Source: Allocoleopsis franciscana PCC 7113 (GTDB lineage Bacteria; Cyanobacteriota; Cyanobacteriia; Cyanobacteriales; Coleofasciculaceae). From it: a stretch of DNA of 64,000 nt. Shown here one piece after another: positions 1-64,000 of the stretch; within the stretch, counting starts at the first letter, position 1, and the number at the start of each line of letters is the position of its first letter. The DNA is taken from assembly GCF_000317515.1 (NCBI RefSeq), contig NC_019738.1, positions 4,428,001 through 4,492,000 of the forward strand. The letters run 5' to 3'. The notes under the pieces are model-generated. The model had not been told where the DNA came from, did no database searches, and saw nothing but the letters and a program-made list of their open reading frames with translations. Made by a program: the position numbers and the translations under genes.

Positions 1-1
1 A

Positions 2-403
2 CAAATAGCCGACGACCAGACCCGACAAGAAATTCTTGACTGGTATCATTTGAAAGAGAACCTCTATAAAATTCAGGCATCGAAAAAGTTTTTAGAACAA
101 ATCGAAGCAGATTTGTGGCAAGGAGTGGTCGAAGAAGCGATTAGTAAACTCCGGAAAACTAACTATGTCGGGGCTACTAACTTTATAAGTTATCTACGTA
201 AACATAGGCATCGCTTAGTCAATTATATGTACTTTCAAGCCGAACAATTAAGTTCGATTGCTTCGGGAGCTGTAGAGTCTGCGGTCAAACAGATAGACAA
301 GCGGCTACAAATAGTCGGCGCTCAATGGAAGTCCCAAAATTTACCGCAAATGCTGCAACTGCGGTGCGCTTATCTGAATCGACAGCTTGCTCCAAGCGCT
401 TAA
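2..403 (+). CDS. ISKra4-family transposase, C-terminal part (runs off the left edge)
   Basis: The frame is open from the first bases of the window and ends with TAA at 401-403, so this is the 3' end of a longer gene. The visible 133 residues contain DWYHLKENLYK near the edge and, towards the end, SGAVESAVKQIDKRLQI followed by a GAQW motif and an LRCAYLN tail. That arrangement is typical of the C-terminal catalytic region of ISKra4-type DDE transposases, which move the insertion sequence by cut or copy chemistry. The next 80 bp hold no gene but contain one of two inverted hairpins flanking the following ORF. Family assignment is from motif memory, not from a search. Confidence 0.72.
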   Translation, partial: QIADDQTRQEILDWYHLKENLYKIQASKKFLEQIEADLWQGVVEEAISKLRKTNYVGATNFISYLRKHRHRLVNYMYFQAEQLSSIASGAVESAVKQIDKRLQIVGAQWKSQNLPQMLQLRCAYLNRQLAPSA

Positions 404-443
404 AAAACCCAAAAACAGTATGAAAAGAAGCACGCTGCTTTTT

Positions 444-464
444 TTCGCGAGTTACAATCGCGAA
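444..464. repeat. Inverted hairpin, left copy (TTCGCGA stem)
   Basis: The arms TTCGCGA (444-450) and TCGCGAA (458-464) enclose a 7-base loop. A near-identical element in the opposite orientation lies at 907-927, so the ORF between them is bracketed by inverted copies. They may be ends of, or structures within, the ISKra4-type element. Confidence 0.6.
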
Positions 465-482
465 TAATTAGGATTTATCTTT

Positions 483-893
483 ATGCCTCGAAAGACTTCC
501 AAGGATATTGAGCGAGATAAACTCGCTCGATTTGAGCGTATTAAAAAGGCGATAGCAGCGTTAGAAAAACAACAAAGACAAATATTAAAACAGGGTGAGC
601 TGGCTCCATCCGGGGCTTGGGTAGCGCGTTATCAAGTTCGGCAAAATAATAAGAAATATTGGTACTACAAATTACAAGTGCCGACTCCATACTTCCCATG
701 CGCGACCTCCGAAGAGTTGAGTAAATACAAGCATCTGGGGAAAGCTGGTACTACTGACCATATAGATGCTGTCATGTCTGTTTTTAGGCGTTCTGTTATC
801 GATGAGATACAGAAGCTCATCCGTTCCCTAGATGATTGCTTGCTGGATATTACTTCTGGAGCCGAGCAGGAGGAAGAAAAACCGCAGGATTGA
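483..893 (+). CDS. Hypothetical protein associated with the ISKra4-type element
   Basis: This 136-residue protein is highly basic at its N-terminus and probably helical there (about residues 5-40, rich in K, R, E and Q). A short middle segment reads WVARYQVRQNNKKYWYYK, and the C-terminal tail is acidic. I do not recognise a named domain. The arrangement (GAWVAR, a strand-like aromatic segment, a KHLG element, then a helix) resembles small DNA-associated proteins found beside IS elements, but that is a guess. It lies 80 bp after the transposase end and is flanked on both sides by the TTCGCGA hairpins, which suggests it belongs to the mobile element rather than to the host. It could be an accessory or regulatory protein of the IS, or cargo. 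Confidence 0.55.
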   Translation: MPRKTSKDIERDKLARFERIKKAIAALEKQQRQILKQGELAPSGAWVARYQVRQNNKKYWYYKLQVPTPYFPCATSEELSKYKHLGKAGTTDHIDAVMSVFRRSVIDEIQKLIRSLDDCLLDITSGAEQEEEKPQD

Positions 894-906
894 ATCTCCC
901 GAAGTA

Positions 907-927
907 TTCGCGATTATTACTCGCGAA
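907..927. repeat. Inverted hairpin, right copy (TTCGCGA stem)
   Basis: The arms TTCGCGA (907-913) and TCGCGAA (921-927) have a 7-base loop, and one more A/T pair extends the stem. Its reverse complement aligns with the element at 444-464. It sits exactly where the IS4-type transposase downstream loses its N-terminus, so it may mark the right end of the inserted element. Confidence 0.6.
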
Positions 928-960
928 TAATGGCTGTCCCTTTATTTTTGCACAATTGGG

Positions 961-1869
961 ATGCTCCCGACACATGAGCCTTGCGGAAAACAACTAATTA
1001 TCGCCCTAGATAGAACTCAGTGGAAAGAGAATAATATCTTGATGGTGAGTGCGATTTATCAGAAGCGAGCCTTGCCCGTATTTTGGATTTTATTGGATAA
1101 AAAGGGAACCAGTGACCTCAGAGAGCAACAAATCGTTTTGCGACCCGTAATTAAGTTATTTAAAGCCTATAAAATAGTGATTATAGGTGACCGAGAATTT
1201 CATAGTGTCGAACTGGCGTACTGGTTACACAAGCAAAGGGTTAATTTTGTGTTTCGCCAAAAGAAAGACACAACCTTTCGGCAAAATCGACAAAAATTTA
1301 AGTCGCTGTCTCAGGTGGAGATATCTCCTGGGATGAAACAATTTTTAGCTGATATTAACTTGACTCAAAAGAAAGGATTTGGTCGGTTTAATTTAGCGAT
1401 TTATTGGAAGAGAAAATATAAAGGAAAACAACAACAAACCCCTTGGTATCTTTTAACGAATTTACCCGATTGTGAAACGGCTGTCAAAATCTATGGAAAA
1501 CGCTTCGGGATAGAAGCCATGTTTAAAGATTGTAAAACGGGAGGCTATAACCTCGAAGGTTCACAAGCTTCATCCGATAGATTAGTCCGTTTAGTCTTGT
1601 TAATTGCCCTCGCTATGTCTGCTGCGTGGTTGCAGGGTCAACACACCTCAACTGGAGGTCAATCTTTCTATATTTGTCGGCAAAAAGAAACCCACAGAAC
1701 TCGCCGAAGACATAGCAACTTTTGGATAGGTTTATATGGGTACAATTGGATAGCTGCTTTTCATGAGTGTCAGGATTGGGTGGAGGAATTAATCACTTCT
1801 GTTCGCAATAAGCTTCCTTTTTATCAACGGGGGGTGAGGGCGATAACGCTTATACAGAAAGCCTTCTAG
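961..1869 (+). pseudogene. IS4-family transposase, 5'-truncated
   Basis: The remaining 302 residues carry the IS4 catalytic set. The first Asp is in IALDRTQW (about residue 17), the second Asp in GDREF (about residue 77), and the third element is YGKRFGIEAMFKDCK, which fits the IS4 signature Y-2-R-3-E-6-K exactly. The N-terminal domain that normally precedes IALDRTQW (roughly 80-100 residues) is missing. The frame is open upstream only to a stop at 928-930, inside the hairpin that ends the neighbouring element. The best reading is that the ISKra4-type element inserted into, or deleted part of, this gene. ATG 961 is merely the first available start. The protein is unlikely to be active. Confidence 0.82.
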
Positions 1870-1892
1870 GGCGCTTGTCGCCCCCTGAATTA

Positions 1893-1911
1893 CCCCCCTT
1901 TTTAAGGGGGG
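1893..1911. repeat. C-tract/G-tract hairpin repeat
   Basis: CCCCCCTT (1893-1900) pairs with AAGGGGGG (1904-1911) around a TTT loop, followed by a second G run at 1914-1919. Palindromes of this C6/G6 type recur widely in filamentous cyanobacterial genomes. It lies between the IS4 remnant and the CHAT remnant and may mark an old element junction. Confidence 0.5.
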
Positions 1912-1930
1912 CAGGGGGGATCTAGAGGGG

Positions 1931-2557
1931 TTGGGGGAGAGGTCAAAACCGGGTGTACTAGGAACACAAGCCGCCGAATTACTGCAAACTTTGGCAGGTT
2001 CTGCTTTTAAACGTGCTGAAGGAACTCGCTTTTTGGGTGAAGGGATTGCCAAGCTGTTGGGGGTATCGCCTTACTTGGATAAGGAAGCGTTAGCGTCTCG
2101 CTTGACTGGTTGCGAATCTCCCGAAATCCTGCTGATTGCCACTCACGGCTTATTCTCTAGAGAAGTACAACTGCAAGATTGTGTGAATTTAATCCTAGCG
2201 CTGCTGACTTGCCCCAATGGACAAGAAGCAGAACTCTTACAGAAGAACCGGAAGCTGCTGGATAAGACATTGCTGGAGGAGATGGAAAAGGCAGCAGCGA
2301 TACTTGCAGAAAACGAAAACCAGAATGCTGCTGACTGGTTGAGAAATTTTGCCGCGCAAGTCGCTGCAATCATCACCGTCAAACAATTGCAGCAATCTTC
2401 ACTTGGTCTTGCCGTGCTGAAAGAATTACAAAAACTAATACCACAAGATTATCATTTTTGTCAAGATGATAAACCCCTTGAGCATCCCTATTTTTGGGGA
2501 GCCTGGGTATGTCAGGGAGATACGACAGCTATATCCTCATCACAAATTATGCAATAG
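1931..2557 (+). pseudogene. CHAT-domain protein remnant (internally deleted)
   Basis: The 208-residue frame joins separate pieces of a cyanobacterial CHAT (caspase-like) protein. Residues about 14-75 match the CHAT start (EGTRFLGEGIAKLLGV, then LIATHGLF with the catalytic His in HG). The next piece, LILALLTCPNGQEAELLQ to AADWLRNFA, resembles the linker module that normally sits upstream of or between CHAT and TPR parts. The end, HPYFWGAWVCQGD, is the usual CHAT C-terminus. The SACETG-like segment with the catalytic Cys is absent, so protease function is very unlikely. The gene is also cut at its 5' side by the IS4 remnant. It overlaps the 3' end of the convergent DUF1636 gene by 11 bp. Confidence 0.65.
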
Positions 2558-2924
2558 GTGGAATCCGAGCAAGAATACTATTTTTCAACGGTTTAGGACG
2601 ATCCGCCCACGCCAGATAACCCTGTGGATTCTCAAAATACAGCTTGGCACACTTCAAGACGGCCTGTGCACTTTCTTTAGCAGGTAAGTCACCAAATAGA
2701 TAAGTGTACTTACCAGAAGCCACAAACGAAACTGCACAAGAGCGACTGCAAGCACTCATACATTCCACTTCCTGAAGCTTAACTTCATCCCGCAGTTCCC
2801 AAACTGAGTGAAGTTCCTGTAACTGTTCTATCAACTCTTGTCCGTCGCTTTTTCCTTGCGGCTTTCCTTCTGCATAAACAGTCCCACAGGTTTTACAAAC
2901 TAATAAAGCGTGTTGTGTACTCAT
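2547..2924 (-). CDS. DUF1636-family predicted metal-binding protein
   Basis: This 125-residue soluble protein has a thioredoxin-like-ferredoxin cysteine pattern: CKTCG near residue 10, then CMSACSRSCAV near residues 55-65. That is the layout of the DUF1636 (COG5469) predicted metal-binding family, often found among B12- or cobalt-related genes. The ATG lies 4 bp after the stop of the upstream membrane protein, so it is almost certainly the last gene of the cobalamin-riboswitch operon. A role in handling cobalt or an Fe-S cluster for the transporter upstream is inferred from position and cysteines only. Confidence 0.8.
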   Translation of the reverse strand: MSTQHALLVCKTCGTVYAEGKPQGKSDGQELIEQLQELHSVWELRDEVKLQEVECMSACSRSCAVSFVASGKYTYLFGDLPAKESAQAVLKCAKLYFENPQGYLAWADRPKPLKNSILARIPPIA

Positions 2925-2928
2925 GAAT

Positions 2929-4086
2929 TTATTGCCAAACTAAACGGCGTCTTAATTGGATTCCAATCCCCAAACCCAATACTATAAAACTGGTGAAGTA
3001 GCTTAATACAATTAACCGACTTTGTAGGGGAGGAGCCACTCCTTCTACAGAAATTTGCTTGACCACTTTCAAGGGTGAAAATTGTTGTTGAGCTTGGGGT
3101 TGAGGAGAAACTTCTACAGTCACTTTGTGGGGTGCACCGTCAAAAAATTGTTGCTCCCATTTGAGCTGACCTTTTGTATCGGTTACTCCTTGGTAAGCAA
3201 AAGCAACCCATTCCCCCTCAATTGAAGTCGCTTTGATGTTCAAATTGGCATCCGTTACGGGTTGTCCTGTTTGGGTATCCCTGACTTGAACAGCTAAGTT
3301 AGCCAATTGACCGACAGTTGCCTCAATATCGCCTAATATTCGCGCTTCGATACCCTGAGACTGGAGAATGGCCGGCTCTTCCAGCTTTGGATAATGATCT
3401 TTGTGATGATCCGTATGAGACTCTGCAAGTTCAGCGGTGATATTGATGAATAGTAAGGAGATGATCGCAACGATTACTGCCCCACTCAATAAAAATCTTA
3501 CCCGTTGTGGTGCAATTTCTCCCTCTTGAATTTCTTGCCGTCCCCCTAACACTAAGCCACCTCCAACTCCCACTGTCAGTAAAACTAATACTAAAATTCC
3601 CAAATTGCGATATTTAATCCAATTTTCTGGGACTGATAATGTTAGTGTTTGCTGAAATGGACTAAAAGTCTTCTCAACCATTGGGATGACTTCTACTAAC
3701 AGTTGATACTGACCTCGAATTGGTAGTATTTGCTGAATTTGCAATTCCCCCTTGGGAGCAACTGCCTCAATATTGAGTAACTGCGTTCCCTCTACAATTG
3801 GAAAATCGGTGGGAAACCAAGGACTTTTAGGGGGAGTGAGAATTTGTAACCGAATTTTGGCATTCTCTAAAGATTGCCCTGCTGCATCTACGACTTGCAG
3901 CGTTAATTTCACCGGAGACGGGGTTACACTTGCCTCCCCGTCAAAGGGTAAAATTTGGCTAATGGGTGGCTCTGTTAACAGACGCACAGAGGGTTGTGGA
4001 GCCTGAGAAAACACCACCACGCTATAAAAAACTACACCCATCAGACAAACTAGGCTGATGAGAGCAGCCATCTTAAATTTTGACAT
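2929..4086 (-). CDS. Four-TM membrane protein with His-rich loop, probable cobalt-uptake component
   Basis: The 385-residue protein has an N-terminal TM or signal anchor (about residues 7-27), an external beta-rich domain (about 30-155), TMs near 160-180 and 197-216, a second beta-rich domain (about 240-345), and a C-terminal TM (about 355-375) ending in basic residues. Directly after the third TM lies ESHTDHHKDHYPKLEEP, a His/Asp-rich stretch suited to binding a divalent metal. Each soluble domain looks like an Ig-like, carboxypeptidase-regulatory fold. An AGGAG Shine-Dalgarno precedes ATG 4086. It sits between a CbtB-like gene and a DUF1636 gene under a cobalamin riboswitch, so a cobalt transport role is likely. 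It is not CbtA by size or topology, and I cannot name its family. Confidence 0.7.
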   Translation of the reverse strand: MSKFKMAALISLVCLMGVVFYSVVVFSQAPQPSVRLLTEPPISQILPFDGEASVTPSPVKLTLQVVDAAGQSLENAKIRLQILTPPKSPWFPTDFPIVEGTQLLNIEAVAPKGELQIQQILPIRGQYQLLVEVIPMVEKTFSPFQQTLTLSVPENWIKYRNLGILVLVLLTVGVGGGLVLGGRQEIQEGEIAPQRVRFLLSGAVIVAIISLLFINITAELAESHTDHHKDHYPKLEEPAILQSQGIEARILGDIEATVGQLANLAVQVRDTQTGQPVTDANLNIKATSIEGEWVAFAYQGVTDTKGQLKWEQQFFDGAPHKVTVEVSPQPQAQQQFSPLKVVKQISVEGVAPPLQSRLIVLSYFTSFIVLGLGIGIQLRRRLVWQ

Positions 4087-4125
4087 GACTAATTTTGAAC
4101 TCCTGCTATCTCCAGACTTGGAGGA

Positions 4126-4326
4126 TTAGTGACAACCCACCATCAACGTGTGGTGACGTAGGGAATGCATCTGGTTATGAGCAGCAGGATAAGTAGAAAA
4201 GTAAATTGTCCAAAGTGTCAGAACACACAATGAAGTGTAAAGTGTGGCTTGCACCGGCAACGACAACGTGAGACGAACTGTCCGTTGCTTTAGGGAACCA
4301 AGAGTACTAATTGAAGACGTTTTCAT
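4126..4326 (-). CDS. cbtB: CbtB-like cobalt transporter subunit
   Basis: This 66-residue protein has one TM segment (about residues 20-45) and a His-rich C-terminus, HNQMHSLRHHTLMVGCH. A short protein ending in a metal-binding His cluster after one membrane span is the hallmark of CbtB, the small subunit of CbtAB-type cobalt transporters. I chose ATG 4326 because GAGGTC sits 5-10 bases upstream. An earlier in-frame ATG at 4353 has no ribosome site and would run into the riboswitch expression platform. It is the first gene after the cobalamin riboswitch, and the His-rich membrane protein follows 39 bp later. No CbtA-type partner is visible in the window. Confidence 0.78.
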   Translation of the reverse strand: MKTSSISTLGSLKQRTVRLTLSLPVQATLYTSLCVLTLWTIYFSTYPAAHNQMHSLRHHTLMVGCH

Positions 4327-4367
4327 GTTTGACCTCGATCGTGTAGACCGCACATCTGAGTGATCAC

Positions 4368-4495
4368 TCTATCGGTGGGCATTCTGGCTTTTGAGTTCCC
4401 TATGGGTTAACTCAACACAGCTGCGGTACAGCGCCGGATTCGCACCGAACTTTCCCCGTTACCTCTGGTGGCTGACCCCCACTCGAACCGATTAG
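4368..4495 (-). promoter_or_regulatory. Cobalamin (B12) riboswitch
   Basis: Reading the minus strand, the core has GGGAAAGTTCGGTGCGAATC followed by CCGGCGCTGTACCGCAGCTGTG (conserved in B12 elements) and, further on, GCCAGAATGCCCACCG. The outer helix closes with ATCGGT (plus 4487-4492) against ACCGAT (4371-4376), next to GTGGG/CCCAC. A short palindrome, GAGTGATCACTC, follows at the expression platform, about 30 bases before the cbtB start. Adenosyl- or methylcobalamin binding would switch off the operon. The whole CbtB / membrane protein / DUF1636 unit lies downstream with no other obvious promoter. Confidence 0.95.
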
Positions 4496-4871
4496 ATTTT
4501 GGTACTTTACCACACTCACTGCTCTTGGTGGACAGTGAATTTTTTAATATTTTTGAACAATCGTTAGGTGGACACTGCACACTCAGGGTAAGAGGAGGTT
4601 TGCCAGTCTTGGTAAGCAGTGTCTATCCTACATGCTATACATTCACAAGCTTTTTTAATAACAGTGCCAGATGCATCCCATACTTGCTGCTGTGGCTGAT
4701 AACCTCATCTTTTGTTGCATTCCTGCTTGGAGATACGTCGGCTGTTGAAAATTCTTCCTTGTAAATCTGTTGCAACATCTTGACTTCCTTGGAGAAAGAT
4801 GTAACTAATGCATAAGAATATCCAGAAATGAGTTCGGTTTTTCAGTCCTTTACATCGACAAGAGTCAATCA

Positions 4872-5318
4872 ATGAAATTTCACAATTTTAGGTACAGCTA
4901 TCAACACTTATTACAGAAATTTGCGTTGGTGGGTGTGGCTTGTTTCTGCTTAACTTCTTGGGCAGAAGCCGCTAGTGTTATGACCACTAGAGATAGCTTA
5001 TTAGGAAAATTATCATCGGACAAAACTTTAATAGCTCAAGAAAATAACGTTTGCCCAGAAAAGAGTGGGAGGAGTCGATTTGTTAGCGCAGAAACTAAAA
5101 ACTTTTTGGTATATATTTGTGGAGGCGATGAGCCAAATACTTACGTTAGCATAGCCAAAAAAGGCGGAAATAACATTGTTCTTCCCCTATTTAGCTACAA
5201 TGAAGAGCGATTTGTTGCTGTTAATCGTGATACTAGATACATCCTTACTCGCAAAGAATTGACAGTGGTTCAGAACGGACGAGTTATTCTCAGAGAAAGG
5301 GCACAGTGGAAGCAGTAA
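4872..5318 (+). CDS. Secreted hypothetical protein
   Basis: The 148-residue product has a signal peptide: a basic start, the hydrophobic stretch ALVGVACFCLTSW, and a likely cleavage after AEA near residue 33. The mature part is small and strand-rich, with two cysteines (near residues 60 and 83) that could form a disulfide. I recognise no domain. Similar small exported proteins are common in cyanobacteria. It stands alone: the riboswitch operon diverges upstream and a long intergenic region follows. Confidence 0.65.
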   Translation: MKFHNFRYSYQHLLQKFALVGVACFCLTSWAEAASVMTTRDSLLGKLSSDKTLIAQENNVCPEKSGRSRFVSAETKNFLVYICGGDEPNTYVSIAKKGGNNIVLPLFSYNEERFVAVNRDTRYILTRKELTVVQNGRVILRERAQWKQ

Positions 5319-5429
5319 CCCTAAGCGCTTTCACAAGTACTCCTTCGTAGGTATTGGCGATCGGAGGTTTTTGTTGAGTGCGTCGGCAAATATGGCTATG
5401 ACGACCTATCCCGCTGATTATCCAAAGTT

Positions 5430-5567
5430 CTAGCCGTTACTCTCGATTACCTCTGGTGTGAAGTATTCGGTCGGACGCGGTACACCAAAAGTTCCATACT
5501 CCAATCCGCTTGCCACCACATAGGCCACCAGAAAAAAAAGCAACAATACCACTAATTCTTTAGGCAT
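5430..5567 (-). CDS. Small single-TM protein (45 aa)
   Basis: On the minus strand an ATG at 5567 is preceded by GAGG about 10 bases upstream and opens a 45-codon frame ending TAG at 5430-5432. Residues about 4-20 form one membrane span (KELVVLLLFFLVAYVVASG), followed by a Pro/Tyr-rich tail (GVPRPTEYFTPEVIE). The good ribosome site, the clean hydrophobic profile and the charged/Pro tail argue for a real small membrane protein, but I do not know its family. Confidence 0.5.
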   Translation of the reverse strand: MPKELVVLLLFFLVAYVVASGLEYGTFGVPRPTEYFTPEVIESNG

Positions 5568-5689
5568 TACTTTTTCCTCAACAATCGCTTTAGATTCCTG
5601 TCTTAACAAAATTCACCACTAACGCGATCGCTAACGCAGGTAAGTTATAAATACTACAGGGCTTACACAACTGTCATCTTCTCTCGCAA

Positions 5690-5797
5690 GCCGCATCAGG
5701 CAAGGGGATGTCGGAAAGCGCAGCAAGTGCAGGTAATGAGGACTCGCCTAAAAGTCGCAGGGACGTGGATCACAGCAGCCAGAGCATGTCCTGATGG
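5690..5797. other. Possible structured RNA region, no gene
   Basis: In the gene-free stretch 5568-5881, GCATCAGG (5690-5697) can pair with CCTGATG (5790-5796). This closes a 108-base domain that contains further short helices such as GACT/AGTC around 5745-5760. A second inverted pair, ACCGAC/ATCGGT, follows before 5840. I recognise no Rfam family, and the strand is unknown. A hairpin AAAGCAA/TTGCTTT near 5855-5875 could end the fasciclin transcript on the minus strand. Confidence 0.3.
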
Positions 5798-5881
5798 AGC
5801 AACCGACTGAAAACCAATTTTTGGCTCCCAATCGGTAACTGATATTAGGGACACAAAGCAACTATTGCTTTTGTATGGCTT

Positions 5882-6529
5882 CTACCGAACAGAGCTACCA
5901 CTGGTCTTGGACGGCGGATCGACGGGCGGCATAATGACCTTGTCAATGACATGAATGACGCCATTGCTAGCTGGAATGTCTGCTTTAACTACGTTGGCAT
6001 CATTAACCATGACGCCATTCGAGGACACCTTCACTTCCACAGCAGCACCTTCAAGAGTTTCGGCTTCCCCTGATTTCAATGTTTTAGAAGTGTTCTCACC
6101 TGGAACCACATGATAAGTGAGAATTGCAATTAAAGTGTCTCGGTTCTCTGGTTTGAGCAGCTCCTCCACTGTACCTTCGGGCAGCGCCGCAAACGCTTCA
6201 TCCGTTGGTGCAAAAATTGTGAACGGGCCTTCAGACGCTAAGGCTTTATCTAAACCTGCTGCTTTCAAAGCTGCGGTTAAGGTTTTAAAGGAGCCATTAG
6301 CAGCAGCCACATCAACAACGTTGCCGCTTGCCGTTGTCGATGTTTTGGTTGGGGAGGCAGATGGAGTCATCGGCTTAGATTGGTCTTGAGGCTGAGTCCT
6401 CATCGTGGGGGGTTGAGTCTGCATACTGCCTGTTGGCATGTTCTGCGCTAACACCGGAAGCGTCACTAAAGCACTAGCAGCTCCTGCGATCGCGGCAACC
6501 TTCTTAACCGTCTTGGTAAGTCTATCCAT
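5882..6529 (-). CDS. Secreted fasciclin (FAS1) domain protein
   Basis: The 215-residue protein has a signal peptide (basic start, AIAGAASALVTLPVLA, cleavage near residue 28). A Pro/Thr/Ser-rich linker follows (about 30-70), then one FAS1 domain (about 72-205). FAS1 landmarks visible are FKTLTAALKAAGL, the H1-like FTIFAPTDEAFAALP, LTYHVVPG, and the H2-like NGVIHVIDKVIMPP. Such proteins are exported and usually mediate adhesion or matrix contact. An AGGAG ribosome site precedes ATG 6529. No operon partner is evident. Confidence 0.92.
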   Translation of the reverse strand: MDRLTKTVKKVAAIAGAASALVTLPVLAQNMPTGSMQTQPPTMRTQPQDQSKPMTPSASPTKTSTTASGNVVDVAAANGSFKTLTAALKAAGLDKALASEGPFTIFAPTDEAFAALPEGTVEELLKPENRDTLIAILTYHVVPGENTSKTLKSGEAETLEGAAVEVKVSSNGVMVNDANVVKADIPASNGVIHVIDKVIMPPVDPPSKTSGSSVR

Positions 6530-6646
6530 CTTTACCGAAGTCTCCTGTTAAGAGATATTAAGATTTATCATACATAGCTTAATTACATTAAGAAAGGTAA
6601 AGCATCTATCTTTTGGAGGAAGTAGGAACGCTAAAAGGTGAGGTAA

Positions 6647-8392
6647 TCAACGGAGTAATTCTTCTAAATGATGCTGACTCCAAAGTGATCGGTACACACC
6701 AGGACTGGCCAAAAGCTCCTTATGGCTGCCGCTTTGCACAATTTGTCCCCCTTCCATGACGAAAATTCGATTAGCCGTAGCCGCCGCCGAGAGTTGATGG
6801 GAGATAAAAATTACCGTTTTACGCTGCACGCCTTCGGCAAGATTTTCCAGAATTTGGGTAGCGGTTTGGTTATCCACGCTAGAAAGGGCATCATCCAAGA
6901 TGAGAATCGGTGCATCCATCAACAAGGCTCTGGCTAGAGAGGTGCGTTGTCTTTGACCCCCAGAGAGAGTAATACCCCGTTCTCCGACAAGCGTGTCATA
7001 TTGCTGAGGAAAGTTGAGAATTTCTGCGTGAATTTGTGCTTGCTTGGCTGTGTACTCAATGTCTGTTTGTTTGGCTAAGGGGTTACCGTAGCGGATGTTA
7101 TTTTTAATACTGGTGCTGAACAGGAAGCTGTCTTGGGGGACATAGGCGATCGCACTTCGCAAGTCTTGCAATCGCATCCTTGTCAGGTCATATCCATCCA
7201 AAAATAGCTGATTATCCTCAATATCCAACAAGCGAGGAATGGCATTCGCTAAGGTGGATTTTCCTGAACCAATGGCTCCTACAATTGCCACCGTTTCACC
7301 TGCATTAATTGTAAAATTAATGTCTTTGAGTGCTGGAGTTTTGGCACCCGGATAAGTGTAACTTAGATTGCGTGCCGTCAACTCACCTTTCACGGGCGTC
7401 GGTAGTTGAATCGGATTAGAATCATCTTTAATCTGGGGTTGAACGGTGAGAATCGACTCAATGCGGTCAATACTCACTTCACCTCGTTGATAAGCTGTAA
7501 TGGTAAAACCTAAGAGGGCAGTGGGGAAAACTAAACGCTCTGAGTAGAGGAGTAGCGCCACAAAATCACCCACCGTAATTTTACCGGAGGAAATCAACCC
7601 AGAACCTAGCCACAGTAATACCAATAAGCTGACATAGGCGAGAGCTTCAATAACAGGAAATAGGACGTTTCGTGTTTTGGCTAAATTTAGATTTGCCCCT
7701 AACAGTTGCCCATTCAGGCGTCGAAAAGCACGGCGTTCGTTGGCTTCTTGAGCGTAGATTTTAATCAGGGAGATGCCGCTCATGTCTTCCTGAATCATCT
7801 CACTGAGATTGGAGAGTTCTTCTTGTACCGCCAGTTGTTGATTGCGGAGCTTTTCACTAAAAAGCTGGACGGTAATGAGCATCAGGGGATAAACGGCGAT
7901 CGCGAATAGAGTCAACCGCAAGCTAATCGACATCATCACTGGCAGCGTTAAACCATAGGCGAATACCGTATTCGCCAAACTCAAGACGGCAAACCCCAAC
8001 AGCCGTCGAATATTATCCACATCACTGGTAGCGCGGTTAATTAAATCTCCAGAAGTATTCGTGGAAAAATAAGATGGCTCTAGGATGAGTAAATGCTGAA
8101 AAATCTTTTGCTTCAGGTCAAATTCGACCTTACGCCCCACCCCGAATAAGAGAATGCGAGACACCATCCGAATCACCCACATTAACGATGCGAGGAGGAT
8201 GATGGGCCAGACAAAGTGCCAGATTCGATCAAAATCGAAGGCGGTGCGGAGTTCGTCAATGCCATCCCTAATCAGCAGAGGGATATACACACCGAGTCCA
8301 TTAACAACGAGGAGAGCAATGACACCAAGGGACGCATCTAAAGTGTGAGGACGCAGGTAAGCCAGTAGTTTTTGCAGCCTGGAGTTAGCCAT
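6647..8392 (-). CDS. ABC exporter half-transporter (TMD-NBD fusion)
   Basis: This 581-residue protein has an N-terminal six-helix exporter domain (about 15-310) and a C-terminal nucleotide-binding domain (about 335-575). Visible motifs are Walker A GAIGSGKST (about 370), the Q-loop AYVPQDSFLF, signature LSGGQRQR (about 480), Walker B LILDD (about 503) and the H-loop SHQL. The residue after Walker B is Asp instead of the usual catalytic Glu. That is typical of the degenerate half of heterodimeric exporters such as TM287- or YheI-like subunits, so it may need a partner encoded elsewhere. Substrate unknown; lipids, drugs or peptides are possible. Confidence 0.93.
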   Translation of the reverse strand: MANSRLQKLLAYLRPHTLDASLGVIALLVVNGLGVYIPLLIRDGIDELRTAFDFDRIWHFVWPIILLASLMWVIRMVSRILLFGVGRKVEFDLKQKIFQHLLILEPSYFSTNTSGDLINRATSDVDNIRRLLGFAVLSLANTVFAYGLTLPVMMSISLRLTLFAIAVYPLMLITVQLFSEKLRNQQLAVQEELSNLSEMIQEDMSGISLIKIYAQEANERRAFRRLNGQLLGANLNLAKTRNVLFPVIEALAYVSLLVLLWLGSGLISSGKITVGDFVALLLYSERLVFPTALLGFTITAYQRGEVSIDRIESILTVQPQIKDDSNPIQLPTPVKGELTARNLSYTYPGAKTPALKDINFTINAGETVAIVGAIGSGKSTLANAIPRLLDIEDNQLFLDGYDLTRMRLQDLRSAIAYVPQDSFLFSTSIKNNIRYGNPLAKQTDIEYTAKQAQIHAEILNFPQQYDTLVGERGITLSGGQRQRTSLARALLMDAPILILDDALSSVDNQTATQILENLAEGVQRKTVIFISHQLSAAATANRIFVMEGGQIVQSGSHKELLASPGVYRSLWSQHHLEELLR

Positions 8393-8530
8393 GTTACAAA
8401 GATAACAATTCTTAATCTTAAACGATTGCTGGCTCTGGCTCCCTCGCCCAAATGGGGGTTACACGACTATCTGCTGCCCTCAAGGTTGATATTCTGCCTT
8501 AAGTATAGATGGCTCGACCCTCTGAACCCA

Positions 8531-8559
8531 ACAATCCCACACAGTAGGTGTGGGATTGT
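8531..8559. repeat. Perfect 12-bp hairpin
   Basis: ACAATCCCACAC (8531-8542) pairs perfectly with GTGTGGGATTGT (8548-8559) around the loop AGTAG. It lies between the start of the ABC exporter gene and the end of the YdcF-like gene. No T tract follows on either strand, so a simple intrinsic terminator is not supported. It may stabilise or separate the transcripts. Confidence 0.55.
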
Positions 8560-8624
8560 CAAATCTCCAACCCGTTGGGAAGTAGAAAGTTTTTCATTAT
8601 GCATAACTTCCTACTTCATCCTTT

Positions 8625-9575
8625 TCAAGTGGTTGTCGGAGATAGCCAGCCTCGTAACGAGTAGTAGATGGTGGTATAGAATTCCTCAATAATACGAGTG
8701 CTGACGCTGAGAGCATCAACACTGGGAATAAAGGATTCAACCGTAATGTTACGTGCCTCTCTCGTTCCAGGTTCTGTCGAAACAAAATTCGCTGGTTGAG
8801 TTACGACATTAATGCCGACTTGAGAAAAAGCTAAACTAGCGCGGCGGCTATTAATGGCAGAAGTAACCAGGAAAACAGGTCTGTCTTGTATAGCTCGACT
8901 TCTCAAGATGGCGTTCACCTGCTCAGCACTGGTGCGAAGGTCTCGGCTTCTGGATTCTACGACAATTTGACCTTGGGGAACACCAAATTGGTTCAGTACG
9001 GTGGCGACATTGTTGGCTTCTTGACCGGCGCTAGCAATCACAATGGGTTGGTTACCTGCTGTCACCTGCTCTTGATACACTTGGGCGGCGCGACGGAGGC
9101 GATTGCTGCCTTCATCCGTGAGCTGAATTTGGGTTCGAGGGGGAAGACTCGGTTGTGTCGTTCCTTGCGCCAATACCACAATCGCCCCAGCAGGGGCGGC
9201 TGTAGCGGCTGGGGTTGTCCTTGGGAATGCCCCAAGTTCAAGGGGTCGAGCCAATACAGTACTGACGAAGGGAATACTGGAAATCAGTAAAATCAGCAGG
9301 GCTGCCATAATCAGGTTCTTCTTCAGCCCCTGATTCAATGCCGCCGCTAACAGCACAATAGTGGCTCCCACGGGCTTAAGCGGGAATGAGAGAACGCTCC
9401 ATGCCGTTCTCACCAATGTGTCGTTGGGGAAGAAAAACGCCAGCACGATGATGGTAAACAGCAGAAAACCCCCAAGCAAGGTAAGATACGCTCTGGGGAT
9501 TACTTTCAGTAGCAAATTGTAGATAATAACTGTGATCAGCAGCCACAGTAGTACCTGGGTAAGTAGTAAGAACAT
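8625..9575 (-). CDS. YdcF/SanA-family (DUF218) membrane protein
   Basis: This 316-residue protein starts with about four hydrophobic helices (residues about 3-25, 30-50, 60-80 and 88-112). A soluble DUF218 domain (about 128-290) follows, with AIVVLAQG, a central VIASAGQEANNVATVLNQFGVP segment broken into the usual strand-helix units, SRDLRTSAEQV, and VFLVTSAINSRRASLAF. This matches the ElyC/SanA/YdcF group, inner-membrane proteins linked to envelope integrity or polysaccharide metabolism. The biochemical activity is not settled for the family. It precedes the surface-sugar region, which fits an envelope role. Confidence 0.83.
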   Translation of the reverse strand: MFLLLTQVLLWLLITVIIYNLLLKVIPRAYLTLLGGFLLFTIIVLAFFFPNDTLVRTAWSVLSFPLKPVGATIVLLAAALNQGLKKNLIMAALLILLISSIPFVSTVLARPLELGAFPRTTPAATAAPAGAIVVLAQGTTQPSLPPRTQIQLTDEGSNRLRRAAQVYQEQVTAGNQPIVIASAGQEANNVATVLNQFGVPQGQIVVESRSRDLRTSAEQVNAILRSRAIQDRPVFLVTSAINSRRASLAFSQVGINVVTQPANFVSTEPGTREARNITVESFIPSVDALSVSTRIIEEFYTTIYYSLRGWLSPTTT

Positions 9576-10240
9576 TGTTAAGAACTTCTTCGTTGTTGAA
9601 GGTTAGCGGTTGGTTGCTCGTTGTTAGTCTCACCAAGGTAGTTGGAGAGTAGGGAGGAGGCAGAGCCTTTGAAAGTTTTAGCTGACACTACGCTTGATTA
9701 CCTGCGGAAGCAAAGAGCTTGTGTGCGAACCTTATAACCCTCAACCCAGTCTCCTGTCTTGACCATTTAAAATAACAACTTACAACTAATAACTGGTAGT
9801 ACTTTTGTTTCAGTGATGTTTCATCTGCTTGAACCAAGGTTTGAATCACTATTACACGGGCATTATACTCGCGATTGGCAGCAATAATGGGCAAAAAACG
9901 CAGTTGATGCTATGACACGTGATTACTTGAAGCAGGGCAACATCCTAAGGACAGACCTCACCTTGGGAAAGGACTCCAATCATCGTTAAATCAACTGATT
10001 AAGGAAAATTCACCAACCTTTTTCCAACCGATAGAAGGCAGGGTATAGCATGAACGTTTGGAAAGGGAAGGTGTTAAAGACACGCTTGCCGATTTTAAAT
10101 TCGACATTCCGCATTCCTCATTCCACAATCGATAAGGAGTAGGAGACGTTCTACTTCGGTTCAACGTTAACGGGCGAAGTCGAAGAGCGAACGTCTGTTG
10201 TCAAGTTAGGCTATGAAACAAAAAACTGGGAGAGTGTGAG
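9576..10240. other. Gene-free interval with one hairpin
   Basis: I see no convincing gene. A 68-codon minus-strand frame at 9688-9894 has no ribosome site and no recognisable features. A nested inverted repeat lies just before galE: AGACGTTC (10144-10151) with GAACGTCT (10189-10196), and inside it ACTTCG (10153-10158) with CGAAGT (10175-10180). It resembles the palindromic repeat near 14.7 kb in style. Confidence 0.4.
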
Positions 10241-11239
10241 GTGTCGCAAGTCAAACCCACAATTTTAGTGACTGGCGGAGCAGGATATATTGGCTCTCAT
10301 GCTGTGTTGGCACTTCAGCAAGAAGGCTACCGCGTTATCGTGCTGGATAACTTGGAATATGGGCATCGGGAGTTTGTGGAAGATATTTTACAGGTGGATT
10401 TGGTCGTCGGTGACATCGGCGATCGCGCAACCTTAGATCAGCTATTTGCCAATCACGAGATTGCGGCTGTTGTCCACTTCGCTGCTTATATCGCGGTAGG
10501 CGAGTCGGTTACAGACCCTGCCCAATATTACCGCAACAATGTGTCCGGTACGGTGACCCTTCTGGAAGCGATGGTAGCGGCAGGGGTCAAAAAATTGGTG
10601 TTTCCTTCGACCTGTGCCATCTACGGGATGCCCAAGCAAGTGCCAATGACTGAAGACCATCCCAAACAGCCAATGAGTCCTTATGCCACGACCAAGTGGA
10701 TGGTAGAGCAAATCCTGGCTGATTTTGATCGGGCTTACGATCTACGTTCAGTGGTGTTTCGCTTCTTCAACGCCGCCGGCGCTAACCCAGAGGGGTTAAT
10801 TGGAGAAGACCACCAACCCGAAACTCATCTAATTCCGCTTGTACTTCTAACCGCTTTGGGGAAACGCGAATCTATTTCCATTTGGGGTACAGATTACCCC
10901 ACACCAGACGGCACCTGCCTTCGGGACTATATTCACGTCAGCGACTTGGCAACCGCTCACATTTTGGGGCTGGAGTATCTATTGCAAGGTGGCAAGAGTG
11001 AAGCGTTTAATTTAGGTAATGGCAATGGTTTTTCGGTGCGGCAGGTGATTGAAACAGCTCGTCTGGTGACAGGTCGGGAAATCAACGTAGTCGAGTGCGA
11101 TCGCCGCAGTGGCGATCCCTCCGTTTTAGTTGGGAGTAGTGACAAAGCTCAAAAAATTCTAGGTTGGTCTCCCCAATACACTGATCTGAGTAAAATTATC
11201 GGCGATGCTTGGCAGTGGCATCAAAGGCGTCATCAATAA
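10241..11239 (+). CDS. galE: UDP-glucose 4-epimerase
   Basis: The 332-residue extended short-chain dehydrogenase has the NAD-binding motif TGGAGYIGSH at residues 10-19, the VVHFAA strand, a catalytic Ser/Thr region (FPSTCAIYG) and the active-site YATTK near residue 149. The FFNAAGANPEG and GTCLRDYIHVSDLA segments are specific to GalE. It interconverts UDP-glucose and UDP-galactose for surface polysaccharide and galactolipid supply. Translation starts at GTG 10241 after a GGGAG site. It heads the surface-sugar region but is separated from the glycosyltransferase by two small genes. Confidence 0.96.
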   Translation: MSQVKPTILVTGGAGYIGSHAVLALQQEGYRVIVLDNLEYGHREFVEDILQVDLVVGDIGDRATLDQLFANHEIAAVVHFAAYIAVGESVTDPAQYYRNNVSGTVTLLEAMVAAGVKKLVFPSTCAIYGMPKQVPMTEDHPKQPMSPYATTKWMVEQILADFDRAYDLRSVVFRFFNAAGANPEGLIGEDHQPETHLIPLVLLTALGKRESISIWGTDYPTPDGTCLRDYIHVSDLATAHILGLEYLLQGGKSEAFNLGNGNGFSVRQVIETARLVTGREINVVECDRRSGDPSVLVGSSDKAQKILGWSPQYTDLSKIIGDAWQWHQRRHQ

Positions 11240-11373
11240 AACCTATTGAGAAGCGTCTAAGTGGGGAAAGTTGGCGCTATACTGATCGACTTGAGTTCCA
11301 AGCCACAAGCAAACAGCCGTCACCCGTAAAGTATTCAGGGACTGTTTAACTACTTTGTTGTTGGGTTAAAAAA

Positions 11374-11733
11374 TTGCCGGTGAATAGACACATCCAGACT
11401 GGAAAGGCTCAAAGCAACTCAACTCCTGTAACAAAGGAGTCTCTTGGATTGGAAGCCAGAATCAGTCGCTTGGAGGCAATTGTGGGACAAATTGGCGAGG
11501 CAGTTCTGGCAACCACTGAAACCATTGACTGTCTGACTGAACGGGTAGATGCTCTAGCGATTCAAGTGCAACACCAAGGGCAACAAATTCAACAACAGGG
11601 TTACCAGATTTTTGCCGTCAGCGATGCGGTGCAAACTTTGGCTCAAGCTCAAAGTGACTCTTTAGAGCAGTTAGGGCAACTCACAGAAACTCTGCGACGC
11701 CTTGCGACTGCTATTGAAGCGGCGGATCACTGA
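11374..11733 (+). CDS. Small coiled-coil hypothetical protein
   Basis: The frame encodes up to 119 residues and has no ATG start; TTG 11374 or GTG 11380 are candidates, so the N-terminus is uncertain. From about residue 25 the protein is one continuous helix with heptad-like hydrophobics and many Gln residues (LEARISRLEAIVGQIG, then IQVQHQGQQIQQQGYQ). A trimeric or dimeric coiled coil is likely. No known family is recognised. It may be a minor structural or scaffolding protein. Confidence 0.55.
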   Translation: MPVNRHIQTGKAQSNSTPVTKESLGLEARISRLEAIVGQIGEAVLATTETIDCLTERVDALAIQVQHQGQQIQQQGYQIFAVSDAVQTLAQAQSDSLEQLGQLTETLRRLATAIEAADH

Positions 11734-11936
11734 GGCTAGGGTGGTTAGAGTGGGGCAGGAGTTGATATGAGGGTGGAAGAAATTTTCTACTGAATATCCT
11801 GAGGTTAACAACACACCGCCCTCACTCCCCTATTTCCCCATGACCCAATCCTGTTCAGACATCCCAGTAGACTTTCCAGCACAGGAAAAATGTGCTAGGA
11901 CAACGAGAACGCTCATAACTCATTAGGAGAACATTA

Positions 11937-12380
11937 ATGCAATTTCCGAGGCGATACTTCGTCCTTCTTCCCCTGACTGCGGTTCTTAGCCTATTGATGG
12001 TTAGTTGTAGCGAGAGTAAAGTCTCTCAATGTAACAAAATTATCAAGGTTGCCAACAAAGCCGCTGACGAAGCTAAAGCTATCACCAATGGCGGGAAGGA
12101 AAGCGACCCGAAAGCAATGCTTAAGGCTGCCGATGCGCTGGACAAAGCCTCTCAAGAAATGGAATCCATTAAAGTTAGCGATGACAAGCTTCGAGACTAT
12201 CAAGGCCGTTTTTTTGTGATGTATCGCGATACCAGCAAATCCACCCGCGATTTTATCACCGCTTTTGAGAAAAAAGACCGCCCCGCCGCTGAAGCTGCGA
12301 TCGTCAAATTGCAGAAAACGACTGCCCTAGAAACACCCCTCGTTCAGGAAATTAATAAGTACTGCCAGCCAGAAAAATAG
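11937..12380 (+). CDS. Putative lipoprotein
   Basis: The 147-residue protein begins with a lipoprotein signal: basic PRR, the hydrophobic VLLPLTAVLSLLMV, then the lipobox LMVSC with the lipidated Cys near residue 24. The mature part is helical and rich in Lys/Ala/Asp (VANKAADEAKAI, ADALDKASQEME). Two further cysteines lie near residues 32 and 143. It is probably anchored on the periplasmic side. I recognise no specific function; similar small helical lipoproteins are frequent in cyanobacteria. A good GGAG ribosome site precedes ATG 11937. Confidence 0.72.
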   Translation: MQFPRRYFVLLPLTAVLSLLMVSCSESKVSQCNKIIKVANKAADEAKAITNGGKESDPKAMLKAADALDKASQEMESIKVSDDKLRDYQGRFFVMYRDTSKSTRDFITAFEKKDRPAAEAAIVKLQKTTALETPLVQEINKYCQPEK

Positions 12381-12568
12381 CGGACAATCCAACTCCTTGC
12401 CAATCAACTGCCTCAAATTCCAGGGTAATTCTACAAAGAACGAAGAATGAAAGTTTAGCATCCTATTCCCTAAACAGTCATCCAGTGAGTTTGCCTTTCT
12501 CCTGCTCCCCATACCCTGGGTGGCTCACCTTGGGGTAAGCTCTTACTCACAAGAAGCATTCTGGTTAA

Positions 12569-13750
12569 ATGTCCTTGAAATATGCTTTGGTTCATGAGTG
12601 GTTGACACCCCAAGCAACGGGTGGGTCAGAACTGGTCGTTCAAGAAGTTCTCCAGCACATTGAGGCCGATGTTTATGCATTGATTGATTTTGAATCGACC
12701 AATCCCCAGAGTTATCTGTTTGGGCGTTCGATTGGTACAACCTTCCTGCAAAGTTTGCCCTTTGCCCGCAATGGTGTTCAGAAATATCTACCACTACTGC
12801 CCATTGCCATTGAACAGCTAGACTTACGGGACTATGATGTCATCCTTTCCTCATCTCATGCGGTTGCCAAGGGCATCCTGAGTACACCTCAACAACTGCA
12901 TATCTGCTACTGTCATACGCCCATGCGCTACGCCTGGGATTTAACGTTTGATTATCTCAGTAGTAGTCGGATGGGGCGAGGGCCACAAGGCTTAATCACC
13001 CGGTATCTACTTCATCAATTGCGTCAGTGGGATGCCCTTTCGGCGAACCGGGTGGATTATTTTATTGCCAACTCGGTACATACCGCACGTCGCATCTGGC
13101 GCTGCTATCGGCGTCAGGCAACGGTGATTTATCCGCCGGTCAATATTGAGCGATTTCCGTTCCAGACTCAAAAAGAAGATTTTTATCTCACGGTTTCCCG
13201 CCTCGTGAGTTATAAGCGAGTCTCGTTAATTGTTCAAGCTTTCAATCAACTGGGACTTCCACTCGTCGTGATTGGCACAGGACCGGACTTGGAGGCGATT
13301 CGCAAACTGGCACAACCGAATGTACAAGTGCTAGGATTTCAGCCAGACTCGGTGGTTGAGCAGTATATGACCCGCGCCAAAGCCTTTGTCTATGCAGCCT
13401 GTGAAGATTTTGGCATTGCCCTAGTGGAAGCTCAAGCTTGTGGAACGCCCGTGATTGCCTATGGTGCTGGGGGGGCATTAGAGACTGTTCGAGATATTCG
13501 GCAACATCCGAACAGCGGAACAGGTCTATTTTTTCAATCCCAAAGTGCGGACGCGTTGATCGAAGCCGTGAATACTTTTGAGAGGTCAAAAAACTCGTTC
13601 AGTCCCGAACAGGGTCGATTAAACGCGGCTGGGTTTGCTCCCAAAATTTTTGGCGATCGCTACCTGGCTTTTCTGGAACAGTGCCAAGAGGGCTACAAAT
13701 CTCAATTCTCCCCTGAAAATTTCAAGTTTCCTCAGGCGTATTCGCCGTAG
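12569..13750 (+). CDS. Glycosyltransferase family 4 protein
   Basis: This 393-residue GT-B enzyme has an N-terminal acceptor domain beginning YALVHEWLTPQATGGSE, where the GGSE loop is typical of GT4. HICYCHTPMRYAWD is in mid-protein. The C-terminal nucleotide-sugar domain has YLTVSRLVSYKRV (about 205), VVIGTGPD and the donor-binding motif EDFGIALVEAQACGTPVIAY (about 283-302). The C(Y)CHTP-YAWD variant is common in colanic-acid-like and WbaZ-type mannosyltransferases, so a GDP-mannose donor is plausible but unproven. The initiating sugar transferase follows 55 bp later, and the two probably form one operon for an exopolysaccharide. Confidence 0.9.
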   Translation: MSLKYALVHEWLTPQATGGSELVVQEVLQHIEADVYALIDFESTNPQSYLFGRSIGTTFLQSLPFARNGVQKYLPLLPIAIEQLDLRDYDVILSSSHAVAKGILSTPQQLHICYCHTPMRYAWDLTFDYLSSSRMGRGPQGLITRYLLHQLRQWDALSANRVDYFIANSVHTARRIWRCYRRQATVIYPPVNIERFPFQTQKEDFYLTVSRLVSYKRVSLIVQAFNQLGLPLVVIGTGPDLEAIRKLAQPNVQVLGFQPDSVVEQYMTRAKAFVYAACEDFGIALVEAQACGTPVIAYGAGGALETVRDIRQHPNSGTGLFFQSQSADALIEAVNTFERSKNSFSPEQGRLNAAGFAPKIFGDRYLAFLEQCQEGYKSQFSPENFKFPQAYSP

Positions 13751-13805
13751 CCAGCCTCTTGTGGCTTTATGATCTTGACTGTGTGGTGTGAAGTGAAGGA
13801 GTAAG

Positions 13806-14537
13806 ATGACTGCCGAAAGCCAACTTATCTCCGTCAAGATGTTGCGAGCGTTCGTGAAGCGAGGAATTCAGCCACTCGCGTCGCGCAGCAGACCCAGGGG
13901 TCTTTCTCGACATCGCTTAAACGGAGATTTCGCCAAGCGGCTGTTTGATGTTATGTTTTCGCTATCTGTTCTGATTTCGTTTTTGCCGATTTACTTGGTA
14001 CTCGCCCTACTGATTGCCATCAGCTCACCGGGGCCCATTTTTTATGTCCAGGAACGGGTCGGTAGAAATTACCAGTCGTTTGGCTGCCTCAAATTCAGAA
14101 CAATGGTACAAAACGCTGACGAAATATTGACCGATTTGATGGAAACATCACCTCATTTACGTGAGGAATTTGAGGATAATTTCAAGCTCAAAAAAGACCC
14201 TCGAATTACAGGCATTGGTAAGTTTTTACGACTGACTAGTCTGGATGAGTTTCCTCAATTTTGGAATGTTTTGAAGGGAGATATGAGTGTGGTGGGGCCC
14301 CGACCCTTAGTGCCGGAAGAACTACCTAAATACGGGCGTAATATGGACAAGGTTTTGACGATTAGGCCAGGAATTACTGGTTTATGGCAAGTTTCTGGGC
14401 GTAATGACATTCCTTACCCTCTGCGGGTTCAAATGGATGTTTATTATGTCAATTTCAGGAATTTCTGGCTAGATTTATGGCTGATTTTCAAAACTCTTGG
14501 TGTGATTATTTTCCCTAAAAATAATGGGGCTTACTGA
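13806..14537 (+). CDS. Initiating sugar transferase (polyprenyl-phosphate glycosyl-1-phosphate transferase)
   Basis: The 243-residue protein lacks the large N-terminal membrane region of WcaJ/WbaP and has only the catalytic half. It has one hydrophobic re-entrant helix (about 47-70, VMFSLSVLISFLPIYLVLAL) after KRLFDV. The bacterial sugar transferase motifs follow: PGPIFYVQERVG, KFRTM, a DPRITG segment, LDEFPQFWNVLKGDMSVVGP, PRPLVP, and RPGITGLWQVSGRN. It transfers a sugar-1-phosphate to undecaprenyl phosphate at the cytoplasmic face to start repeat-unit assembly. It is coupled with the GT4 gene upstream and closed by a likely terminator. Confidence 0.95.
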   Translation: MTAESQLISVKMLRAFVKRGIQPLASRSRPRGLSRHRLNGDFAKRLFDVMFSLSVLISFLPIYLVLALLIAISSPGPIFYVQERVGRNYQSFGCLKFRTMVQNADEILTDLMETSPHLREEFEDNFKLKKDPRITGIGKFLRLTSLDEFPQFWNVLKGDMSVVGPRPLVPEELPKYGRNMDKVLTIRPGITGLWQVSGRNDIPYPLRVQMDVYYVNFRNFWLDLWLIFKTLGVIIFPKNNGAY

Positions 14538-14540
14538 AGG

Positions 14541-14572
14541 AGAAGTCTGGAAAGTTTAGACATCTTTTTTTT
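14541..14572 (+). terminator. Likely intrinsic terminator after the sugar transferase
   Basis: AGAAGTCT (14541-14548) pairs with AGACATCT (14558-14565) with one A/A mismatch, followed by an eight-T run. It begins 4 bp after the sugar transferase stop and would end the GT4/sugar transferase transcript. Confidence 0.55.
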
Positions 14573-14697
14573 GCTTATTAAGAGAGTTGATTTGACAACT
14601 AATTCTGTCTTCATTATTCTCTAAGGCGGTAGAAATCCACAGGCTATTTAACGCTTTGGTGCTGTCTCACGAAAGCTTTCTTTAGATAATCTTTGTC

Positions 14698-14737
14698 AGC
14701 GTTCGCTCTCTTCGCTCTCGAAGGGAGCCGAGACGCT
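14698..14737. repeat. Palindromic intergenic repeat
   Basis: AGCGT (14698-14702) pairs with ACGCT (14733-14737), and the interior CTCTTCG...CGAAGGGAG adds a second helix. Such TTCGCTC/GAGCGAA palindromes are dispersed in many cyanobacterial genomes. The surrounding gap 14573-14954 otherwise shows no gene. Confidence 0.5.
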
Positions 14738-14954
14738 AGGATTAGCTACCGTAGCGAAACAAAGACTCTGCATAGCAATCAAAGCTTTAGCCTGATTTCA
14801 TTCCAGCTAACTCACTACCCGCTTAGCCATGGATCAATTTCTAGGTTAACTTAAGGATGATTCGTTTACCTTCCAACACGTCCGTTGGGCGGGTGAGCTT
14901 TATTGGCACTTGAGCCGCAGTGAAAGTTCCGATTTGTTACAGGAAAATTCAAGA

Positions 14955-16034
14955 ATGACACAACGTAAACGAGCGCTAATCACGGGTATTACGGGTCAAG
15001 ATGGCTCCTATTTGAGTGAATTATTACTAGAAAAAGACTATGAAGTTCATGGAATTATTCGGCGAACTTCCACCTTTAATACCGATCGCATCGATCACAT
15101 TTATGTAGACCCTCACAATGAAAACGCTCGGTTATTCCTCCACTACGGTGATTTAACCGATGGCGTAACCATGCGCCGAATTTTAGAAGAAGTAAAACCC
15201 GTAGAGATTTACAACTTAGGTGCACAATCCCATGTAAGGGTGAGTTTTGATTCACCGGAATACACGGTTGATTCTGTGGCAATGGGGACGCTACGTCTTT
15301 TGGAGGCAATTCGAGATTATCGCAATCGCACCGGAATTGATGTGCGTTTTTATCAGGCGGGTTCGTCTGAGATGTTTGGCAAGGTACAGGAAGTACCGCA
15401 AAAGGAAACAACGTCTTTTTATCCCCGCAGTCCCTATGCTTGTGCCAAGGTTTATGCCCACTGGCAAACCGTAAACTATCGCGAGTCTTACGGAATCTTT
15501 GCCTGTAATGGCATCTTATTTAATCACGAATCGCCGCGCCGAGGCGAAACATTTGTCACGCGCAAAATTACCAGAGCGATCGCTCGGATTGTAGCGGATC
15601 AACAGCAGAAACTCTACCTGGGTAATCTTGACTCCAAGCGAGACTGGGGTTACGCCAAAGACTATGTTCAGGCGATGTGGCTGATGTTGCAACAAGAGGA
15701 AGCGGATGATTACGTCGTCGCCACGGGTGAAACTCACTCCATTCGTGAATTTTTGGACATCTCCTTTGGTTATGTCAATCTCAATTGGCAAGACTACGTA
15801 GAGTTTGACCCCCGTTATCTACGTCCGGCTGAAGTTGATTTACTCATTGGTGACCCCAGCAAGGCAAAACAGAAGCTGGGTTGGGAACCTTCTGTGACCT
15901 TTGAAGAGTTAGTCGCTTTAATGGTAGAAGCCGATTTGCGAGCGTTGGGGCTAACTTCCCAGCATAGCCCAGAAGCTTCCGATTGGCAGGATAATGCCTA
16001 TATTCGTCAGAGTGTAGGAAGCATCGTTGATTGA
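14955..16034 (+). CDS. gmd: GDP-mannose 4,6-dehydratase
   Basis: I start this at ATG 14955, which gives 359 residues, the usual family length, with an AGGA site 11 bases upstream. An earlier TTG would add 15 residues unlike the family. Motifs are [12 protein letters not shown] (NADP binding, residues 9-20), [23 protein letters not shown], the Ser/Thr of QAGSSEMFG, active-site [10 protein letters not shown] (Y near 159) and [16 protein letters not shown]. The enzyme converts GDP-mannose to GDP-4-keto-6-deoxymannose. The fcl gene 216 bp downstream uses this product, so the pair supplies GDP-L-fucose for surface polysaccharide. Confidence 0.97.
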
Positions 16035-16250
16035 GGGGGTTCGCTAATTTCTAGTAGTTGCTAGATAATCAAATCGTGACGAAGAAAGCATGAAGTGTAA
16101 AGGATTCAGGATGAAAATACTCCAGCCATTCAACTCAAGACCCTAATATTGATCACAAGGGATAATTTCATACCTCATACATCATTCTTCAGCCTTCAGT
16201 TGACCGATCGCAAAGAGAGTTTCAGACGCTGGGCAAGGATTGCAAGACCA

Positions 16251-17195
16251 ATGGCAACTTTAGATTTAAGTAATCAAAGGATTCTGGTAACCGGTGGCGC
16301 AGGATTTCTAGGGCGTCAGGTTATCGAGCAGCTCTGTACGGCGGGGGCAAAGCGAGAGAAAATTACAGTACCGCGATCGCGCGACTATGACCTTCGTTCC
16401 TTAGAAGCCTGCCAACAAGTCGTCCAGCAGCAAGATATCGTTATTCACCTTGCCGCCCACGTCGGTGGTATTGGGTTAAATCGAGACAAACCGGCTGAAC
16501 TCTTCTATGACAACCTGATGATGGGCACTCAACTCATTCATACTGCCTATCAAGCAGGTGTTCAGAAGTTCGTGTGTGTGGGTACCATCTGCGCCTATCC
16601 TAAATTCACGCCAGTCCCGTTTAAAGAAGATGACCTCTGGAATGGCTATCCAGAAGAAACAAACGCCCCTTATGGCGTTGCCAAAAAAGCTCTCTTAGTC
16701 CAACTCCAAGCCTATCGACAGCAGTACGGATTCAATGGTATCTATCTGCTGCCCGTCAACTTATATGGCCCAGAAGATAACTTTGACCCCAAAAGTTCTC
16801 ACGTTATCCCAGCTTTGATTCGCAAAGTACACGAAGCCCAACAAAAAGGAGAAAAGCAATTACCTGTATGGGGTGATGGAAGCCCGACTCGTGAGTTTCT
16901 CTACTCGACTGATGCGGCACGAGGAATTGTGATGGGAACTCAGTTTTACAATGACATAGAACCCGTTAATTTGGGCACAGGTGAAGAAATCTCAATTCGT
17001 AATTTAATTGAGCTCATTTGTGACTTGATGAAATTTGAGGGTGAAATTATCTGGGAAACGGATAAGCCGAATGGACAACCCCGTCGTTGTTTGGATATAG
17101 AACGGGCAGAGCAAGCGTTTGGCTTCACCGCCGAGGTAGGTTTTAAGGAAGGGCTAGAAAATACGATTAACTGGTATCGACAACATGCTACCTGA
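16251..17195 (+). CDS. fcl: GDP-L-fucose synthase
   Basis: ATG 16251 gives 314 residues, matching the family. Upstream in-frame codons to 16149 are rejected because they add a non-conserved stretch. Motifs are [14 protein letters not shown] (residues 11-24), [12 protein letters not shown], the VGTICAYPK loop with catalytic residues, YGVAKKALL with the active-site Tyr/Lys, and [14 protein letters not shown], all characteristic of Fcl/WcaG. It epimerises and reduces the Gmd product to GDP-L-fucose with NADPH. The gene ends one base before the 3' remnant of a convergent endonuclease-like gene split by the Tn7-like element. Confidence 0.96.
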
Positions 17196-17291
17196 TCAAA
17201 ATAGGTCAACGTAGACGCCATGATGGTCACTCACCGATTTACCATCAGGGGTAAAGCCTTGCCAAGTATTCACTTGCTTGACTCGCTCTGC
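17196..17291 (-). pseudogene. 3' fragment of the endonuclease/exonuclease/phosphatase gene split by the transposon
   Basis: Read on the minus strand from the target duplication, this stretch encodes ERVKQVNTWQGFTPDGKSVS then DHHGVYVDLF and stops at 17196-17198. The SDHHGVYVDL end is the conserved C-terminal Ser-Asp-His motif of EEP-fold nucleases, which the 5' fragment at 22742-23355 lacks. Joining the two across one copy of TCTGC restores an open frame (DWAERVKQ). Confidence 0.9.
17287..17291. repeat. Target-site duplication, left copy (TCTGC)
   Basis: The five bases TCTGC directly before the left terminal repeat are repeated directly after the right terminal repeat at 22742-22746. A 5-bp duplication is the Tn7-family signature. 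Confidence 0.9.
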
Positions 17292-17337
17292 TGTCACTTG
17301 AACCATATTCTGTCCAAAGTGGAAGCATAAGCTGTCC
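17292..17337. repeat. Left terminal inverted repeat of the Tn7-like element
   Basis: The repeat begins TGTCACTTGAACC and ends CATAAGCTGTCC. It differs from the right repeat only at its positions 18 and 41. The AT-rich 155 bp between it and tnsAB probably holds more TnsB sites, for example around CCATAAGTTGG (about 17402). Confidence 0.92.
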
Positions 17338-17492
17338 GGCAACAAGGGAAAAACTCTGATGCTGTCGTAGGAACAACAGCGGCTAGAGCAGCCAGGTAGA
17401 ACCATAAGTTGGCCGTAAGTTGAAAGGGGAAGGATAAGATGTCCTTGAGTTGATAAACTGACAATATCCTCCCATTGCTGCCAGAGAAAAAA

Positions 17493-18779
17493 ATGCTGGA
17501 CGGCGAACAGTTTGTGCGGTGGTGCCAGCAGCTCGGCTTGGCAGAATCGGCAAGGCAATACATCGAACTGTTACGCAGTTCGCCACCTGCGCGTGTGGTA
17601 CGCAGTAGGGCAGGCAACGTGAGTGGTCGTTACCCCAGTCGGAAAATGGGCGTGACGATTCAATTTGAGAGCCACCACAACGAATTGGCAGGCATCTATG
17701 AAATGGAATATGACCCAGATGTGCTGGAATATTACGATCAACCCAGGGGGCTTAAACTTAGCTATCAAGCTCTGTGTGGTCGGAAAGTAGGAGTCCTGCA
17801 TACCCCAGATTTCTTCGTGTTGCGCCAAACATCTGCTGGCTGGGAAGAGTGGAAAACACTTGATGAATTAGTGCGATTATCAGCTAAGATGCCTGCTCGC
17901 TACGTGAAAGAAATTGAAGGTCAATGGCACTGTCCCCCAGGAGAAGAAGTAGCACAAAGCTTGGGATTATATTATCGCATCCGCTGCAACGCTGAAATTG
18001 ACTGGGTTTTCCAAAATAATCTTCATTTTCTCGAAGACTACTTGCAGCCGTCCCATTTGGATCTAGAAGAGAACGTTCGTGCCAACATCACATTACTGGT
18101 AGAACTTCATCCAGGAATTACCTTAGGTGAATTGCTACAACAGGGGTACAACTGTGACGAGGTTTATACCCTAATTGCCCAAAATCATTTAAAGGTGAAT
18201 TGGCGAGGTGTCAACATAGCGCAACTTGGTTCACAGCGTCAAATCTTTCCGGCTAGTCAGAAAGTTTGTCAAACCGAAACAACCAAGTGGAGAAGAGCAT
18301 CAACCTTAGAATTAGCCCCTAACTTAGTTGACCTAAAACCTGGTTCTCCTGTGGTGTGGAATGGAAAAAGCTTATCGATTCTCAATCGGGGAGAAACCCA
18401 TACAGCCCTACTCAATGAAGAGGAAAAAGTCATCCAACTGCCCAACGTTGCCCTATTGGAATTAGTCAAACAGGGTGAGTTAACAGGTGTTGTCACCCAC
18501 TCCTTACCATCTGCAAAAGAAGTCAATGACCTTTTAGCCAAGGCTAGCGTCGATGATTGTGCACAAGCCAACCGCCGCTATTCCATCATTGCTCCCTACC
18601 TAACGGGTGAACTCCAAACCTCAAATCAGGTCGTCAGTACACGTACAATTCGCCGTTGGTTGCATTCGTGGCAAAAAGCCCAAGAGCAATATGGATGTGG
18701 TTATGTAGGTTTATTGCCTCGCGTCAGCTCTAAAGGTAATCGCCAATCCAAATTACCGGAAGCGACACAAAAATCGTAG
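17493..18779 (+). CDS. tnsA: TnsAB, first part: TnsA endonuclease domain plus TnsB N-terminal region
   Basis: I start at ATG 17493 (MLDGEQFVRWCQQLGL), not TTG 17475, because this matches usual TnsA starts. Residues about 45-150 form the TnsA restriction-endonuclease-like fold: the Glu in SHHNELAGIYE, the Asp in HTPDFFVLR, and the EEWK Lys triad. A TnsA C-terminal helical domain follows, and from about residue 185 TnsB DNA-binding domains. TnsA nicks the 5' ends so the element is cut out rather than copied. The frame stops at TAG 18777-18779, directly after ACACAAAAATCG. Adding one A there restores a continuous TnsAB protein, so this is a frameshifted half. Confidence 0.9.
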   Translation: MLDGEQFVRWCQQLGLAESARQYIELLRSSPPARVVRSRAGNVSGRYPSRKMGVTIQFESHHNELAGIYEMEYDPDVLEYYDQPRGLKLSYQALCGRKVGVLHTPDFFVLRQTSAGWEEWKTLDELVRLSAKMPARYVKEIEGQWHCPPGEEVAQSLGLYYRIRCNAEIDWVFQNNLHFLEDYLQPSHLDLEENVRANITLLVELHPGITLGELLQQGYNCDEVYTLIAQNHLKVNWRGVNIAQLGSQRQIFPASQKVCQTETTKWRRASTLELAPNLVDLKPGSPVVWNGKSLSILNRGETHTALLNEEEKVIQLPNVALLELVKQGELTGVVTHSLPSAKEVNDLLAKASVDDCAQANRRYSIIAPYLTGELQTSNQVVSTRTIRRWLHSWQKAQEQYGCGYVGLLPRVSSKGNRQSKLPEATQKS

Positions 18780-20191
18780 ACGAATTCATTGCTAACAACT
18801 ATCTAAATCTCAAACAGCAAGGAAAATTCGCCGTTTACAGTTCACTGGTACGAGCCTGTGAACAGCAAGGGATTACTCCTTGTAGCTACAAAACATTTGT
18901 CCGAAACATTCATCAAAAATCTAACTATGAACAGGCTTTGAAAAGGCAGGGGCGTAGGGCGGCTTACAAGCACGAACCTTTTTATTGGGAGCTAGAGGTA
19001 AACACCCCTAGGCACGGACAACGACCCTTTGAAATCTGCCATATTGACCATACACAATTAGATATTGAGCTAGTTAGCTCCCACACATCAGTAAATCTGG
19101 GTCGCCCTTGGGCTACCTTCCTAACAGACGCTTACTCACGACGAATACTAGCCGTTTATCTGTGTTTTGACCCACCGTCCTACCGTAGTTGCATGATGGT
19201 AATGCGCGAGTGTGTCCGTCGTCACGGACGCTTGCCCCACACGATAGTGGTGGATGGAGCCAAAGAATTCATGAGTGTTTACTTCGAGCGGCTACTAGCC
19301 GCTTACTCTTGCACGAAGAAAACCCGACCAGCGGCTAAACCCCGATTTGGTTCAGTATGCGAACGCTTGTTCGGGACAGCCAACACCATGTTGATTCACA
19401 ATCTCCAGGGAAATACGCAAATTAACAAGAATTCTAGGGCTGTGACGAAAAGCGTTAATCCCCGTAATTTAGCTATTTGGACGCTGGGGAGTTTGTATCA
19501 GAATCTATGCGATTGGGCTTATGAATTTTACGACAACAAGGAGCATCCGGCACTCTTGAAAAGCCCAAGAGCAGCTTTTTCAGATGGCTTGTTGCAAACC
19601 GGATTGCGCCCACATAAACTGATTCCTTACGATGAAACCTTTCGGATTTTGACCCTACCAACAACATCCAAAGGAACTGCCAAAGTCATTCCTAATCAAG
19701 GAGTCAAAATTAACCACATCTACTATTGGCATAATAGTTTTCGGAATCCGGAAATTGAAAAGACTCAAGTTCTCGTGCGCTATGACCCAAATGATGTTGG
19801 GATTGCCTATGCCTACATAAAAGGTCAGTGGGTAAATTGCATCTCGCAGCACTATAGTAGCTTAGCGGGTCACTCAGAGCGAGAAATGATAGCAGCAAGC
19901 GTCCAGTTGCGTCAACAACATAAGAATCACTCCAAACAATTTACAATCACAGCCAAAGCCCTCGCTGAATTTCTAGCAAGTACAGAAGCCCAAGAAGTTA
20001 TCTTAGAGCAACGCTTACGGGATGTAGAAGCCAAAGAGGTTTTAGCAATAATTGATGGAGTCAAAATGAAGCGACCTGAAGAACAGCCTCCAGCCTCCGA
20101 GTGCCTTTCACTTCCTATAAGTCGAGAAACCTCTCCTAATAGAGATGAGATTGATTCTGAAGAAATTGAACCTTATGAGGAGTTTTGGTAA
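18770..20191 (+). CDS. tnsB: TnsAB, second part: TnsB DDE transposase domain
   Basis: This frame is open from 18770 and continues the TnsB sequence after the frameshift (KIVDEFIANNYLNLKQQGKF). The first ATG-like start is only at 18938. The RNase H-like catalytic core has Asp in CHIDHTQLDIEL, Asp in IVVDGAKEF, and Glu in RFGSVCERLFGT. A beta-barrel domain follows (about NQGVKINHIYYWHN), then a C-terminal tail rich in charged residues that would contact TnsC. TnsB binds the ends and joins 3' ends to target DNA. Stop TAA 20189-20191 overlaps the tnsC ATG. Whether any full TnsAB is made depends on bypassing the frameshift. Confidence 0.9.
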   Translation, partial: KIVDEFIANNYLNLKQQGKFAVYSSLVRACEQQGITPCSYKTFVRNIHQKSNYEQALKRQGRRAAYKHEPFYWELEVNTPRHGQRPFEICHIDHTQLDIELVSSHTSVNLGRPWATFLTDAYSRRILAVYLCFDPPSYRSCMMVMRECVRRHGRLPHTIVVDGAKEFMSVYFERLLAAYSCTKKTRPAAKPRFGSVCERLFGTANTMLIHNLQGNTQINKNSRAVTKSVNPRNLAIWTLGSLYQNLCDWAYEFYDNKEHPALLKSPRAAFSDGLLQTGLRPHKLIPYDETFRILTLPTTSKGTAKVIPNQGVKINHIYYWHNSFRNPEIEKTQVLVRYDPNDVGIAYAYIKGQWVNCISQHYSSLAGHSEREMIAASVQLRQQHKNHSKQFTITAKALAEFLASTEAQEVILEQRLRDVEAKEVLAIIDGVKMKRPEEQPPASECLSLPISRETSPNRDEIDSEEIEPYEEFW

Positions 20192-20403
20192 TGCCCTCTG
20201 CCAAGCATTTTCCTCCAGAACTCTTAGCTGCAACTCCAGCGGAGAAATTGGCTTACTTTGAAAGTTGTACGGTAGTACACAGGCAATTAAAAATTGCTTA
20301 TGAAGCTGTAATAGATGCCGTCAATAATCCTGGAGGAGCTTCATTAATCTTTTGTTTGGTCCTACCGGGGTGGGGAAAACAACCTTACTCCATCAAGTTG
20401 TGA
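20191..20403 (+). pseudogene. tnsC: TnsC, N-terminal fragment before a frameshift
   Basis: ATG 20191 overlaps the tnsAB stop (TAATG) and has GAGGAG nine bases upstream, so it is the real tnsC start. The frame encodes the TnsC N-terminus up to NNPGGASLIF, then drops out of phase just before Walker A and stops at 20403. The break lies at ATCTTTTGTTTGG: one more T or G would give a continuous LIF-x-FGPTGVGKTT. Confidence 0.85.
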
Positions 20404-21377
20404 AAGTGCTAATAGAGCAGAACTCCAGAGCTATGCAACTTGATTGTGGGCATATTCCTGTTGCTTATGTAGAAGCTCGCGCTCCCGAATCCGGGTCTTT
20501 CGACTGGAAAGATTATTATAAAAGCGTCTTGATAGCTTTAGCTGACCCCTTCGTTGATTATAAACTCAGAACTGGCAGTAGCCGAATTGAGGGCAGGGGT
20601 TCGGCTCAACGTCTAGTTAAATCAAGAGCCAACCTTTCAGATTTACGAGAGGATGTAGCCGCAATTATCCAACAACGTCGGTTAATTGTATTTCTAGTTG
20701 ATGAAGCCCAACGCTTCACTAAAATGGCATCGGGACGAAGACAACAAGACCAAATGGATGCCATTCAGTCAATGGCAAGTTTCACGTCCACCCGACACGG
20801 ACTTTTTGGCACTTATGAACTGCTACAGTTAAGAAATTTAAGCGGTCAATTGAGCCGCCGCAGTTTAGATATTCACTTTCCTCGTTATCAAGCGGATTGC
20901 TCACAGGACGTTAAAGATTTCAAACGGGTACTCAAAAGCTTTGCCTGCCAAATGCCCTTGTTAGAAGTCCCTGATTTAGAGCAGCATTGGGAATACTTTT
21001 ACGAACGCAGTATCGGTTGTGTCGGGATAGTGAAAGATTGGCTGACACAAGCTTTGAGAAAAGCGTTGGGAGAATCAGCCTCTACCCTGAGCTTGGCACA
21101 TCTTACACCTTATGCTCCCAGTGTTTCTAAATGTATGCAAATGGCAACTGAGGCGATAGAAGGTGAGAAAGCGCTGCTCCAATCGGAGAGCGAACTGAGC
21201 CGATTGCGTCAAAAATTGGGATTAACTGTTAAGGAGCCACCAACAGCAACAGAAGCCTTGCTCAATAGCCCGACCCGTTCTACGGCTAATAAAAAAGACA
21301 AGAAAACAAAGAAACGTCGTCCGGGAGAGCGTAATCCTCAACGGGATGTCATCGGAGGCGCTCCCAGTGTCAGTTGA
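20352..21377 (+). CDS. tnsC: TnsC, AAA+ ATPase part after the frameshift
   Basis: This frame carries the AAA+ core: Walker A FGPTGVGKTT at its start, Walker B IVFLVDEAQRF (about residue 117) and the sensor region GLFGTYELLQLRNLSGQLSRR. C-terminal helices and a Lys/Arg-rich tail ending KKDKKTKKRRPGERNPQRD follow. TnsC forms ATP-dependent filaments on target DNA and links the target selector TniQ to TnsAB. It overlaps the tniQ start by 32 bp. The frame has no proper start of its own; the N-terminus is in the preceding fragment. One lost base is enough to explain the split. Confidence 0.9.
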   Translation: MFGPTGVGKTTLLHQVVKVLIEQNSRAMQLDCGHIPVAYVEARAPESGSFDWKDYYKSVLIALADPFVDYKLRTGSSRIEGRGSAQRLVKSRANLSDLREDVAAIIQQRRLIVFLVDEAQRFTKMASGRRQQDQMDAIQSMASFTSTRHGLFGTYELLQLRNLSGQLSRRSLDIHFPRYQADCSQDVKDFKRVLKSFACQMPLLEVPDLEQHWEYFYERSIGCVGIVKDWLTQALRKALGESASTLSLAHLTPYAPSVSKCMQMATEAIEGEKALLQSESELSRLRQKLGLTVKEPPTATEALLNSPTRSTANKKDKKTKKRRPGERNPQRDVIGGAPSVS

Positions 21378-22590
21378 AAGCTGGAGTAATCATCAACTGT
21401 GGTATTCAAAAACCACAACAATTCCAGAGCGTAGCCGCCTGCATCCTCTTGAACCCATCGGTGTAGGAACGCCGACAGTAGAGAGTTTAACCAGTTATGT
21501 GGCTCGGTTGGCAGCAGCTCATCGAGTACCTACGGGTATTTTGCTAGCTCAAGAAGTCGCTCAACAAGTCAGTAGATATCAGGGCAATCAGCATCAAGGG
21601 TTATCCAGATGGTTTTTCCGTGTCTTTTTCAACGATACGGGGGCCTGGAATGGCATGGGAATTATGGCATCTGAGCCAGTTCATGTGTTAGAAGCACGAA
21701 CCAAGCAGCATCAGTTACGGTTTCTCACTTTGTTACGTTGGGCTAACGTTTTACCGTCACGAGGTTTACTTCGTACCAACAAGGCTTGGTGTCCCGTGTG
21801 CTATGACGATTGGGAGCGTTGTGGCAAACCCATCTACGAGCCTTTATTATGGTCGCTCCAGGTAGTGACAACTTGTCCTGTTCATCAACAAGTTTTATGG
21901 CATCAATGTCCCAATTGTCGGCGGTCGCTCTACCCTCTAGAGTGGAATTCCCGACCGGGTTTCTGCTCTAGATGCCAACAGTGGTTGGGTGTGAGTTCAT
22001 TTTTGAGTACAGGCGAGACCTCTTTTGATGCTTCCCCAGTAGAGCCACCTGATTGGGAATGGCAGATTTTTGTTGTGTACTCCGTGGGAAAAATTCTAGA
22101 GCAAGCACCTTTTCTTGAGTCTGTGCCAGCTAGAGAAAATCTGGCATTTTGTATTGACTTATGTATTCAAAAAGCTACCAACGGTAATGCTAAAGCTTTT
22201 GCTGAGTTAATGTACCTGAGTGCTTCCGTACCAGGAGAATGGCGATGTGGTCAAGCACTGGCACAATTAGGTTTGCTCTTACGAGTTTGTTGGTGTCTTT
22301 CTATTCCTTTAGTTGATTTCCTCACTGGCCGGGTAGTGATTGAGCAACCGCTATCGTTGAAGGTTTTGCCTATCACTCAACAAAGGAGAAAAACTAATCG
22401 GCGCTTTGATGCGCTGAAAGTACAAATGTTTTTAGAGGCAGCTTTGTCTTTTGAACCACCCCAGTCTCTCAAGCAAGTGGCTGCTACTATTGGATACGAC
22501 CCTGGCGATATCTCCCGATTTTTCCCAGACTTGTGCCACCAAATTTCCGCTCGTTACAGATTATACCGACAAGCAATCAGAAAGTCCTAG
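21346..22590 (+). CDS. tniQ: TniQ/TnsD-family target-selection protein
   Basis: The 414-residue protein has the TniQ N-terminal domain (ESLTSYVARLAAAHRVPTGILL, about 44-65). Zinc-finger pairs follow: AWCPVCYDDW, TTCPVHQQ and QCPNCRRSLYPLEW to FCSRCQQWLG (about 145-225). A helical C-terminal part ends with a helix-turn-helix-like segment (SLKQVAATIGYDPGDISRFF, about 370-389). It is longer than the short TniQ of CRISPR-associated elements and nearer TnsD, so it probably recognises target DNA directly. The frame is intact, unlike tnsAB and tnsC. Which DNA it recognises is unknown; here the element sits inside a protein gene. Confidence 0.9.
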   Translation: MSSEALPVSVESWSNHQLWYSKTTTIPERSRLHPLEPIGVGTPTVESLTSYVARLAAAHRVPTGILLAQEVAQQVSRYQGNQHQGLSRWFFRVFFNDTGAWNGMGIMASEPVHVLEARTKQHQLRFLTLLRWANVLPSRGLLRTNKAWCPVCYDDWERCGKPIYEPLLWSLQVVTTCPVHQQVLWHQCPNCRRSLYPLEWNSRPGFCSRCQQWLGVSSFLSTGETSFDASPVEPPDWEWQIFVVYSVGKILEQAPFLESVPARENLAFCIDLCIQKATNGNAKAFAELMYLSASVPGEWRCGQALAQLGLLLRVCWCLSIPLVDFLTGRVVIEQPLSLKVLPITQQRRKTNRRFDALKVQMFLEAALSFEPPQSLKQVAATIGYDPGDISRFFPDLCHQISARYRLYRQAIRKS

Positions 22591-22695
22591 CTATAATAAT
22601 GCCATTCCCCAAGTCTATCTCCAGGTACTCGCAAGCGGTTCAAGTCTAGTTACCTCGTCCCACCACGTCGAAGTATAAAGTGACCACAGTTTTTT

Positions 22696-22741
22696 GGACA
22701 ACTTATGCTTCCACTTTGGACAGGATATGGTTCAAGTGACA
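22696..22741. repeat. Right terminal inverted repeat of the Tn7-like element
   Basis: Its reverse complement begins TGTCACTTGAACCATATCC and matches the left repeat at 44 of 46 positions. The TGT...ACA ends are typical of Tn7 relatives. Confidence 0.92.
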
Positions 22742-23355
22742 TCTGCCCAGTCTTTGCTGAAACAAATGTGGTCAATGTTGAATGGAATCTTATCGGTAAC
22801 ACAAACAAGGTCGTTTTCTTGTAGTGCCTCACTCAACATGTTCCGTCCTTGATGGGTTCCGTATCCAGTCAAACCACTCAGCGTTTGGTTAAAGTCACCC
22901 GCTACACATAAGGGCAAACCTTGATTCAGTTTTGCCCAATCCTGACAATGAGATGCGATCGATTTGTAATGTTCTTGCCACTTCTTCGCTGTCCCTGTTG
23001 GGCCTTTATCGTTTGCCCAAGTAATAATGGTTCCATAGACGAGAAAGTGAGCAAGCGGCGCTAAAATTTCAGCGCACACAGCAATTGAAGGATCGAAAGT
23101 GGGAAACGTCCTCCCGATTGGGTAGCGAGACCAAATAGTTGAACAATTTTCTCCAGGATTATGATATTCAGATATTGGAGATGTGGCAATTTTTGAGTAA
23201 TTATTTTTGGGATTGATAACACGATTGGTCTCAGTGAGTATCCAAATATCAGCGTTTATTTCATCAATTTGTTCCTGAATTATCGGATTTTTTTTCCAAC
23301 CTCCAAGCTTTGGACGCTCAAGATTCCAGGTCGCAATTCTCATAGATTTTGGCAT
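22732..23355 (-). pseudogene. Endonuclease/exonuclease/phosphatase family protein, 5' fragment
   Basis: The 207-residue remnant starts MRIATWNLERPKLGG after MPKS, the typical EEP start. It keeps ADIWILTETNRV (metal-binding Glu), AGDFNQTLSG and the NIDHICFSKDW segment before the C-terminus. The last two codons (V, T) and the stop come from the transposon end. The missing SDHHG-type motif is preserved at 17196-17291. The intact gene would encode about 240 residues, a soluble Mg-dependent nuclease or phosphatase of unknown substrate. Without the C-terminal His it should be inactive. Confidence 0.9.
22742..22746. repeat. Target-site duplication, right copy (TCTGC)
   Basis: TCTGC directly follows the ACA end of the right repeat and matches the bases before the left repeat. 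Confidence 0.9.
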
Positions 23356-23401
23356 TTTTTATCAATAAATTATGAAATAATTTATTTTGACGCCTTTACC
23401 G

Positions 23402-24892
23402 TTATTGGTGTTGAATAATGGGTAGCTCAATCACAAACTCTGTCCCTTGGGTCACGGCTGAATGATAGAATAACTTTCCTTGATGTCGCTCAACAACAAT
23501 CTGATAGCTGATCGATAATCCCAACCCTGTCCCCTTGCCAGGGGGTTTGGTGGTAAAGAAGGGGTCAAATAACCGAGGTTGAATATCTACGGGTATACTT
23601 ACCCCATTGTCAGTGATGCGGATCATTACTCGATTTTCTTCGACCCGTGCCGTGCGAATCCAAATTGTTGGGGATGGATGGTGAGAGTCTTCCGTTTCAT
23701 CACTGATGCTGGATAATTCACAAGCCTCTTCCAATGCATCGATCGCATTACTCAGGATATTCATAAAAACTTGATTAAGCTGACCTGGGTAACACTCTAT
23801 CAAGGGGAGTTGTTCATACTCTCTAATGACCTGAATTTCGGGACGATGAGGCTGTTGCTTCAATCGGTGTTGCAAGATTAGCAGAGTACTATCCATGCCT
23901 TCATGAATATTGACCGACTTAAGTTCTGTTTCATCCAGGCGGGAAAAGTTCCTCAAGGACATAACAATTTGAGTGATTCGTTCCGCCCCTTCTTTCATCG
24001 AATCTAAAAGTTTGGGAAAATCTTCGGCAATAAATTCGGGTTCAATCTGTTCGAGTTGTTCGGCAATTTCTGCGATTGGATGGGGATAATGGCATTGATA
24101 CAAGTCAATTAGATTTAACAAATCTTGAGCATACTCCCTCGCTGGATGGATATTGCCATAGATAAAACTGGTGGGATTGTTGATTTCATGAGCCACTCCT
24201 GCCACTAATTGTCCTAAACTAGCCATTTTTTCTTTCTGCACCAATTGGGCTTGAGTTTGTTGCAGTTCTTGCAATGCTCGTTCTAACTGCATTGCTTTCT
24301 CTTGTTCTCTCTGCGTAAAATCGCGCAGGGCTTGTTCAGCTTGCTGGCGCTCGGTGATCTCTTCAAACATGTACAATCGACCAAAATAGCGATCTCCCTC
24401 ATCACGAATTTGAGCCGAAAAACGACGAATCGTGCGTCCCCCAACAAAAGGAATTTCATCTTCGACTACGGCTCGATTTTCCTCCGATTGCAGGGGTTTG
24501 CAGGATTCGGCAAAAGCAGCAACATCGGCAAGCAAGGGAATACAGGCGGGAATAATATCGTTGTTTTTGAGTTCACCCCGTTCCATAGACTCCTCTAGAT
24601 GTTCAATCCCCCAAATTTCACAGAAGCGATGGTTGAAGTAGAGTATGGCATCGGTGCGGTTGTCTACGACAAAGAACGCCAAGGGAGAGGCGCTAGTCAT
24701 GGAACGCAAGAACGCTTGATCCCAACGCAATTGGGCTTCAAACTGCTGGCGCTCAGTGATATCACGGCAAACACAAATAATTCCCCCGTCCTCCGTCAAG
24801 GTGAGGGATACCTCTTCGGCAAACGTACTCCCATCCCCTCTTTTGGCGATCGCTTCTCCGTGCCACCGTCCTGTTTGTAATAAAATAGGCAA
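23402..24892 (-). pseudogene. Multi-PAS sensor histidine kinase, C-terminal part
   Basis: These 496 residues hold a PAS/PAC end (VCRDITERQQFEAQ), a second PAS domain (about 55-185, ending MFEEITERQQAEQ), a coiled coil, and the kinase core. The H-box is GVAHEINNPTSFIYGN (phospho-acceptor His near 237), the N-box NQVFMNILSNAIDAL, the G1-box RITDNGVSIP, the F-box FDPFFTTKPPGKG, and G2 TGLGLSIS. All catalytic boxes look sound, so this stretch could still be a kinase if translated. It is in the same frame as the fragment above it, separated only by a TAG stop at 24998-25000, and has no good ribosome site of its own. Confidence 0.85.
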
Positions 24893-24997
24893 ACAGTCTT
24901 GTTCCAGGCGCTGGATTTCATCGGAGGAATAAAGTTCGTGCCATGTCTTCCCTAGGAGTTCGGTGCTGTTGTCGTAACCAAACAGCCTGACATGCGC

Positions 24998-25606
24998 CTA
25001 GTTCAAATAGGTGTACTCCTGCTGAGCATTAGTGATCGCAATGCCATCCATCGCCGCTTCTACCGCCGCTAACTGTCGCCGTAGGGTTTCTTCCGATTTC
25101 TTGCGATCGGTAATGTCTTCGACAACATAGGAAAAGCGCGATCGCCCGTTTGCCACTTTGCCGATAAAACATACGGTTGCGGATAACCATCTCGAATGCG
25201 TTGCTGTATTATGTTGGTACTCAAAACGAACGGGAGTGCCTGTGCGTTCACTCTCTCGGTAGTTTTCGAGCCACTGCTGTATGTGAGCCGGGGAAACTCC
25301 TAACTGACTCGCCAGTTGATTTCGCGTGGCATCCGGAGTCGTCCCAAAAAATTGCGCGGTTGTTTGGTTGTCAGAAAGATGCAAAATATCATCATCGAGT
25401 AGTTCCACCACACCCATCATCAGAGGAGAACTATTGTAGAAGCTACGTAAAATTGCTTCTTGTTCCCGTAGTTCTTCCTCGGCTTGCTTATGAGCGGTAA
25501 TATCATGAGCCACCGCATAAATTAACTGTTGTTGGGCACATGGAGTCGCTTTCCATCGCAGCCATTTGTAAGAGCCATCTTTGCAGGGGTAACGATTTTC
25601 AATCAA
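24998..25606 (-). pseudogene. Multi-PAS sensor histidine kinase, middle fragment
   Basis: The 202-residue fragment begins inside a PAS domain ([16 protein letters not shown], the PAC strand). It contains one full PAS (about 45-165, [13 protein letters not shown] to [14 protein letters not shown]) and starts another ([21 protein letters not shown]). It ends at TAG; the codons after it continue smoothly (AHVRLFGYDNSTELLG), so the stop is a single nonsense mutation, for instance CAG to TAG. Its upstream junction with the N-terminal fragment is a frameshift near 25603. Confidence 0.82.
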
Positions 25607-26021
25607 TAGTGTCTACACCCGTTATCAGCGTCTGAGCTTCAATTAGGGTAGCTTGATAGTCTTCAGGATGGACAAAATCAAAGTATGGTTTGGCTAGGAG
25701 CTCTGATTGAGTAAAGCCTAGCGTTCTTTCCCAGGCAGGATTGAGATGTTTAAAATATCCATCAAATCCCGCCACACACAACATATCGAGGGAAAGGGTA
25801 AAAAAACGCTCTCCTATCGGTAACTCGGATTCGGATGGTGCTGTCTTCAGTTCTGAACTGTGATACCGCGTTGCTTCCCTCTGATGGCACTCACAGCCTC
25901 TTGGGTGTTTTAAAATAGGTGAGATTCCTGAAGCATCAACATGCTGCAACTGTCGTTCAACACTTCCAGTCGATGGTTCAGGGTTGGAATTAGAGGAAAA
26001 AAAGGGGATATTACCGATCAT
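25599..26021 (-). pseudogene. Multi-PAS sensor histidine kinase, N-terminal fragment
   Basis: The 140-residue fragment has a disordered polar start followed by a PAS domain (FFTLSLDMLCVAGFDGYFKH, LNPAWERTLGF, YFDFVHPEDY). It breaks at [12 protein letters not shown] with TGA. The sequence at the break is ACTATTGATTGAAAAT. Restoring two T residues would give TIDFENRYPC, a common PAC reading; equally, a 4-bp tandem duplication of ATTG would explain it. Together the three pieces describe one gene of about 2.6 kb coding for a soluble sensor kinase with four or five PAS domains. Confidence 0.8.
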
Positions 26022-26304
26022 TTCATTGAATTTTAGTGAAAAAATATCAGTGGAATCTGAGACAGTTACAGCTCTATAGCTAGAAAATATTAAGGATTGT
26101 CAAAAACTGGATTATTCTAACTGTTTGTCCTCTGGACTTGATTGATAATGCCGTTTCACTACTCCACTCCAAGAGAATGACTGTAATCACTATCTATATT
26201 TAGAGTTCCCTAAATTTACTAGACACAGTTACTTCTTGATCAAAATTTTCAAAGACACTGATGAAGTTTTGATAAAGAAATCATATTCCTTAATAGTTAT
26301 TAAA

Positions 26305-26889
26305 ATGGGTAAACATGGGGAATCCCAGCCAAATAAATCCAAATGGCGTCAGATTCTACTGCAAAAACGGCAATCATTAAGTGTAGAAGCATGGCAGGAA
26401 AAGAGCGATCGCCTCTGTTCTCACCTGCAATCCTCACCTTTATTTAGCTCAGCACGAACCATATTGGCTTATTTCAGCTTTCGTCAAGAACCCGATTTAA
26501 GTCCCCTATTTACAGACTCCAAACGCTGTTGGGGATTCCCTCGTATTGAACAAAAATCTCTCGTCTGGCATCGCTGGATGCCTGGAGACTACCTCTCGAA
26601 AGGAGATTATGGCATTTTTGAACCCTACCCTGATTCCCCAATCTTGACGCCCCATGAGGTCGATCTAATCTTAGTGCCGTCTGTGGCTTGTGATGCACGA
26701 GGATACCGTTTAGGGTATGGGGGGGGATTTTATGACCGATTGCTGAGTTCAGCCGATTGGGCCTCTAAACCTACTATCGGAATTGTGTTTGAATTTGCCT
26801 ATGTGTCGCACTTACCCGTTGACCCTTGGGACAAGCCGCTCCATAGTATCTGTACAGAAGATAGGTTTCAGGTAAGCGATACGCCATGA
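26305..26889 (+). CDS. 5-formyltetrahydrofolate cyclo-ligase
   Basis: ATG 26305 gives 194 residues, the family norm; codons upstream to 26236 are low-complexity and rejected. Motifs are KWRQILLQKRQSLS (substrate and ATP Lys/Arg near residue 12), ILAYFSFRQEPDLSPL, VDLILVPSVACDARGYRLGYGGGFYDRLL (the GxGGGxYD ATP loop, written here in two named parts) and IGIVFE. It makes 5,10-methenyl-THF from 5-formyl-THF using ATP. The stop overlaps the start of the ABC permease by four bases (ATGA), so the two are translationally coupled. Confidence 0.95.
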   Translation: MGKHGESQPNKSKWRQILLQKRQSLSVEAWQEKSDRLCSHLQSSPLFSSARTILAYFSFRQEPDLSPLFTDSKRCWGFPRIEQKSLVWHRWMPGDYLSKGDYGIFEPYPDSPILTPHEVDLILVPSVACDARGYRLGYGGGFYDRLLSSADWASKPTIGIVFEFAYVSHLPVDPWDKPLHSICTEDRFQVSDTP

Positions 26890-27725
26890 GTCGAAAGCGG
26901 CAAACTCAGATGTGGAGAAACGTTTGGAGATATCTGCTGTTAGGAGCGATCGCCTTTGGGATGCTCTTCCCACTGCTTTGGCTTGTCAGCACATCATTCA
27001 AGTCTCCAACCGAAGACATCTTTCAGTTTCCTCCCCAACTCATTCCCAGTCAGCCCACCTTTCAAAATTTCCTCACCGTCTGGCAAACCAATCCCTTTGG
27101 GCAATACTTGTGGAACAGTACAATTGTGGCTGTTCTCACCGTCAGCTTAAATCTCCTCTTCTGTTCCCTCGCCGCTTACCCACTGGCAAGACTGGATTTT
27201 CGAGGACGTGATGTGATTTTCACCCTGGTTGTCTCCACCATCATGATTCCCTTCCAGATCGTGATGATACCCCTCTACATCTTGACGGTGCAGCTAGGTT
27301 TAAGAAATACCTATCTAGGCATCATTTTCCCCAGCCTTGCCTCAGCCTTTGGCATTTTCCTACTGCGCCAAGCCTTTCAGGGTGTTCCGAAGGAACTGGA
27401 AGAAGCCGCTCGTATGGATGGCTGTTCGGAGCTAGGCTTGTGGTGGAATATTATGCTGCCTGCTGTCCGTCCAGCGCTAGTGACGTTGGCGATATTTGTG
27501 TTTATTGGCTCTTGGAGTGACTTCTTGTGGCCTTTAATTGTCCTCGATAGACCGGAGTATTACACCCTTCCCTTGGGTGTCGCCACCCTTGCAGGTACAT
27601 TCTCCCTGGATTGGCGTCTGATTGCGGCGGGTTCTGTTATTTCTATCGCCCCTGTCATTTTGTTCTTCCTGCTGATGCAGCGTTACATTGTCCCGACAGA
27701 TACCAGTAGTGGTGTTAAAGGCTAG
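26886..27725 (+). CDS. Carbohydrate ABC transporter permease (MalG type)
   Basis: The 279-residue inner-membrane protein has six TM helices: about 14-35, 78-100, 112-135, 145-165, 190-212 and 245-265. The EAA loop is ELEEAARMDGCSELGLWWNI followed by MLPAVRPALVTLAIFVFIGSW, as in MalG/UgpE sugar permeases (CUT1). It would pair with a MalF-type permease, a binding protein and an MsmX-like ATPase that are not in this window. The ATGA overlap with the folate gene is positional only. Substrate is unknown; glycerol-phosphate, glucosylglycerol or oligosaccharides are possible. Confidence 0.93.
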   Translation: MSRKRQTQMWRNVWRYLLLGAIAFGMLFPLLWLVSTSFKSPTEDIFQFPPQLIPSQPTFQNFLTVWQTNPFGQYLWNSTIVAVLTVSLNLLFCSLAAYPLARLDFRGRDVIFTLVVSTIMIPFQIVMIPLYILTVQLGLRNTYLGIIFPSLASAFGIFLLRQAFQGVPKELEEAARMDGCSELGLWWNIMLPAVRPALVTLAIFVFIGSWSDFLWPLIVLDRPEYYTLPLGVATLAGTFSLDWRLIAAGSVISIAPVILFFLLMQRYIVPTDTSSGVKG

Positions 27726-27994
27726 TGGGTTTGAGTGTTAACCATTGATTGTTTCCCTACTCCAAGAATATTCTGCCTAGTGCAGCATGGCAGAAATAAC
27801 TGACTAGCTAAAATCTCCCCAGCTCCCCAGCTCCCCCGCTCCCCTGCTTGCACAGAGGTAATCAGAAATTTTTGCCATCATGCACTAGATGCCATACCCC
27901 GCCAAAACGCCCCCTATCCTTCACTTAGAATCACAGACTACTGTCTTAATGCGTCAGTCCTAGCTATAACAGTAGTAGGGTGTATGTGAATAGC

Positions 27995-28165
27995 ATGAAA
28001 AATCAGGTGACTGTATAAGTCCTGAGCAATCCCTCTTTCATTACTCTCACCAGAGAATATTTTAAACGTCGAGCCTTGCGTCAAAGTTTCCGACTTTGGC
28101 GAGGAAACCTGTCTCAAAGCCAGCTCGTCATTTATTCTCTGTTCAGAGCAATAAAAGAGGGTTAA
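27995..28165 (+). pseudogene. Possible degraded small gene just upstream of the omega-RNA
   Basis: From ATG 27995 the frame reads seven codons, hits TAA at 28016-28018, then continues open for 48 codons to TAA 28163-28165. That stretch is rich in basic and aromatic residues (ITLTREYFKRRALRQSFRLW, then NLSQSQLVIYSLFRAIKEG). It looks more coding-like than random sequence but has no good start. It may be the remnant of a small host gene next to which the IsrB element inserted. The rest of the gap 27726-27994 holds a polypyrimidine/CCCC-AGCT tract and nothing else I recognise. Confidence 0.25.
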
Positions 28166-28380
28166 GTCAACTACTCACGGTTACTTCGTTGAACCGTGAG
28201 CTTGGAAAGGTCAGTTTTCAGTAAAAGTTGTCTACCGCATGAGTCTGATAATGGTACACACGTTTAGTTGTTTTCCTAGACTAAACCTCTGTAAAACCTC
28301 TGACTAGGTTGCTCTAAGAAAGGACATCTTTTATCAGATGGCGGTAAGGAACAAGTAACTTCTTGTAAGGATTATCTCCT
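28165..28380 (+). ncRNA. Candidate omega-RNA (HEARO-type) of the IsrB locus
   Basis: The 216 bases before the IsrB-like start are gene-free and rich in helices: CTCACGGTT (28174-28182) with AACCGTGAG (28192-28200), GTTTAGT (28262-28268) with ACTAAAC (28280-28286), CATCT with AGATG (about 28324-28339), and ACAAG (28351-28355) with CTTGT (28362-28366). It begins AGTCAACTACTCACGG and ends GGTAAGG...TAAGGATTATCTCC directly at the ATG, the layout of HEARO RNAs found upstream of IscB/IsrB genes. In that family the guide is the 5' end, which here would be the bases just before about 28165. The exact 5' boundary is inferred. Confidence 0.65.
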
Positions 28381-29484
28381 ATGCAACGAGTACCCGTAAT
28401 TTCACCTGATGGGCGTCCACTAATGCCTACCAAACCTTTAAGAGCTAGGCGATGGCTTAAAGAAGGAATTGCCAGAATCTATCTTAATGACCTGAACATT
28501 TTTGCTATTGTGCTCATCAATGAGCCGTCTGGATATGAAACTCAAAATGTGGTCATTGGCATCGACCCTGGCAAAATGTTTTCCGGCGTTGGCATTCAAA
28601 GTTCCAAGGCTACTCTGCTCAAACTTCATCTAATCCTTCCGTTCCCCAATGTCACTAAAAAGATGACAGCAAGACGGATACTTAGGAGGGTAAGAAGGGG
28701 TCGCAGAATCAACCGCAAACTGCCTTATGACCAGAGCTGTCATAGAGCTAAACGGTTTGACAACAGAGTCCAAAAGAAGCTGCCTCCCAGTATCAGAGCT
28801 AATCGTCAATTAGAGCTAAGAGTAGTCAAGGAAATAACGCGATTATTCCCTATTTCTAGCATCGTTTACGAATACATCAAAGCTCGTGGGAACAAGGGCT
28901 TTAGCCCTGCAATGGTGGGACAAAAAGTGATGTTGGAGTGGCTAGAAAAAATCGCACCAACAGCTACTCAATTTGGCTGGCAGACATCCAACATTAGGCA
29001 GTGGCTAAAACTTCCAAAAGATAAGGCTGACAAATCAAAAGCTGTGGAAGAAACGCACAGTAATGACGGTGTTGCACTAGCTGCTAGTCATTTCATTAAG
29101 TGGAAAGAATGGGAATCGAGTAATGCAAGAGGTGGTAACTGGAAGGGTAACGTTGTTGTTACATCAGCCCCCTTCAAGGTAATAGCCAAACCCAATCTTT
29201 ATAGGCGTCAGCTCCACTTCGAGAATCCCGATAGTCATAAGCCTAATCCCAACTAATACCGTAAGCGCAAGGGTGGAACAGCTACACCTTTTGGTTTCCG
29301 CTCTGGTGACTTTGTTCAAGCTGAGAAAGCCGGACAGATTTACAGAGGTTGGATTGGTGGTTATACCCAAACGGGTAAGTCCAAAAACATCTCAGTCTAC
29401 AACTATGAATGGAAAAGAATTGGACAATTCAGTCCTAGCAAGGTCAAATTACTTAAGCGCTCATGCAAATTATGTGTTACTTAG
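28381..29484 (+). pseudogene. isrB: IsrB-like RNA-guided RuvC nuclease (OMEGA), with one premature stop
   Basis: The first 291 codons have the PLMP start (VPVISPDGRPLMPTKPLRAR), RuvC-I (VIGIDPGKMFSGVGIQ, catalytic Asp near 59), and an Arg-rich bridge helix (TARRILRRVRRGRRINRK). RuvC-II is SIVYEYIKARG (Glu near 164) and RuvC-III HSNDGVALAAS (near 222). Only about 60 residues separate RuvC-II from RuvC-III, so the HNH domain of IscB is absent, as in IsrB nickases. A TAA at 29254-29256 interrupts the frame. It then continues in the same phase with GGTATPFGFRSGDFVQAEK and RIGQFSPSKVKLLKRS, the family's C-terminal domain, to TAG 29482-29484 (about 367 codons). The intact 291-residue part could still be made. 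Confidence 0.82.
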
Positions 29485-29496
29485 GGGAGATGTGTT

Positions 29497-29560
29497 GGAC
29501 GGCGTAGGGACTCTCGCCGTCCTGCTGTCCCTCCCCACCCTGCTGCGCCGAGGGTGGGGA
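29497..29560. repeat. Twin GC-rich hairpins after the IsrB gene
   Basis: GGACGGCG (29497-29504) pairs with CGCCGTCC (29515-29522); TCCCCACCCT (29532-29541) pairs with AGGGTGGGGA (29551-29560). GGGACTCTCGC occurs in the first loop and again after the second stem. They may form the right end of the IsrB element, as subterminal hairpins do in IS200/IS605-type elements, or a dispersed repeat. Confidence 0.5.
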
Positions 29561-29669
29561 CTCTCGCGAACACGTTGAAAAAATACGCAGCTTGGATGAA
29601 GACAGACCGACTTCACAATTGGTACACATAAAGCTTGTATCTTGCAATTTGTATCTTGCAAACACATCA

Positions 29670-30389
29670 ATGGGAGCAGCTTACTTGGTAAGCTTTAAAA
29701 GCATGGAAGTTTATAGACTCAATACAGTAAGTAAAGCAGAGCCAGTGAAGCAAGATAACTTACTAACGTGGTTTCGCTGGCTCAAGCGGTGGGTTCGTCA
29801 AATCTTTACTAAAGGACGCACCAAGCAAAAACCTTTAAAAGTCATTGAGCGAACTGAGTCTCATGATGAACTAACTTCCCTCGTGTTTGTAGAACGAGAT
29901 GCTCCTGGCGCAGTGGGAACCTGGTATATGTTCCGTCGGGATAATCCTCGTGTCAACTTGCTGATCACCCTGGATAACTTAGCAGCGATTCGATTAGCCT
30001 TGCGTCACCATCGACCCCAAGGCATGGAAATGTCCAATTTTGAGCGTTCTTTAGTGCATCAAGACCCAATCATTAGAACTCATCGCATTAGTATTCAGTG
30101 GATTGTCAAGCTGAGGAGTTCTCGTACTGTATTTAACTTAATTGGTACCTGGGACGCTGACCTTCAAGGAGATAGTTTCGACCCCAACTCTAAGGCAATT
30201 ACAATATTTAGATTGATTGGGCGAGAAGCTTTAAACTTGCCGCCCATTCCTGGGGTACAGTGGCGAGCCAGGATGGCTCATTTCCCTTGGACTGATAGTA
30301 TGGAAAGCTATGCAAGAGCGGTGTTAGGGGAATATCATAAATCCCACATCAAGAAAGTTCTCACCAATCCTATGCCAGTTAGTAAGTGA
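29670..30389 (+). CDS. Conserved-looking hypothetical protein
   Basis: ATG 29670 gives 239 residues; TTG 29592 or ATG 29703 are alternatives and no start has a good ribosome site. The N-terminal 60 residues are basic (WLKRWVRQIFTKGRTKQKP). The rest looks globular, with strand/helix alternation (VFVERDAPGAVGTWYMFRRD, VNLLITLDNLAAIRLALRHH, WIVKLRSSRTVFNLIGTWDA). I recognise no domain. There is no obvious TM or signal sequence. Neighbours give no clue: the IsrB element lies upstream and cynS is convergent downstream. Confidence 0.6.
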   Translation: MGAAYLVSFKSMEVYRLNTVSKAEPVKQDNLLTWFRWLKRWVRQIFTKGRTKQKPLKVIERTESHDELTSLVFVERDAPGAVGTWYMFRRDNPRVNLLITLDNLAAIRLALRHHRPQGMEMSNFERSLVHQDPIIRTHRISIQWIVKLRSSRTVFNLIGTWDADLQGDSFDPNSKAITIFRLIGREALNLPPIPGVQWRARMAHFPWTDSMESYARAVLGEYHKSHIKKVLTNPMPVSK

Positions 30390-30441
30390 ATAAAACGTAT
30401 TAGCCATTTCTCAGGACAAAAAATGAGCGTTTCGGTAAAGA

Positions 30442-30885
30442 CTACCACTTTTTGTAGGGTAAAAACTTGCCAGACATGATAACTTTTACGCGATCACCTT
30501 TGGGGTCTTCTTCTTTCTCAATATCCAAACTAAAATCAATCGCGCTCATAATCCCATCGCCGAACTTCTCATGAATTACGGCTTTCATCGGCATTCCATA
30601 AACCTGCATAATCTCATAAAATCGATAGATTAAAGGGTCAGTGGGGATAACTGGATCTAAAGACCCTTTTACCGGGAATGCTGTTAATTCGTCTGCGATA
30701 TCGGGTTCTAACCCTAATGCCGAAATAATTTTACTCGCCTCATCTTCCGAAGCACTAGCTTGACGATAGAACACAGCAGAAATCCATACCTCGTCCCGCC
30801 CAATCATGGTTTCCAAATCCGCAAAAGTTAATCCTTTTGCCTTTTTAGCCGCCAAAAGTTTTTGGGTGATTTCTAGAATTGTCAT
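30442..30885 (-). CDS. cynS: Cyanate hydratase (cyanase)
   Basis: This 147-residue protein matches CynS over its full length. An N-terminal helix-turn-helix-like domain (about 1-75, [20 protein letters not shown]) precedes the catalytic domain: [20 protein letters not shown] (with the active-site Arg and Glu), [17 protein letters not shown] (active-site Ser) and the C-terminal [14 protein letters not shown]. It decomposes cyanate with bicarbonate to ammonia and CO2. In cyanobacteria it is often nitrogen-regulated and next to the nitrate/cyanate transporter, but none is seen here. Confidence 0.97.
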
Positions 30886-31004
30886 TCACTACTCCTCATG
30901 TTTACGGTCTTTGCAGACAGTACGGTAGCCCTATTCAACCTGCTGTACAGCCTCAAGAACTGTAGCATTCCATACATTTTTATAGCCCGACGGAGGAATC
31001 TAAA

Positions 31005-31037
31005 TAAAAAAGCAAAAGAAAGAAACCTCTCTTTTGC
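31005..31037 (-). terminator. Intrinsic terminator after ndhH
   Basis: On the minus strand GCAAAAGA (31037-31030) pairs with TCTTTTGC (31019-31012) and is followed by six T residues and TATTT. It lies 45 bp beyond the ndhH stop. Confidence 0.75.
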
Positions 31038-31081
31038 CGTTTCCTTGTTCTCACAAGGGGATATTTTGCTGATTACTTGCT

Positions 31082-32266
31082 TTATCGGTCTACCGAACCC
31101 ATGATGATGTCAATACTGCCCAAAATTGCCATGATATCGGCAACCTTCACACCCCGCAGGAGATGAGGCAAAATTTGCAGATTGACAAAATCAGCCGCAC
31201 GAATCTTAAAACGCCACGGGAAGACATTATCATCTCCAACGATGAAAACACCAAGTTCCCCTTTGCCGCTTTCAACACGGACGTAATGTTCGCCCTTGGG
31301 GATTTTAAAGGTAGGCGCGATTTTCTTGCCGACAAACTGATACTCAAAATCATTCCACTGGGATTTTTTCCCTTCTACCATGCGCTTGGCTTCCAGGTTT
31401 TCGTAAGGACCACCGGGAAGTCCTTTCAACGCTTGGCGAATAATCTTAACCGACTCACGCATCTCGCGAATCCGCACTAAATACCGGGCAAAGCAATCTC
31501 CAGCCGTTTCCCACTGTACATCCCAATCAAAATCGTCGTAGCACTCATAATGGTCAACTTTTCGCAAGTCCCACTTCACGCCCGAAGCCCGCAGCATGGG
31601 ACCCGATAGTCCCCAGTTAATCGCTTCTTCGCGGGTGATGGTGCCAACCCCTTCAACGCGACGACGGAAGATGGGGTTGTCGGTAATTAAGCGCTCATAC
31701 TCGTCTACTTTGGGCATAAAGTAGTCACAGAAATCATTGCACTTATCGACCCAGCCATAAGTTAAATCAGCGGCTACTCCACCGATGCGGAAGTAGTTGT
31801 TGTTAACCATGCGATAGCCTGAGACGGCTTCCCACAAATCGTAAATCATCTCCCGTTCCCGGAAGATGTAGAAGAAAGGCGTCTGGGCACCCACGTCAGC
31901 CATGAAAGGACCCAACCACAGCAGGTGATTGGCAATCCGGTTCAACTCCAGCATGATGACACGGATGTAGCTGGCGCGTTTGGGCACCGCAATATCCGCT
32001 AATTTTTCTGGGGCATTGACGGTAATCGCTTCATTGAACATCCCCTCTGCATAGTCCCACCGACTAACGTAGGGAACGTACATGATGGTAGTGCGGTTCT
32101 CCGCAATTTTCTCCATCCCCCGGTGCAAGTAACCGATTACTGGTTCGCAATCAACCACATCCTCGCCATCAAGGGTGACGATGAGTCGCAGCACCCCATG
32201 CATGGAAGGATGGTGGGGACCCATGTTGAGAACCATGGGTTCTGTTCTTGTTTCAATTTTTGCCAT
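31082..32266 (-). CDS. ndhH: NAD(P)H-quinone oxidoreductase subunit H (NDH-1)
   Basis: The 394-residue product is full-length NdhH (NuoD/49-kDa type): [16 protein letters not shown] at the start, [36 protein letters not shown], and a C-terminal [20 protein letters not shown] to the DIIMGSVDR end. It forms part of the quinone-reducing module of thylakoid NDH-1, which works in cyclic electron flow, respiration and CO2 uptake with ferredoxin as donor. It is a single gene here with its own terminator, as is usual in cyanobacteria. Confidence 0.98.
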
Positions 32267-32516
32267 ATAAACTAAGCAATTTCCCTTTGCAGCAGGTTGG
32301 ACAGTAGCAACAAGTGACAGTTAGCTTCTCAGGAGCCAAAGAGTTGTAAGTTGGAAGGTTGAAGCCGGAATGTTAAAACTTATAACCTTTTAACTTGTAA
32401 CATGCTAACCTGCAACCCTTTACGGACAACACACGCATTCGCTTATCCCTGATATTTGATAGCTTTATGGCGGTAGGTCTTGTACAAAATATTGATTTTT
32501 GTTGCTTATTTTAATT

Positions 32517-33404
32517 ATGACAGAGGCTCAGAGGGCGAACACAACGGCGTTTTCACATGTTTCGGTGCTGAGTCGGGAGTTGGTTGAAGGGTTGAATATT
32601 CGTCCGGGTGGGCATTACCTGGATGCCACAGTGGGTGGGGGTGGACACAGTCAGTTGATTTTAGAGGCAGCACCGGAGGTTCAACTCACTGCGATCGATC
32701 GCGATGCTGTCGCCCTCGCCGCCGCCCAAGTTAAGTTAGCAGCCTATGGTAATCGCATCCACTTCTGGCAGGGAAACTTTGCCGAATATGAACCCTATTC
32801 CCGCCAATTCGATGGAATTATCGCTGATTTAGGCGTTAGCTCCGCTCAATTCGATACACCAGAACGAGGCTTTAGTTTTCGTCATACGGCGGATTTAGAT
32901 ATGCGGATGGATCAACGCCAGTCTCTTACTGCTGCTGATGTGATCAACCAGTGGGATGCCCCGCAACTAGCAGATGCATTTTATAAATATGGGGAAGAAC
33001 GACTCTCGCGACAGATAGCACGACGAATTGTGGAAAAACGCCCTTTTCAAACCACCACTGAACTGGCGGATGCGATCGCCTATAGTGTCCCTCCCAAGTA
33101 CCGTCACGGTAGAATTCATCCCGCGACTCGTGTATTTCAAGCCCTACGCATTGTCGTGAATCAAGAACTCGCCTCTCTCGAAACCTTCCTCAGCCGTGCG
33201 CCCCATTGGCTAAAACCAGAAGGCAGAATTGGCATCATCAGTTTTCATAGTTTGGAAGATCGGATTGTCAAGCATACGCTGCGAGATTCACCTCTATTGC
33301 GGATACTAACCAAAAAGCCAATAACGGCACAAGAAAAGGAACTGGCGGACAACCCCCGATCGCGTTCTGCTAAGCTCAGACTAGCAGAAAGACTTTCTCA
33401 ATAA
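32517..33404 (+). CDS. rsmH: 16S rRNA (cytosine-1402-N4) methyltransferase
   Basis: ATG 32517 gives 295 residues; upstream codons from 32499 are not family-like. RsmH features are [20 protein letters not shown], the SAM motif [48 protein letters not shown] (two joined motifs), DMRMD and the C-terminal [19 protein letters not shown]. It methylates C1402 of 16S rRNA in the decoding centre. It is not linked here to the mra cell-wall cluster, as is usual for cyanobacteria. Confidence 0.97.
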
Positions 33405-33430
33405 ACATTTTTTCGTTTTAGTGGTAAGTG

Positions 33431-33652
33431 ATGACTTGGTGGCAAGATGAAATTCAACAGCTCAGAGAGGAAAATGAGCAGCTTAAACAACAGCTAGCTA
33501 ATCAGCAAAGCTGTTGTCAGTTAATTGCTCAATATCTGAGAGAAAAGAAACGGACAGAGGAAGCGACTACCAATAATCCACCTAGCGATTATGTGCAAAT
33601 CCTTGAATTCAAGGCATGGGTTGAAGAAAAAGCCATGAGCAGGAATAAATAA
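33431..33652 (+). CDS. Small coiled-coil hypothetical protein
   Basis: The 73-residue protein (ATG 33431) starts MTWWQDEIQQLREENEQLKQ, a clear heptad coiled coil, then has a Cys pair, a polar middle and a short acidic/basic tail. It follows rsmH by 26 bp on the same strand and may share its transcript. No family is recognised. Confidence 0.45.
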   Translation: MTWWQDEIQQLREENEQLKQQLANQQSCCQLIAQYLREKKRTEEATTNNPPSDYVQILEFKAWVEEKAMSRNK

Positions 33653-33926
33653 TATCTTTTCAGGCACTACAAACCTCTGTTAATCAGACGAACGTAGTTC
33701 AATATCACTTGTGGCTTTGGTAATCGAGAATTGGACATTGGCAAAAACGCCATTTCCTCTTATCCATAAAAGTTCATAAAAATTTACGTTTATTTGCATC
33801 GCTGTACTTAAGAAAGTACAAATCAACATATATAAAAAAACGTTAACAAAATCTCTTTCTTCACACTTTATTCACAAACCCTCAATACGTTGATTGGTAA
33901 GACTTATCGCTCAATTTTTTAGAATT

Positions 33927-34124
33927 ATGTTATTTCATCTTTTTTGTGAATTTCCGGATGGATCATCCAAATATTTACACCTTCGGACCTCCACGAAAAA
34001 AGAAGCCCTCCGGCAAGCTATCCGAGATTATTGTGCTTGTGTCGTCCTTGTGATTGTTAGCAGCCTCGATTCCGATTGTCAGTTGTTAGGACTCGATTAT
34101 GAATCGGCGGTTGGTAAAAATTGA
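33927..34124 (+). CDS. Small hypothetical protein
   Basis: From ATG 33927 the frame encodes 65 residues: FHLFCEFPDGSSKYLHLRTS, then a Lys/Arg helix (TKKEALRQAIRDYC) and a hydrophobic stretch ending YESAVGKN. An upstream TTG would add 11 residues. The KEAL...I pattern looks like a small DNA- or RNA-binding fold, but there is no ribosome site and I cannot be sure it is expressed. The 270 bp upstream is AT-rich with no gene. Confidence 0.35.
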   Translation: MLFHLFCEFPDGSSKYLHLRTSTKKEALRQAIRDYCACVVLVIVSSLDSDCQLLGLDYESAVGKN

Positions 34125-34219
34125 CACAGCATTCCCTGCACGAGCTGCTGTCAGGTTGACAAACAACCAGAGATTTGCTATATACCCTTGGTTCGCATTC
34201 CGTTCTGTAAGTCCTGCGC

Positions 34220-35362
<1,143 letters not shown>

Positions 35363-35478
35363 TTAAGGTGTTTATGGATAGTCAACGGTCAGAAGAACTA
35401 GAATCCCAAGGTTCTCACCTTGACCCTTCTAACCTTAAGCCTTCTCACTTTAAACCTTCAACCTTCAACCGACAACCG

Positions 35479-35931
35479 TTAGAAAGGACACTCACCGTCA
35501 TCATCGATTTGTACATCCCACTTGGCGCTGAGGACTTGCGTCACCATGGCTTCTAGGGCATCCACGTTAAAGGGTTCTGTAGACTGCTCCTGCAAGGGGT
35601 TGGAAAGTGGAATCAGCCGTAACTGACGGTTATCTTGAATTAAGTCAAAATAAGCTTCCTTGGTGGCAGACTGGCTTAAGTGTAAGTAATCAAAGCTCTG
35701 GACATTGAGATACATGGCCTGATTGGCAATCAGGGTTGAGCGTTGAGGATCGCAAAATACTTCCATCACGCACCCTTCGCCTTCATTTTTGATTTCGCCA
35801 TCCAGGCTATGAATATAGCGCACCCGACTCAGGTCATTGAGCAGGCGTTCAATGTCTTGCTTGTTGACGATAGTTCCAGTGTCGATGATGCAGGGGGCTG
35901 GGAGCTGGTGCGAGGATTGAGAATAACTCAT
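35479..35931 (-). CDS. Conserved cyanobacterial hypothetical protein
   Basis: The 150-residue protein has a short polar lead, then CIIDTGTIVNKQDIERLLND, a strand-rich core (VMEVFCDPQRSTLIANQAMYL, FDYLHLSQSATKEAYFDLIQ) and the acidic end WDVQIDDDGECPF. No signal or TM. It looks like a complete globular domain, but I cannot name it. It lies between tgt and cobS on the tgt strand, with 125 bp to tgt containing heptamer-like ACCTTCA repeats. A regulatory or assembly role is possible but unsupported. Confidence 0.7.
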   Translation of the reverse strand: MSYSQSSHQLPAPCIIDTGTIVNKQDIERLLNDLSRVRYIHSLDGEIKNEGEGCVMEVFCDPQRSTLIANQAMYLNVQSFDYLHLSQSATKEAYFDLIQDNRQLRLIPLSNPLQEQSTEPFNVDALEAMVTQVLSAKWDVQIDDDGECPF

Positions 35932-36253
35932 GGGGTAAAAGCCTAAGATGCAAACAGGGCTGACGTTGCCATCGAATGGGTTGAGGTAACCGCTTTGCTG
36001 GAGACCCTACATTGGAAACCAAGAGCTTAGATGATCGTCGCGACAACCGTCAAGATCAATCAATATTAACGGTGCAGCTAGGAACAATCTAGAGGAATAT
36101 AAACACGGCAAACAAGCAAGTTTCTATACTGAATACTTGGGTTGTACAGGAAGGAAACTCGTTGCTGATTAAGTAGGGTATGAGACAATACTATCCCAAG
36201 ATTCTGGCAGTGCTAATACGACAATTGACTGAATTTATGACGGGAAGCCCCCT
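35932..36253. other. Intergenic region between divergent genes
   Basis: This 322-bp divergent gap should contain the promoters of the hypothetical gene and of cobS. I see no gene, no cobalamin riboswitch and no strong repeat in it. Confidence 0.4.
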
Positions 36254-37051
36254 ATGAGGCAATTGACATTTCAACAATTCGTGTGCTGGGGATGTCAAGT
36301 TGGGCTTTCTTTTCTGGGTGCTGTTACTTTTTATACCACAATTCCCCTACCCGCCGGCTGGAGGCTAGAATTTCAGGGTATTGCTCGTTGGGCACCCCTA
36401 ATTGGGTTATTGATTGGCGGACTTTTGGGTATTGTAGACGCTGTTCTGCAACAGGTTGGTGTGCCAATTCTGACACGCAGTGCTTTAATCGTCGTCTGCT
36501 GGATTTCACTCACGGGAGGGTTACACCTAGATGGTGCAATGGATACAGCAGATGGCTTAGCGGTTCAAGACCCTCAACGGCGTTTAGAGGTGATGGTGGA
36601 TAGTGCTACAGGGGCTTTTGGAGCAATAGTGGCTGTAGCCTTATTACTATTAAAAACGGCAGCACTGACCAATATAGAGGCTTACCGAGGGTTCGCGTTG
36701 ATGACGGCTGCCGGTTGGGGACGCTGGGGACAAGTGGCAGCGATCGCATTTTATCCTTATCTCAAACCGACGGGGAAAGGAGCGTTTCATAAACAGGCGA
36801 TTCGCACCCCCCAAGATATCCTGCTGGGATTGTGTTTACTGTTGGGTTTATACGGATTGGCGATCGGGCTAGACCAAAGTAGTATGTGGATAATCTTGGT
36901 CATGGCTTTTGGGGGATGTGCGATCGCACTGATGACCGGTGCTTGGTTTCACCGCAAGCTAGGAGGACACACGGGCGACACTTACGGAGCCGTCGTAGAA
37001 TGGACAGAAGCGTTGTTTCTTTGCCTTCTCACAACCCTTCTCACCCCTTAA
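36254..37051 (+). CDS. cobS: Adenosylcobinamide-GDP ribazoletransferase (cobalamin synthase)
   Basis: The 265-residue polytopic membrane protein has about six to seven TM helices and the CobS signature [20 protein letters not shown] (about residues 85-104), plus [19 protein letters not shown] and the C-terminal [19 protein letters not shown]. It joins adenosylcobinamide-GDP to alpha-ribazole, the last step of B12 (pseudo-B12 in cyanobacteria) synthesis. Its presence with the B12-riboswitch operon at 2.5-4.5 kb shows the organism makes cobalamin. It ends overlapping by 4 bp with the convergent PPC-domain gene. Confidence 0.96.
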
Positions 37052-37503
37052 TTCACCGGTCGCAGGCGTGTTACCTTCAGTTTAAAAGCACCGCCACTGG
37101 TTTCTCCAAAGGCACGCACTCGAATGATATACCGACCCGCGTCAGTAATCCGGGTGAACAAAAGCGAGTTCGTCGTGCCGTCGGGGCCATCATCATTTTC
37201 TCCCACTGTGGAACCATCGGCTGCCATGAGAGTGACAATGGTGTCAAAGCTTTCTGAAGAAAGGTCAATGGCAACTTGGTCCTTAGCGTTTAATGTGAGG
37301 GCATAGTCGCGGGCAAACCCACCTTGACCGGTAGGAATATCCTTGTCTGTGAGAGTATCCGTAACTTCGTTACTAGGAGGAATCGCCAGAGGGGAATAAA
37401 GCGGGCTCTGTGCTCTCGCTGCCATCGCCGTTAAGCTTACTGTCAAGAATGTTATGGGAACCAGTAGAGCAAAGCTAAACCGAGCAGCAAAAGCCTGAGT
37501 CAT
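37048..37503 (-). CDS. Secreted protein with bacterial pre-peptidase C-terminal (PPC) domain
   Basis: I prefer ATG 37503, which gives 151 residues with a clean signal peptide ([20 protein letters not shown], cleavage after ARA). An ATG 15 bases upstream is possible. The mature part is one PPC beta-sandwich: [53 protein letters not shown], and [23 protein letters not shown] domains accompany exported peptidases and are seen alone in cyanobacteria, presumably binding or export modules. No catalytic domain is attached. Confidence 0.85.
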
Positions 37504-37834
37504 AAGAAAATCCGTCATCAAAGCTAGAACGGCTCAATTGTAAACTACCCCGCCCTTGTGTACCCAGGCAGAGATAACCTACCCGTTGGGAGTGGGGAAC
37601 TCTCGGAGCGAATGAAGAATGAGTATTATCATCTACCTTCGATGCAGCAGTAAATACAAGAAAGCTCCGCTCTAAGGCAACGGAGCAACTGACAATGATC
37701 CTTTATCTTAGCTCATAAAAACACTCATAAATCCCCAAATAACCTCTATCTTAAGAAGTAATTTTCAAATCTTAAACCTTGGCAGGCTCAGATTAATCGG
37801 GAAGCCAGTCGATGGTTTTTCTGCCCCCTTTAGC
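37504..37834. other. Intergenic region with a weak terminator-like hairpin
   Basis: GCTCCG (37664-37669) pairs with CGGAGC (37681-37686). On the minus strand it is followed by TTTCTTG, so it could end the glycosylhydrolase transcript. Nothing else gene-like is visible. Confidence 0.35.
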
Positions 37835-40639
37835 TTAATCTGGTTTGAGCACCGTTCGTTCCCCATAGCGCAGCAACCGCTCAATGGTTGCCAAACGGTT
37901 ATCCCACACTTGGACTTGATAAGGTTGTGTAGCCGATTGGCTTTGCATCCATCTTTGAAATTGAGAGCGGAACGATACCAAATAAGCTTTTGCCGCCAAC
38001 AAATTCTGCCTGGATGGTTCTTGCGCCAGTTGATTGAGTAACGTTGAGAGCGTGTCGGCTTGTTTTCCCCACTCGGAGAGCGCTGGCTCTCGCAGCAAAA
38101 GTTGCTGATTCGCCAACAGAAAACTCCATTCCCGTTGTAGAGCCTGATAACGAGCGGCGGCGGCGGGAAAAGGCTGACGGTAAGGGATGGGAGAGGGAGG
38201 GCTGGAGCGAACATTCTCCCCGCTCTGAGTCCGACGGAAGACATTCTGAAGATTGCTATCAAGATTCTCAACCGCAAACAGAGCATATCCGCTGGATGGG
38301 GAATCTCGCAACAGTTGAATTTGGTCAACAGCGACGATTGTCGGCAAATTCAACAACCGAATCGCGGGCAACATCAAGGTTGAACTCAAGGTGGATTGCA
38401 TCAGCACCGGCTGAGCTAGCCTCTCTAAACCCGTGGTATCTAAGGCATAAGTCATAGGAACCATAAGGTCAATATCCCCTCGAATCGCCCAATCTTCCCA
38501 ATTTTGTTGCAGTCTTTGCAAACGCTCCTGACGGGGTAGGGGAAAGACAGCGGCAGAAAGAATCAGAGACGGACGTTGTTTTCGCAGGCGCGTTGCCAAG
38601 GTTGAGACAAAACTGTCGATTTGCCGGATGCGAAAATCTGTCCACTTTTGCCATAAATCCCGCTGAGTGGGGGAAACTTGAATGGGGTCAACACCCGTCA
38701 GTTCCTTAAACTGCTGACGTGCCGCCTTGCCATAACCAAAGTTTTGATTCACTCTGGGGTCTTGAAACGGGTAGCGGATGTAGTCCAGTTGAATGCCATC
38801 GACCTCGTAGCGAGTTACGATTTCCTCAACCAGTGCCATGAGATATTGCCGCACTTGTGGATTCGCGGGGTCGAGGAACGCCTTTTTCGTATTCGGATCG
38901 AACAGACGCCCCCGCTGATCAAACATCGCCCAGTCTGGAAGAGCCTTGAGGAGCGGCCCTGGATAGGTGGCGGGTTGGTTCAAGATGGTGTTATGACGCT
39001 GGTTCGCCGCTGCAAACATCCAAACCCAAGCGTGCAATTCCATCCCCCGCTGATGGGCTAACTTCACGGCAGCGGCTAAGGGGTCCCAACCTTTGACTAA
39101 CGGGTTTTGTTCTGGTGCAACACGACTGGGATAAATCGGATAACTGGCATTGACAGTTTCAAAGAATACGGTATTAAAACCTGCTGCTGCCAGTTGATCG
39201 AAAACTTTGGCTAAATCCTGCTCTGATTTAGCGCGGACAATGGTTCCCCTGTCTAACCAAATCGCCCGAATCTCTGGCTGAGTCAGCTTACGATCAATTG
39301 GGTAGTTCTCCCACAGGGTACGTCGGGCTTGGAGCCAATGCTGTCTTGCCTGATCATAGTCATTTTGTGCTATGGCATTGAGGAAGTTTTGCAGTCCCAT
39401 CCTCGCCTGAACGACAGCTCTAATCGTTGAGTTACTGCCCATTGTGGGGTCAGGAGTCTGGGCGTCTTCGGGTCTAGAATCCCCTTTGGCACCCGCACGG
39501 AGAAATTGCTCAATCGCCGCAGTGGTAGGTAAATTCACATTACTATTCGAGGCATTAGCACTCAGGAGGGCACTCTCAACCCGACCGATTAGATTTTTCA
39601 ACTCCTGACTCATCGCACTGACTTGCCCTGCGGTGAGAGGACCTTTACTGTTGGGTAAGACTTGTGCGGGTGCGACCCCAAAATCAGGGTCAACTTGGGC
39701 AATTCTCGTCGGCGTATTGGCGCTGCCAGAGGCGGTGCGCGGCGTAACCCTTGTCGGATTAGGTAGATTACCACTCGGCAGGGACGTTAAGGAGCGCTGA
39801 GTGGCTGAGGCTTGAGACGGCACACAATAGGGTTGAGATGGGGAAGACGTTCCTTCTGATGGACTGGGAGGTATATCATAGCGACGGAGAGCGGCTTGTA
39901 ACCAGGCGGTATCCACGGCTGGAGGTACCATGACATCAACACCCCAGCGCCAGCCCAAAAAGATCGATTGGTCATTGCTCACCACAGCGGGTGAGTTGTC
40001 CCTCTGACTCCAGACAGCAGCGGTAGAAGAAGTTAAGCCAGTGGGAATGACGACGCCTCCCCGGATATTGCCCGTAGAGCCAGATGAGGGTACCCACGTC
40101 TGTTGAGCCGTTCTCAACGGCTTCAACCCAGAAGGTTGTTTGAGGTCAAATCCCCAGTAAGCACCCAAAAGCGTCCGCAACCGAGTGCGGATTTCAGGTT
40201 GGGAAAGCGTCCCCATCGGCCCACTAACAATCACTCGACCGCCTTGGCGCATCCATTCTTGGAGTGCCACTAGCTGTGGGGCTTCGAGCCGCTCAATATT
40301 GGGTAAAAATAGTAATTTCGGGCTACCCAAATCCGAGACTTGTTGGACTTGAGAGAAATCAACGATGCAGTAATCAACCCCTGTGGCTTGTAAGCGGGTG
40401 GTAATTTCTGACCAATACCCTTCATTTTCGGGACTTTTGACCACTCCCAGTTTCGCCGTTTCTGCCCACACGGCGGATGGCAGCACTCCTGAATGGAACA
40501 ACGTGGCGATGGCGCTTCCAACAAGAATTGACTTCCAGGGAATGCCTGGATTTGTCCGGTTGCGGTGTCTGGAAAACAACGGTTTAAGTCGCTCTGTCGA
40601 TAAATGCCATGGCTGATTAGAACGCAAATAACTCCTCAC
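37835..40639 (-). CDS. Family-10 glycosylhydrolase-like protein (YngK/GHL10 type), exported
   Basis: The 934-residue protein has a signal anchor (SILVGSAIATLFHSGVLPSA, near 38-57), an N-terminal Rossmann-like domain (65-270, AKLGVVKSPENEGYWSEI to GRVIVSGPMG), a long low-complexity linker (270-460), and a GHL10 TIM barrel (about 465-790). Barrel landmarks are EIRAIWLDRGTIV, AGFNTVFFETVNASYPIYPS, ELHAWVWMFAAANQRHN, VDGIQLDYIRYPF and DLMVPMTYALD. A helical C-terminal tail follows. These enzymes are thought to cleave envelope polysaccharide or peptidoglycan-linked glycans. The acidic residues in VFFET and LDYIRYP are candidate catalytic sites. The large size and domain fusion are common in cyanobacteria. 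Confidence 0.9.
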   Translation of the reverse strand: MRSYLRSNQPWHLSTERLKPLFSRHRNRTNPGIPWKSILVGSAIATLFHSGVLPSAVWAETAKLGVVKSPENEGYWSEITTRLQATGVDYCIVDFSQVQQVSDLGSPKLLFLPNIERLEAPQLVALQEWMRQGGRVIVSGPMGTLSQPEIRTRLRTLLGAYWGFDLKQPSGLKPLRTAQQTWVPSSGSTGNIRGGVVIPTGLTSSTAAVWSQRDNSPAVVSNDQSIFLGWRWGVDVMVPPAVDTAWLQAALRRYDIPPSPSEGTSSPSQPYCVPSQASATQRSLTSLPSGNLPNPTRVTPRTASGSANTPTRIAQVDPDFGVAPAQVLPNSKGPLTAGQVSAMSQELKNLIGRVESALLSANASNSNVNLPTTAAIEQFLRAGAKGDSRPEDAQTPDPTMGSNSTIRAVVQARMGLQNFLNAIAQNDYDQARQHWLQARRTLWENYPIDRKLTQPEIRAIWLDRGTIVRAKSEQDLAKVFDQLAAAGFNTVFFETVNASYPIYPSRVAPEQNPLVKGWDPLAAAVKLAHQRGMELHAWVWMFAAANQRHNTILNQPATYPGPLLKALPDWAMFDQRGRLFDPNTKKAFLDPANPQVRQYLMALVEEIVTRYEVDGIQLDYIRYPFQDPRVNQNFGYGKAARQQFKELTGVDPIQVSPTQRDLWQKWTDFRIRQIDSFVSTLATRLRKQRPSLILSAAVFPLPRQERLQRLQQNWEDWAIRGDIDLMVPMTYALDTTGLERLAQPVLMQSTLSSTLMLPAIRLLNLPTIVAVDQIQLLRDSPSSGYALFAVENLDSNLQNVFRRTQSGENVRSSPPSPIPYRQPFPAAAARYQALQREWSFLLANQQLLLREPALSEWGKQADTLSTLLNQLAQEPSRQNLLAAKAYLVSFRSQFQRWMQSQSATQPYQVQVWDNRLATIERLLRYGERTVLKPD

Positions 40640-40782
40640 CTATGCTCCTTCGTCGCTCACCCATAACCAATATCCCTTTGGCACCTGAGGCGATGACCAA
40701 AGGGCGTGCTTAGAAATTCTAAGTGTAGAACTTCTTATCCTGGAGCAGGAATTTGAAATTGGGGATTGGGAACATAGAAACG

Positions 40783-43488
40783 TTAATCTACCACTTCGTT
40801 GACGGGGAATCGGTCAAGTAACTGGATGGCTCGAATGGCATTAGCTCTCAAAGAATTGGGTACAGCCGGCACATGGGGAATTTGGGACAGAATATCCACT
40901 GTCCGGCGCAAAATCCGCACCACATCCCCTTCATCTAAGCTGGTGTTGGCGCACAAATCTGTCCAGGAGATGCCTAAAGCCCACTGCTCTACCAAACCCA
41001 TTAATCCGCCGACGATCTTATCCAGGAATTTATATTCCGGCCAAATCGGCCAGGAGATGTCATAGCGATACTGCAATTTCAGCAGACTCTGCCGCGTTCC
41101 TTTTAAATGAACCAACGCTTCGATCGCGGGTTCAGGGGGTAAGTAGTTCGTCCAGCTATCGGGGCGAGGGGTTTCGGTCACCAGAGCACACATCGCGCCT
41201 GCTAGGTGGTGGGGGTCTAAGTGATCAAATTCCCCCGACATCAGCGCCAGTCCTAGCCATAATTCGTTATCTCCCCGAATGGCAGCGGTGGCTTTTCCTA
41301 GAGGGGTGGGTGTGACGTTATCCAAGCAACCAAATGCTCTGAGTACCTCAATCAAGTTCAGAAATTCCTGCCAGTGGTGAGCTTGGTTTTCTCGATACTG
41401 GGCTTGATGCTGATGAATTTCTTCTTGCAATGCTAATCGACGCTTGTGACGCTTAATCAAATTACCGGGATTGCCCCAGTAGTGCAAGGGATGATTGTCC
41501 AGTTGGTCTTTGACAGCCTCCACAACTTTAGCTTGAGTGAACACTTCGGGTGCAAAAGATGCTATGTCAGCAGATGGCGCTTGATGCCCAATACTCCTTT
41601 GCAGGTGTTCTGCGATCGCTTCTGTCTCCTCTGTACCGCGCCTGACTTGACCCGGCTTGAGCATGAGTTCCTTGGGTACAGGGACATACTCGACATATCC
41701 CATCTCGTCTTCGGCAAACATATCAACAACGTCCGCCGTTGTTGCCACATACCACCGATTTTGGGTGCTTAAACAGACAAAATTAGGCGAATGACCACTG
41801 CCTTTTTCCTTGGTTACCAAAACCGCTGGCACGGGTGAAGATACCTTGACATGCTTCCCTTTGAGATAGAGGATGGTTCCGGGTGGCGCATCTTTCAGAA
41901 CCTGGGCAATTTCCTGGGCACGTACCGCTTCTGCCTGATTTTCCAGAAGTTTCAGCAAGCGGCGTTCTTCTTTCAGGCGTTCACTGAGTTTTTCATACCT
42001 TTCCAACTGTTTCACTTCGATAGGAGCGAGTTGAATATCCAGTTTCGTCAGTTCTGTGGTTAACTCCGTAATCGCTTGTTGCTGAGGTCGCAGATAAAGG
42101 GTCGCCAAGTACTGGGCAAAGCTGCGTTCCACCAAATCTTTGGCTTCACTCACCGAGTGGGTTTGCAGCAAATTCAGCACCATGCCATAAGTGGGCGAGA
42201 ACTGGCTCACGAGGGGGTCAGCACCCGCCGTTGCGAGGTAAGCCGCTTCTTTTGCCCCTTCAAAAGGCGTCTGTAAGGTGACCACATAGCCGATCGCATC
42301 CATGCCTCGCCGTCCGGCACGACCTGCCATCTGTAAGAATTCTGAAGCCGTCAGCAAGCGGTGTCCCCGGTCAGTCCGTTTGGAAAGGGTGGAAATCACC
42401 GTGGTACGCGCAGGCATATTAATCCCTGCTGCCAGTGTCTCCGTGGCAAATACGACTTTAATCAGACCCATTTGGAACAGTTCTTCCACCAATCCCTTCC
42501 AGGCGGGTAAAATACCGGCGTGATGAGCCGCAATCCCTCGGTAAAGGGGTTCCACTTGTCCAGCCCGACCAGCCTCTGGATTACGACTTAAAAATTCGTC
42601 AATTTTCTCCTTGAGTTGGGCGGTTTCCTGTTCATTAACCAGGGAAAAATCTCCCATTTCCTCCACAGCGCGATCACAGCCCCGACGACTGAAGATAAAG
42701 TAAATTGCGGGTAACATATCCCGTGCCGCGAGTTGCTCTAGGATATAGGTCATGTGGGGACTTTCGGGACGCCCTCCTCGTTGTTTGCCTCCTTTGTTTT
42801 TGGGTTTGAGGCGAGGGCTAATTCGGGTTTGAGTCTCATCGAGAAGGGGAAAAACGCCCTTGGTGTTCCCAAAGTAAAACTGTAAGGGAACAGGTCGGAA
42901 GTCGGAGTAAATGAGTTCGGTTGCACCATGCACGAGATTCAGCCATTCGGTTAGCTGATCCGCATTCGCAACCGTGGCGGAGAGGGCAACGAGTTGGACT
43001 TCTGGGGGGCAGTAGATAATGGATTCTTCCCAAACAGTGCCCCGCTGCCGATCATTCATGTAGTGGCACTCATCCAAGACGACCGCTTCTACACCCGTCA
43101 GGGAGGTGCCGACTTCCCCAATCGGTGTGCCATAGAGCATGTTGCGGAAGATTTCGGTGGTCATCACCAAGATGGGGGCATCCCGGTTGATGGAGATATC
43201 ACCGGTCAGCAAACCGACTTGCTGTGCACCAAATAATTCTCGGAAATCCCGCAGCTTCTGGTTAGAGAGGGCTTTTAAGGGTGTGGTATAAAAAATGCGA
43301 CCGCCCCGCGCTAGGGCACGGTGAATGGTATATTCTCCAATGAGGGTTTTCCCCGAACCGGTGGGAGCACAGACAACCACAGAGCGACCGGCATTCAGGG
43401 CTGCGATCGCTTGTTGTTGAAAGTCATCAAGTTCAAACGGAAATAGAGTCTTTAGGTCAAGATTTACTGAGGTAGTGGAAACGTTCAC
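40783..43488 (-). CDS. Ski2/Mtr4-like DEAD/DEAH-box RNA helicase
   Basis: I start at GTG 43488, seven bases after GGAAAG; TTG 43503 would add five residues. The product is about 901 residues. Helicase motifs are the Q region FELDDFQQQAI, Walker A CAPTGSGKT (near 42), VVLDECHYMND (motif II, DECH), LSATVAN (III), FATETLAAGINMPA, and QMAGRAGRRG (VI). The C-terminal half holds a coiled arm and the DSHCT-type domain. Relatives are the yeast Ski2/Mtr4 exosome helicases and plant chloroplast ISE2. A role in RNA turnover or rRNA processing is likely. It is a stand-alone core gene. Confidence 0.95.
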   Translation of the reverse strand: MNVSTTSVNLDLKTLFPFELDDFQQQAIAALNAGRSVVVCAPTGSGKTLIGEYTIHRALARGGRIFYTTPLKALSNQKLRDFRELFGAQQVGLLTGDISINRDAPILVMTTEIFRNMLYGTPIGEVGTSLTGVEAVVLDECHYMNDRQRGTVWEESIIYCPPEVQLVALSATVANADQLTEWLNLVHGATELIYSDFRPVPLQFYFGNTKGVFPLLDETQTRISPRLKPKNKGGKQRGGRPESPHMTYILEQLAARDMLPAIYFIFSRRGCDRAVEEMGDFSLVNEQETAQLKEKIDEFLSRNPEAGRAGQVEPLYRGIAAHHAGILPAWKGLVEELFQMGLIKVVFATETLAAGINMPARTTVISTLSKRTDRGHRLLTASEFLQMAGRAGRRGMDAIGYVVTLQTPFEGAKEAAYLATAGADPLVSQFSPTYGMVLNLLQTHSVSEAKDLVERSFAQYLATLYLRPQQQAITELTTELTKLDIQLAPIEVKQLERYEKLSERLKEERRLLKLLENQAEAVRAQEIAQVLKDAPPGTILYLKGKHVKVSSPVPAVLVTKEKGSGHSPNFVCLSTQNRWYVATTADVVDMFAEDEMGYVEYVPVPKELMLKPGQVRRGTEETEAIAEHLQRSIGHQAPSADIASFAPEVFTQAKVVEAVKDQLDNHPLHYWGNPGNLIKRHKRRLALQEEIHQHQAQYRENQAHHWQEFLNLIEVLRAFGCLDNVTPTPLGKATAAIRGDNELWLGLALMSGEFDHLDPHHLAGAMCALVTETPRPDSWTNYLPPEPAIEALVHLKGTRQSLLKLQYRYDISWPIWPEYKFLDKIVGGLMGLVEQWALGISWTDLCANTSLDEGDVVRILRRTVDILSQIPHVPAVPNSLRANAIRAIQLLDRFPVNEVVD

Positions 43489-43730
43489 ACAAAGTCTTTC
43501 CAATAAATGTCCCTTGGGATGGCTGAAAATTGGGTTCTAATATCTATTGTCGGTTAGGTTTTATTGTAAAGCTGCTTTCCAAATCTGTTTTTAAGTTCTG
43601 TGGTTCTCCTTGCTTGTCGTTTAGAGGTTGGGGGAATCTAGCCTAATGCGATCGTCCGACCTAAAAGGAAAGGGCACCAAAATACACCTTCTGCCCTGGA
43701 GCCTTCTCCCTTCCGCCTTTTTTGGTCAAT

Positions 43731-44957
43731 TCAGAACTTAACGGGAATTGCTTTCGCGCCTCGGGTAATCAGATTAGAATTCCAACGCAGATTTTCAGGA
43801 TTGACAGCGAGTCGAATATTTGGCAAACGCTCGAACAGCACTTGGAATGCAATGCTGGACTCAAGCCGTGCTAGGGGCGCACCAAGACAGTAGTGCATAC
43901 CCAACCCAAAACCAAGGTGCTTATTGTTTTGTCGGTCTAGGATAAGGGTTTCTGGATTCTCAAATTTTGATTCATCATGGTTAGCCGATCCTAGTGCAGC
44001 AAGTACCGACTCACCTTTAGGAATGCATGTGCCAGCGATTACAATGTCTTCACGGGCATAGCGTGTTGTGGCGAACAACACTGGAGGAGTGTAGCGCACA
44101 AGTTCTTCGACAGCAGATTTCATCAGTTCGGGTTCAGTGCGTAAGCGATCAAGTTCGGCTGGGTGCGTTAGCAATGCCAACACGCCATTACCAATTAAAT
44201 TAACTGTGGTTTCGTGACCAGCCGACAGTAAGAGCGCAACCATACCAATTAATTCATCTTCGGATAATTGCGAACCTTCTGATTCAGCTTGCAGTAGGGC
44301 GCTGGTTAAGTCGTCTTGCGGATTGAGGCGATGTTCACGGAACAGCCGGCGCAGAAACCGAACGAATTGGTACAGGCTGGGAATGGCAAGGATGCCGTTA
44401 CTGGGTTTAGTCACGTTAACCATGACGTTTGACCAACGGTGAAAGGCTGCGCGATCCGGTTCGGCAACGCCAAGCATCTCGCTGATCACAACCAGAGGAA
44501 TGGGCAACGCAAAGTTATCAACTAAATCCATTTCGCCTTTGGCTTCGACCCGATCAATCAGTTCATGGGCGAGGCGATGAATCCGGGTTTGCATTTGCGA
44601 GATTAGACGTGGCATGAACGCTTGATGCACCAGAGAACGCAGCCGGGTGTGATCGGGTGCGTCGGAGTCGATCATATTGCGCTGAAGGGGCTTGACGAAT
44701 CCCGGTGTCCACATTCCTCGTTGCTTTTTATTGGGATCTTGAGCATTGCGGCGGTCTTTAACGAGGCGTTCGTCGGTGAGCGCGGCAAGTACGTCGTCAT
44801 AGCGGGTGATAATCCAGGCGCGTTCCCCAAACGCTCGAACTGGCACGACGGGTCGGGTATCTCGCCAGCGTCTAAACGTCGGGAACGGATTCGCTCTGAA
44901 ACTAGGCGAGGTTATATCAACGTGTTCGAGGGTGATGGTTTGGTGGATAGCGGTCAT
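43731..44957 (-). CDS. Cytochrome P450
   Basis: This is a full 408-residue bacterial class-I P450. The I-helix is LLLSAGHETTVNLIGNG, the K-helix ExxR is in SAVEELVRYTPPV, and the haem loop is FGLGMHYCLGAPLARLE with the ligand Cys near residue 355. Sequence style resembles CYP107-like enzymes that hydroxylate secondary metabolites or terpenoids; the substrate cannot be told. It needs ferredoxin and a reductase supplied elsewhere. A TetR regulator lies 120 bp upstream on the same strand, and a perfect palindrome lies between them, so regulated expression is likely. The pair may be acquired. Confidence 0.95.
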   Translation of the reverse strand: MTAIHQTITLEHVDITSPSFRANPFPTFRRWRDTRPVVPVRAFGERAWIITRYDDVLAALTDERLVKDRRNAQDPNKKQRGMWTPGFVKPLQRNMIDSDAPDHTRLRSLVHQAFMPRLISQMQTRIHRLAHELIDRVEAKGEMDLVDNFALPIPLVVISEMLGVAEPDRAAFHRWSNVMVNVTKPSNGILAIPSLYQFVRFLRRLFREHRLNPQDDLTSALLQAESEGSQLSEDELIGMVALLLSAGHETTVNLIGNGVLALLTHPAELDRLRTEPELMKSAVEELVRYTPPVLFATTRYAREDIVIAGTCIPKGESVLAALGSANHDESKFENPETLILDRQNNKHLGFGLGMHYCLGAPLARLESSIAFQVLFERLPNIRLAVNPENLRWNSNLITRGAKAIPVKF

Positions 44958-45029
44958 GGTGGTTGCTCCTTAGGGCTGAATAAAAGTGGGTGAGGGTTCA
45001 AGGGCGTCTTTATAAGGGCAGATTATTTA

Positions 45030-45047
45030 TAACTAATTGATTAGTTA
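45030..45047. promoter_or_regulatory. Palindromic operator candidate (TetR binding site)
   Basis: TAACTAAT-TG-ATTAGTTA is an 18-base perfect palindrome centred 80 bp before the P450 start. A TTGACT (-35-like) lies beside it on the minus strand. A related half-site pair, TAACT-GGGG-AGTTA, is found just upstream of the tetR gene near 45669-45682, suggesting that the regulator controls both genes. Confidence 0.6.
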
Positions 45048-45076
45048 TTATTGAGTCAAAAAAAAGATCATGCCGT

Positions 45077-45658
45077 TTATCCGTTAGGGTCAAGCCCTCG
45101 CCATAGCAGATTGACAAAATCCTCAAGAAAGCGGCTTGTGTCCAGGCGAACAGTCGTGCTTTCCAACGTCTGGCTCATGGTGAAGCCGACAACGGTGTGC
45201 AGCAAAGTCAAAGCTGGAATGGTTGGGTCACCTCGCGCAATGCGTCCGAGCGCCATCTCACGTCCGAGGTACGCAGTGAGGGCGGCGAAGTCGGGTTCAA
45301 TTCCTGGCGGTCTGACGATCTCACCGGGTTGCCGCACTGACCATGCCAGCATCATTTGTGGCAATAACTCTCCTGTGTAAGATGCAATCCGTAACGCGAT
45401 TTTTAGTAAGTCAGATCGAGGGTCACCCTGTCCAATTTCAGCTTCGAGTTCTGCTGTCCAAATGCGATCGCGGGGAGCTTCTGACATCGCAGCAAAGAAC
45501 AGGGCTTCTTTGGTTGGAAAGTGCTTGAAGATGCTGGCACTTGAGATGCCCGCACGGTTGGCTACGTCCGCCGTGGTGGCACTGAATCCCTGTTCGAGGA
45601 AGACTTCGCGAGCAGCCTTCAGGATTTGAGACTGGGTAATGGTTGGAGTTCTTGCCAT
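45077..45658 (-). CDS. TetR/AcrR-family transcriptional regulator
   Basis: The 193-residue protein has an N-terminal TetR HTH (QILKAAREVFLEQGFSATTA, DVANRAGISSASIFKHF, PTKEALFFAAM, residues 9-60) and a helical ligand-binding C-terminal domain of the usual size. It precedes the P450 gene on the same strand, so it is the likely repressor of that gene, released by a small ligand. Palindromes fitting its operator lie on both sides of its gene. Confidence 0.95.
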   Translation of the reverse strand: MARTPTITQSQILKAAREVFLEQGFSATTADVANRAGISSASIFKHFPTKEALFFAAMSEAPRDRIWTAELEAEIGQGDPRSDLLKIALRIASYTGELLPQMMLAWSVRQPGEIVRPPGIEPDFAALTAYLGREMALGRIARGDPTIPALTLLHTVVGFTMSQTLESTTVRLDTSRFLEDFVNLLWRGLDPNG

Positions 45659-45774
45659 ATACCAATAGTAACTGGGGAGTTATTTATTCGTCAAGGCAAT
45701 GGGTTACATGGCAATTGCGTCCATTATTCTTGCACGATCGCTGAGTTAATTGGTCTTAGTCTAAACTCCAGTAT

Positions 45775-48120
45775 TTACAAACGCGGCAAAATCTCCGGCA
45801 ACAACTGCCCCGGCACCTTAGCCAAAGCACGACTTTGCCCAGCCATTCCACCTTCTTGATAAATGGTACGAATGCTCTTAATGATGTAACTGACAGCCGT
45901 TTGGTAGGACTCCGATTGTGCGGCCTCATCTTTGCAAACTTGTGCGTGTTGCTCTAAAGCCGATTCCAGATGAGTTAACTTAGACTCTTGACTGATAAAA
46001 AAGTGTAACTCCGTTGCTAGCTGGTAATGGGCTAATCCCAGATTATTGTGGGTTGCAAACACATCAAAATTAACGGATATGGGTGGGTTGGTTGGAGATG
46101 ATTCCTCCGTTAACGCCAAAGGCCGACGTCCCGCTAGCGCTAACGCCTTTTCATAAGCATCAATACATTGCTTTAAGTATTCCGCTCTCTGCTGTGGTTG
46201 GTTCTGGCAACGGTCTGCCAAATGCCAGTAAGCTGTCCCCAAATTATTCAGCGTAGCCGCACAAGCCGCAGGAGCAACCTCCGGTGTTCGGTACTTCAAC
46301 GCCTCCTGATAAGCCACTGTTGCCAGGGGTAACCAGATTTCCTGTTGCTCGTACTGAGCCAGATTCCAGTAGGCCGTCCCAATGTTATTTTGAATCATGG
46401 CCCAATTTAACGGCTCAGATTGAGGGGCATAATAAGAAAGAGCCTCGTTATAAGCTGCGATCGCGGCTCGTAAATGGGCAGCCGAAGCTTGATGCTGAGC
46501 TAAATTCCAGTGAGCGGTACCCAAATTGTTCTGCGTAGAAGCATACTTTAAGGGATCACTGTCAGCACGGCGATAGCGCAAGGCTTCTTCATAGGCACGA
46601 ATTGACTGCTCCAAGCTCTCTGCTGGGTCTTTGTGTCGAGCTAAATCCCCGTAAGCGGCTCCCAGATTATTTTGAATCATCGCGTAGGTTTGGGGCGCTT
46701 CTTCCGCCGTCAGCTTCGTCAAAGCCAGTTGGTAGGCTTGAATGGCTTGCTCCAAATAGGAAAGCGCTTGATCCACGCTGCCAGGACAACGGGACAACAT
46801 CCAATACAGATTACCCAAATCATTCAGGATATCTGAAACTTGGGGCGAGGATTTGTCTAACCAATGCAAGGCTTGCTCATAAGCCTGGATGGCAATCATC
46901 AAGTTTTCTTCAGAGGCGTCTCCCTGCTCAATGGCATGGCGATAGTGATGACCCAGTTCTAAATAAGTCTCTGCTGGCGACTCGGTTGGCTGGGGTTCTG
47001 GCTGTGGTGTGGGCGAGGAGAGGGAGGGTGGCAAGGATTGCCCGTTTGCCGATGCTGCTGAAGTCGGTTCACTTGATTGGGAATGAAGCAGGGGGGGTTG
47101 AGGATAACTCATGAACTCATCAATCTGAAGTTCCTCTAATTCCCGCTCTAAATTACCCAAACCCAATTCAGCATGAGGTGTTAGCGGCATTGATATCTCA
47201 TGCTCTATGAGTTCCTCAAACACCCCTGTCTCGTCTTCTTTTAACGGAACAACCTTTTGAGCAGGAGGAATCGGGTAATGGGTCGTTTTAGCGTAATCAT
47301 TTGGGACACAGAAGGCTGTACCCATTTGATGGTTTGGTTTCCCCAATGGGGAAGCGCTAGCGACCTTAGGCGCATCTGCGGCTGGTTTGTGAGCTGGAGG
47401 GTTGAGAGGGTATTGTTTTTTCCAACTAATTTGCTCAATAACGGGTCGCTTGTCGCTTTCTGCCAAGTCGTGAGTCAGGAGTGTTCGCAAGTGTTCCTGG
47501 AAAGAACCTTGTCCTGCCTCGGACTCCAACGCCACTGAATTGGGGGAAGCCTCTGGTTTAGAAGCACCAACCGGAGGTAACGGAGTTGGCTCTCCTTCAA
47601 ACTCAAAGATACCTGTGTGCCACTGCCAAAACTCTGGTACAGACTGCTGAATCATGTGGAACCAAGGTCGTGGCAACCAAAGTAATAAGGTTGATTCCAA
47701 GCGCAGCAAATTTCGGTCAATTGATTGTAAGCGTCTGAGAAACAATCGCTGCACCGATGGCGGTTGCCGCGTTAAGCGCTCAACCCCTAGAATTTGAAAA
47801 CCTGGCGCTGGTTTAGAATTACGGAATTGCCGATTCTGGGAGAACCATTGAGCAATTTGGGCTAAAGGATTGGGGTCGCTCAGGTTTAATTTCAGGCTGA
47901 TCAATCTTGAGTTGCCTGGAGCGTCCATGGACGCTCTTGCCGAAGAGGTACCCAACTCGGCATGTAATTTACCTGCTAAACGGTTGCGTAGGCTCAAGTC
48001 ATCACACACCGCCACAAAAATTTGGCGACGCAGACCAAGACTCAATGCAAGTTTCAAGCGTTGATAGGTTTGCTGATTCCAGCTCGAAACTTTATGGGGG
48101 GCACGATCCGTGAGTATCAT
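45775..48120 (-). CDS. Tetratricopeptide-repeat protein
   Basis: ATG 48120 (MILTDRAPHKVSSWNQQTYQ) gives 781 residues; a start at 48180 would add 20 non-conserved residues. The first 170 residues look like a degenerate P-loop/AAA-like or effector domain (YQRLKLALSLGLRRQIFVAV, CDDLSLRNRLAGKL, FLRRLQSIDRNLLRLESTLLL, LWLPRPWFHMIQQSVPEFW). I see no true Walker A. A disordered Pro-rich region follows (about 190-400). The C-terminal half has seven or more TPRs of the type NNLGTAYWNLAQHQASAAHL. TPRs mediate protein-protein contacts, so this is likely a scaffold. The partner is unknown. Confidence 0.85.
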   Translation of the reverse strand: MILTDRAPHKVSSWNQQTYQRLKLALSLGLRRQIFVAVCDDLSLRNRLAGKLHAELGTSSARASMDAPGNSRLISLKLNLSDPNPLAQIAQWFSQNRQFRNSKPAPGFQILGVERLTRQPPSVQRLFLRRLQSIDRNLLRLESTLLLWLPRPWFHMIQQSVPEFWQWHTGIFEFEGEPTPLPPVGASKPEASPNSVALESEAGQGSFQEHLRTLLTHDLAESDKRPVIEQISWKKQYPLNPPAHKPAADAPKVASASPLGKPNHQMGTAFCVPNDYAKTTHYPIPPAQKVVPLKEDETGVFEELIEHEISMPLTPHAELGLGNLERELEELQIDEFMSYPQPPLLHSQSSEPTSAASANGQSLPPSLSSPTPQPEPQPTESPAETYLELGHHYRHAIEQGDASEENLMIAIQAYEQALHWLDKSSPQVSDILNDLGNLYWMLSRCPGSVDQALSYLEQAIQAYQLALTKLTAEEAPQTYAMIQNNLGAAYGDLARHKDPAESLEQSIRAYEEALRYRRADSDPLKYASTQNNLGTAHWNLAQHQASAAHLRAAIAAYNEALSYYAPQSEPLNWAMIQNNIGTAYWNLAQYEQQEIWLPLATVAYQEALKYRTPEVAPAACAATLNNLGTAYWHLADRCQNQPQQRAEYLKQCIDAYEKALALAGRRPLALTEESSPTNPPISVNFDVFATHNNLGLAHYQLATELHFFISQESKLTHLESALEQHAQVCKDEAAQSESYQTAVSYIIKSIRTIYQEGGMAGQSRALAKVPGQLLPEILPRL

Positions 48121-48344
48121 GTTGGTGGACACAGGGGCACAGGCGCTAGGGTTGCAGGTGTTCGCTGACAAAAAAGACACAGGAGCCGTGGAAGTGGGTA
48201 TCTATAAACACTTCTTCCTACTCTTGTGGCCTGGGTCAGGATAGGCTAACCGCGTCTATGGGAGAGAAAACGGCAATCTCAGCTTTATTTTGAAAAGAGC
48301 TGCAATAGCGTTGAAGTTTATGGTTTTTCGTTACAGATAAAAAT

Positions 48345-48373
48345 CCCCGTCTGAAGCAGAAATTCAGGCGGGG
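48345..48373 (-). terminator. Intrinsic terminator after rpsF
   Basis: On the minus strand CCCCGCCTGAA (48373-48363) pairs with TTCAGACGGGG (48355-48345) with a 7-base loop and is followed by ATTTTTAT. It lies between rpsF (ending 48500) and the TPR gene. The rest of the gap 48181-48499 shows no gene. Confidence 0.75.
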
Positions 48374-48499
48374 GTAAAACCATACTCTTTGAAAACCAGC
48401 CATCTGCTAGATGCGGCAAAAATTTGCAACCCTTAATGTAGAGTCATCAGACTTCCTACACAGAGTTACTGGGTGGGGTGGCAGGCTGATTTGCGGTTA

Positions 48500-48832
48500 C
48501 TAAGCCTCTACTTCAACTGGAGCGGGTTCTGGATCAGCTTTGCGGTCTTCCAGTTTGAGGGTCAAGTAACGAATCACTTCTTCACTCAGACGCATCGCTC
48601 GTTCCACAATTGCCACATGGGTTGCAGGCGCTTGGTAATTCATCTGGATATAGATCCCTTCGCGGTGCCTGTTGATTTCATAAGCCAGACGACGCTTGCC
48701 GCGATGCTGAATTTCGAGCTGCTCTACACCCTGTTCACGCAGAAGGTTTTCATATTTGGCGATCGCTTGGTCTACCTGCTCCTCCCCTAAATCGGGGCGC
48801 AGGATGTACATCAATTCGTAATTACTAGCCAT
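48500..48832 (-). CDS. rpsF: 30S ribosomal protein S6
   Basis: The 110-residue S6 protein begins [20 protein letters not shown] and contains [35 protein letters not shown] and [17 protein letters not shown]. The slightly acidic tail is usual. It binds the central domain of 16S rRNA with S18. Here it stands alone, with its terminator downstream. Confidence 0.98.
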
Positions 48833-49041
48833 GGTGTTAATCTCCTTGTGGACAACTTGGCCTCTTCACAAGACGATGGACAGCACCAAAAATAGGTTAC
48901 TGTCCACCTAATCACAGAAGAAGCAAGGACTTAAAATCTTACTATTTTCTGGTATTAATTCTAGCTAGTCGCCAGGGTCAATTTGCATCTACTCCAAACC
49001 AAGACGGCTTACGCTCTAGTTAGCAAGGAATATCTCACATT

Positions 49042-49833
49042 ATGGCGCAGCGCTATGTCCGAGTCAAAACGTCTAAAGGACAAACCTACTACGGTTTGTT
49101 GCAACTCACTCGCAACATTCAGGTTCTCGATGCACCGCCTTGGTTGCAGGGACAACCTACGGATTTAGAGTTAGAACCGGGTAGTTACGAACTGCTTGCT
49201 CCTTGTGCTCCCAGCAAAATTGTGGCTGTGGGCAAAAATTACACGGAACACGCCCAAGAAATGGGAACCTCTGTACCAAAAGAGCCACTCCTGTTTCTGA
49301 AACCTCCGACCTCGATTACATCCGCCGACAAGGAAATCCAGTATCCTCCTCAGTCGCAGCGAGTAGACTACGAGGGAGAGTTAGCGCTGGTGATTGGTGA
49401 GCATTGTGTAGACTGCACACCTAAGCAAGCTCAAAGCAAAATCTGGGGCTACACGATCGCTAATGATGTCACAGCTCGCGATTTACAACAACAGGATGGT
49501 CAATGGACTAGAGCCAAAGGCTTCAATACCTTTTGTCCCCTCGGCCCTTGGATTGTCCGAGAACTGAGCGCTGGGGCAAGGTTACAAACCTTTTTGAATG
49601 ATCGCCCGCAGCCTGTCCAATCGGCATTGCTCACTCAGATGGTATTTCCGCCAGAATTTTTGGTGTCTTACATTTCTCAGGTGATGACACTGCTACCAGG
49701 AGATGTTGTGCTCACAGGTACACCCCAAGGTATTGGTCCGATGCAGATGGGCGATCGCGTTCGTGTCGAAATTGAGGGCATCGGCCATCTAGAAAACACT
49801 GTTGTCGCCCGCTCTGCTCTAGAAGCCCCTTAG
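49042..49833 (+). CDS. Fumarylacetoacetate hydrolase family protein
   Basis: The 263-residue protein has the FAH core: KIVAVGKNYTEHAQEMG, LFLKPPTSITSADKEIQYPP, VDYEGELALVIGEHC (metal-binding Glu residues), YTIANDVTARDLQ, the WTRAKGFNTFCPLGPWIVR loop, MTLLPGDVVLTGTPQGIGPM and VRVEIEGIGHLENTV. Members are acylpyruvate hydrolases or oxaloacetate decarboxylases; the substrate is not resolvable here. It has no co-transcribed partners. Confidence 0.93.
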   Translation: MAQRYVRVKTSKGQTYYGLLQLTRNIQVLDAPPWLQGQPTDLELEPGSYELLAPCAPSKIVAVGKNYTEHAQEMGTSVPKEPLLFLKPPTSITSADKEIQYPPQSQRVDYEGELALVIGEHCVDCTPKQAQSKIWGYTIANDVTARDLQQQDGQWTRAKGFNTFCPLGPWIVRELSAGARLQTFLNDRPQPVQSALLTQMVFPPEFLVSYISQVMTLLPGDVVLTGTPQGIGPMQMGDRVRVEIEGIGHLENTVVARSALEAP

Positions 49834-50023
49834 CAGCAGATGGGCTAAACCGGAGTGCTTTTTCAATTGCTGCTGCTCAATTCACTGGCTCTCAAGTTAA
49901 TGGCTCTTAATCTTAACAAGAGAGCTTGTACCTATTAATAGGTGTACTTTGTGCAAATAGTTGATGTCCTTCTACAATCAAATAAAGGCGGGATTTGCAG
50001 TTAATTGAAATTGATGAAGGATA

Positions 50024-50506
50024 TCAGCGAACTTGTGCGTAAGCGGCTTCGGATAGCGTCGGAATTTCGGCGTAATGTCCCAGTAAAGACCGAACCATTG
50101 AATAGCTACAAGCCGCCACTATAGCTAAAAATACGAGATTAATCAATGTGCTTACAATCAAGCTGCTCGTACCCAAGACTGGCTGTAAAATTCCCAAAAC
50201 CAAGCCAACCAGAATCAGCAAAATATCTAAAAGAATCGCTTGCATGGCGTTGAAACGAATGAAGTGAGAAATTCTTTCATTTCTTACTACTGCTAAAAAT
50301 AGGACAAAGAAAATAATTAGACTACCCCACCGACCTAAGCTTTGGTATAGGGCAATCACAGGGAGGAGGGGCAGAAACAAAAATTGCAAGGGTGGAAACT
50401 GTTGAAGAAGTTTACCGAACTGGAGCAAGCCCTCAATCAAAGGCAGCAGATAAGGAAGGCAAGCAAAAATTCGGTCTTGAACCGTTGTTGAACCGCGCCA
50501 AGTCAT
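50024..50506 (-). CDS. Tic20 family protein
   Basis: The 160-residue protein has four TM helices: CLPYLLPLIEGLLQF (about 14-30), FLFLPLLPVIALY (about 42-56), RWGSLIIFFVLFLAVV (about 60-75), and a double hairpin from ILLDILLILVGLVLGILQPV to VFLAIVAACSYSMV. The RNERISHFIRFNAMQAILL motif before the third helix is typical of Tic20/Ycf60. Plastid Tic20 is a preprotein translocon subunit; the bacterial role is not known. Confidence 0.9.
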   Translation of the reverse strand: MTWRGSTTVQDRIFACLPYLLPLIEGLLQFGKLLQQFPPLQFLFLPLLPVIALYQSLGRWGSLIIFFVLFLAVVRNERISHFIRFNAMQAILLDILLILVGLVLGILQPVLGTSSLIVSTLINLVFLAIVAACSYSMVRSLLGHYAEIPTLSEAAYAQVR

Positions 50507-50671
50507 TGTGCGTTCTCCTTGTGGATGTTACTCGTGAATTTTTTCCGACTAAGTTCAGGATAGCGCAGCCCAAAGGTCTACCGGGTCTGAGACGTGGGTA
50601 GATTTCCCCATCGGTTCCAAAAGAAAAAAAAAGCGATCGCCATTACTCCTGTCGCTTTCCTAGGCTGGACA

Positions 50672-50869
50672 CTATTCAACCCTGGCGATACGGAAGCCCA
50701 TCTCACACTCGTATTGATCGGGTTGCTGGGGCGTGAGCTTACGTACCGCATGACCACAGCCGAGTTTGCCTTGACGCCAGCGGGGTTGACCGCTTTGATC
50801 GGCGAGTAAGCAGGTCTGACAAACACAAGCTGGGGAAAGGATTTGTTCATCCATCAGAATGACTAACAT
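50672..50869 (-). CDS. Small cysteine-containing conserved protein
   Basis: The 65-residue protein starts at ATG 50869 with GGAGG six bases upstream. Cysteines occur in CVCQTCLLADQSGQPRWRQG (three of them), LGCGH and YECEMGFRIARVE. The CxCxxC...C...C spacing points to a zinc-binding fold. I recall similar small cyanobacterial proteins but cannot name a function. Another minus-strand frame (50578-50850) overlaps it out of phase and is rejected. Confidence 0.7.
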   Translation of the reverse strand: MLVILMDEQILSPACVCQTCLLADQSGQPRWRQGKLGCGHAVRKLTPQQPDQYECEMGFRIARVE

Positions 50870-50998
50870 CTAACACCTCCGCTCTAGCTCTCATACCCTG
50901 GATGCTATTCATCTTAATTGAGCTCTGTGGAGACAAGTGTAGATAAACATACAGCTTAACTATCTCTCGGTATTGGGTGGCAAACAGAGCTAAGATCG

Positions 50999-52315
50999 AT
51001 GACTCAAGCGCATCTTTCGGGATTAACTCAAGTGACTCAAAGTAACTTAGATTTTCTGATTCAAACCGATCCTGCTGTAGCCGAGTGTCTAGGGGAAGAA
51101 CTCCAGCGTCAGCGCGATCATTTGGAGTTGATTGCCAGCGAAAACTTTACCTCAGCCGCCGTCTTGGCAGCTCAAGGCTCAGTCCTGACCAATAAGTATG
51201 CTGAGGGCTTGCCAGGAAAGCGTTACTATGGCGGCTGTGAGTTTATTGATAAAGTTGAGCAACTCGCCATTGACCGTGCTAAAGAGTTATTTGGCGCAGC
51301 TCATGCCAATGTCCAGCCTCATTCTGGTGCTCAGGCTAACTTTGCCGTGTTCCTGTCTCTGCTAGAGCCTGGTGATACGTTTATGGGTATGGATTTGTCT
51401 CATGGGGGACACCTGACTCATGGTTCACCCGTGAATGTATCGGGTAAGTGGTTTAAGGTATGTCACTACGGTGTCAGCCCTGAAACCGAGCAACTGAACT
51501 ATGAAAAGATTCGGGAACAAGCGCTGAAAGATCGACCTAAGCTGATCGTTTGCGGCTATTCTGCCTATCCTCGCATCATTGACTTTGAAAAATTCAGAAG
51601 CATCGCCGATGAAGTGGGTGCCTACTTAATGGCGGATATTGCCCATATTGCCGGTTTGGTGGCGACCGGTCATCACCCTAACCCAATTCCCCATTGTCAT
51701 GTTGTGACAACGACCACACATAAGACGCTGCGGGGGCCAAGAGGTGGCTTAATTCTCACCAATGATGCTGAATTGGGCAAGAAGTTCGATAAAGCGGTTT
51801 TCCCTGGTACTCAAGGCGGCCCCTTGGAGCATGTGATCGCGGGTAAGGCGGTGGCATTTGGGGAAGCGCTGAAACCGGAATTTAAAGAGTATTCCGCTCA
51901 TGTGATTGAAAATGCTAAGGCGCTAGCCACTCACTTACAAAAGCGGGGCTTCAAGCTGGTTTCGGATGGAACGGATAATCATTTGATGCTGGTCGATTTG
52001 CGTTCGATTGGCATGACCGGTAAGCGTGCTGACCAACTGATGAGCGGTGTCAACATTACGACCAACAAGAACACGGTACCGTTTGATCCAGAGTCACCCT
52101 TTGTTACCAGTGGTTTGCGATTGGGTTCACCCGCCATGACGACACGGGGGATGGGTCAACCAGAATTCACCGAGATTGCTGACATTATTGCCGATCGCCT
52201 GCTCAATCCAGAGGATGAAACTGTGGCGGCTGAGTGTCGGCGTCGGGTAGCCGAATTGTGCGATCGCTTCCCCTTGTACCCCCATCTGAATATTCGCGTG
52301 CCGACTCTGGTTTAG
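50999..52315 (+). CDS. glyA: Serine hydroxymethyltransferase
   Basis: The 438-residue SHMT contains [75 protein letters not shown] and the PLP-lysine motif [14 protein letters not shown] (Lys near 244), with the family's C-terminal domain. It interconverts serine and glycine with THF and feeds one-carbon metabolism and photorespiratory recycling. A palindromic repeat separates it from the convergent GNAT gene. Confidence 0.98.
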
Positions 52316-52370
52316 GGAGAGTGGAACCGGAGCTTTATCGCGGTTCTTATGTGAATTCAAGAGTTTTTGT

Positions 52371-52394
52371 AGGGGCACGACATGTCGCGCCCCT
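52371..52394. repeat. Palindromic dispersed repeat between convergent genes
   Basis: AGGGGCACGACATGTCGCGCCCCT is a 24-base imperfect palindrome (one internal mismatch) lying between the convergent glyA and GNAT genes. Motifs of the AGGGGC-ACGACATGTCG type recur in many cyanobacterial genomes. It could act as a bidirectional terminator. Confidence 0.6.
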
Positions 52395-52403
52395 AATAGG
52401 TGA

Positions 52404-52967
52404 TCAACCTCTCCCCATCTCCCCATCCCCTGAGTAACGGCGAAGTAGCTCGAAGCGAATACTTCCTGCCTCTGAACCTTCTCCAATATTCGTAAACTGG
52501 CATTTTTCCAGAAGTCGTTGTGAGGGTTTAAGTTCTGGCAAGGTTTCTGCGATGACGCGCTGAACTTCAGCATGATTAAACGCCCAATCAATCAGGGCTT
52601 GGATCGCTTCGGTACCGTATCCTAAGTTTTGAAATTCCTTTAAAACTGAGTACCCGATTTCTACTGTTCCATCAGAGGTGGGTTTACCTTTAAAGCCTCC
52701 ATTGCCAATTAAAATCCGCTCATTTTTTACCTGACTATTGAGAACGAAGTACCAAGCCCACCATCCTATTTGATCGGGAGCTTCCTCCAACCTCTGTAAG
52801 AAAAAAGACATCGTTTCATGGTCGTTAAATTCAGGAGGCCAAGTATCGGGTACACGCGCATTAAGGAGCTGAGCAAACTTGGCGCGATCACTGATTTCTG
52901 CTTGTGCTAGTTCTAAAGTTCCTGCTATCACTTCTAATCGTTCAGTTGTGATCCGAAATGGTGTCAT
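52404..52967 (-). CDS. GNAT-family N-acetyltransferase
   Basis: ATG 52967 gives 187 residues; GTG 52991 would add eight. The RimJ/RimL-type pattern is visible: FRITTERLEVIAGTLELAQA, the N-terminal strand, IGNGGFKGKPTSDGTVEIGY (acetyl-CoA site strands), FQNLGYGTEAIQALIDWAFN (motif A, Q/R-x-x-G-x-G/A) and RVIAETLPELKPSQRLLEKC. The substrate amine is unknown. Confidence 0.93.
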   Translation of the reverse strand: MTPFRITTERLEVIAGTLELAQAEISDRAKFAQLLNARVPDTWPPEFNDHETMSFFLQRLEEAPDQIGWWAWYFVLNSQVKNERILIGNGGFKGKPTSDGTVEIGYSVLKEFQNLGYGTEAIQALIDWAFNHAEVQRVIAETLPELKPSQRLLEKCQFTNIGEGSEAGSIRFELLRRYSGDGEMGRG

Positions 52968-53140
52968 GGTTCCCGTTTGTTTGAAGTTCACTACACCAAG
53001 AATTCCTCAAGCAAAGCTACTCATGATCCTTTGGGTATAAATGCATATACAACATTTTTTGTCAAGATACAAGGCTTAGTCTCTTTCAGGTAGTCTAAGT
53101 AGTCTAAGCTCCAGTAACCATTAACCCGTCACCGCTGAGA

Positions 53141-54433
53141 ATGAGTGCTGAAATCATTTGTGTTGGGACAGAACTACTCCTGGGAGAGATTCTCAATAGC
53201 AATGCCCAATTTTTAGCGCATGAACTAGCTTATTTGGGCATTCCTCACTACTATCAAACGGTTGTGGGTGACAATCCAGAACGTTTGAAGCAAGTGTTGG
53301 CAATGGCTTGCGATCGCAGTAATATCTTAATTTTTACAGGGGGTCTTGGCCCGACGCCAGATGACCTAACCACAGAAGCGATCGCCGACTTTTTTGGTGT
53401 ACCCCTGATTGAACGCCCAGACATCCTCGAAGACATTGCCCAGAAATTTGTCCAACGGGGACGGGAGATGACTCCCAATAACCGCAAGCAAGCGCTGATT
53501 CCCAAGGGGGCAGATGTATTACAGAACCCAGGCGGCACAGCCCCTGGGATTATTTGGCAACCCCGCCCGGACTTAACGATTCTCACCTTTCCCGGTGTCC
53601 CCAGTGAGATGCAGCAGATGTGGCGGGAAACCGCTGTTCCCTTTCTCAAAAGTCAAGGCTGGGGTCAAGAAATCATCTACAGCCACACGTTAAGATTTTG
53701 GGGCATTGGGGAGTCTGCATTGGCTGAAAAAGTGGGCAACTTTTTCAACTTAACCAACCCCACTGTTGCGCCTTATGCTTCCCAAGGAGAGGTGAGATTA
53801 CGCATTTCTGCCCGTGCCACCTCGGAAGCGGAAGCCTACCCGTTGATTGAACCCGTAGCCAGACAACTGCGGAAAATTGGAGGGCTAGACTATTTTGGTG
53901 CCGATGACGATACTCTAGCATCGGTGGTGGGTCGTCTCTTAACGAAAGCTTCAGAAACCCTCAGTGTTGCGGAATCTTGCACAGGCGGGGGATTGGGCAG
54001 TATGGTGACGAATGTTGCGGGTAGCTCTAATTATTTTTTAGGGGGCGTTATTTCCTATGACAACGCCGTGAAATCTTCTCTACTAGGTGTTCAGCCGTCA
54101 GATTTGGAACAATGGGGGGCTGTGAGTAAACCCGTAGCGATGCAAATGGCGGCGGGAGTGCGATCGCGACTTTCCACCTCATGGGGACTCAGTATTACAG
54201 GTATTGCAGGACCCGGTGGCGGGACAGAATCTAAGCCGGTTGGACTGGTTTACATTGGTTTAGCCAAACCGGATGGCGATGTAGAATGCTTTAAGTATTC
54301 GTTGGGTCAAACTCGCTCTCGCTCTTCAATTCGTCATGCTAGTGCCTGCCATGCCCTAGATATGCTGCGGCGTAGACTGCTGGTTAGACCCACCAATAAT
54401 CACTTCCCTTTCTCCGTGACGATTCATGAGTAA
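53141..54433 (+). CDS. cinA: CinA family protein (nicotinamide-nucleotide amidase-type C-terminus)
   Basis: The 430-residue protein has an N-terminal MoCF-biosynthesis-like domain (1-170: ICVGTELLLGEILNSNAQFL, GGLGPTPDDLTTEAIADFF, FPGVPSEMQQMW). A linking region precedes the CinA amidase domain (about 255-415: LSVAESCTGGGLGSMVTNVA, GSSNYFLGGVISYDNAVKSS, SITGIAGPGGGTESKPVGLV). The amidase recycles NMN to NaMN; the N-terminal domain may hydrolyse ADP-ribose. It follows glyA in many cyanobacteria, with a GNAT gene between them here. Confidence 0.96.
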   Translation: MSAEIICVGTELLLGEILNSNAQFLAHELAYLGIPHYYQTVVGDNPERLKQVLAMACDRSNILIFTGGLGPTPDDLTTEAIADFFGVPLIERPDILEDIAQKFVQRGREMTPNNRKQALIPKGADVLQNPGGTAPGIIWQPRPDLTILTFPGVPSEMQQMWRETAVPFLKSQGWGQEIIYSHTLRFWGIGESALAEKVGNFFNLTNPTVAPYASQGEVRLRISARATSEAEAYPLIEPVARQLRKIGGLDYFGADDDTLASVVGRLLTKASETLSVAESCTGGGLGSMVTNVAGSSNYFLGGVISYDNAVKSSLLGVQPSDLEQWGAVSKPVAMQMAAGVRSRLSTSWGLSITGIAGPGGGTESKPVGLVYIGLAKPDGDVECFKYSLGQTRSRSSIRHASACHALDMLRRRLLVRPTNNHFPFSVTIHE

Positions 54434-54720
54434 TTCAGTTAATCTAGAACTAGAGGCAGATAGAGAAAAAGATTTGGATTTGATCCAATGCTCTAATTAA
54501 CCCTCCTAGGGTGGGATGGAAATGCTTTTCGTTAGTGTGCTAGTCTGGAATTAATAAGAAATGCAACACAAGTGGCTTTTTTTATCAGACACTGTCTGTA
54601 ATCAAATGATGAGCAGGCGAGCTTAATCATCCTGCCTTTCTAACTCAGAAAATCAGTGAAGAGACTCGCTCGTCCCGATTGAAAAAAAATACAGGTTGTC
54701 TCACAGGAGCTTTCTGTTTA

Positions 54721-54861
54721 ATGGACTATATAGAAAAGGTGCTGGAAAAACTCAAAGAATGGGCTCGTAAGCTCATTGAAACCCTCTTGGGACCTGAGGC
54801 CCAGCCAGAACCTGAACCGATTCCCATCCCTGTTAATAACCCGGGGCGTCGCCGTCGGTAG
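54721..54861 (+). CDS. Small amphipathic-helix protein upstream of aroQ
   Basis: ATG 54721 gives 46 residues, with AGGAG about 11 bases upstream. The first half, MDYIEKVLEKLKEWARKLIE, is one amphipathic helix; the second half is a Pro/Glu stretch (PEAQPEPEPIPIPVNNP) and a basic end. I recall similar small cyanobacterial proteins but know no function. It ends 8 bp before aroQ, so the two are likely co-transcribed. Confidence 0.6.
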   Translation: MDYIEKVLEKLKEWARKLIETLLGPEAQPEPEPIPIPVNNPGRRRR

Positions 54862-54868
54862 TTAATTT

Positions 54869-55345
54869 GTGTTTGTGCCTAACGAAACTCAGAGCCACTT
54901 AAGTATCTTGGTTCTGCATGGTCCAAATCTCAACCTATTAGGACGCCGAGAGCCAGGAATCTACGGTTCGGTTACCTTGGGCGAGATTAACGATCGGCTA
55001 GAACAGGAAGGGCAAAAGCTACAGGCTAAAGTCAATGCCCTGCAATCCAATCATGAAGGTGTCTTGGTTGATGCGATTCATGATGCTTTAGGTCAGCATC
55101 AAGGAATATTAATCAATGCTGGTGCCTATACTCACACTAGCGTAGCGCTGCGCGATGCCTTGACAGCAGTCGCCATTCCTACTGTAGAGGTTCACCTAAG
55201 CAATATCTATCAGCGAGAAGCCTTCCGGCATCACTCTTTCATCGCTCCTGTAGCGATCGGACAGATTAGTGGTTTTGGTGCAGACAGTTATAGATGGGGA
55301 CTCCAGGCTTTAGTAAATCACTTGAGAAAGTTGGCTAGTCGTTAA
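54869..55345 (+). CDS. aroQ: 3-dehydroquinate dehydratase, type II
   Basis: The 158-residue protein (GTG start 54869) has [20 protein letters not shown] with the catalytic Tyr, [35 protein letters not shown] and [20 protein letters not shown] with the catalytic His. It makes dehydroshikimate in the shikimate pathway. It sits 8 bp after a small-protein gene, and the two probably form an operon. Confidence 0.97.
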
Positions 55346-55427
55346 ATCATTATCCAATTGTTAAATCATTATTAAATTATCGCACATAAGTTGACCGCTT
55401 GAGGGTCAGGAACTCTGCGATGTAAGC

Positions 55428-56624
55428 TTAACACTCGCTGGAAATAGCGATCGGCAAAATCACTGTAAATGTAGAGCCGACACTCAATTGAGAAACTAGT
55501 TTAATCTCTCCTTGGAGTATCTGTACGAGGCGAGAGACAATCGCCAGACCTAAGCCAGTGCCTTCTTGGTGGCGAGGTCCCTGGTTAAAAACGGCTTGTG
55601 AGTAAGGTTGAAAAATGTGGTCTCTATCTTCTGGGGCAATTCCAATGCCCGTATCACTTACAGCGAGAGACCACTTCTGGTCGGGTAAACTCTGACAAAT
55701 CACTTGAATCGAGCCAATCTCTGTATAGCGAATCGCATTGCTCAAGAGATTGGTCAAAATTTGCTGTAAACGAAATGAATCTGAGAAAACCTGCTCAGGA
55801 GCGCCTTCCTCATCAATCTTTAACTCTAAACCTTTAGCTTGCGCCAAGGGATTCAAGATTTCGCTGACTACCGCCATCATTGAATGGACATCGATCCACT
55901 CTAGATTCAGCTTAATTTGATTGGCTTCATAGCGCGACAATTCCAGGGAATCATTGACAATATGGAGCAGATGCCGCCCTCCTTGCAGAACTCGCTCAAT
56001 ACTGCGAAGACTCAAAGAGTCTGACTCTGCGCTAAGTTTCTCTTGTTGTAAGCGCTGGAGCAGTTCAGAATAACCAATGACAGCCGTTAGGGGTGTCTTT
56101 AACTCATGAGCCAGGTAGGATAAATTATCTTTACTGGATTCAACCAGACGATTAAGTTCCTGGTTCGTGAGGGTCAACTGACTCTGTATCTGCTCTAATT
56201 CATTGAGACGCTCTTGTACATAGCTCTTATAGCATACGGAAATGGCTTCATCTAGCACCGTATTGATTTTGCTAAAAAGTAGAATAATCTCTTCAGGAGA
56301 GCCTTTGAGACAGTGAGGCGCTAGTACTGCAAAAATAGTTCGACGTAAGAGACTGTACTCTTGAGCAATTTCGTCAGCCTCATATCCTTGTTTCGCTCGT
56401 AACCGACCGTGTTCTAAACTTCCATCAGCAATCTTTTTAAAGTTTTTCTGAGAATGTGCGAGTACTGCGGCTAGGGATTTAAGAAGCTTGGGCAGCGAGT
56501 TACCCAGAGCTGTATCAGACAAGTTAATTGAGCTTTCTATGCGGCGATCTTGACGAACTTCTTCCATCCATTTCTCTATGATGGACTCAGCTTTTTCAGC
56601 GATAATTTGGCTAATATTTAGCAT
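55428..56624 (-). CDS. Sensor histidine kinase with RsbRD-type N-terminal domain
   Basis: The 398-residue soluble kinase has an N-terminal helical domain (1-140; IIEKWMEEVRQDRRIESS, HGRLRAKQGYEADEIAQEYS) like RsbRD_N, then a coiled coil and the HisKA H-box SYLAHELKTPLTAVIGYSELL (H near 175). The HATPase follows: N-box LQQILTNLLSNAIRYTE, G1 VSDTGIGIAPED, F-box IFQPYSQAV, G2 EGTGLGLAIVSRL. No TM and no receiver. RsbRD_N domains bind small ligands such as haem in some relatives. The cognate regulator is not adjacent. Confidence 0.92.
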   Translation of the reverse strand: MLNISQIIAEKAESIIEKWMEEVRQDRRIESSINLSDTALGNSLPKLLKSLAAVLAHSQKNFKKIADGSLEHGRLRAKQGYEADEIAQEYSLLRRTIFAVLAPHCLKGSPEEIILLFSKINTVLDEAISVCYKSYVQERLNELEQIQSQLTLTNQELNRLVESSKDNLSYLAHELKTPLTAVIGYSELLQRLQQEKLSAESDSLSLRSIERVLQGGRHLLHIVNDSLELSRYEANQIKLNLEWIDVHSMMAVVSEILNPLAQAKGLELKIDEEGAPEQVFSDSFRLQQILTNLLSNAIRYTEIGSIQVICQSLPDQKWSLAVSDTGIGIAPEDRDHIFQPYSQAVFNQGPRHQEGTGLGLAIVSRLVQILQGEIKLVSQLSVGSTFTVILPIAISSEC

Positions 56625-56954
56625 GGATTCCCTTGAGTAGTCGATTTGGCGCTTCGGGATGATGTAAAGTGCGTTCGCTCCAATAAGCCCATGCTCCCGG
56701 TGACGAAAGCAACTCTTCTTAAGACTACCCGTTTAGAGATTGTTGTTCACTTCTGAGTTAAAAACCCGCTAAACTAGCCAGGTTCTAGACCTGCCCAATT
56801 GACTATTAGTCAAAAAAGGAGAAGTGCTACCCTAGATTAAGTGACCCACTGGTTCTGTAACTTCTAGCTGAAGATAGGTCATTCCCCCGATCAGTTTTGC
56901 CATACTAGGACAGAAATCAGTTAAGTAATGTAGGTTAACCGGTCACAGAAATTG
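56625..56954. other. Divergent intergenic region
   Basis: This stretch of about 330 bp carries the promoters of the kinase (minus) and of the glycohydrolase-like gene (plus). No gene, RNA or obvious repeat is seen. Confidence 0.4.
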
Positions 56955-57914
56955 ATGAGGTATTCACTTTTAAGCCGGTTTCAAGGTGCATTACTGGGCA
57001 GCTTAGTGAGAGAAATGCTGCTTCCTAAGGGCAGCCAGGGTCAGGTTTTGGGTGGAGTTTCCCTTACATCGCCCAAGCAGGAAGACGCTCAAACCCTTCA
57101 ACAGCTTTCTGTATGGAACCAGCTAGCGACTTGCGGGATAGAGAGTTTAATTCGTTGTGGCAGGTTGAATTTAGAAGATTGGTGGTTGCTTTTGGAGAAG
57201 ACGCCGTCATCTCTCGGTTTAAAATCTGTTCCTAGCATGAGTGAGTCCGCCTTGGCGACGATACCCATTGCCCTGTTCTTTCATGAGGATGAGGTTAAGC
57301 TGCGCCAACAACTGTTCACCTGTCAAGACCTTTGGCAACATCAAGCTGAGGCATCAGAAGGAGTTTTAGCGATCGCTTATGCCCTCTCACTGGCTCTCAG
57401 GGAACAGCTTGATTATGCTACCTTAATTCCTCGAATCCAAATTTATGTAGGAAATCTAGAAACCTCTCAAAGCCCTCTAATGAGGCAACTGGAACAAGTG
57501 CAAATGCTACTGAAGAAGGGAGCCGGATTAGAGACAACCCTCACCCAATTACGTCGAGACGCCCAAATTCGAGGCGAACCCTTGGGGCGTGCCCACACTT
57601 CTATTGCCCTCGCCTTCTACTGTTTCCTCTCCACTCCAGAGGATTTTCGCCTCGCTGTCAGTCGTGCGGCTCGTACCGGCTACCAACCCCAGATCACGGT
57701 TGCCCTGACTGGCGCTTTGGCTGGGGCTTATAATAGCATCATTGGTATTCCTGTAAACTGGCGTCTGACAGCCAACCGTATCAGTAGCGGCAACCAACAT
57801 CTGCAACTAGCAGACCGACTGCTTGAGGTTTGGGCAGGTGTGTATGATGTGTCAGCGTTAGGGCAGGGTCAGCCTTTAGCGGTGGCAGCACCACAAGTGA
57901 TTCAGCCTCGATAA
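56955..57914 (+). CDS. ADP-ribosylglycohydrolase-fold protein
   Basis: The 319-residue helical protein starts RYSLLSRFQGALLGSLVREML, the typical DraG-like opening, and ends with GYQPQITVALTGALAGAYNSI then GIPVNWRL, matching the fold's last helices. The usual metal-binding DD/SDDT residues are not evident (GCRLN-type loops are replaced, and the ALTGALAGAYNS site lacks the expected Asp pair). It may therefore be an inactive or divergent member, as is common in cyanobacteria. No signal peptide or TM. Partner unknown. Confidence 0.75.
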   Translation: MRYSLLSRFQGALLGSLVREMLLPKGSQGQVLGGVSLTSPKQEDAQTLQQLSVWNQLATCGIESLIRCGRLNLEDWWLLLEKTPSSLGLKSVPSMSESALATIPIALFFHEDEVKLRQQLFTCQDLWQHQAEASEGVLAIAYALSLALREQLDYATLIPRIQIYVGNLETSQSPLMRQLEQVQMLLKKGAGLETTLTQLRRDAQIRGEPLGRAHTSIALAFYCFLSTPEDFRLAVSRAARTGYQPQITVALTGALAGAYNSIIGIPVNWRLTANRISSGNQHLQLADRLLEVWAGVYDVSALGQGQPLAVAAPQVIQPR

Positions 57915-58028
57915 CCACTGTGATCAGTCAACCGTTACAGGACAAAGACTACAAATGCCACGTTCTTTCGCCTTAAATCTTGAGAACCCATACCTTAACG
58001 CTCATTGATTCGTTCTCGAAAGAAGGGA

Positions 58029-58197
58029 GCGACTATCTGTGCAGGATTAAGCGAATCCTACAGTAGCCAGAGCGAAAACCGATCAGAACCCAAGTCAAAG
58101 GGGAGTCGCCAAGAATTCAGCCAAAAAGCCAGGATGTCGTAAGGGTTTTCGAGAAGGAGTTTGCCCCTCTGAACCTTGCCAGGGAACGGTTACAGGG
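58029..58197. other. Candidate structured RNA in the leader region before the 7TM-HD gene
   Basis: In the 608-bp gene-free region 57915-58522 several helices can form: GCGACT (58029-58034) with AGTCGC (58104-58109), and inside it CTA/CTGT/AGGATT (about 58033-58048) with AATCCT/ACAG/TAG (58054-58066). Further on, CCCT/AACC (58165-58175) pairs with GGTT/AGGG (58188-58197). The structure lies about 330 bases before the downstream gene. I do not recognise its family, and the strand is uncertain. A frame at 58176-58388 is not convincing as a gene. Confidence 0.35.
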
Positions 58198-58522
58198 TAA
58201 TCATGAAAAACTTTGTCAATCAAAAATTAGCGTCGGAAATCTTAATTTTATTTTCCCTATCTCGATCCTACCTCAAGAGCCAGACTGTCACACTGATAGG
58301 CAGTAAGGTTAAATCGGTCAGCTATGGTAGTCAAGGCAATAAAACCCCAATGGATTTCAATAGGGTATTTCCCGCTCTCATTTTGTAAGGTAAAAAGAAG
58401 TGAACTCAAAATTTACACGATGTAATTTAAGAAAAGCTAAATAGGAGTGTTCTATCTGAAATCACAGCCAGAGCCTTGCTTTCCCCACCGCTATCGTCAC
58501 CTGAAATGGCAAATCTTGTGCT

Positions 58523-61039
58523 ATGAAAACGTTTCATTCGTTGACACAGCCGCTGATGCATTTGCGGCGAACACCTGAGCAACTTCGCGCTTGGTTGTCA
58601 TTTAGGGTGTCTAACTCCTCTAACCAGACCGTAGACGCGATTCATCATGTCTCTACGGGAAGCAAAACCTTAGTGGATGAAGCCATGCATTCACAACCGT
58701 TGCCTGGATTACCAACCAAGCGCCGTAAGCCCAAAAGCCGTCCACCCGTGATGTGGCTAGTGGCTGTGGTTTCTCTCACCAGTGCGATGGGGAACCGATT
58801 CTACAATCAGCCAAAGCTGGATGTGGGTACGATAGCTCCACAAACGCTCCGGGCACCCAGTCCTGTTAGTATTGAAGACACGAAAACCACAGAGGAAAAG
58901 CGTAAGGCCGCCCGTACAGGTGCTGTCCCTGTGTTGATGTTTGACCACTCGCTCACCCAAGATCTGATTCAGGCGATTGAGCAATCTCTGGAAAGGGTGG
59001 AAGAATTGCGCCAAATGTGTGGCCCTTATCCCTTTGCAGAGGCGACGATTCTCTCAGAGGCAACCCAGCGCTATCTGCGCCAAATTACGGAACCAGAGTG
59101 GCAGGAAATTTTAGCGCAAGTCGATAGCCTTCAAAGTACCCAGCCGGCTGCTCCAACCCTGGTACTACCCGATCAGGCTGTACAGGCACCTAATCTGCCG
59201 TTGACTCAAGCCGTTAAAGAACTGCAACGCTACCGTCAACTGTCTTCTCCTCAAGCTTTTTCAGATCTGATTGAGTCGATTTCCTTGGCTCGTCAGGGTT
59301 ACGTTGTAGCATTGCGTCAGCTTTCCGAGCTGCAACGCGCTGAATCTGGTCGTCGCTACGATGCTTCATTGCTGGAACTCTCAGATCAGGACTGGCAGGA
59401 GACACGCAAGGGTATCATCCAGGCGTCCAAGCTCATCCTGACTCAGGGCATTCCTCCAGGACTCCCGTCAAATATTTTAATGGAAGCGGTGAGGCTGCAA
59501 TTGAGTTCCTTCGTCCCCCAAAAGGCCGAGCCTGTAGCGGTTCCACTGCTGACCAATATTTTGCAGCCTAACTTAAAAGAAGATAAAGAAGAGACGAAGC
59601 GAAGAGCGGAACAAGCCGCACAGGCCGTAGATCCAGTCATGGTCTCCGCACAGCAGGGTGAGGTGATTGTCTATGCTGGAGAGCAAATCAATCAGGCGGA
59701 TTTTGTGTTGCTGGATCACTTCAAATTGAGCCGTCGGGAAATTAACTCCCATGGTCTAATTGGATTCGGCATTTTTGTGAGCGGAGGTCTGGTTATCTTT
59801 TGGCTAGTAGAACGGCGTGTGCATCCTAGGCTCAGACGGCGTGACCACATTTTGCTGTGGCTGCTGGCATTGAGCACACCGCTACTGGTCATCTTGAACA
59901 TTTCTTATACAGACTTGCCTGCCATTGGTTTGTTAGTCGGCAGCTTTTACAGCCCTGCTTTGGGAGTAACCGTTGTCAGTCTGCTGACGGGGTTAGTGGG
60001 CTTTGGTATGAAGGTGAGTTGGGATTACTTACTTGCCGGTTCTGCCGCTGGTTTGCTCGGTTCTTGGATGGCTGGGCGGATGCGATCGCGTGAGGAACTA
60101 GCTTGGCTGGGGGGTTTTGTTGGGCTAACTCAGGGCGGAGTCTACCTGCTCTTAAATCTTGTCCCTAGTGCGGCTGTGGGTGCAGTTTGGTATACCGTAC
60201 TCCAAGAGGCCGTTATATCCAGTTTGGCCGGTTTGTCTTGGACTGTGGTAGCCCTAGGGATATCACCTTACCTAGAACGTCTGTTTGACTTAGTTACTCC
60301 CATTCGTCTAGCTGAGCTGGCTAATCCTAATCGTCCTTTGCTCAAGAAACTAGCCACGGAAGCACCTGGCACGTTTCAACACACCCTATTTGTGGCGTCC
60401 CTAGCAGAAGCTGCCGCCCGCGAACTCCACTGTAACGTTGAGCTGGTCAGGGCTGGCACACTCTACCACGATATTGGTAAAATGCACGATCCATTAGGAT
60501 TTATTGAAAATCAGATGGGGAGTCCCAACAAACACGACGAGATTAATGACGCTTGGAAGAGTGCTGAGATTATCAAAAAACACGTTTCAGAAGGATTGGT
60601 GATGGCTCGTAAGCACCAGCTACCTCAGGCCATTCGTGACTTTATCCCAGAACATCAGGGAACGCTGCTCATCTCCTATTTTTATTTTCAGGCTAAACAG
60701 AAAGCTGAACAAGAAGGAGGTTCTCCTGTAGACGAGAAAGACTTTCGCTATGATGGCCCAGTTCCCCAGTCGCGAGAAACAGGTATTGTCATGCTGGCGG
60801 ATGCTTGTGAAGCCGCACTGCGAAGTCTCAAGGACGTTACCACAGAAACGGCTGTTGGGATGATTCATAAAATCCTCAAAGCTCGCTGGCAAGACAACCA
60901 GCTCGTCGATTCCGGGATAACACGGGAAGAATTGTCAACCATTGCCGAGGTTTTTGTCCGAGTTTGGCAACAATGTAATCACAAACGGATTGCTTATCCG
61001 AAAGCTGCACTCAATGATCAGCCATCAGTGAACAGTTGA
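58523..61039 (+). CDS. 7TM-HD family phosphohydrolase (PgpH-like)
   Basis: The 838-residue protein has an N-terminal TM (PVMWLVAVVSLTSAMGN, about 75-92), a large extracytoplasmic 7TMR-HDED domain (about 95-405), seven TM helices (about 412-615) and a cytosolic HD domain (about 625-800). HD landmarks are TFQHTLFVASLAEAAARELH, AGTLYHDIGKMHDP (the HD pair), ENQM, PEHQGTLLISYFY and DACEAALRSL. PgpH relatives hydrolyse c-di-AMP, and all metal ligands look intact, so control of c-di-AMP, turgor and K+ balance is likely. It is preceded by a long gene-free leader with structured elements. Confidence 0.95.
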   Translation: MKTFHSLTQPLMHLRRTPEQLRAWLSFRVSNSSNQTVDAIHHVSTGSKTLVDEAMHSQPLPGLPTKRRKPKSRPPVMWLVAVVSLTSAMGNRFYNQPKLDVGTIAPQTLRAPSPVSIEDTKTTEEKRKAARTGAVPVLMFDHSLTQDLIQAIEQSLERVEELRQMCGPYPFAEATILSEATQRYLRQITEPEWQEILAQVDSLQSTQPAAPTLVLPDQAVQAPNLPLTQAVKELQRYRQLSSPQAFSDLIESISLARQGYVVALRQLSELQRAESGRRYDASLLELSDQDWQETRKGIIQASKLILTQGIPPGLPSNILMEAVRLQLSSFVPQKAEPVAVPLLTNILQPNLKEDKEETKRRAEQAAQAVDPVMVSAQQGEVIVYAGEQINQADFVLLDHFKLSRREINSHGLIGFGIFVSGGLVIFWLVERRVHPRLRRRDHILLWLLALSTPLLVILNISYTDLPAIGLLVGSFYSPALGVTVVSLLTGLVGFGMKVSWDYLLAGSAAGLLGSWMAGRMRSREELAWLGGFVGLTQGGVYLLLNLVPSAAVGAVWYTVLQEAVISSLAGLSWTVVALGISPYLERLFDLVTPIRLAELANPNRPLLKKLATEAPGTFQHTLFVASLAEAAARELHCNVELVRAGTLYHDIGKMHDPLGFIENQMGSPNKHDEINDAWKSAEIIKKHVSEGLVMARKHQLPQAIRDFIPEHQGTLLISYFYFQAKQKAEQEGGSPVDEKDFRYDGPVPQSRETGIVMLADACEAALRSLKDVTTETAVGMIHKILKARWQDNQLVDSGITREELSTIAEVFVRVWQQCNHKRIAYPKAALNDQPSVNS

Positions 61040-61265
61040 AGGTTGTACTAAATCATCAAAAACCTTAATACTCATGGGGAAAAACTAATTTTATTTACAA
61101 ATAGGGTTGACAAAATAAAATATTTGTGAATTTACTTTTCTAAAATCTTAAACATTCAGCAAAAATCGCCAGAAGTCCACTTGAGAACGACTCCCTTTTA
61201 AGAAGTTGGGAAGCCAGCGCTGTACTCGTAAAGTCAGCGTCTGGAGGATGTCACACAGTCGGCTT

Positions 61266-62225
61266 CTATGTCGAGGCTTGCTGAATATTGGCGCGAACGG
61301 ATTCGGCAGAGGTATGGAGTGCCTCGCGTTCAGCATCCGTGAGGTTAATTTCTAACACCTTCTCAACGCCAGAACCCCCTAATTGGATGGGCACCCCGAT
61401 GAATATATCATTTAAACCGTATTCGCCTTGCAGGTAGGCGGATGCAGGTAACTGCCGCGATTGGTTATTGATTATCGCTTCTACCATTAAGCAGGTAGAA
61501 GAAGCTGGAGCAAAATAAGCGCCCCCCGTCTTCATCAGTCCGACAATCTCTCCCCCACCGTTACGAGTCCGGTCTACTAAGCGTTCAATGGTGACAGCGT
61601 CCATCAGTTCAGTAATCGGAATGCCGTTGACGGTGGAGTAGCGAGGCAAGGGAACCATTAAATCACCATGTCCTCCCAACACCAAGGCATTCACATCTCT
61701 GGGAGAAACGCCGAGTTCCATCGCAATAAAGGTTTGGAACCGGGCAGAATCGAGAACCCCTGCCATGCCCATGACTCGGCTAGGGGGGAGTTGGGTCGTT
61801 TTCCAGGACAGATAAGTCACTACATCTAGGGGGTTAGAGACGAGGATGAAGATGGCATTTGGAGATTGTGCGATCGCTTTTTCGGAAGCTTCGACCACAA
61901 TCTTGGCATTAATCTTGAGCAGATCATCCCGCGTCATGCCCGGTTTGCGTGGAATTCCCGCCGTAATCACCACAATATCGGAACCCGCCGTATCCGCGTA
62001 GTCATTAGTACCAATCATCTGGCGGTCATTCCGTTCAATAGGTTGTGCCTCCATCAAATCCAGGGCAATCCCTTGAGGCATCCCTTCGACAATGTCGAGT
62101 AAAACCACATCTGCTAGATTTTTCTCAAAAATCCGTTGAGCCAGAGTACTTCCTACTTTACCGCCGCCAATCACTGATACACGGCGACTTTCACATAAAA
62201 TTGAGGAATTAGGAAGAGATGTCAT
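61266..62225 (-). CDS. mdh: Malate dehydrogenase, NAD-dependent
   Basis: The 319-residue LDH/MDH-fold enzyme has VSVIGGGKVGSTLAQRIFEK (NAD loop), VLLDIVEGMPQGIALDL, ITAGIPRKPGMTRDDLL with the substrate Arg, FILVSNPLDVVTYL, and the catalytic LVLGGHGDLMVPLPRYS with the active-site His. The GGGKVG start and GMTR motif match the MDH type 3 group. It oxidises malate to oxaloacetate in the open TCA pathway. Confidence 0.96.
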   Translation of the reverse strand: MTSLPNSSILCESRRVSVIGGGKVGSTLAQRIFEKNLADVVLLDIVEGMPQGIALDLMEAQPIERNDRQMIGTNDYADTAGSDIVVITAGIPRKPGMTRDDLLKINAKIVVEASEKAIAQSPNAIFILVSNPLDVVTYLSWKTTQLPPSRVMGMAGVLDSARFQTFIAMELGVSPRDVNALVLGGHGDLMVPLPRYSTVNGIPITELMDAVTIERLVDRTRNGGGEIVGLMKTGGAYFAPASSTCLMVEAIINNQSRQLPASAYLQGEYGLNDIFIGVPIQLGGSGVEKVLEINLTDAEREALHTSAESVRANIQQAST

Positions 62226-62398
62226 AATTGAACCGCGAGTATTTTAAATCGCAACCATTTAACTTTAGGTTCGATCTCACATTTTCTTCTATTCCCAACA
62301 GGGTTTTTTAATGATATTGCGCTGTGCGTATGAACCTAATCCTAGTGTTGGTAGATACTGTCCACCAACACTCGTGAAAAGGCTTCAAGATATTGAGT

Positions 62399-62620
62399 TC
62401 ACTTCATTGACTCTAACTGATCGACCCGTAACCAAATATTGGGGGTGGGCACCTGACCAAACTTGACCAGTGCATAGTCCCCCTTCATATCAACGACTTC
62501 TCCCTTGGTTTCAAACAGATAAGGAGGAAATCTTGTATCGCTGGCTTGAGCTTCTAGACTCCCTTCCAGCTTTTCGCGGATAGCGCGAACTAAGTCTCCT
62601 CTTTTGATTGTGTCTGCCAT
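62399..62620 (-). CDS. ndhO: NAD(P)H-quinone oxidoreductase subunit O (NDH-1)
   Basis: The 73-residue protein contains [58 protein letters not shown] and the DQLES end, the NdhO pattern over its whole length. NdhO is a small peripheral subunit of cyanobacterial and chloroplast NDH-1 at the hydrophilic arm. It lies 82 bp beyond mutM on the same strand, but a common operon is not certain. Confidence 0.95.
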
Positions 62621-62702
62621 AATCGATAATTTCTGTTAGGTTACTAAATCGCTTTCTTGATTAGCATTTTAAAGCTTTTAAACCGACTAGTTTTAGCAAT
62701 TT

Positions 62703-63662
62703 TTAACGCTTAGCAGTGGGAAGTTGCTGACAGTTTGGACAAAAATGAGAGGATCGCCCCGCCACCTTGAGGCGGACGATGGAGCGATGACAAACGCGGC
62801 AGAGTTCACCCGTGCGACCATACACCCAGGCTACACCACCGTAATTCCCATTCACCCCTTGCACGTTGAGAAAGTTACTAAAGGTCGTGCCACCCACCTG
62901 GATGCTCGCTTGTAACACTTGAATTAAACTGGAGCGGATACGCTCGATCTGTTCTGGATTCAAATCTGCACAAAGCGTATCAGGGCGGATGCCGCTTAAA
63001 AATAGGGCTTCATCGGCATAAATATTACCCACGCCTGCAACAAGGGTTTGATCCAACAGTGCGGCTTTAATAGAACGCTGACGATGACGTAGCTTACCAG
63101 CAAGGTATTCCAGGGAAAACTGCTCTGAAAACGGCTCTGGCCCCAGTTGCTTCAATCCTGTGATAATACTTTCTAAAGGCACGGAGGGCGGAACCCACCA
63201 CATCTTGCCAAACGTCCGCTGGTCAACAAAGCGTAACTCCTGGTTATTGGGGAAAAACAATCGCACTCTTGTGTGTTTGTGTAGAGGTTGCTCGCGATTG
63301 AGCCACAGCAGTTGACCGGTCATGCGTAAATGCACTCCCAACCATCCGCCATCAGACGATTGGAGATTTGGACTGTTGGATTTAGGCAGGTTTTCCCTCA
63401 GATGAATTTGAGGCATTGACTCCTGACTCATGACTCCTGTTTGGTATTTGGAGTCTGAGTGAGCCAGTTGTGCCAGTAAATACTTACCGCGACGATGCCA
63501 ACGGGTAATCGCAACATTCTTCAGGTGTGCTAAAAACTCACCCATAGAAAAGGGGTAGGCGATGGTGCGTGTCAGCAACACATCCCCACCCCAAATTTCT
63601 TGATTCAGGGTCATTTGATTAAGACCCTGACAAACAGTTTCAACTTCAGGCAGTTCAGGCAC
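62703..63662 (-). CDS. mutM: Formamidopyrimidine-DNA glycosylase
   Basis: The 319-residue protein has the catalytic N-terminal PELPEVETVCQGL (Pro2, Glu3). HLRMTGQLLW and LRFVDQRTFGKMWW follow in the barrel, then LLDQTLVAGVGNIYADEALF (Lys and helix-2-turn-helix) and a C-terminal zinc finger CRVCHRSIVRLKV/FCPNC. It removes oxidised purines such as 8-oxoG. It is longer than the usual 270-285 residues because of a polar insert around residues 70-110 (LAHSDSKYQTGVMSQESM and following). It lies 3 bp after psaE on the minus strand, so it may be co-transcribed with psaE. Confidence 0.96.
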   Translation of the reverse strand: MPELPEVETVCQGLNQMTLNQEIWGGDVLLTRTIAYPFSMGEFLAHLKNVAITRWHRRGKYLLAQLAHSDSKYQTGVMSQESMPQIHLRENLPKSNSPNLQSSDGGWLGVHLRMTGQLLWLNREQPLHKHTRVRLFFPNNQELRFVDQRTFGKMWWVPPSVPLESIITGLKQLGPEPFSEQFSLEYLAGKLRHRQRSIKAALLDQTLVAGVGNIYADEALFLSGIRPDTLCADLNPEQIERIRSSLIQVLQASIQVGGTTFSNFLNVQGVNGNYGGVAWVYGRTGELCRVCHRSIVRLKVAGRSSHFCPNCQQLPTAKR

Positions 63663-63665
63663 AAC

Positions 63666-64000
63666 CTAACGAGACTCAGTTCCCTGGTTGGGATCGCCTT
63701 CTACCACGGGACTCCCGCCACCAGCTTCAGCCGTGGGCTGTGGGGCCTTTTGACCTGTTTTGCGAGCTTCAGCCTTCAGGGGCGTTCCTGTTCCCTTATC
63801 ACCCACTTTCTTGCCTTTGGGTGCTTCAACCTCTAGAAGCTCACCCTCGGCAAAGTTATTGGTATTGATGCCGGCATAGTTGACGTTATTAAAGCGGACG
63901 ATGTATGGATAGAGGATTCCACTTTGGTCTACAGTTGCGACTGTACCCACATCCTGAAACCAAAAAGATTCTTTTCTGAGTATTCGGACTTTAGATCCAC
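63666..64000 (-). CDS. psaE: Photosystem I reaction centre subunit IV, 5' end beyond the right edge
   Basis: The minus-strand frame is open to the window edge and begins [20 protein letters not shown], just inside the usual PsaE start. It continues [20 protein letters not shown] and [18 protein letters not shown], the conserved SH3-like core. The tail is unusually long (about 45 residues after the core; [33 protein letters not shown]), rich in Lys, Pro and Gly, and may be flexible. PsaE sits on the stromal face of photosystem I and helps ferredoxin docking. The start codon is outside the window. mutM follows 3 bp later. Confidence 0.97.

Follow-up and report, generated by a model that had tools for sequence, protein, structure and literature searches.

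A Tn7-like element within an EEP-fold gene

The window, a 64,000-nucleotide stretch of the Allocoleopsis franciscana PCC 7113 genome, contains a Tn7-like element proper of ~5.4 kb (17292-22741), inserted in an EEP-fold gene and flanked by a 5-bp duplication (TSD). The features of the locus are:

17196-17291, minus strand: EEP-fold gene, 3' part (ERVKQ...SDHHGVYVDLF), in agreement with the uninterrupted frame in G001
17287-17291: TSD TCTGC, left copy; one copy only in the G001 empty site
17292-17337: left terminal inverted repeat, 46 bp, begins TGTCACTTGAACC
17295-17315, plus strand: putative TnsB site L1, CACTTGAACCATATTCTGTCC, iterated 21-bp motif
17317-17337, plus strand: putative TnsB site L2, AAGTGGAAGCATAAGCTGTCC, iterated 21-bp motif
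17394-17414, plus strand: putative TnsB site L3, AGGTAGAACCATAAGTTGGCC, iterated 21-bp motif
17424-17444, plus strand: putative TnsB site L4, AAGGGGAAGGATAAGATGTCC, iterated 21-bp motif
17493-20191, plus strand: tnsAB (TnsA-TnsB fusion), frameshifted at A5 18769-18773; Pfam Tn7_TnsA-like_N, rve, Mu-transpos_C
20191-21377, plus strand: tnsC (AAA+ ATPase) with a frameshift at T4 20350-20353; Pfam AAA_22/TniB; PDB 8fcu/9g0f
21346-22590, plus strand: tniQ/tnsD, 414 aa, predicted target selector; Pfam TniQ; PDB 8v32 TnsD
22665-22685, plus strand: putative TnsB site R3, ACGTCGAAGTATAAAGTGACC, 21-bp motif opposite in direction to R1 and R2
22696-22741: right terminal inverted repeat, includes putative TnsB sites R2 and R1
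22696-22716 and 22718-22738: putative TnsB sites R2 and R1, within the right inverted repeat
22742-22746: TSD TCTGC, right copy
22747-23355, minus strand: EEP-fold gene, 5' part; Pfam Exo_endo_phos
22777-22789, plus strand: CRISPR-repeat-tail-like sequence GTTGAATGGAATC, ends 43 nt beyond the TSD

The element has TGT...ACA ends, several TnsB-type repeats at each end and 46-nt terminal inverted repeats that are identical at 44/46 positions (96%). An earlier note on this DNA had described both the inverted repeats and the TCTGC duplications accurately, and its span of 17287-22746 is correct when the TSDs are counted, the element itself beginning at 17292. Joining the flanks, with the element and one TCTGC removed, rebuilt the continuous EEP frame that the note had proposed (...KDWAERVKQ...SDHHGVYVDLF), and the empty site it had expected in close strains was found in a genome of the same genus (G001), which aligns without gaps over the junction, has a single TCTGC and adjoins fcl, the EEP gene there carrying a separate internal deletion of its own.

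The first gene encodes a TnsA endonuclease fused to a TnsB DDE transposase, homologous to PDB 9bw1 chain M across 5-897 (PmcCAST TnsAB, E 9e-299), the intact fusion being 898 aa in a Coleofasciculus copy (G009). TnsC matches PmcCAST TnsC in PDB (E 5e-95), and TniQ, aligned to PmcCAST TnsD (PDB 8v32) over residues 16-412 (profile E 1e-101), is by this homology a full-length TnsD; an AlphaFold model of TniQ was poor (pLDDT 43) and was set aside, homology to the solved TnsD being relied on instead. The earlier note had placed all three genes inside a complete transposon: they are all there, but the copy is not complete, since tnsAB is in two pieces and tnsC is split. Both genes are broken because a single base has been lost from each of two homopolymers, an A-run in tnsAB (A5 vs. 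A6 in intact copies) and a T-run in tnsC immediately before the Walker A motif (T4 vs. T5 in other copies), losses which may possibly be sequencing errors. Programmed frameshifting at the A-run was ruled out, as copies on another contig of the same genome (C3) and in Coleofasciculus carry A6/T5 in frame. The Coleofasciculus copy is intact and its TniQ is 91% identical to that of the window.

Cargo and cas genes are absent from the element, and neither an ORF for Cascade nor a guide array of a type I-B2 or I-D CAST lies between its ends. The description of a CRISPR-free, cargo-free Tn7-like element of the TnsAB-fusion lineage, also made in the note, is thus supported, the proteins matching type I-B2 PmcCAST TnsAB, TnsC and TnsD. 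The element is best read as belonging to a TnsAB-fusion, tRNA-homing lineage which is also the source of type I-B2/I-D CASTs.

Sister copies within CRISPR arrays

Two further copies in the window genome share these ends, and each is flanked by a separate 5-bp TSD, so the end repeats are indeed common to other copies, as the reading in the earlier note required. Both lie on contig C3, which encodes Cas1, RT-Cas1, Cas4d, Cas3, Cas10 and Csm3, and both are within spacers, in two arrays with different repeats; the TSDs (CCTTC and ATAAA) are each 8 nt ahead of the next repeat and the orientation is identical. With each element and one TSD deleted, the restored spacers measure 39 and 38 nt, and both arrays have a period of 75. 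An Rfam search of the C3 pieces gave no match. Both copies have a 348-bp deletion and are missing the C-terminus of TnsAB and the beginning of tnsC, therefore at least one was probably mobilised with proteins provided in trans. The deletion was also considered as the origin of a TnsAB-TnsC fusion, but this was ruled out: the two reading frames do not agree, tnsAB ends prematurely and tnsC is startless.

Genome G019 provided two more junctions, in arrays with two other repeats (neither of the C3 repeats), so that four distinct CRISPR repeats are used across the array insertions. The right junction has the repeat-tail motif at 43 nt, and the left junction lies 24 nt plus the TSD past a repeat, vs. 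26 and 25 nt on C3. Matching 5-bp TSDs are present in four copies (window, two on C3, Coleofasciculus) and absent in the anomalous copy on G019 contig C107, whose left junction is 7 nt past a repeat, possibly through rearrangement or mis-assembly of the MAG; this copy does not fit a simple model of insertion at a fixed distance. G018:C366, a left junction only, was left out of scoring, and no additional copies were found in viral contigs and plasmids. The anatomy, TSDs and a fixed register and orientation in arrays are established by these copies.

The insertions outside arrays, those in the window and in Coleofasciculus, also have a repeat-like motif 43-45 nt beyond the TSD. For example, GTTGAATGGAATC beside the window insertion matches CTTGAATGGAAAC, the tail of the CRISPR repeat in G019, at 11/13 positions at equal distance. 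A weight matrix, built from three array repeats only and with a motif length picked after the sites were seen, scored highest, across both flanks of the window and Coleofasciculus insertions, at 43 and 44 nt, with p about 2e-4 (window, matrix widths 10-12) and 4e-5 (Coleofasciculus). The sample is small: only six insertions, from three genomes, were informative, two of the six outside arrays; the pattern AANGGGGANNGAAAC was left out of all results.

Near-random insertion, with arrays merely tolerant so that copies there persist, would fit the two copies outside arrays, as well as sister elements in genome G152 which sit in ordinary genes. Arrays, however, make up ~3.5% of element-free C3 and yet hold both C3 copies, the chance of both falling in arrays with the same 8-nt register and orientation is roughly 3e-5, and the non-array sites hold repeat-tail-like sequence at equal distance, which leaves this explanation highly improbable. 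The earlier note's view that a protein gene is the target, or that insertion is random, is accordingly unsupported. Because the sister copies occupy a fixed array register and a repeat-tail-like sequence lies equally distant at the EEP site, we read the EEP insertion as best explained by off-target activity of a CRISPR-repeat homing system, arrays presumably being the normal home of the element.

The shared register and orientation could also arise if Cas proteins, crRNA or a folded or extruded repeat recruited the element, instead of TnsD reading repeat DNA; several Cas systems are encoded on C3, and TniQ acts with Cascade in CASTs (PMC10293859). Against this, cas genes and an array are both missing from the element, its TniQ is of the long, TnsD type, four different repeats are in use, and the two non-array sites offer only repeat-tail-like sequence, with no array, yet at equal spacing; we regard such recruitment as improbable.

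Relatives that home to tRNA genes

In 25 of 38 more distant loci a tRNA gene lies on the same side, ≤900 bp from tniQ and in every case on the element's minus strand. In these tRNA-homing relatives the T-arm sequence GGAYTYGAAC ends 46-50 nt out from the TSD (mostly 47-48), the same geometry as at the repeats, and the clade of the window element nests among tRNA-homing TnsDs. CyCAST inserts at 30-33 nt from the end of the tRNA (PMC10293859). Elements that home in this way have a tRNA gene some 30 nt beyond their tniQ-side end, whereas the window contains no tRNA gene and none of the flanks read for clade copies is one.

TnsD might simply keep its T-arm specificity and strike repeats through the likeness of GGAYTYGAAC to GGAYKGAAAC, nothing new having evolved. 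The common side and orientation, the near-identical spacing (43-45 vs. 46-50 nt) and the scores of a T-arm matrix on C3 (p=0.002 at the copy B site, 0.015-0.035 at copy A) are consistent with this, but no clade copy is at a tRNA gene, and the window and Coleofasciculus sites fit the T-arm matrix poorly (p about 0.04-0.28) and the repeat matrix well. Retained specificity is therefore improbable, to a degree similar to Cas-based recruitment, and a shift towards the repeat tail is preferred.

CRISPR targeting across the whole family was unsupported: a periodicity scan of ~40 wider loci flagged L097, L098, L116, L118 and L133, and L118 was the sole clear CRISPR array among the flagged loci read, the array lying away from the element junction; the targets of L097, L098 and L118 are tRNA genes. 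Sister elements in G152 and G164 (51-55% TniQ identity) were outside CRISPR arrays with no clear motif, and pairing of left and right junctions in G152 gave 0 TSD matches among six junctions found.

Proposed targeting and known systems

The explanation we favour, with a probability of about 0.78, is a minimal Tn7-like transposon in which a PmcCAST-type (I-B2 lineage) TnsD, once directed at tRNA genes, now targets the conserved 3' end of CRISPR repeats. TnsD would bind this end as DNA (GGATGGAAAC, GGACTGAAAC or TGAATGGAAAC), the portion that becomes the crRNA 5' handle, and recruit TnsC; TnsAB would then insert the element with its tniQ-side end toward the bound repeat and the 5-bp duplication 43-45 nt from the motif end, placing it in a spacer about 8 nt upstream of a repeat. 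We infer that the motif is read by TnsD. Because insertions recur at a fixed distance from the repeat end, the data suggest that a targeting protein from tRNA-gene-homing ancestors now lands on CRISPR repeats. It is reasonably likely, with less assurance than for the re-targeting itself, that a Tn7 lineage traded tRNA homing for CRISPR-repeat homing, several array types with a GGAYKGAAAC-like tail serving as dedicated multi-copy sites.

Tn7-like elements use CRISPR systems as guides; in the window clade, CRISPR arrays themselves appear to be targeted, a protein recognising them as DNA. PmcCAST (Tn7744, type I-B2 CAST) has an equally long TnsAB fusion, TnsC and TnsD homologous over nearly full length and TnsD-guided insertion at a fixed distance, but the window element is without Cascade, a second TniQ, a CRISPR array and cargo, and the clade appears to target a CRISPR repeat or look-alike rather than a tRNA gene. 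Cyanobacterial tRNA-homing TnsAB/TnsD elements, including type I-D CASTs (CyCAST, McCAST), share protein family, target side and orientation, whereas their targets are tRNA genes and several have two tniQ, against CRISPR repeats and about 5.4 kb here. If our reading is true, it shows a route by which TnsD specificity shifts from tRNA T-arm to repeat tail with geometry unchanged, and offers a natural pair in which the determinants of TnsD specificity could be mapped, as well as a 5.4-kb TnsAB/C/D set free of cargo. It would also be a further way for transposons to damage or colonise adaptive immunity loci: insertion would sever leader-distal spacers from the leader, and host immunity may also be blunted.

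In Tn7, a sequence-specific TniQ-family protein, TnsD, steers TnsABC insertion to DNA close to the sequence it binds (PMC2918618). The attTn7 site is the end of one conserved chromosomal gene, unlike the multi-copy immune-memory repeat here. Prophages of Streptococcus pyogenes likewise integrate into CRISPR loci (Varble 2021, via PMC10359306) and share with the window clade the use of these loci by a mobile element, but their machinery is unrelated and they are not Tn7-like transposons inserting at a set distance from repeats.

Boundaries, empty site and protein families

The element, a minimal Tn7-like transposon (tnsAB, tnsC and tniQ/tnsD) in an EEP-fold nuclease gene near fcl, has the following limits.

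17292-22741: element, 5450 bp, with 46-bp inverted ends and TCTGC at both flanks

The inverted ends are identical at 44 of 46 positions. Scripted joining of the flanks at TCTGC regained a single EEP-family frame, bearing out the reversible insertion described in the earlier note, and the empty site which that note proposed to seek in close strains was found in a genome of the same genus (G001), which aligns without gaps over the junction with one TCTGC, likewise beside fcl; the insertion is therefore real and its empty site exists. The G001 EEP gene has its own internal deletion, unrelated to the junction. Cargo and cas genes were sought between the element ends and none was found, as had been claimed. 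The description of the element as complete did not hold: relative to copies on contig C3 of the same genome and in Coleofasciculus (G009), the window copy is short of one A at 18769-18773, which splits tnsAB, and of one T at 20350-20353, which splits tnsC, losses that may be either mutations or sequencing errors. Its proteins are homologous over essentially full lengths to those of the type I-B2 CRISPR-associated transposon PmcCAST: TnsAB to PDB 9bw1 chain M (E 9e-299), TnsC to 8fcu TnsC (E 5e-95) and TniQ to 8v32 TnsD (E 1e-101). A 21-bp motif, with four occurrences at the left end and three at the right, presumably marks TnsB sites.

Copies within CRISPR arrays

The genome of the window (7.97 Mb in 9 contigs) carries two further copies, 5108 bp each, on C3, a 92,471-bp contig which is probably a plasmid.

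C3:30612-35719 (L018:6613-11720): sister copy
C3:55228-60335 (L019:7229-12336): sister copy

The two differ from one another at a single base, and both have a 348-bp deletion which removed the TnsAB C-terminus and the start of tnsC. Because this deletion is common to both, yet their sites and target-site duplications (TSDs; CCTTC and ATAAA) differ, at least one copy very likely transposed after the deletion arose, its movement probably helped in trans; the C3 copies would apparently be non-autonomous deletion derivatives moved in this way. The window copy diverges from the C3 copies mainly in the first 450 bp (17309-17747), with 17748-22741 almost identical, which suggests recombination or gene conversion between copies.

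Each C3 copy interrupts a spacer of a separate CRISPR array, and the two arrays differ in their repeats. The copies have identical orientation, with 8 nt from the TSD end to the next repeat; with the element removed, the spacers are 39 and 38 nt and the spacings 75. Five arrays on C3 make up about 2.9 kb within 82 kb of non-element DNA, and genes on the contig match Cas1d, Cas4d, Cas3, RT-Cas1, Cas10 and Csm3. Arithmetic from the array counts, allowing the first insertion to set the register, puts both insertions falling in arrays in the same register (≤1 nt) and orientation by chance at roughly 3e-5.

In a sample of 389 genomes from the order, which was repeated from another centre, close relatives (TniQ 90-91%) were limited to G009 and the MAG UBA8803 (G019). 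The intact copy in G009 (Coleofasciculus sp. LEGE 07092; TnsAB 898 aa, TnsC about 396 aa, TniQ 414 aa) is upstream of an SDR gene, outside any array, with TSD CTATC. In G019, the copy on contig C107 sits between CRISPR repeats (CTTCCCACTCGCTGGGAAACCAACTTGAATGGAAAC), and at its right junction the repeat tail stops 43 nt beyond the first five bases; on C480 a left end lies in a fourth repeat type and is oriented as in the C3 copies, the repeat being followed by 24 nt plus the TSD (26 and 25 on C3). At the C107 left junction (L058, 4515) the flank reads GGAAAC-TAAATCC-CTAGT, 7 nt after the repeat, and CTAGT has no TSD match to CGTCA on the right, which breaks the simple rule; rearrangement or mis-assembly is a possible cause. 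Within the left end on C480 (L153/L160, about 300-400) is a second Tn7-like end, GCAAGCTTATACTTTAAGTCACA|CAAGC, which resembles the ends of tRNA-homing relatives and looks to be a nested insertion by another Tn7-like element.

A probable common target sequence

On the tniQ-side flank the repeat tail ends 44 and 45 nt past the TSD in C3 copies A and B and 43 nt past it in G019, and the same flank of the non-array sites holds GTTGAATGGAATC at 43 nt (window) and AAGGGGAAGGAAAC at 44 nt (G009). A matrix built solely from the three array repeats and scanned over about 85 bp of either flank gave its best match at exactly these two positions at every width from 10 to 24, with site-specific p about 2e-4 (window) and 4e-5 (G009) at widths 10-12, weakening for the window to about 2e-2 at widths ≥20. 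Since look-alikes are found at matching distance in non-array sites, this argues for recognition of the repeat tail by sequence, rather than recruitment by the array or Cas proteins. The suggested comparison of target sites between copies thus returned a repeat tail or look-alike 43-45 nt past the TSD, and the proposal that the element targets a protein gene or inserts at random gives way to arrays hit in fixed register, with the EEP gene, its look-alike at 43 nt, best read as an off-target.

Relatives and probable origin of the targeting

The wider comparison took in 38 more distant TnsD loci, mostly at 35-44% identity. In 25 of them a gene for tRNA-Val, -Ala, -Leu or -Thr lies a few hundred bp past tniQ, in every case in minus orientation with respect to the element. 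Wherever the end of such a relative could be called, the conserved T-arm GGAYTYGAAC stops 46-50 nt beyond the TSD; the TnsD site of the relatives therefore corresponds in side, orientation and near-equal spacing to the CRISPR repeat tail, which resembles the T-arm, weakly by score. In the TnsAB-fusion branch, TnsDs target different tRNA genes and TniQ partners are exchanged (reviews; PMC11406308). PmcCAST TnsD bends att DNA, intercalating at a CC/GG step (PMC12585508), and such a step occurs in the repeat tails at the element's targets. In the tree the CRISPR clade groups with its sisters in G152 and G164 (51-55% TniQ identity) with full support, and this group falls within the tRNA-homing TnsDs, consistent with a single re-targeting event. 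The element's TnsD is best read, from these comparisons, as a tRNA-homing type whose specificity has shifted to the 3' tail of the CRISPR repeat, which it would read as its landing signal. Because the sister elements lie outside arrays, that of G152 seemingly multi-copy and in ordinary genes, the CRISPR preference appears confined, on present data, to the closest clade. Prophage integration into CRISPR loci is already known from work cited in PMC10359306; a literature search with incomplete coverage of cyanobacterial Tn7-like elements turned up no Tn7-like transposon described as homing to CRISPR repeats.

The G152 element is 5180 bp (C193, L064, and contigs L080-L085), and its termini coincide exactly with contig ends; no fewer than three right and three left junctions are present, apparently within genes, and no two of them match in TSD. 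A Chondrocystis sp. NIES-4102 plasmid (AP018284.1, L133) holds a decayed tnsAB-tnsC relative, annotated as many short ORFs with no tniQ listed next to it. The genome of the window has six more divergent TniQ genes (C1:935662, C1:952227, C8:18949, C1:4226939, C1:5632914 and C1:6900491), and so it probably carries several other Tn7-like elements.

What the first reader, a model, noticed from the sequence alone, without database searches (positions are those of the whole stretch)
28140..29490. OMEGA locus: candidate omega-RNA followed by an HNH-less IsrB-like nuclease gene
Seen: PLMP start, RuvC-I GIDPG, Arg-rich bridge helix, RuvC-II YEYIKARG, RuvC-III HSNDGVALA with only about 60 residues between the last two, and a C-terminal domain. 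The 216 bp before the ATG carry at least four hairpins. Known: IsrB proteins lack HNH, are about 350 residues and use an upstream HEARO-type omega-RNA as guide. Inference: this is an RNA-guided nickase locus, now carrying one nonsense codon.
Basis: partly seen in the sequence, partly recalled or inferred. Interest (0 to 1): 0.75.

Follow-up and report, generated by a model that had tools for sequence, protein, structure and literature searches.

The report
Broken IsrB RNA-guided nickase mobile element
This is a small cyanobacterial jumping element carrying an IsrB gene (a relative of the ancestors of Cas9) and its guide RNA; the family is already known, and this copy has a stop codon that cuts off the DNA-motif-reading end of the protein while the RNA stays intact.

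Summary
Window 28166-29574 is a complete 1,409-bp IsrB (OMEGA) insertion element. An unoccupied orthologous site in a same-genus genome fixes both ends to the base. The next four bases are TTGA, the published TAM of the solved IsrB from Desulfovirgula thermocuniculi. The protein's best PDB match is that enzyme. All RuvC catalytic residues, the PLMP motif and the bridge helix are present, and there is no HNH.

The RNA upstream of the ATG is a real HEARO-type omega-RNA. Rfam HEARO scores it at 35.6 bits, below its 83-bit cutoff. Nine copies show 25 of 51 pairs with compensatory change (0/500 shuffles), and a model built from them finds the RNA upstream of more distant IsrB genes. The window copy breaks none of the 51 pairs.

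A TAA at 29254-29256 removes the C-terminal TAM-interacting domain, including the counterparts of two residues shown to be essential. The truncated protein is therefore probably inactive. The genome holds three other IsrB copies with open frames, one 86% identical. Cyanobacterial IsrBs have already been tested experimentally, so this is a new, damaged member of a known family.

The parts
28166..29574 (+). whole IsrB insertion element (1,409 bp, no target duplication)
   Evidence: empty orthologous site in same-genus genome G001: flanks up to 28165 and from 29575 are contiguous there; homology with other copies starts at 28164-28166
28146..28165 (+). predicted guide (about 16-20 nt), taken from the flank left of the element
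   Evidence: position relative to HEARO model position 1; guide 5' of the omega-RNA scaffold as in IsrB (PMC9581776); no other match next to NTGA in the genome at up to 3 mismatches
28166..28359 (+). omega-RNA scaffold (HEARO type); its first hairpin doubles as the left transposon end
   Evidence: HEARO 35.6 bits; covariation; own model R1 141 bits (window was in the training set)
28381..29256 (+). isrB open reading frame, truncated (291 aa): PLMP, RuvC-I, bridge helix, RuvC-II, RuvC-III
29254..29256 (+). in-frame TAA at codon 292
   Evidence: relatives that keep this segment have Gln here
29257..29484 (+). in-frame remainder encoding the TAM-interacting (TI) domain, with R346 and Q349 (numbered on A1, first sequence) matching DtIsrB R323 and Q326
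29497..29522 (+). right-end hairpin 1 (GGACGGCG...CGCCGTCC)
   Evidence: sequence; equivalent hairpins in other copies
29533..29559 (+). right-end hairpin 2 (CCCCACCC...GGGTGGGG), followed by ACTCTCGCGAACACG
29575..29578 (+). TTGA: target-adjacent motif (TAM) flanking the element
   Evidence: a (G)TTGA follows the right end in at least a dozen independent insertions; DtIsrB TAM is TTGA (PMC9581776)

Best explanation
Shown by sequence: 28166-29574 is a non-autonomous element of the IS200/IS605 type carrying isrB and its omega-RNA, inserted directly 5' of TTGA. Inferred from tested relatives: an intact element makes an RNA whose 5' guide copies the flanking DNA. The IsrB-RNA complex then finds the same sequence next to TTGA, which exists only where the element is absent (the site after excision, or an empty sister site), and nicks the non-target strand, favouring repair that copies the element back. 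The element does not cut its own locus, because GTCA rather than NTGA follows the guide there. In this copy the stop codon removes the TAM-interacting domain, so its own protein is most likely inactive, while its RNA and both ends look intact.
For: Protein: RRXRR 1.6e-45; DtIsrB 8dmb is the best PDB match, and the profile aligns it through the TI domain at 3.7e-67; catalytic D62, E164, H226 and D229 are invariant; no HNH. RNA: HEARO match, covariation, and model R1 hits upstream of IsrB genes not used to build it (L013 4.9e-17, L010 2.5e-14, L003 6.2e-10). Mobility: exact empty site, four copies in the genome, many copies in Symploca-type genomes at different sites. TAM: TTGA after the element in many copies, identical to the published TAM. 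Damage: TAA before R346/Q349, the counterparts of R323/Q326, whose alanine mutants lose activity.
Against: No experiment and no RNA-seq here. HEARO is below its gathering score. No Y1 transposase with these ends was found in the genome, only a REP-associated-type (RAYT-like) one and a fragment, so the mobiliser is inferred. The empty site in G001 reads TTTA instead of TTGA, so the pre-insertion motif is inferred from the occupied allele and other copies. That the nick promotes retention is inferred from TnpB-type systems (PMC11870625), not shown for IsrB.
Confidence: 0.93

Rival explanations
1. RNA-only stage: the protein is dead in cis, but the intact omega-RNA is still used in trans by another IsrB of the same genome, so the copy persists as a guide donor.
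For: The window RNA breaks 0 of 51 conserved pairs; an intact 86%-identical IsrB with a closely related RNA lies at C1:557473-558345; a same-family genome carries a copy with the ORF deleted but the omega-RNA (100.8 bits, not in the model) and both ends kept.
Against: The stop may simply be too recent for the RNA to have decayed. dN/dS of window against the 86% paralogue is 0.077, with no clear excess of non-synonymous change on the window branch. No data on cross-recognition.
Confidence: 0.2
2. The locus is fully active: the TAA is a sequencing error, is read through, or the 291-aa protein works without the TI domain.
For: The frame stays open for 75 further codons with conserved TI-domain sequence; low dN/dS.
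Against: Mutating the single residues R323 or Q326 of that domain abolished DtIsrB activity (PMC9581776). The window copy also carries several radical changes at sites otherwise invariant among close relatives: S20L, K30I, Q44V, R119S. The contig is near-finished (7.47 Mb).
Confidence: 0.12
3. It is an IscB or another RuvC protein not guided by RNA, with unrelated upstream hairpins.
For: NCBIfam's only good hit is guided_IscB, 96 bits.
Against: That hit is well under its 175-bit cutoff and covers only the N-terminal half; no HNH; covarying omega-RNA in the right place; IsrB is the best solved relative.
Confidence: 0.02

Closest known systems
DtIsrB (Desulfovirgula thermocuniculi), PDB 8dmb, Nature 2022 PMC9581776
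   Same: Domain order, RuvC residues, no HNH, about 350 aa, omega-RNA directly upstream, TTGA TAM, TI-domain R and Q.
   Different: Window copy is truncated before the TI domain; its scaffold from model start to ATG is about 215 nt, against a 284-nt omega-RNA (20-nt guide included) in DtIsrB.
CwIsrB (Crocosphaera watsonii) and DsIsrB (Dolichospermum), PMC9581776
   Same: Cyanobacterial IsrBs with working omega-RNAs and an NTG TAM.
   Different: Those are intact and assayed; this one is interrupted and untested. Their sequences were not compared here.
HEARO RNA, Rfam RF02033
   Same: Full-length model match upstream of the ORF, same overall architecture.
   Different: 35.6 bits against a gathering score of 83; most of the related cyanobacterial RNAs also score below it, so default Rfam scans miss them.
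IscB
   Same: PLMP, RuvC-I, bridge helix.
   Different: IscB has an HNH between RuvC-II and RuvC-III and cuts both strands; absent here.
IS200/IS605-type TnpB element at G000:C1:3801603-3806057
   Same: Shares the right-end sequence (97% over 31 bp, the 19-bp end motif exactly) and a left-end hairpin, in opposite gene orientation; TCAAC on its other strand.
   Different: Carries tnpB (PF07282, PF01385), not isrB, and is interrupted by group II intron sequence.

Membership tests
IsrB | N-terminal PLMP motif | tested here: met
   LMPT at residues 14-17
IsrB | RuvC-I/II/III catalytic residues and Arg-rich bridge helix | tested here: met
   D62, E164, H226, D229 and RRxRRGRR invariant in 12 sequences
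IsrB | no HNH domain between RuvC-II and RuvC-III | tested here: met
   about 60 residues between; no HNH model hit
IsrB | C-terminal TAM-interacting domain with TAM-reading Arg and Gln | tested here: not met
   encoded in frame but downstream of the TAA, so absent from the product of this copy; present in the intact paralogue L002
IsrB | cognate omega-RNA immediately upstream | tested here: met
   HEARO 35.6 bits plus covariation 0/500 and model R1
IsrB | NTGA-type TAM 3' of the target | tested here: met
   TTGA at 29575-29578 directly after the element; same in other copies
IsrB | RNA-guided nicking of the non-target strand | not testable with these tools
   needs a biochemical assay
HEARO RNA (RF02033) | score at or above Rfam gathering threshold (83 bits) | tested here: not met
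   35.6 bits, E 8.6e-06 in 521 bases
HEARO RNA (RF02033) | conserved secondary structure upstream of an IscB/IsrB-type ORF | tested here: met
   51 pairs, 25 with compensatory change
IS200/IS605 element | hairpin ends, insertion next to a fixed short motif, no target duplication | tested here: met
IS200/IS605 element | Y1 transposase encoded or acting in trans | tested here: inconclusive
   none in the element; genome has only a REP-flanked Y1 and a fragment, neither with these ends
IscB | HNH domain and NCBIfam NF040563 above cutoff | tested here: not met
   96 bits against 175, N-terminal half only; no HNH

The most novel reading that the evidence does not exclude
OMEGA copies whose nuclease gene is broken or deleted (the window, and the ORF-less copy in a same-family genome) may persist as RNA-only elements: their omega-RNA keeps guiding an IsrB made by another copy, so each new insertion adds a guide without needing a gene.
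Probability: 0.18. Interest if true: 0.45.

Novelty: new member of a known kind. Interest (0 to 1): 0.22.

Why it matters
The locus adds a cleanly delimited cyanobacterial IsrB element, with an exact empty site, TAM and guide, to a family close to the ancestor of Cas9. It shows that default Rfam thresholds miss most of these cyanobacterial omega-RNAs. The combination of a broken gene, an intact RNA and an intact paralogue makes trans-guiding between OMEGA copies testable.

Tried and rejected
Default Rfam scan: no HEARO hit; needed the permissive search on a short stretch. A genome-wide HEARO search found only a 33-bit hit at C1:5558852 that model R1 did not support, taken as chance; that search also missed the window's own RNA, so it is not sensitive. 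The Y1 transposase at C1:6681900 was considered as the mobiliser and set aside: it is flanked by REP-like palindromes, not by these ends. The fragment at 6145731 likewise. In another genome the right-end motif lies by an IS607-type serine recombinase plus TnpB, but no matching second end was found, so no conclusion. Guide target elsewhere in the genome: none. Polarising the TTTA/TTGA difference failed: other family genomes match only the downstream gene, not the insertion point. Original papers on OMEGA and ISC elements are not held. No structure prediction was run, as sequence homology to a solved IsrB was sufficient.

Full report
What was checked. The claimed ORF is real: ATG at 28381, TAA at 29254-29256 (291 aa), then the same frame stays open to TAG at 29482-29484. 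Pfam RRXRR matches at E=1.6e-45. NCBIfam guided_IscB matches only the N-terminal half, at 96 bits against a cutoff of 175. Among solved structures the best match is DtIsrB (8dmb), E=2e-29 with the single protein and 3.7e-67 with a profile of 12 relatives, which also aligns the C-terminal TAM-interacting domain. PLMP, RuvC-I D62, RuvC-II E164, RuvC-III H226/D229 and the arginine-rich bridge helix are invariant or nearly so in the alignment, and only about 60 residues separate RuvC-II from RuvC-III. No HNH model was hit.

The RNA. At default thresholds Rfam reports nothing here. Searching the short stretch permissively gives HEARO at 28166-28359, 35.6 bits, E=8.6e-06; related loci also give sub-threshold HEARO hits upstream of their ORFs. 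The minimum-energy fold of the single sequence is only mildly unusual (z -1.52). The alignment of nine copies settles the matter: 51 consensus pairs, 97.4% of cells paired, 25 pairs with changes on both sides, none of 500 shuffles as good on any measure, and structures slid by one to three columns collapse. A covariance model of the core (R1) finds the same RNA upstream of IsrB genes not used to build it: L014, L017 and L008 at about 1e-30 or better, L013 5e-17, L010 2.5e-14, L003 6e-10, L004 0.0025. The window copy breaks none of the 51 pairs.

Element ends, TAM, guide. A same-genus genome (G001) has the orthologous site without the element. Its alignment to the window runs up to 28165 and resumes at 29575 with nothing missing or duplicated. 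The element is therefore 28166-29574. The flank begins TTGA, and (G)TTGA follows the right end in at least a dozen other insertions at unrelated sites. DtIsrB prefers TTGA (PMC9581776). The guide region is the flank just left of 28166. It has no other match next to NTGA in the genome at up to three mismatches, and at the occupied locus itself GTCA follows it. The intended target is thus the empty site. G001 has TTTA there, which would not be recognised if the published preference holds; which state is ancestral could not be decided.

Damage. The TAA lies in a segment where the relatives that retain it have Gln. It removes the TAM-interacting domain. Numbering was cross-checked: in the solved chain, with the offset that puts Arg of KRIGQ at 323, Gln falls at 326 and the phosphate-lock Asn at 265 as the paper states; these correspond to window R346 and Q349, both after the stop. 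Alanine mutants of R323 and Q326 lost activity (PMC9581776). dN/dS between the window frame and the 86% paralogue is 0.077, so the reading frame was under constraint for most of its history and the stop is probably recent; a sequencing error cannot be excluded.

Family context. The genome carries four IsrB-type genes (100, 86, 58 and 46% identity); the other three have open frames of about 365-376 aa. Close copies are abundant in Symploca/Coleofasciculus-type genomes, and relatives occur on cyanobacterial plasmids and in Microcystis phages. The right-end motif occurs without mismatch at one other place in the genome, the end of a TnpB element (3801603-3806057) interrupted by group II intron sequence, whose other end resembles the IsrB element's left hairpin. 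A TnpB gene also abuts this end in another genome (L065). The two kinds of element, with opposite gene orientation, probably use the same transposase and target motif; that transposase was not found here. In genome G017 a derivative has lost almost the whole ORF but keeps the omega-RNA (100.8 bits) and both ends.

Verdict. Membership in IsrB is met on every testable feature except the C-terminal domain, lost in this copy through the stop. It works, or worked, as an RNA-guided nickase element; the nicking and retention steps are inferred from tested relatives (PMC9581776; TnpB: PMC11870625). Cyanobacterial IsrBs from Crocosphaera and Dolichospermum have already been assayed. New member of a known kind, modest interest.

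Noticed in passing
L068 1183-1346 (Microcystis phage Ma-LMM01, NC_008562.1), L097-L099; IMG/VR loci L072, L075, L079, L081, L082: Microcystis phages carry an IsrB gene with omega-RNA (R1 about 70-80 bits), and directly upstream of the RNA several degenerate copies (3 to about 9) of the RNA's own guide-adaptor repeat (GTCACTAACCCCGCCC...), often at a 38-nt period and varying in number between phages. It resembles a proto-CRISPR array beside an IsrB, but the short spacers resemble one another. Deserves its own study.
   Followed up: partly
L067 1746-2136 (minus strand), genome G017: About 390-bp derivative of the same element: omega-RNA and both ends kept, isrB almost wholly deleted.
   Followed up: partly
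L026 2101-6553 (G000:C1:3801600-3806053): TnpB element with the same ends as the IsrB element, its tnpB interrupted near the zinc-finger region by group II intron sequence with two reverse-transcriptase ORFs.
   Followed up: partly
L015 3445-3666: A canonical HEARO RNA above the gathering score (87.2 bits) sits where an IsrB ORF breaks off after codon 150, so one OMEGA element appears to have inserted into another.
   Followed up: no
window 27772-27892: Dispersed intergenic repeat of about 120 bp with CTCCCC-rich core: 47 matches in the genome, roughly 15 near full length; most of it is missing at the orthologous place in G001.
   Followed up: partly
window 23402-26021 (minus strand): PAS/histidine-kinase coding sequence split over three adjacent ORFs, looks like a frameshifted or decaying sensor kinase gene.
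   Followed up: partly
window 4357-4507 (minus strand): Cobalamin riboswitch, 42.7 bits.
   Followed up: no
L064 4045-4721 (genome G106): The same right-end motif lies upstream of an IS607-type serine recombinase plus TnpB; no matching second end found.
   Followed up: partly
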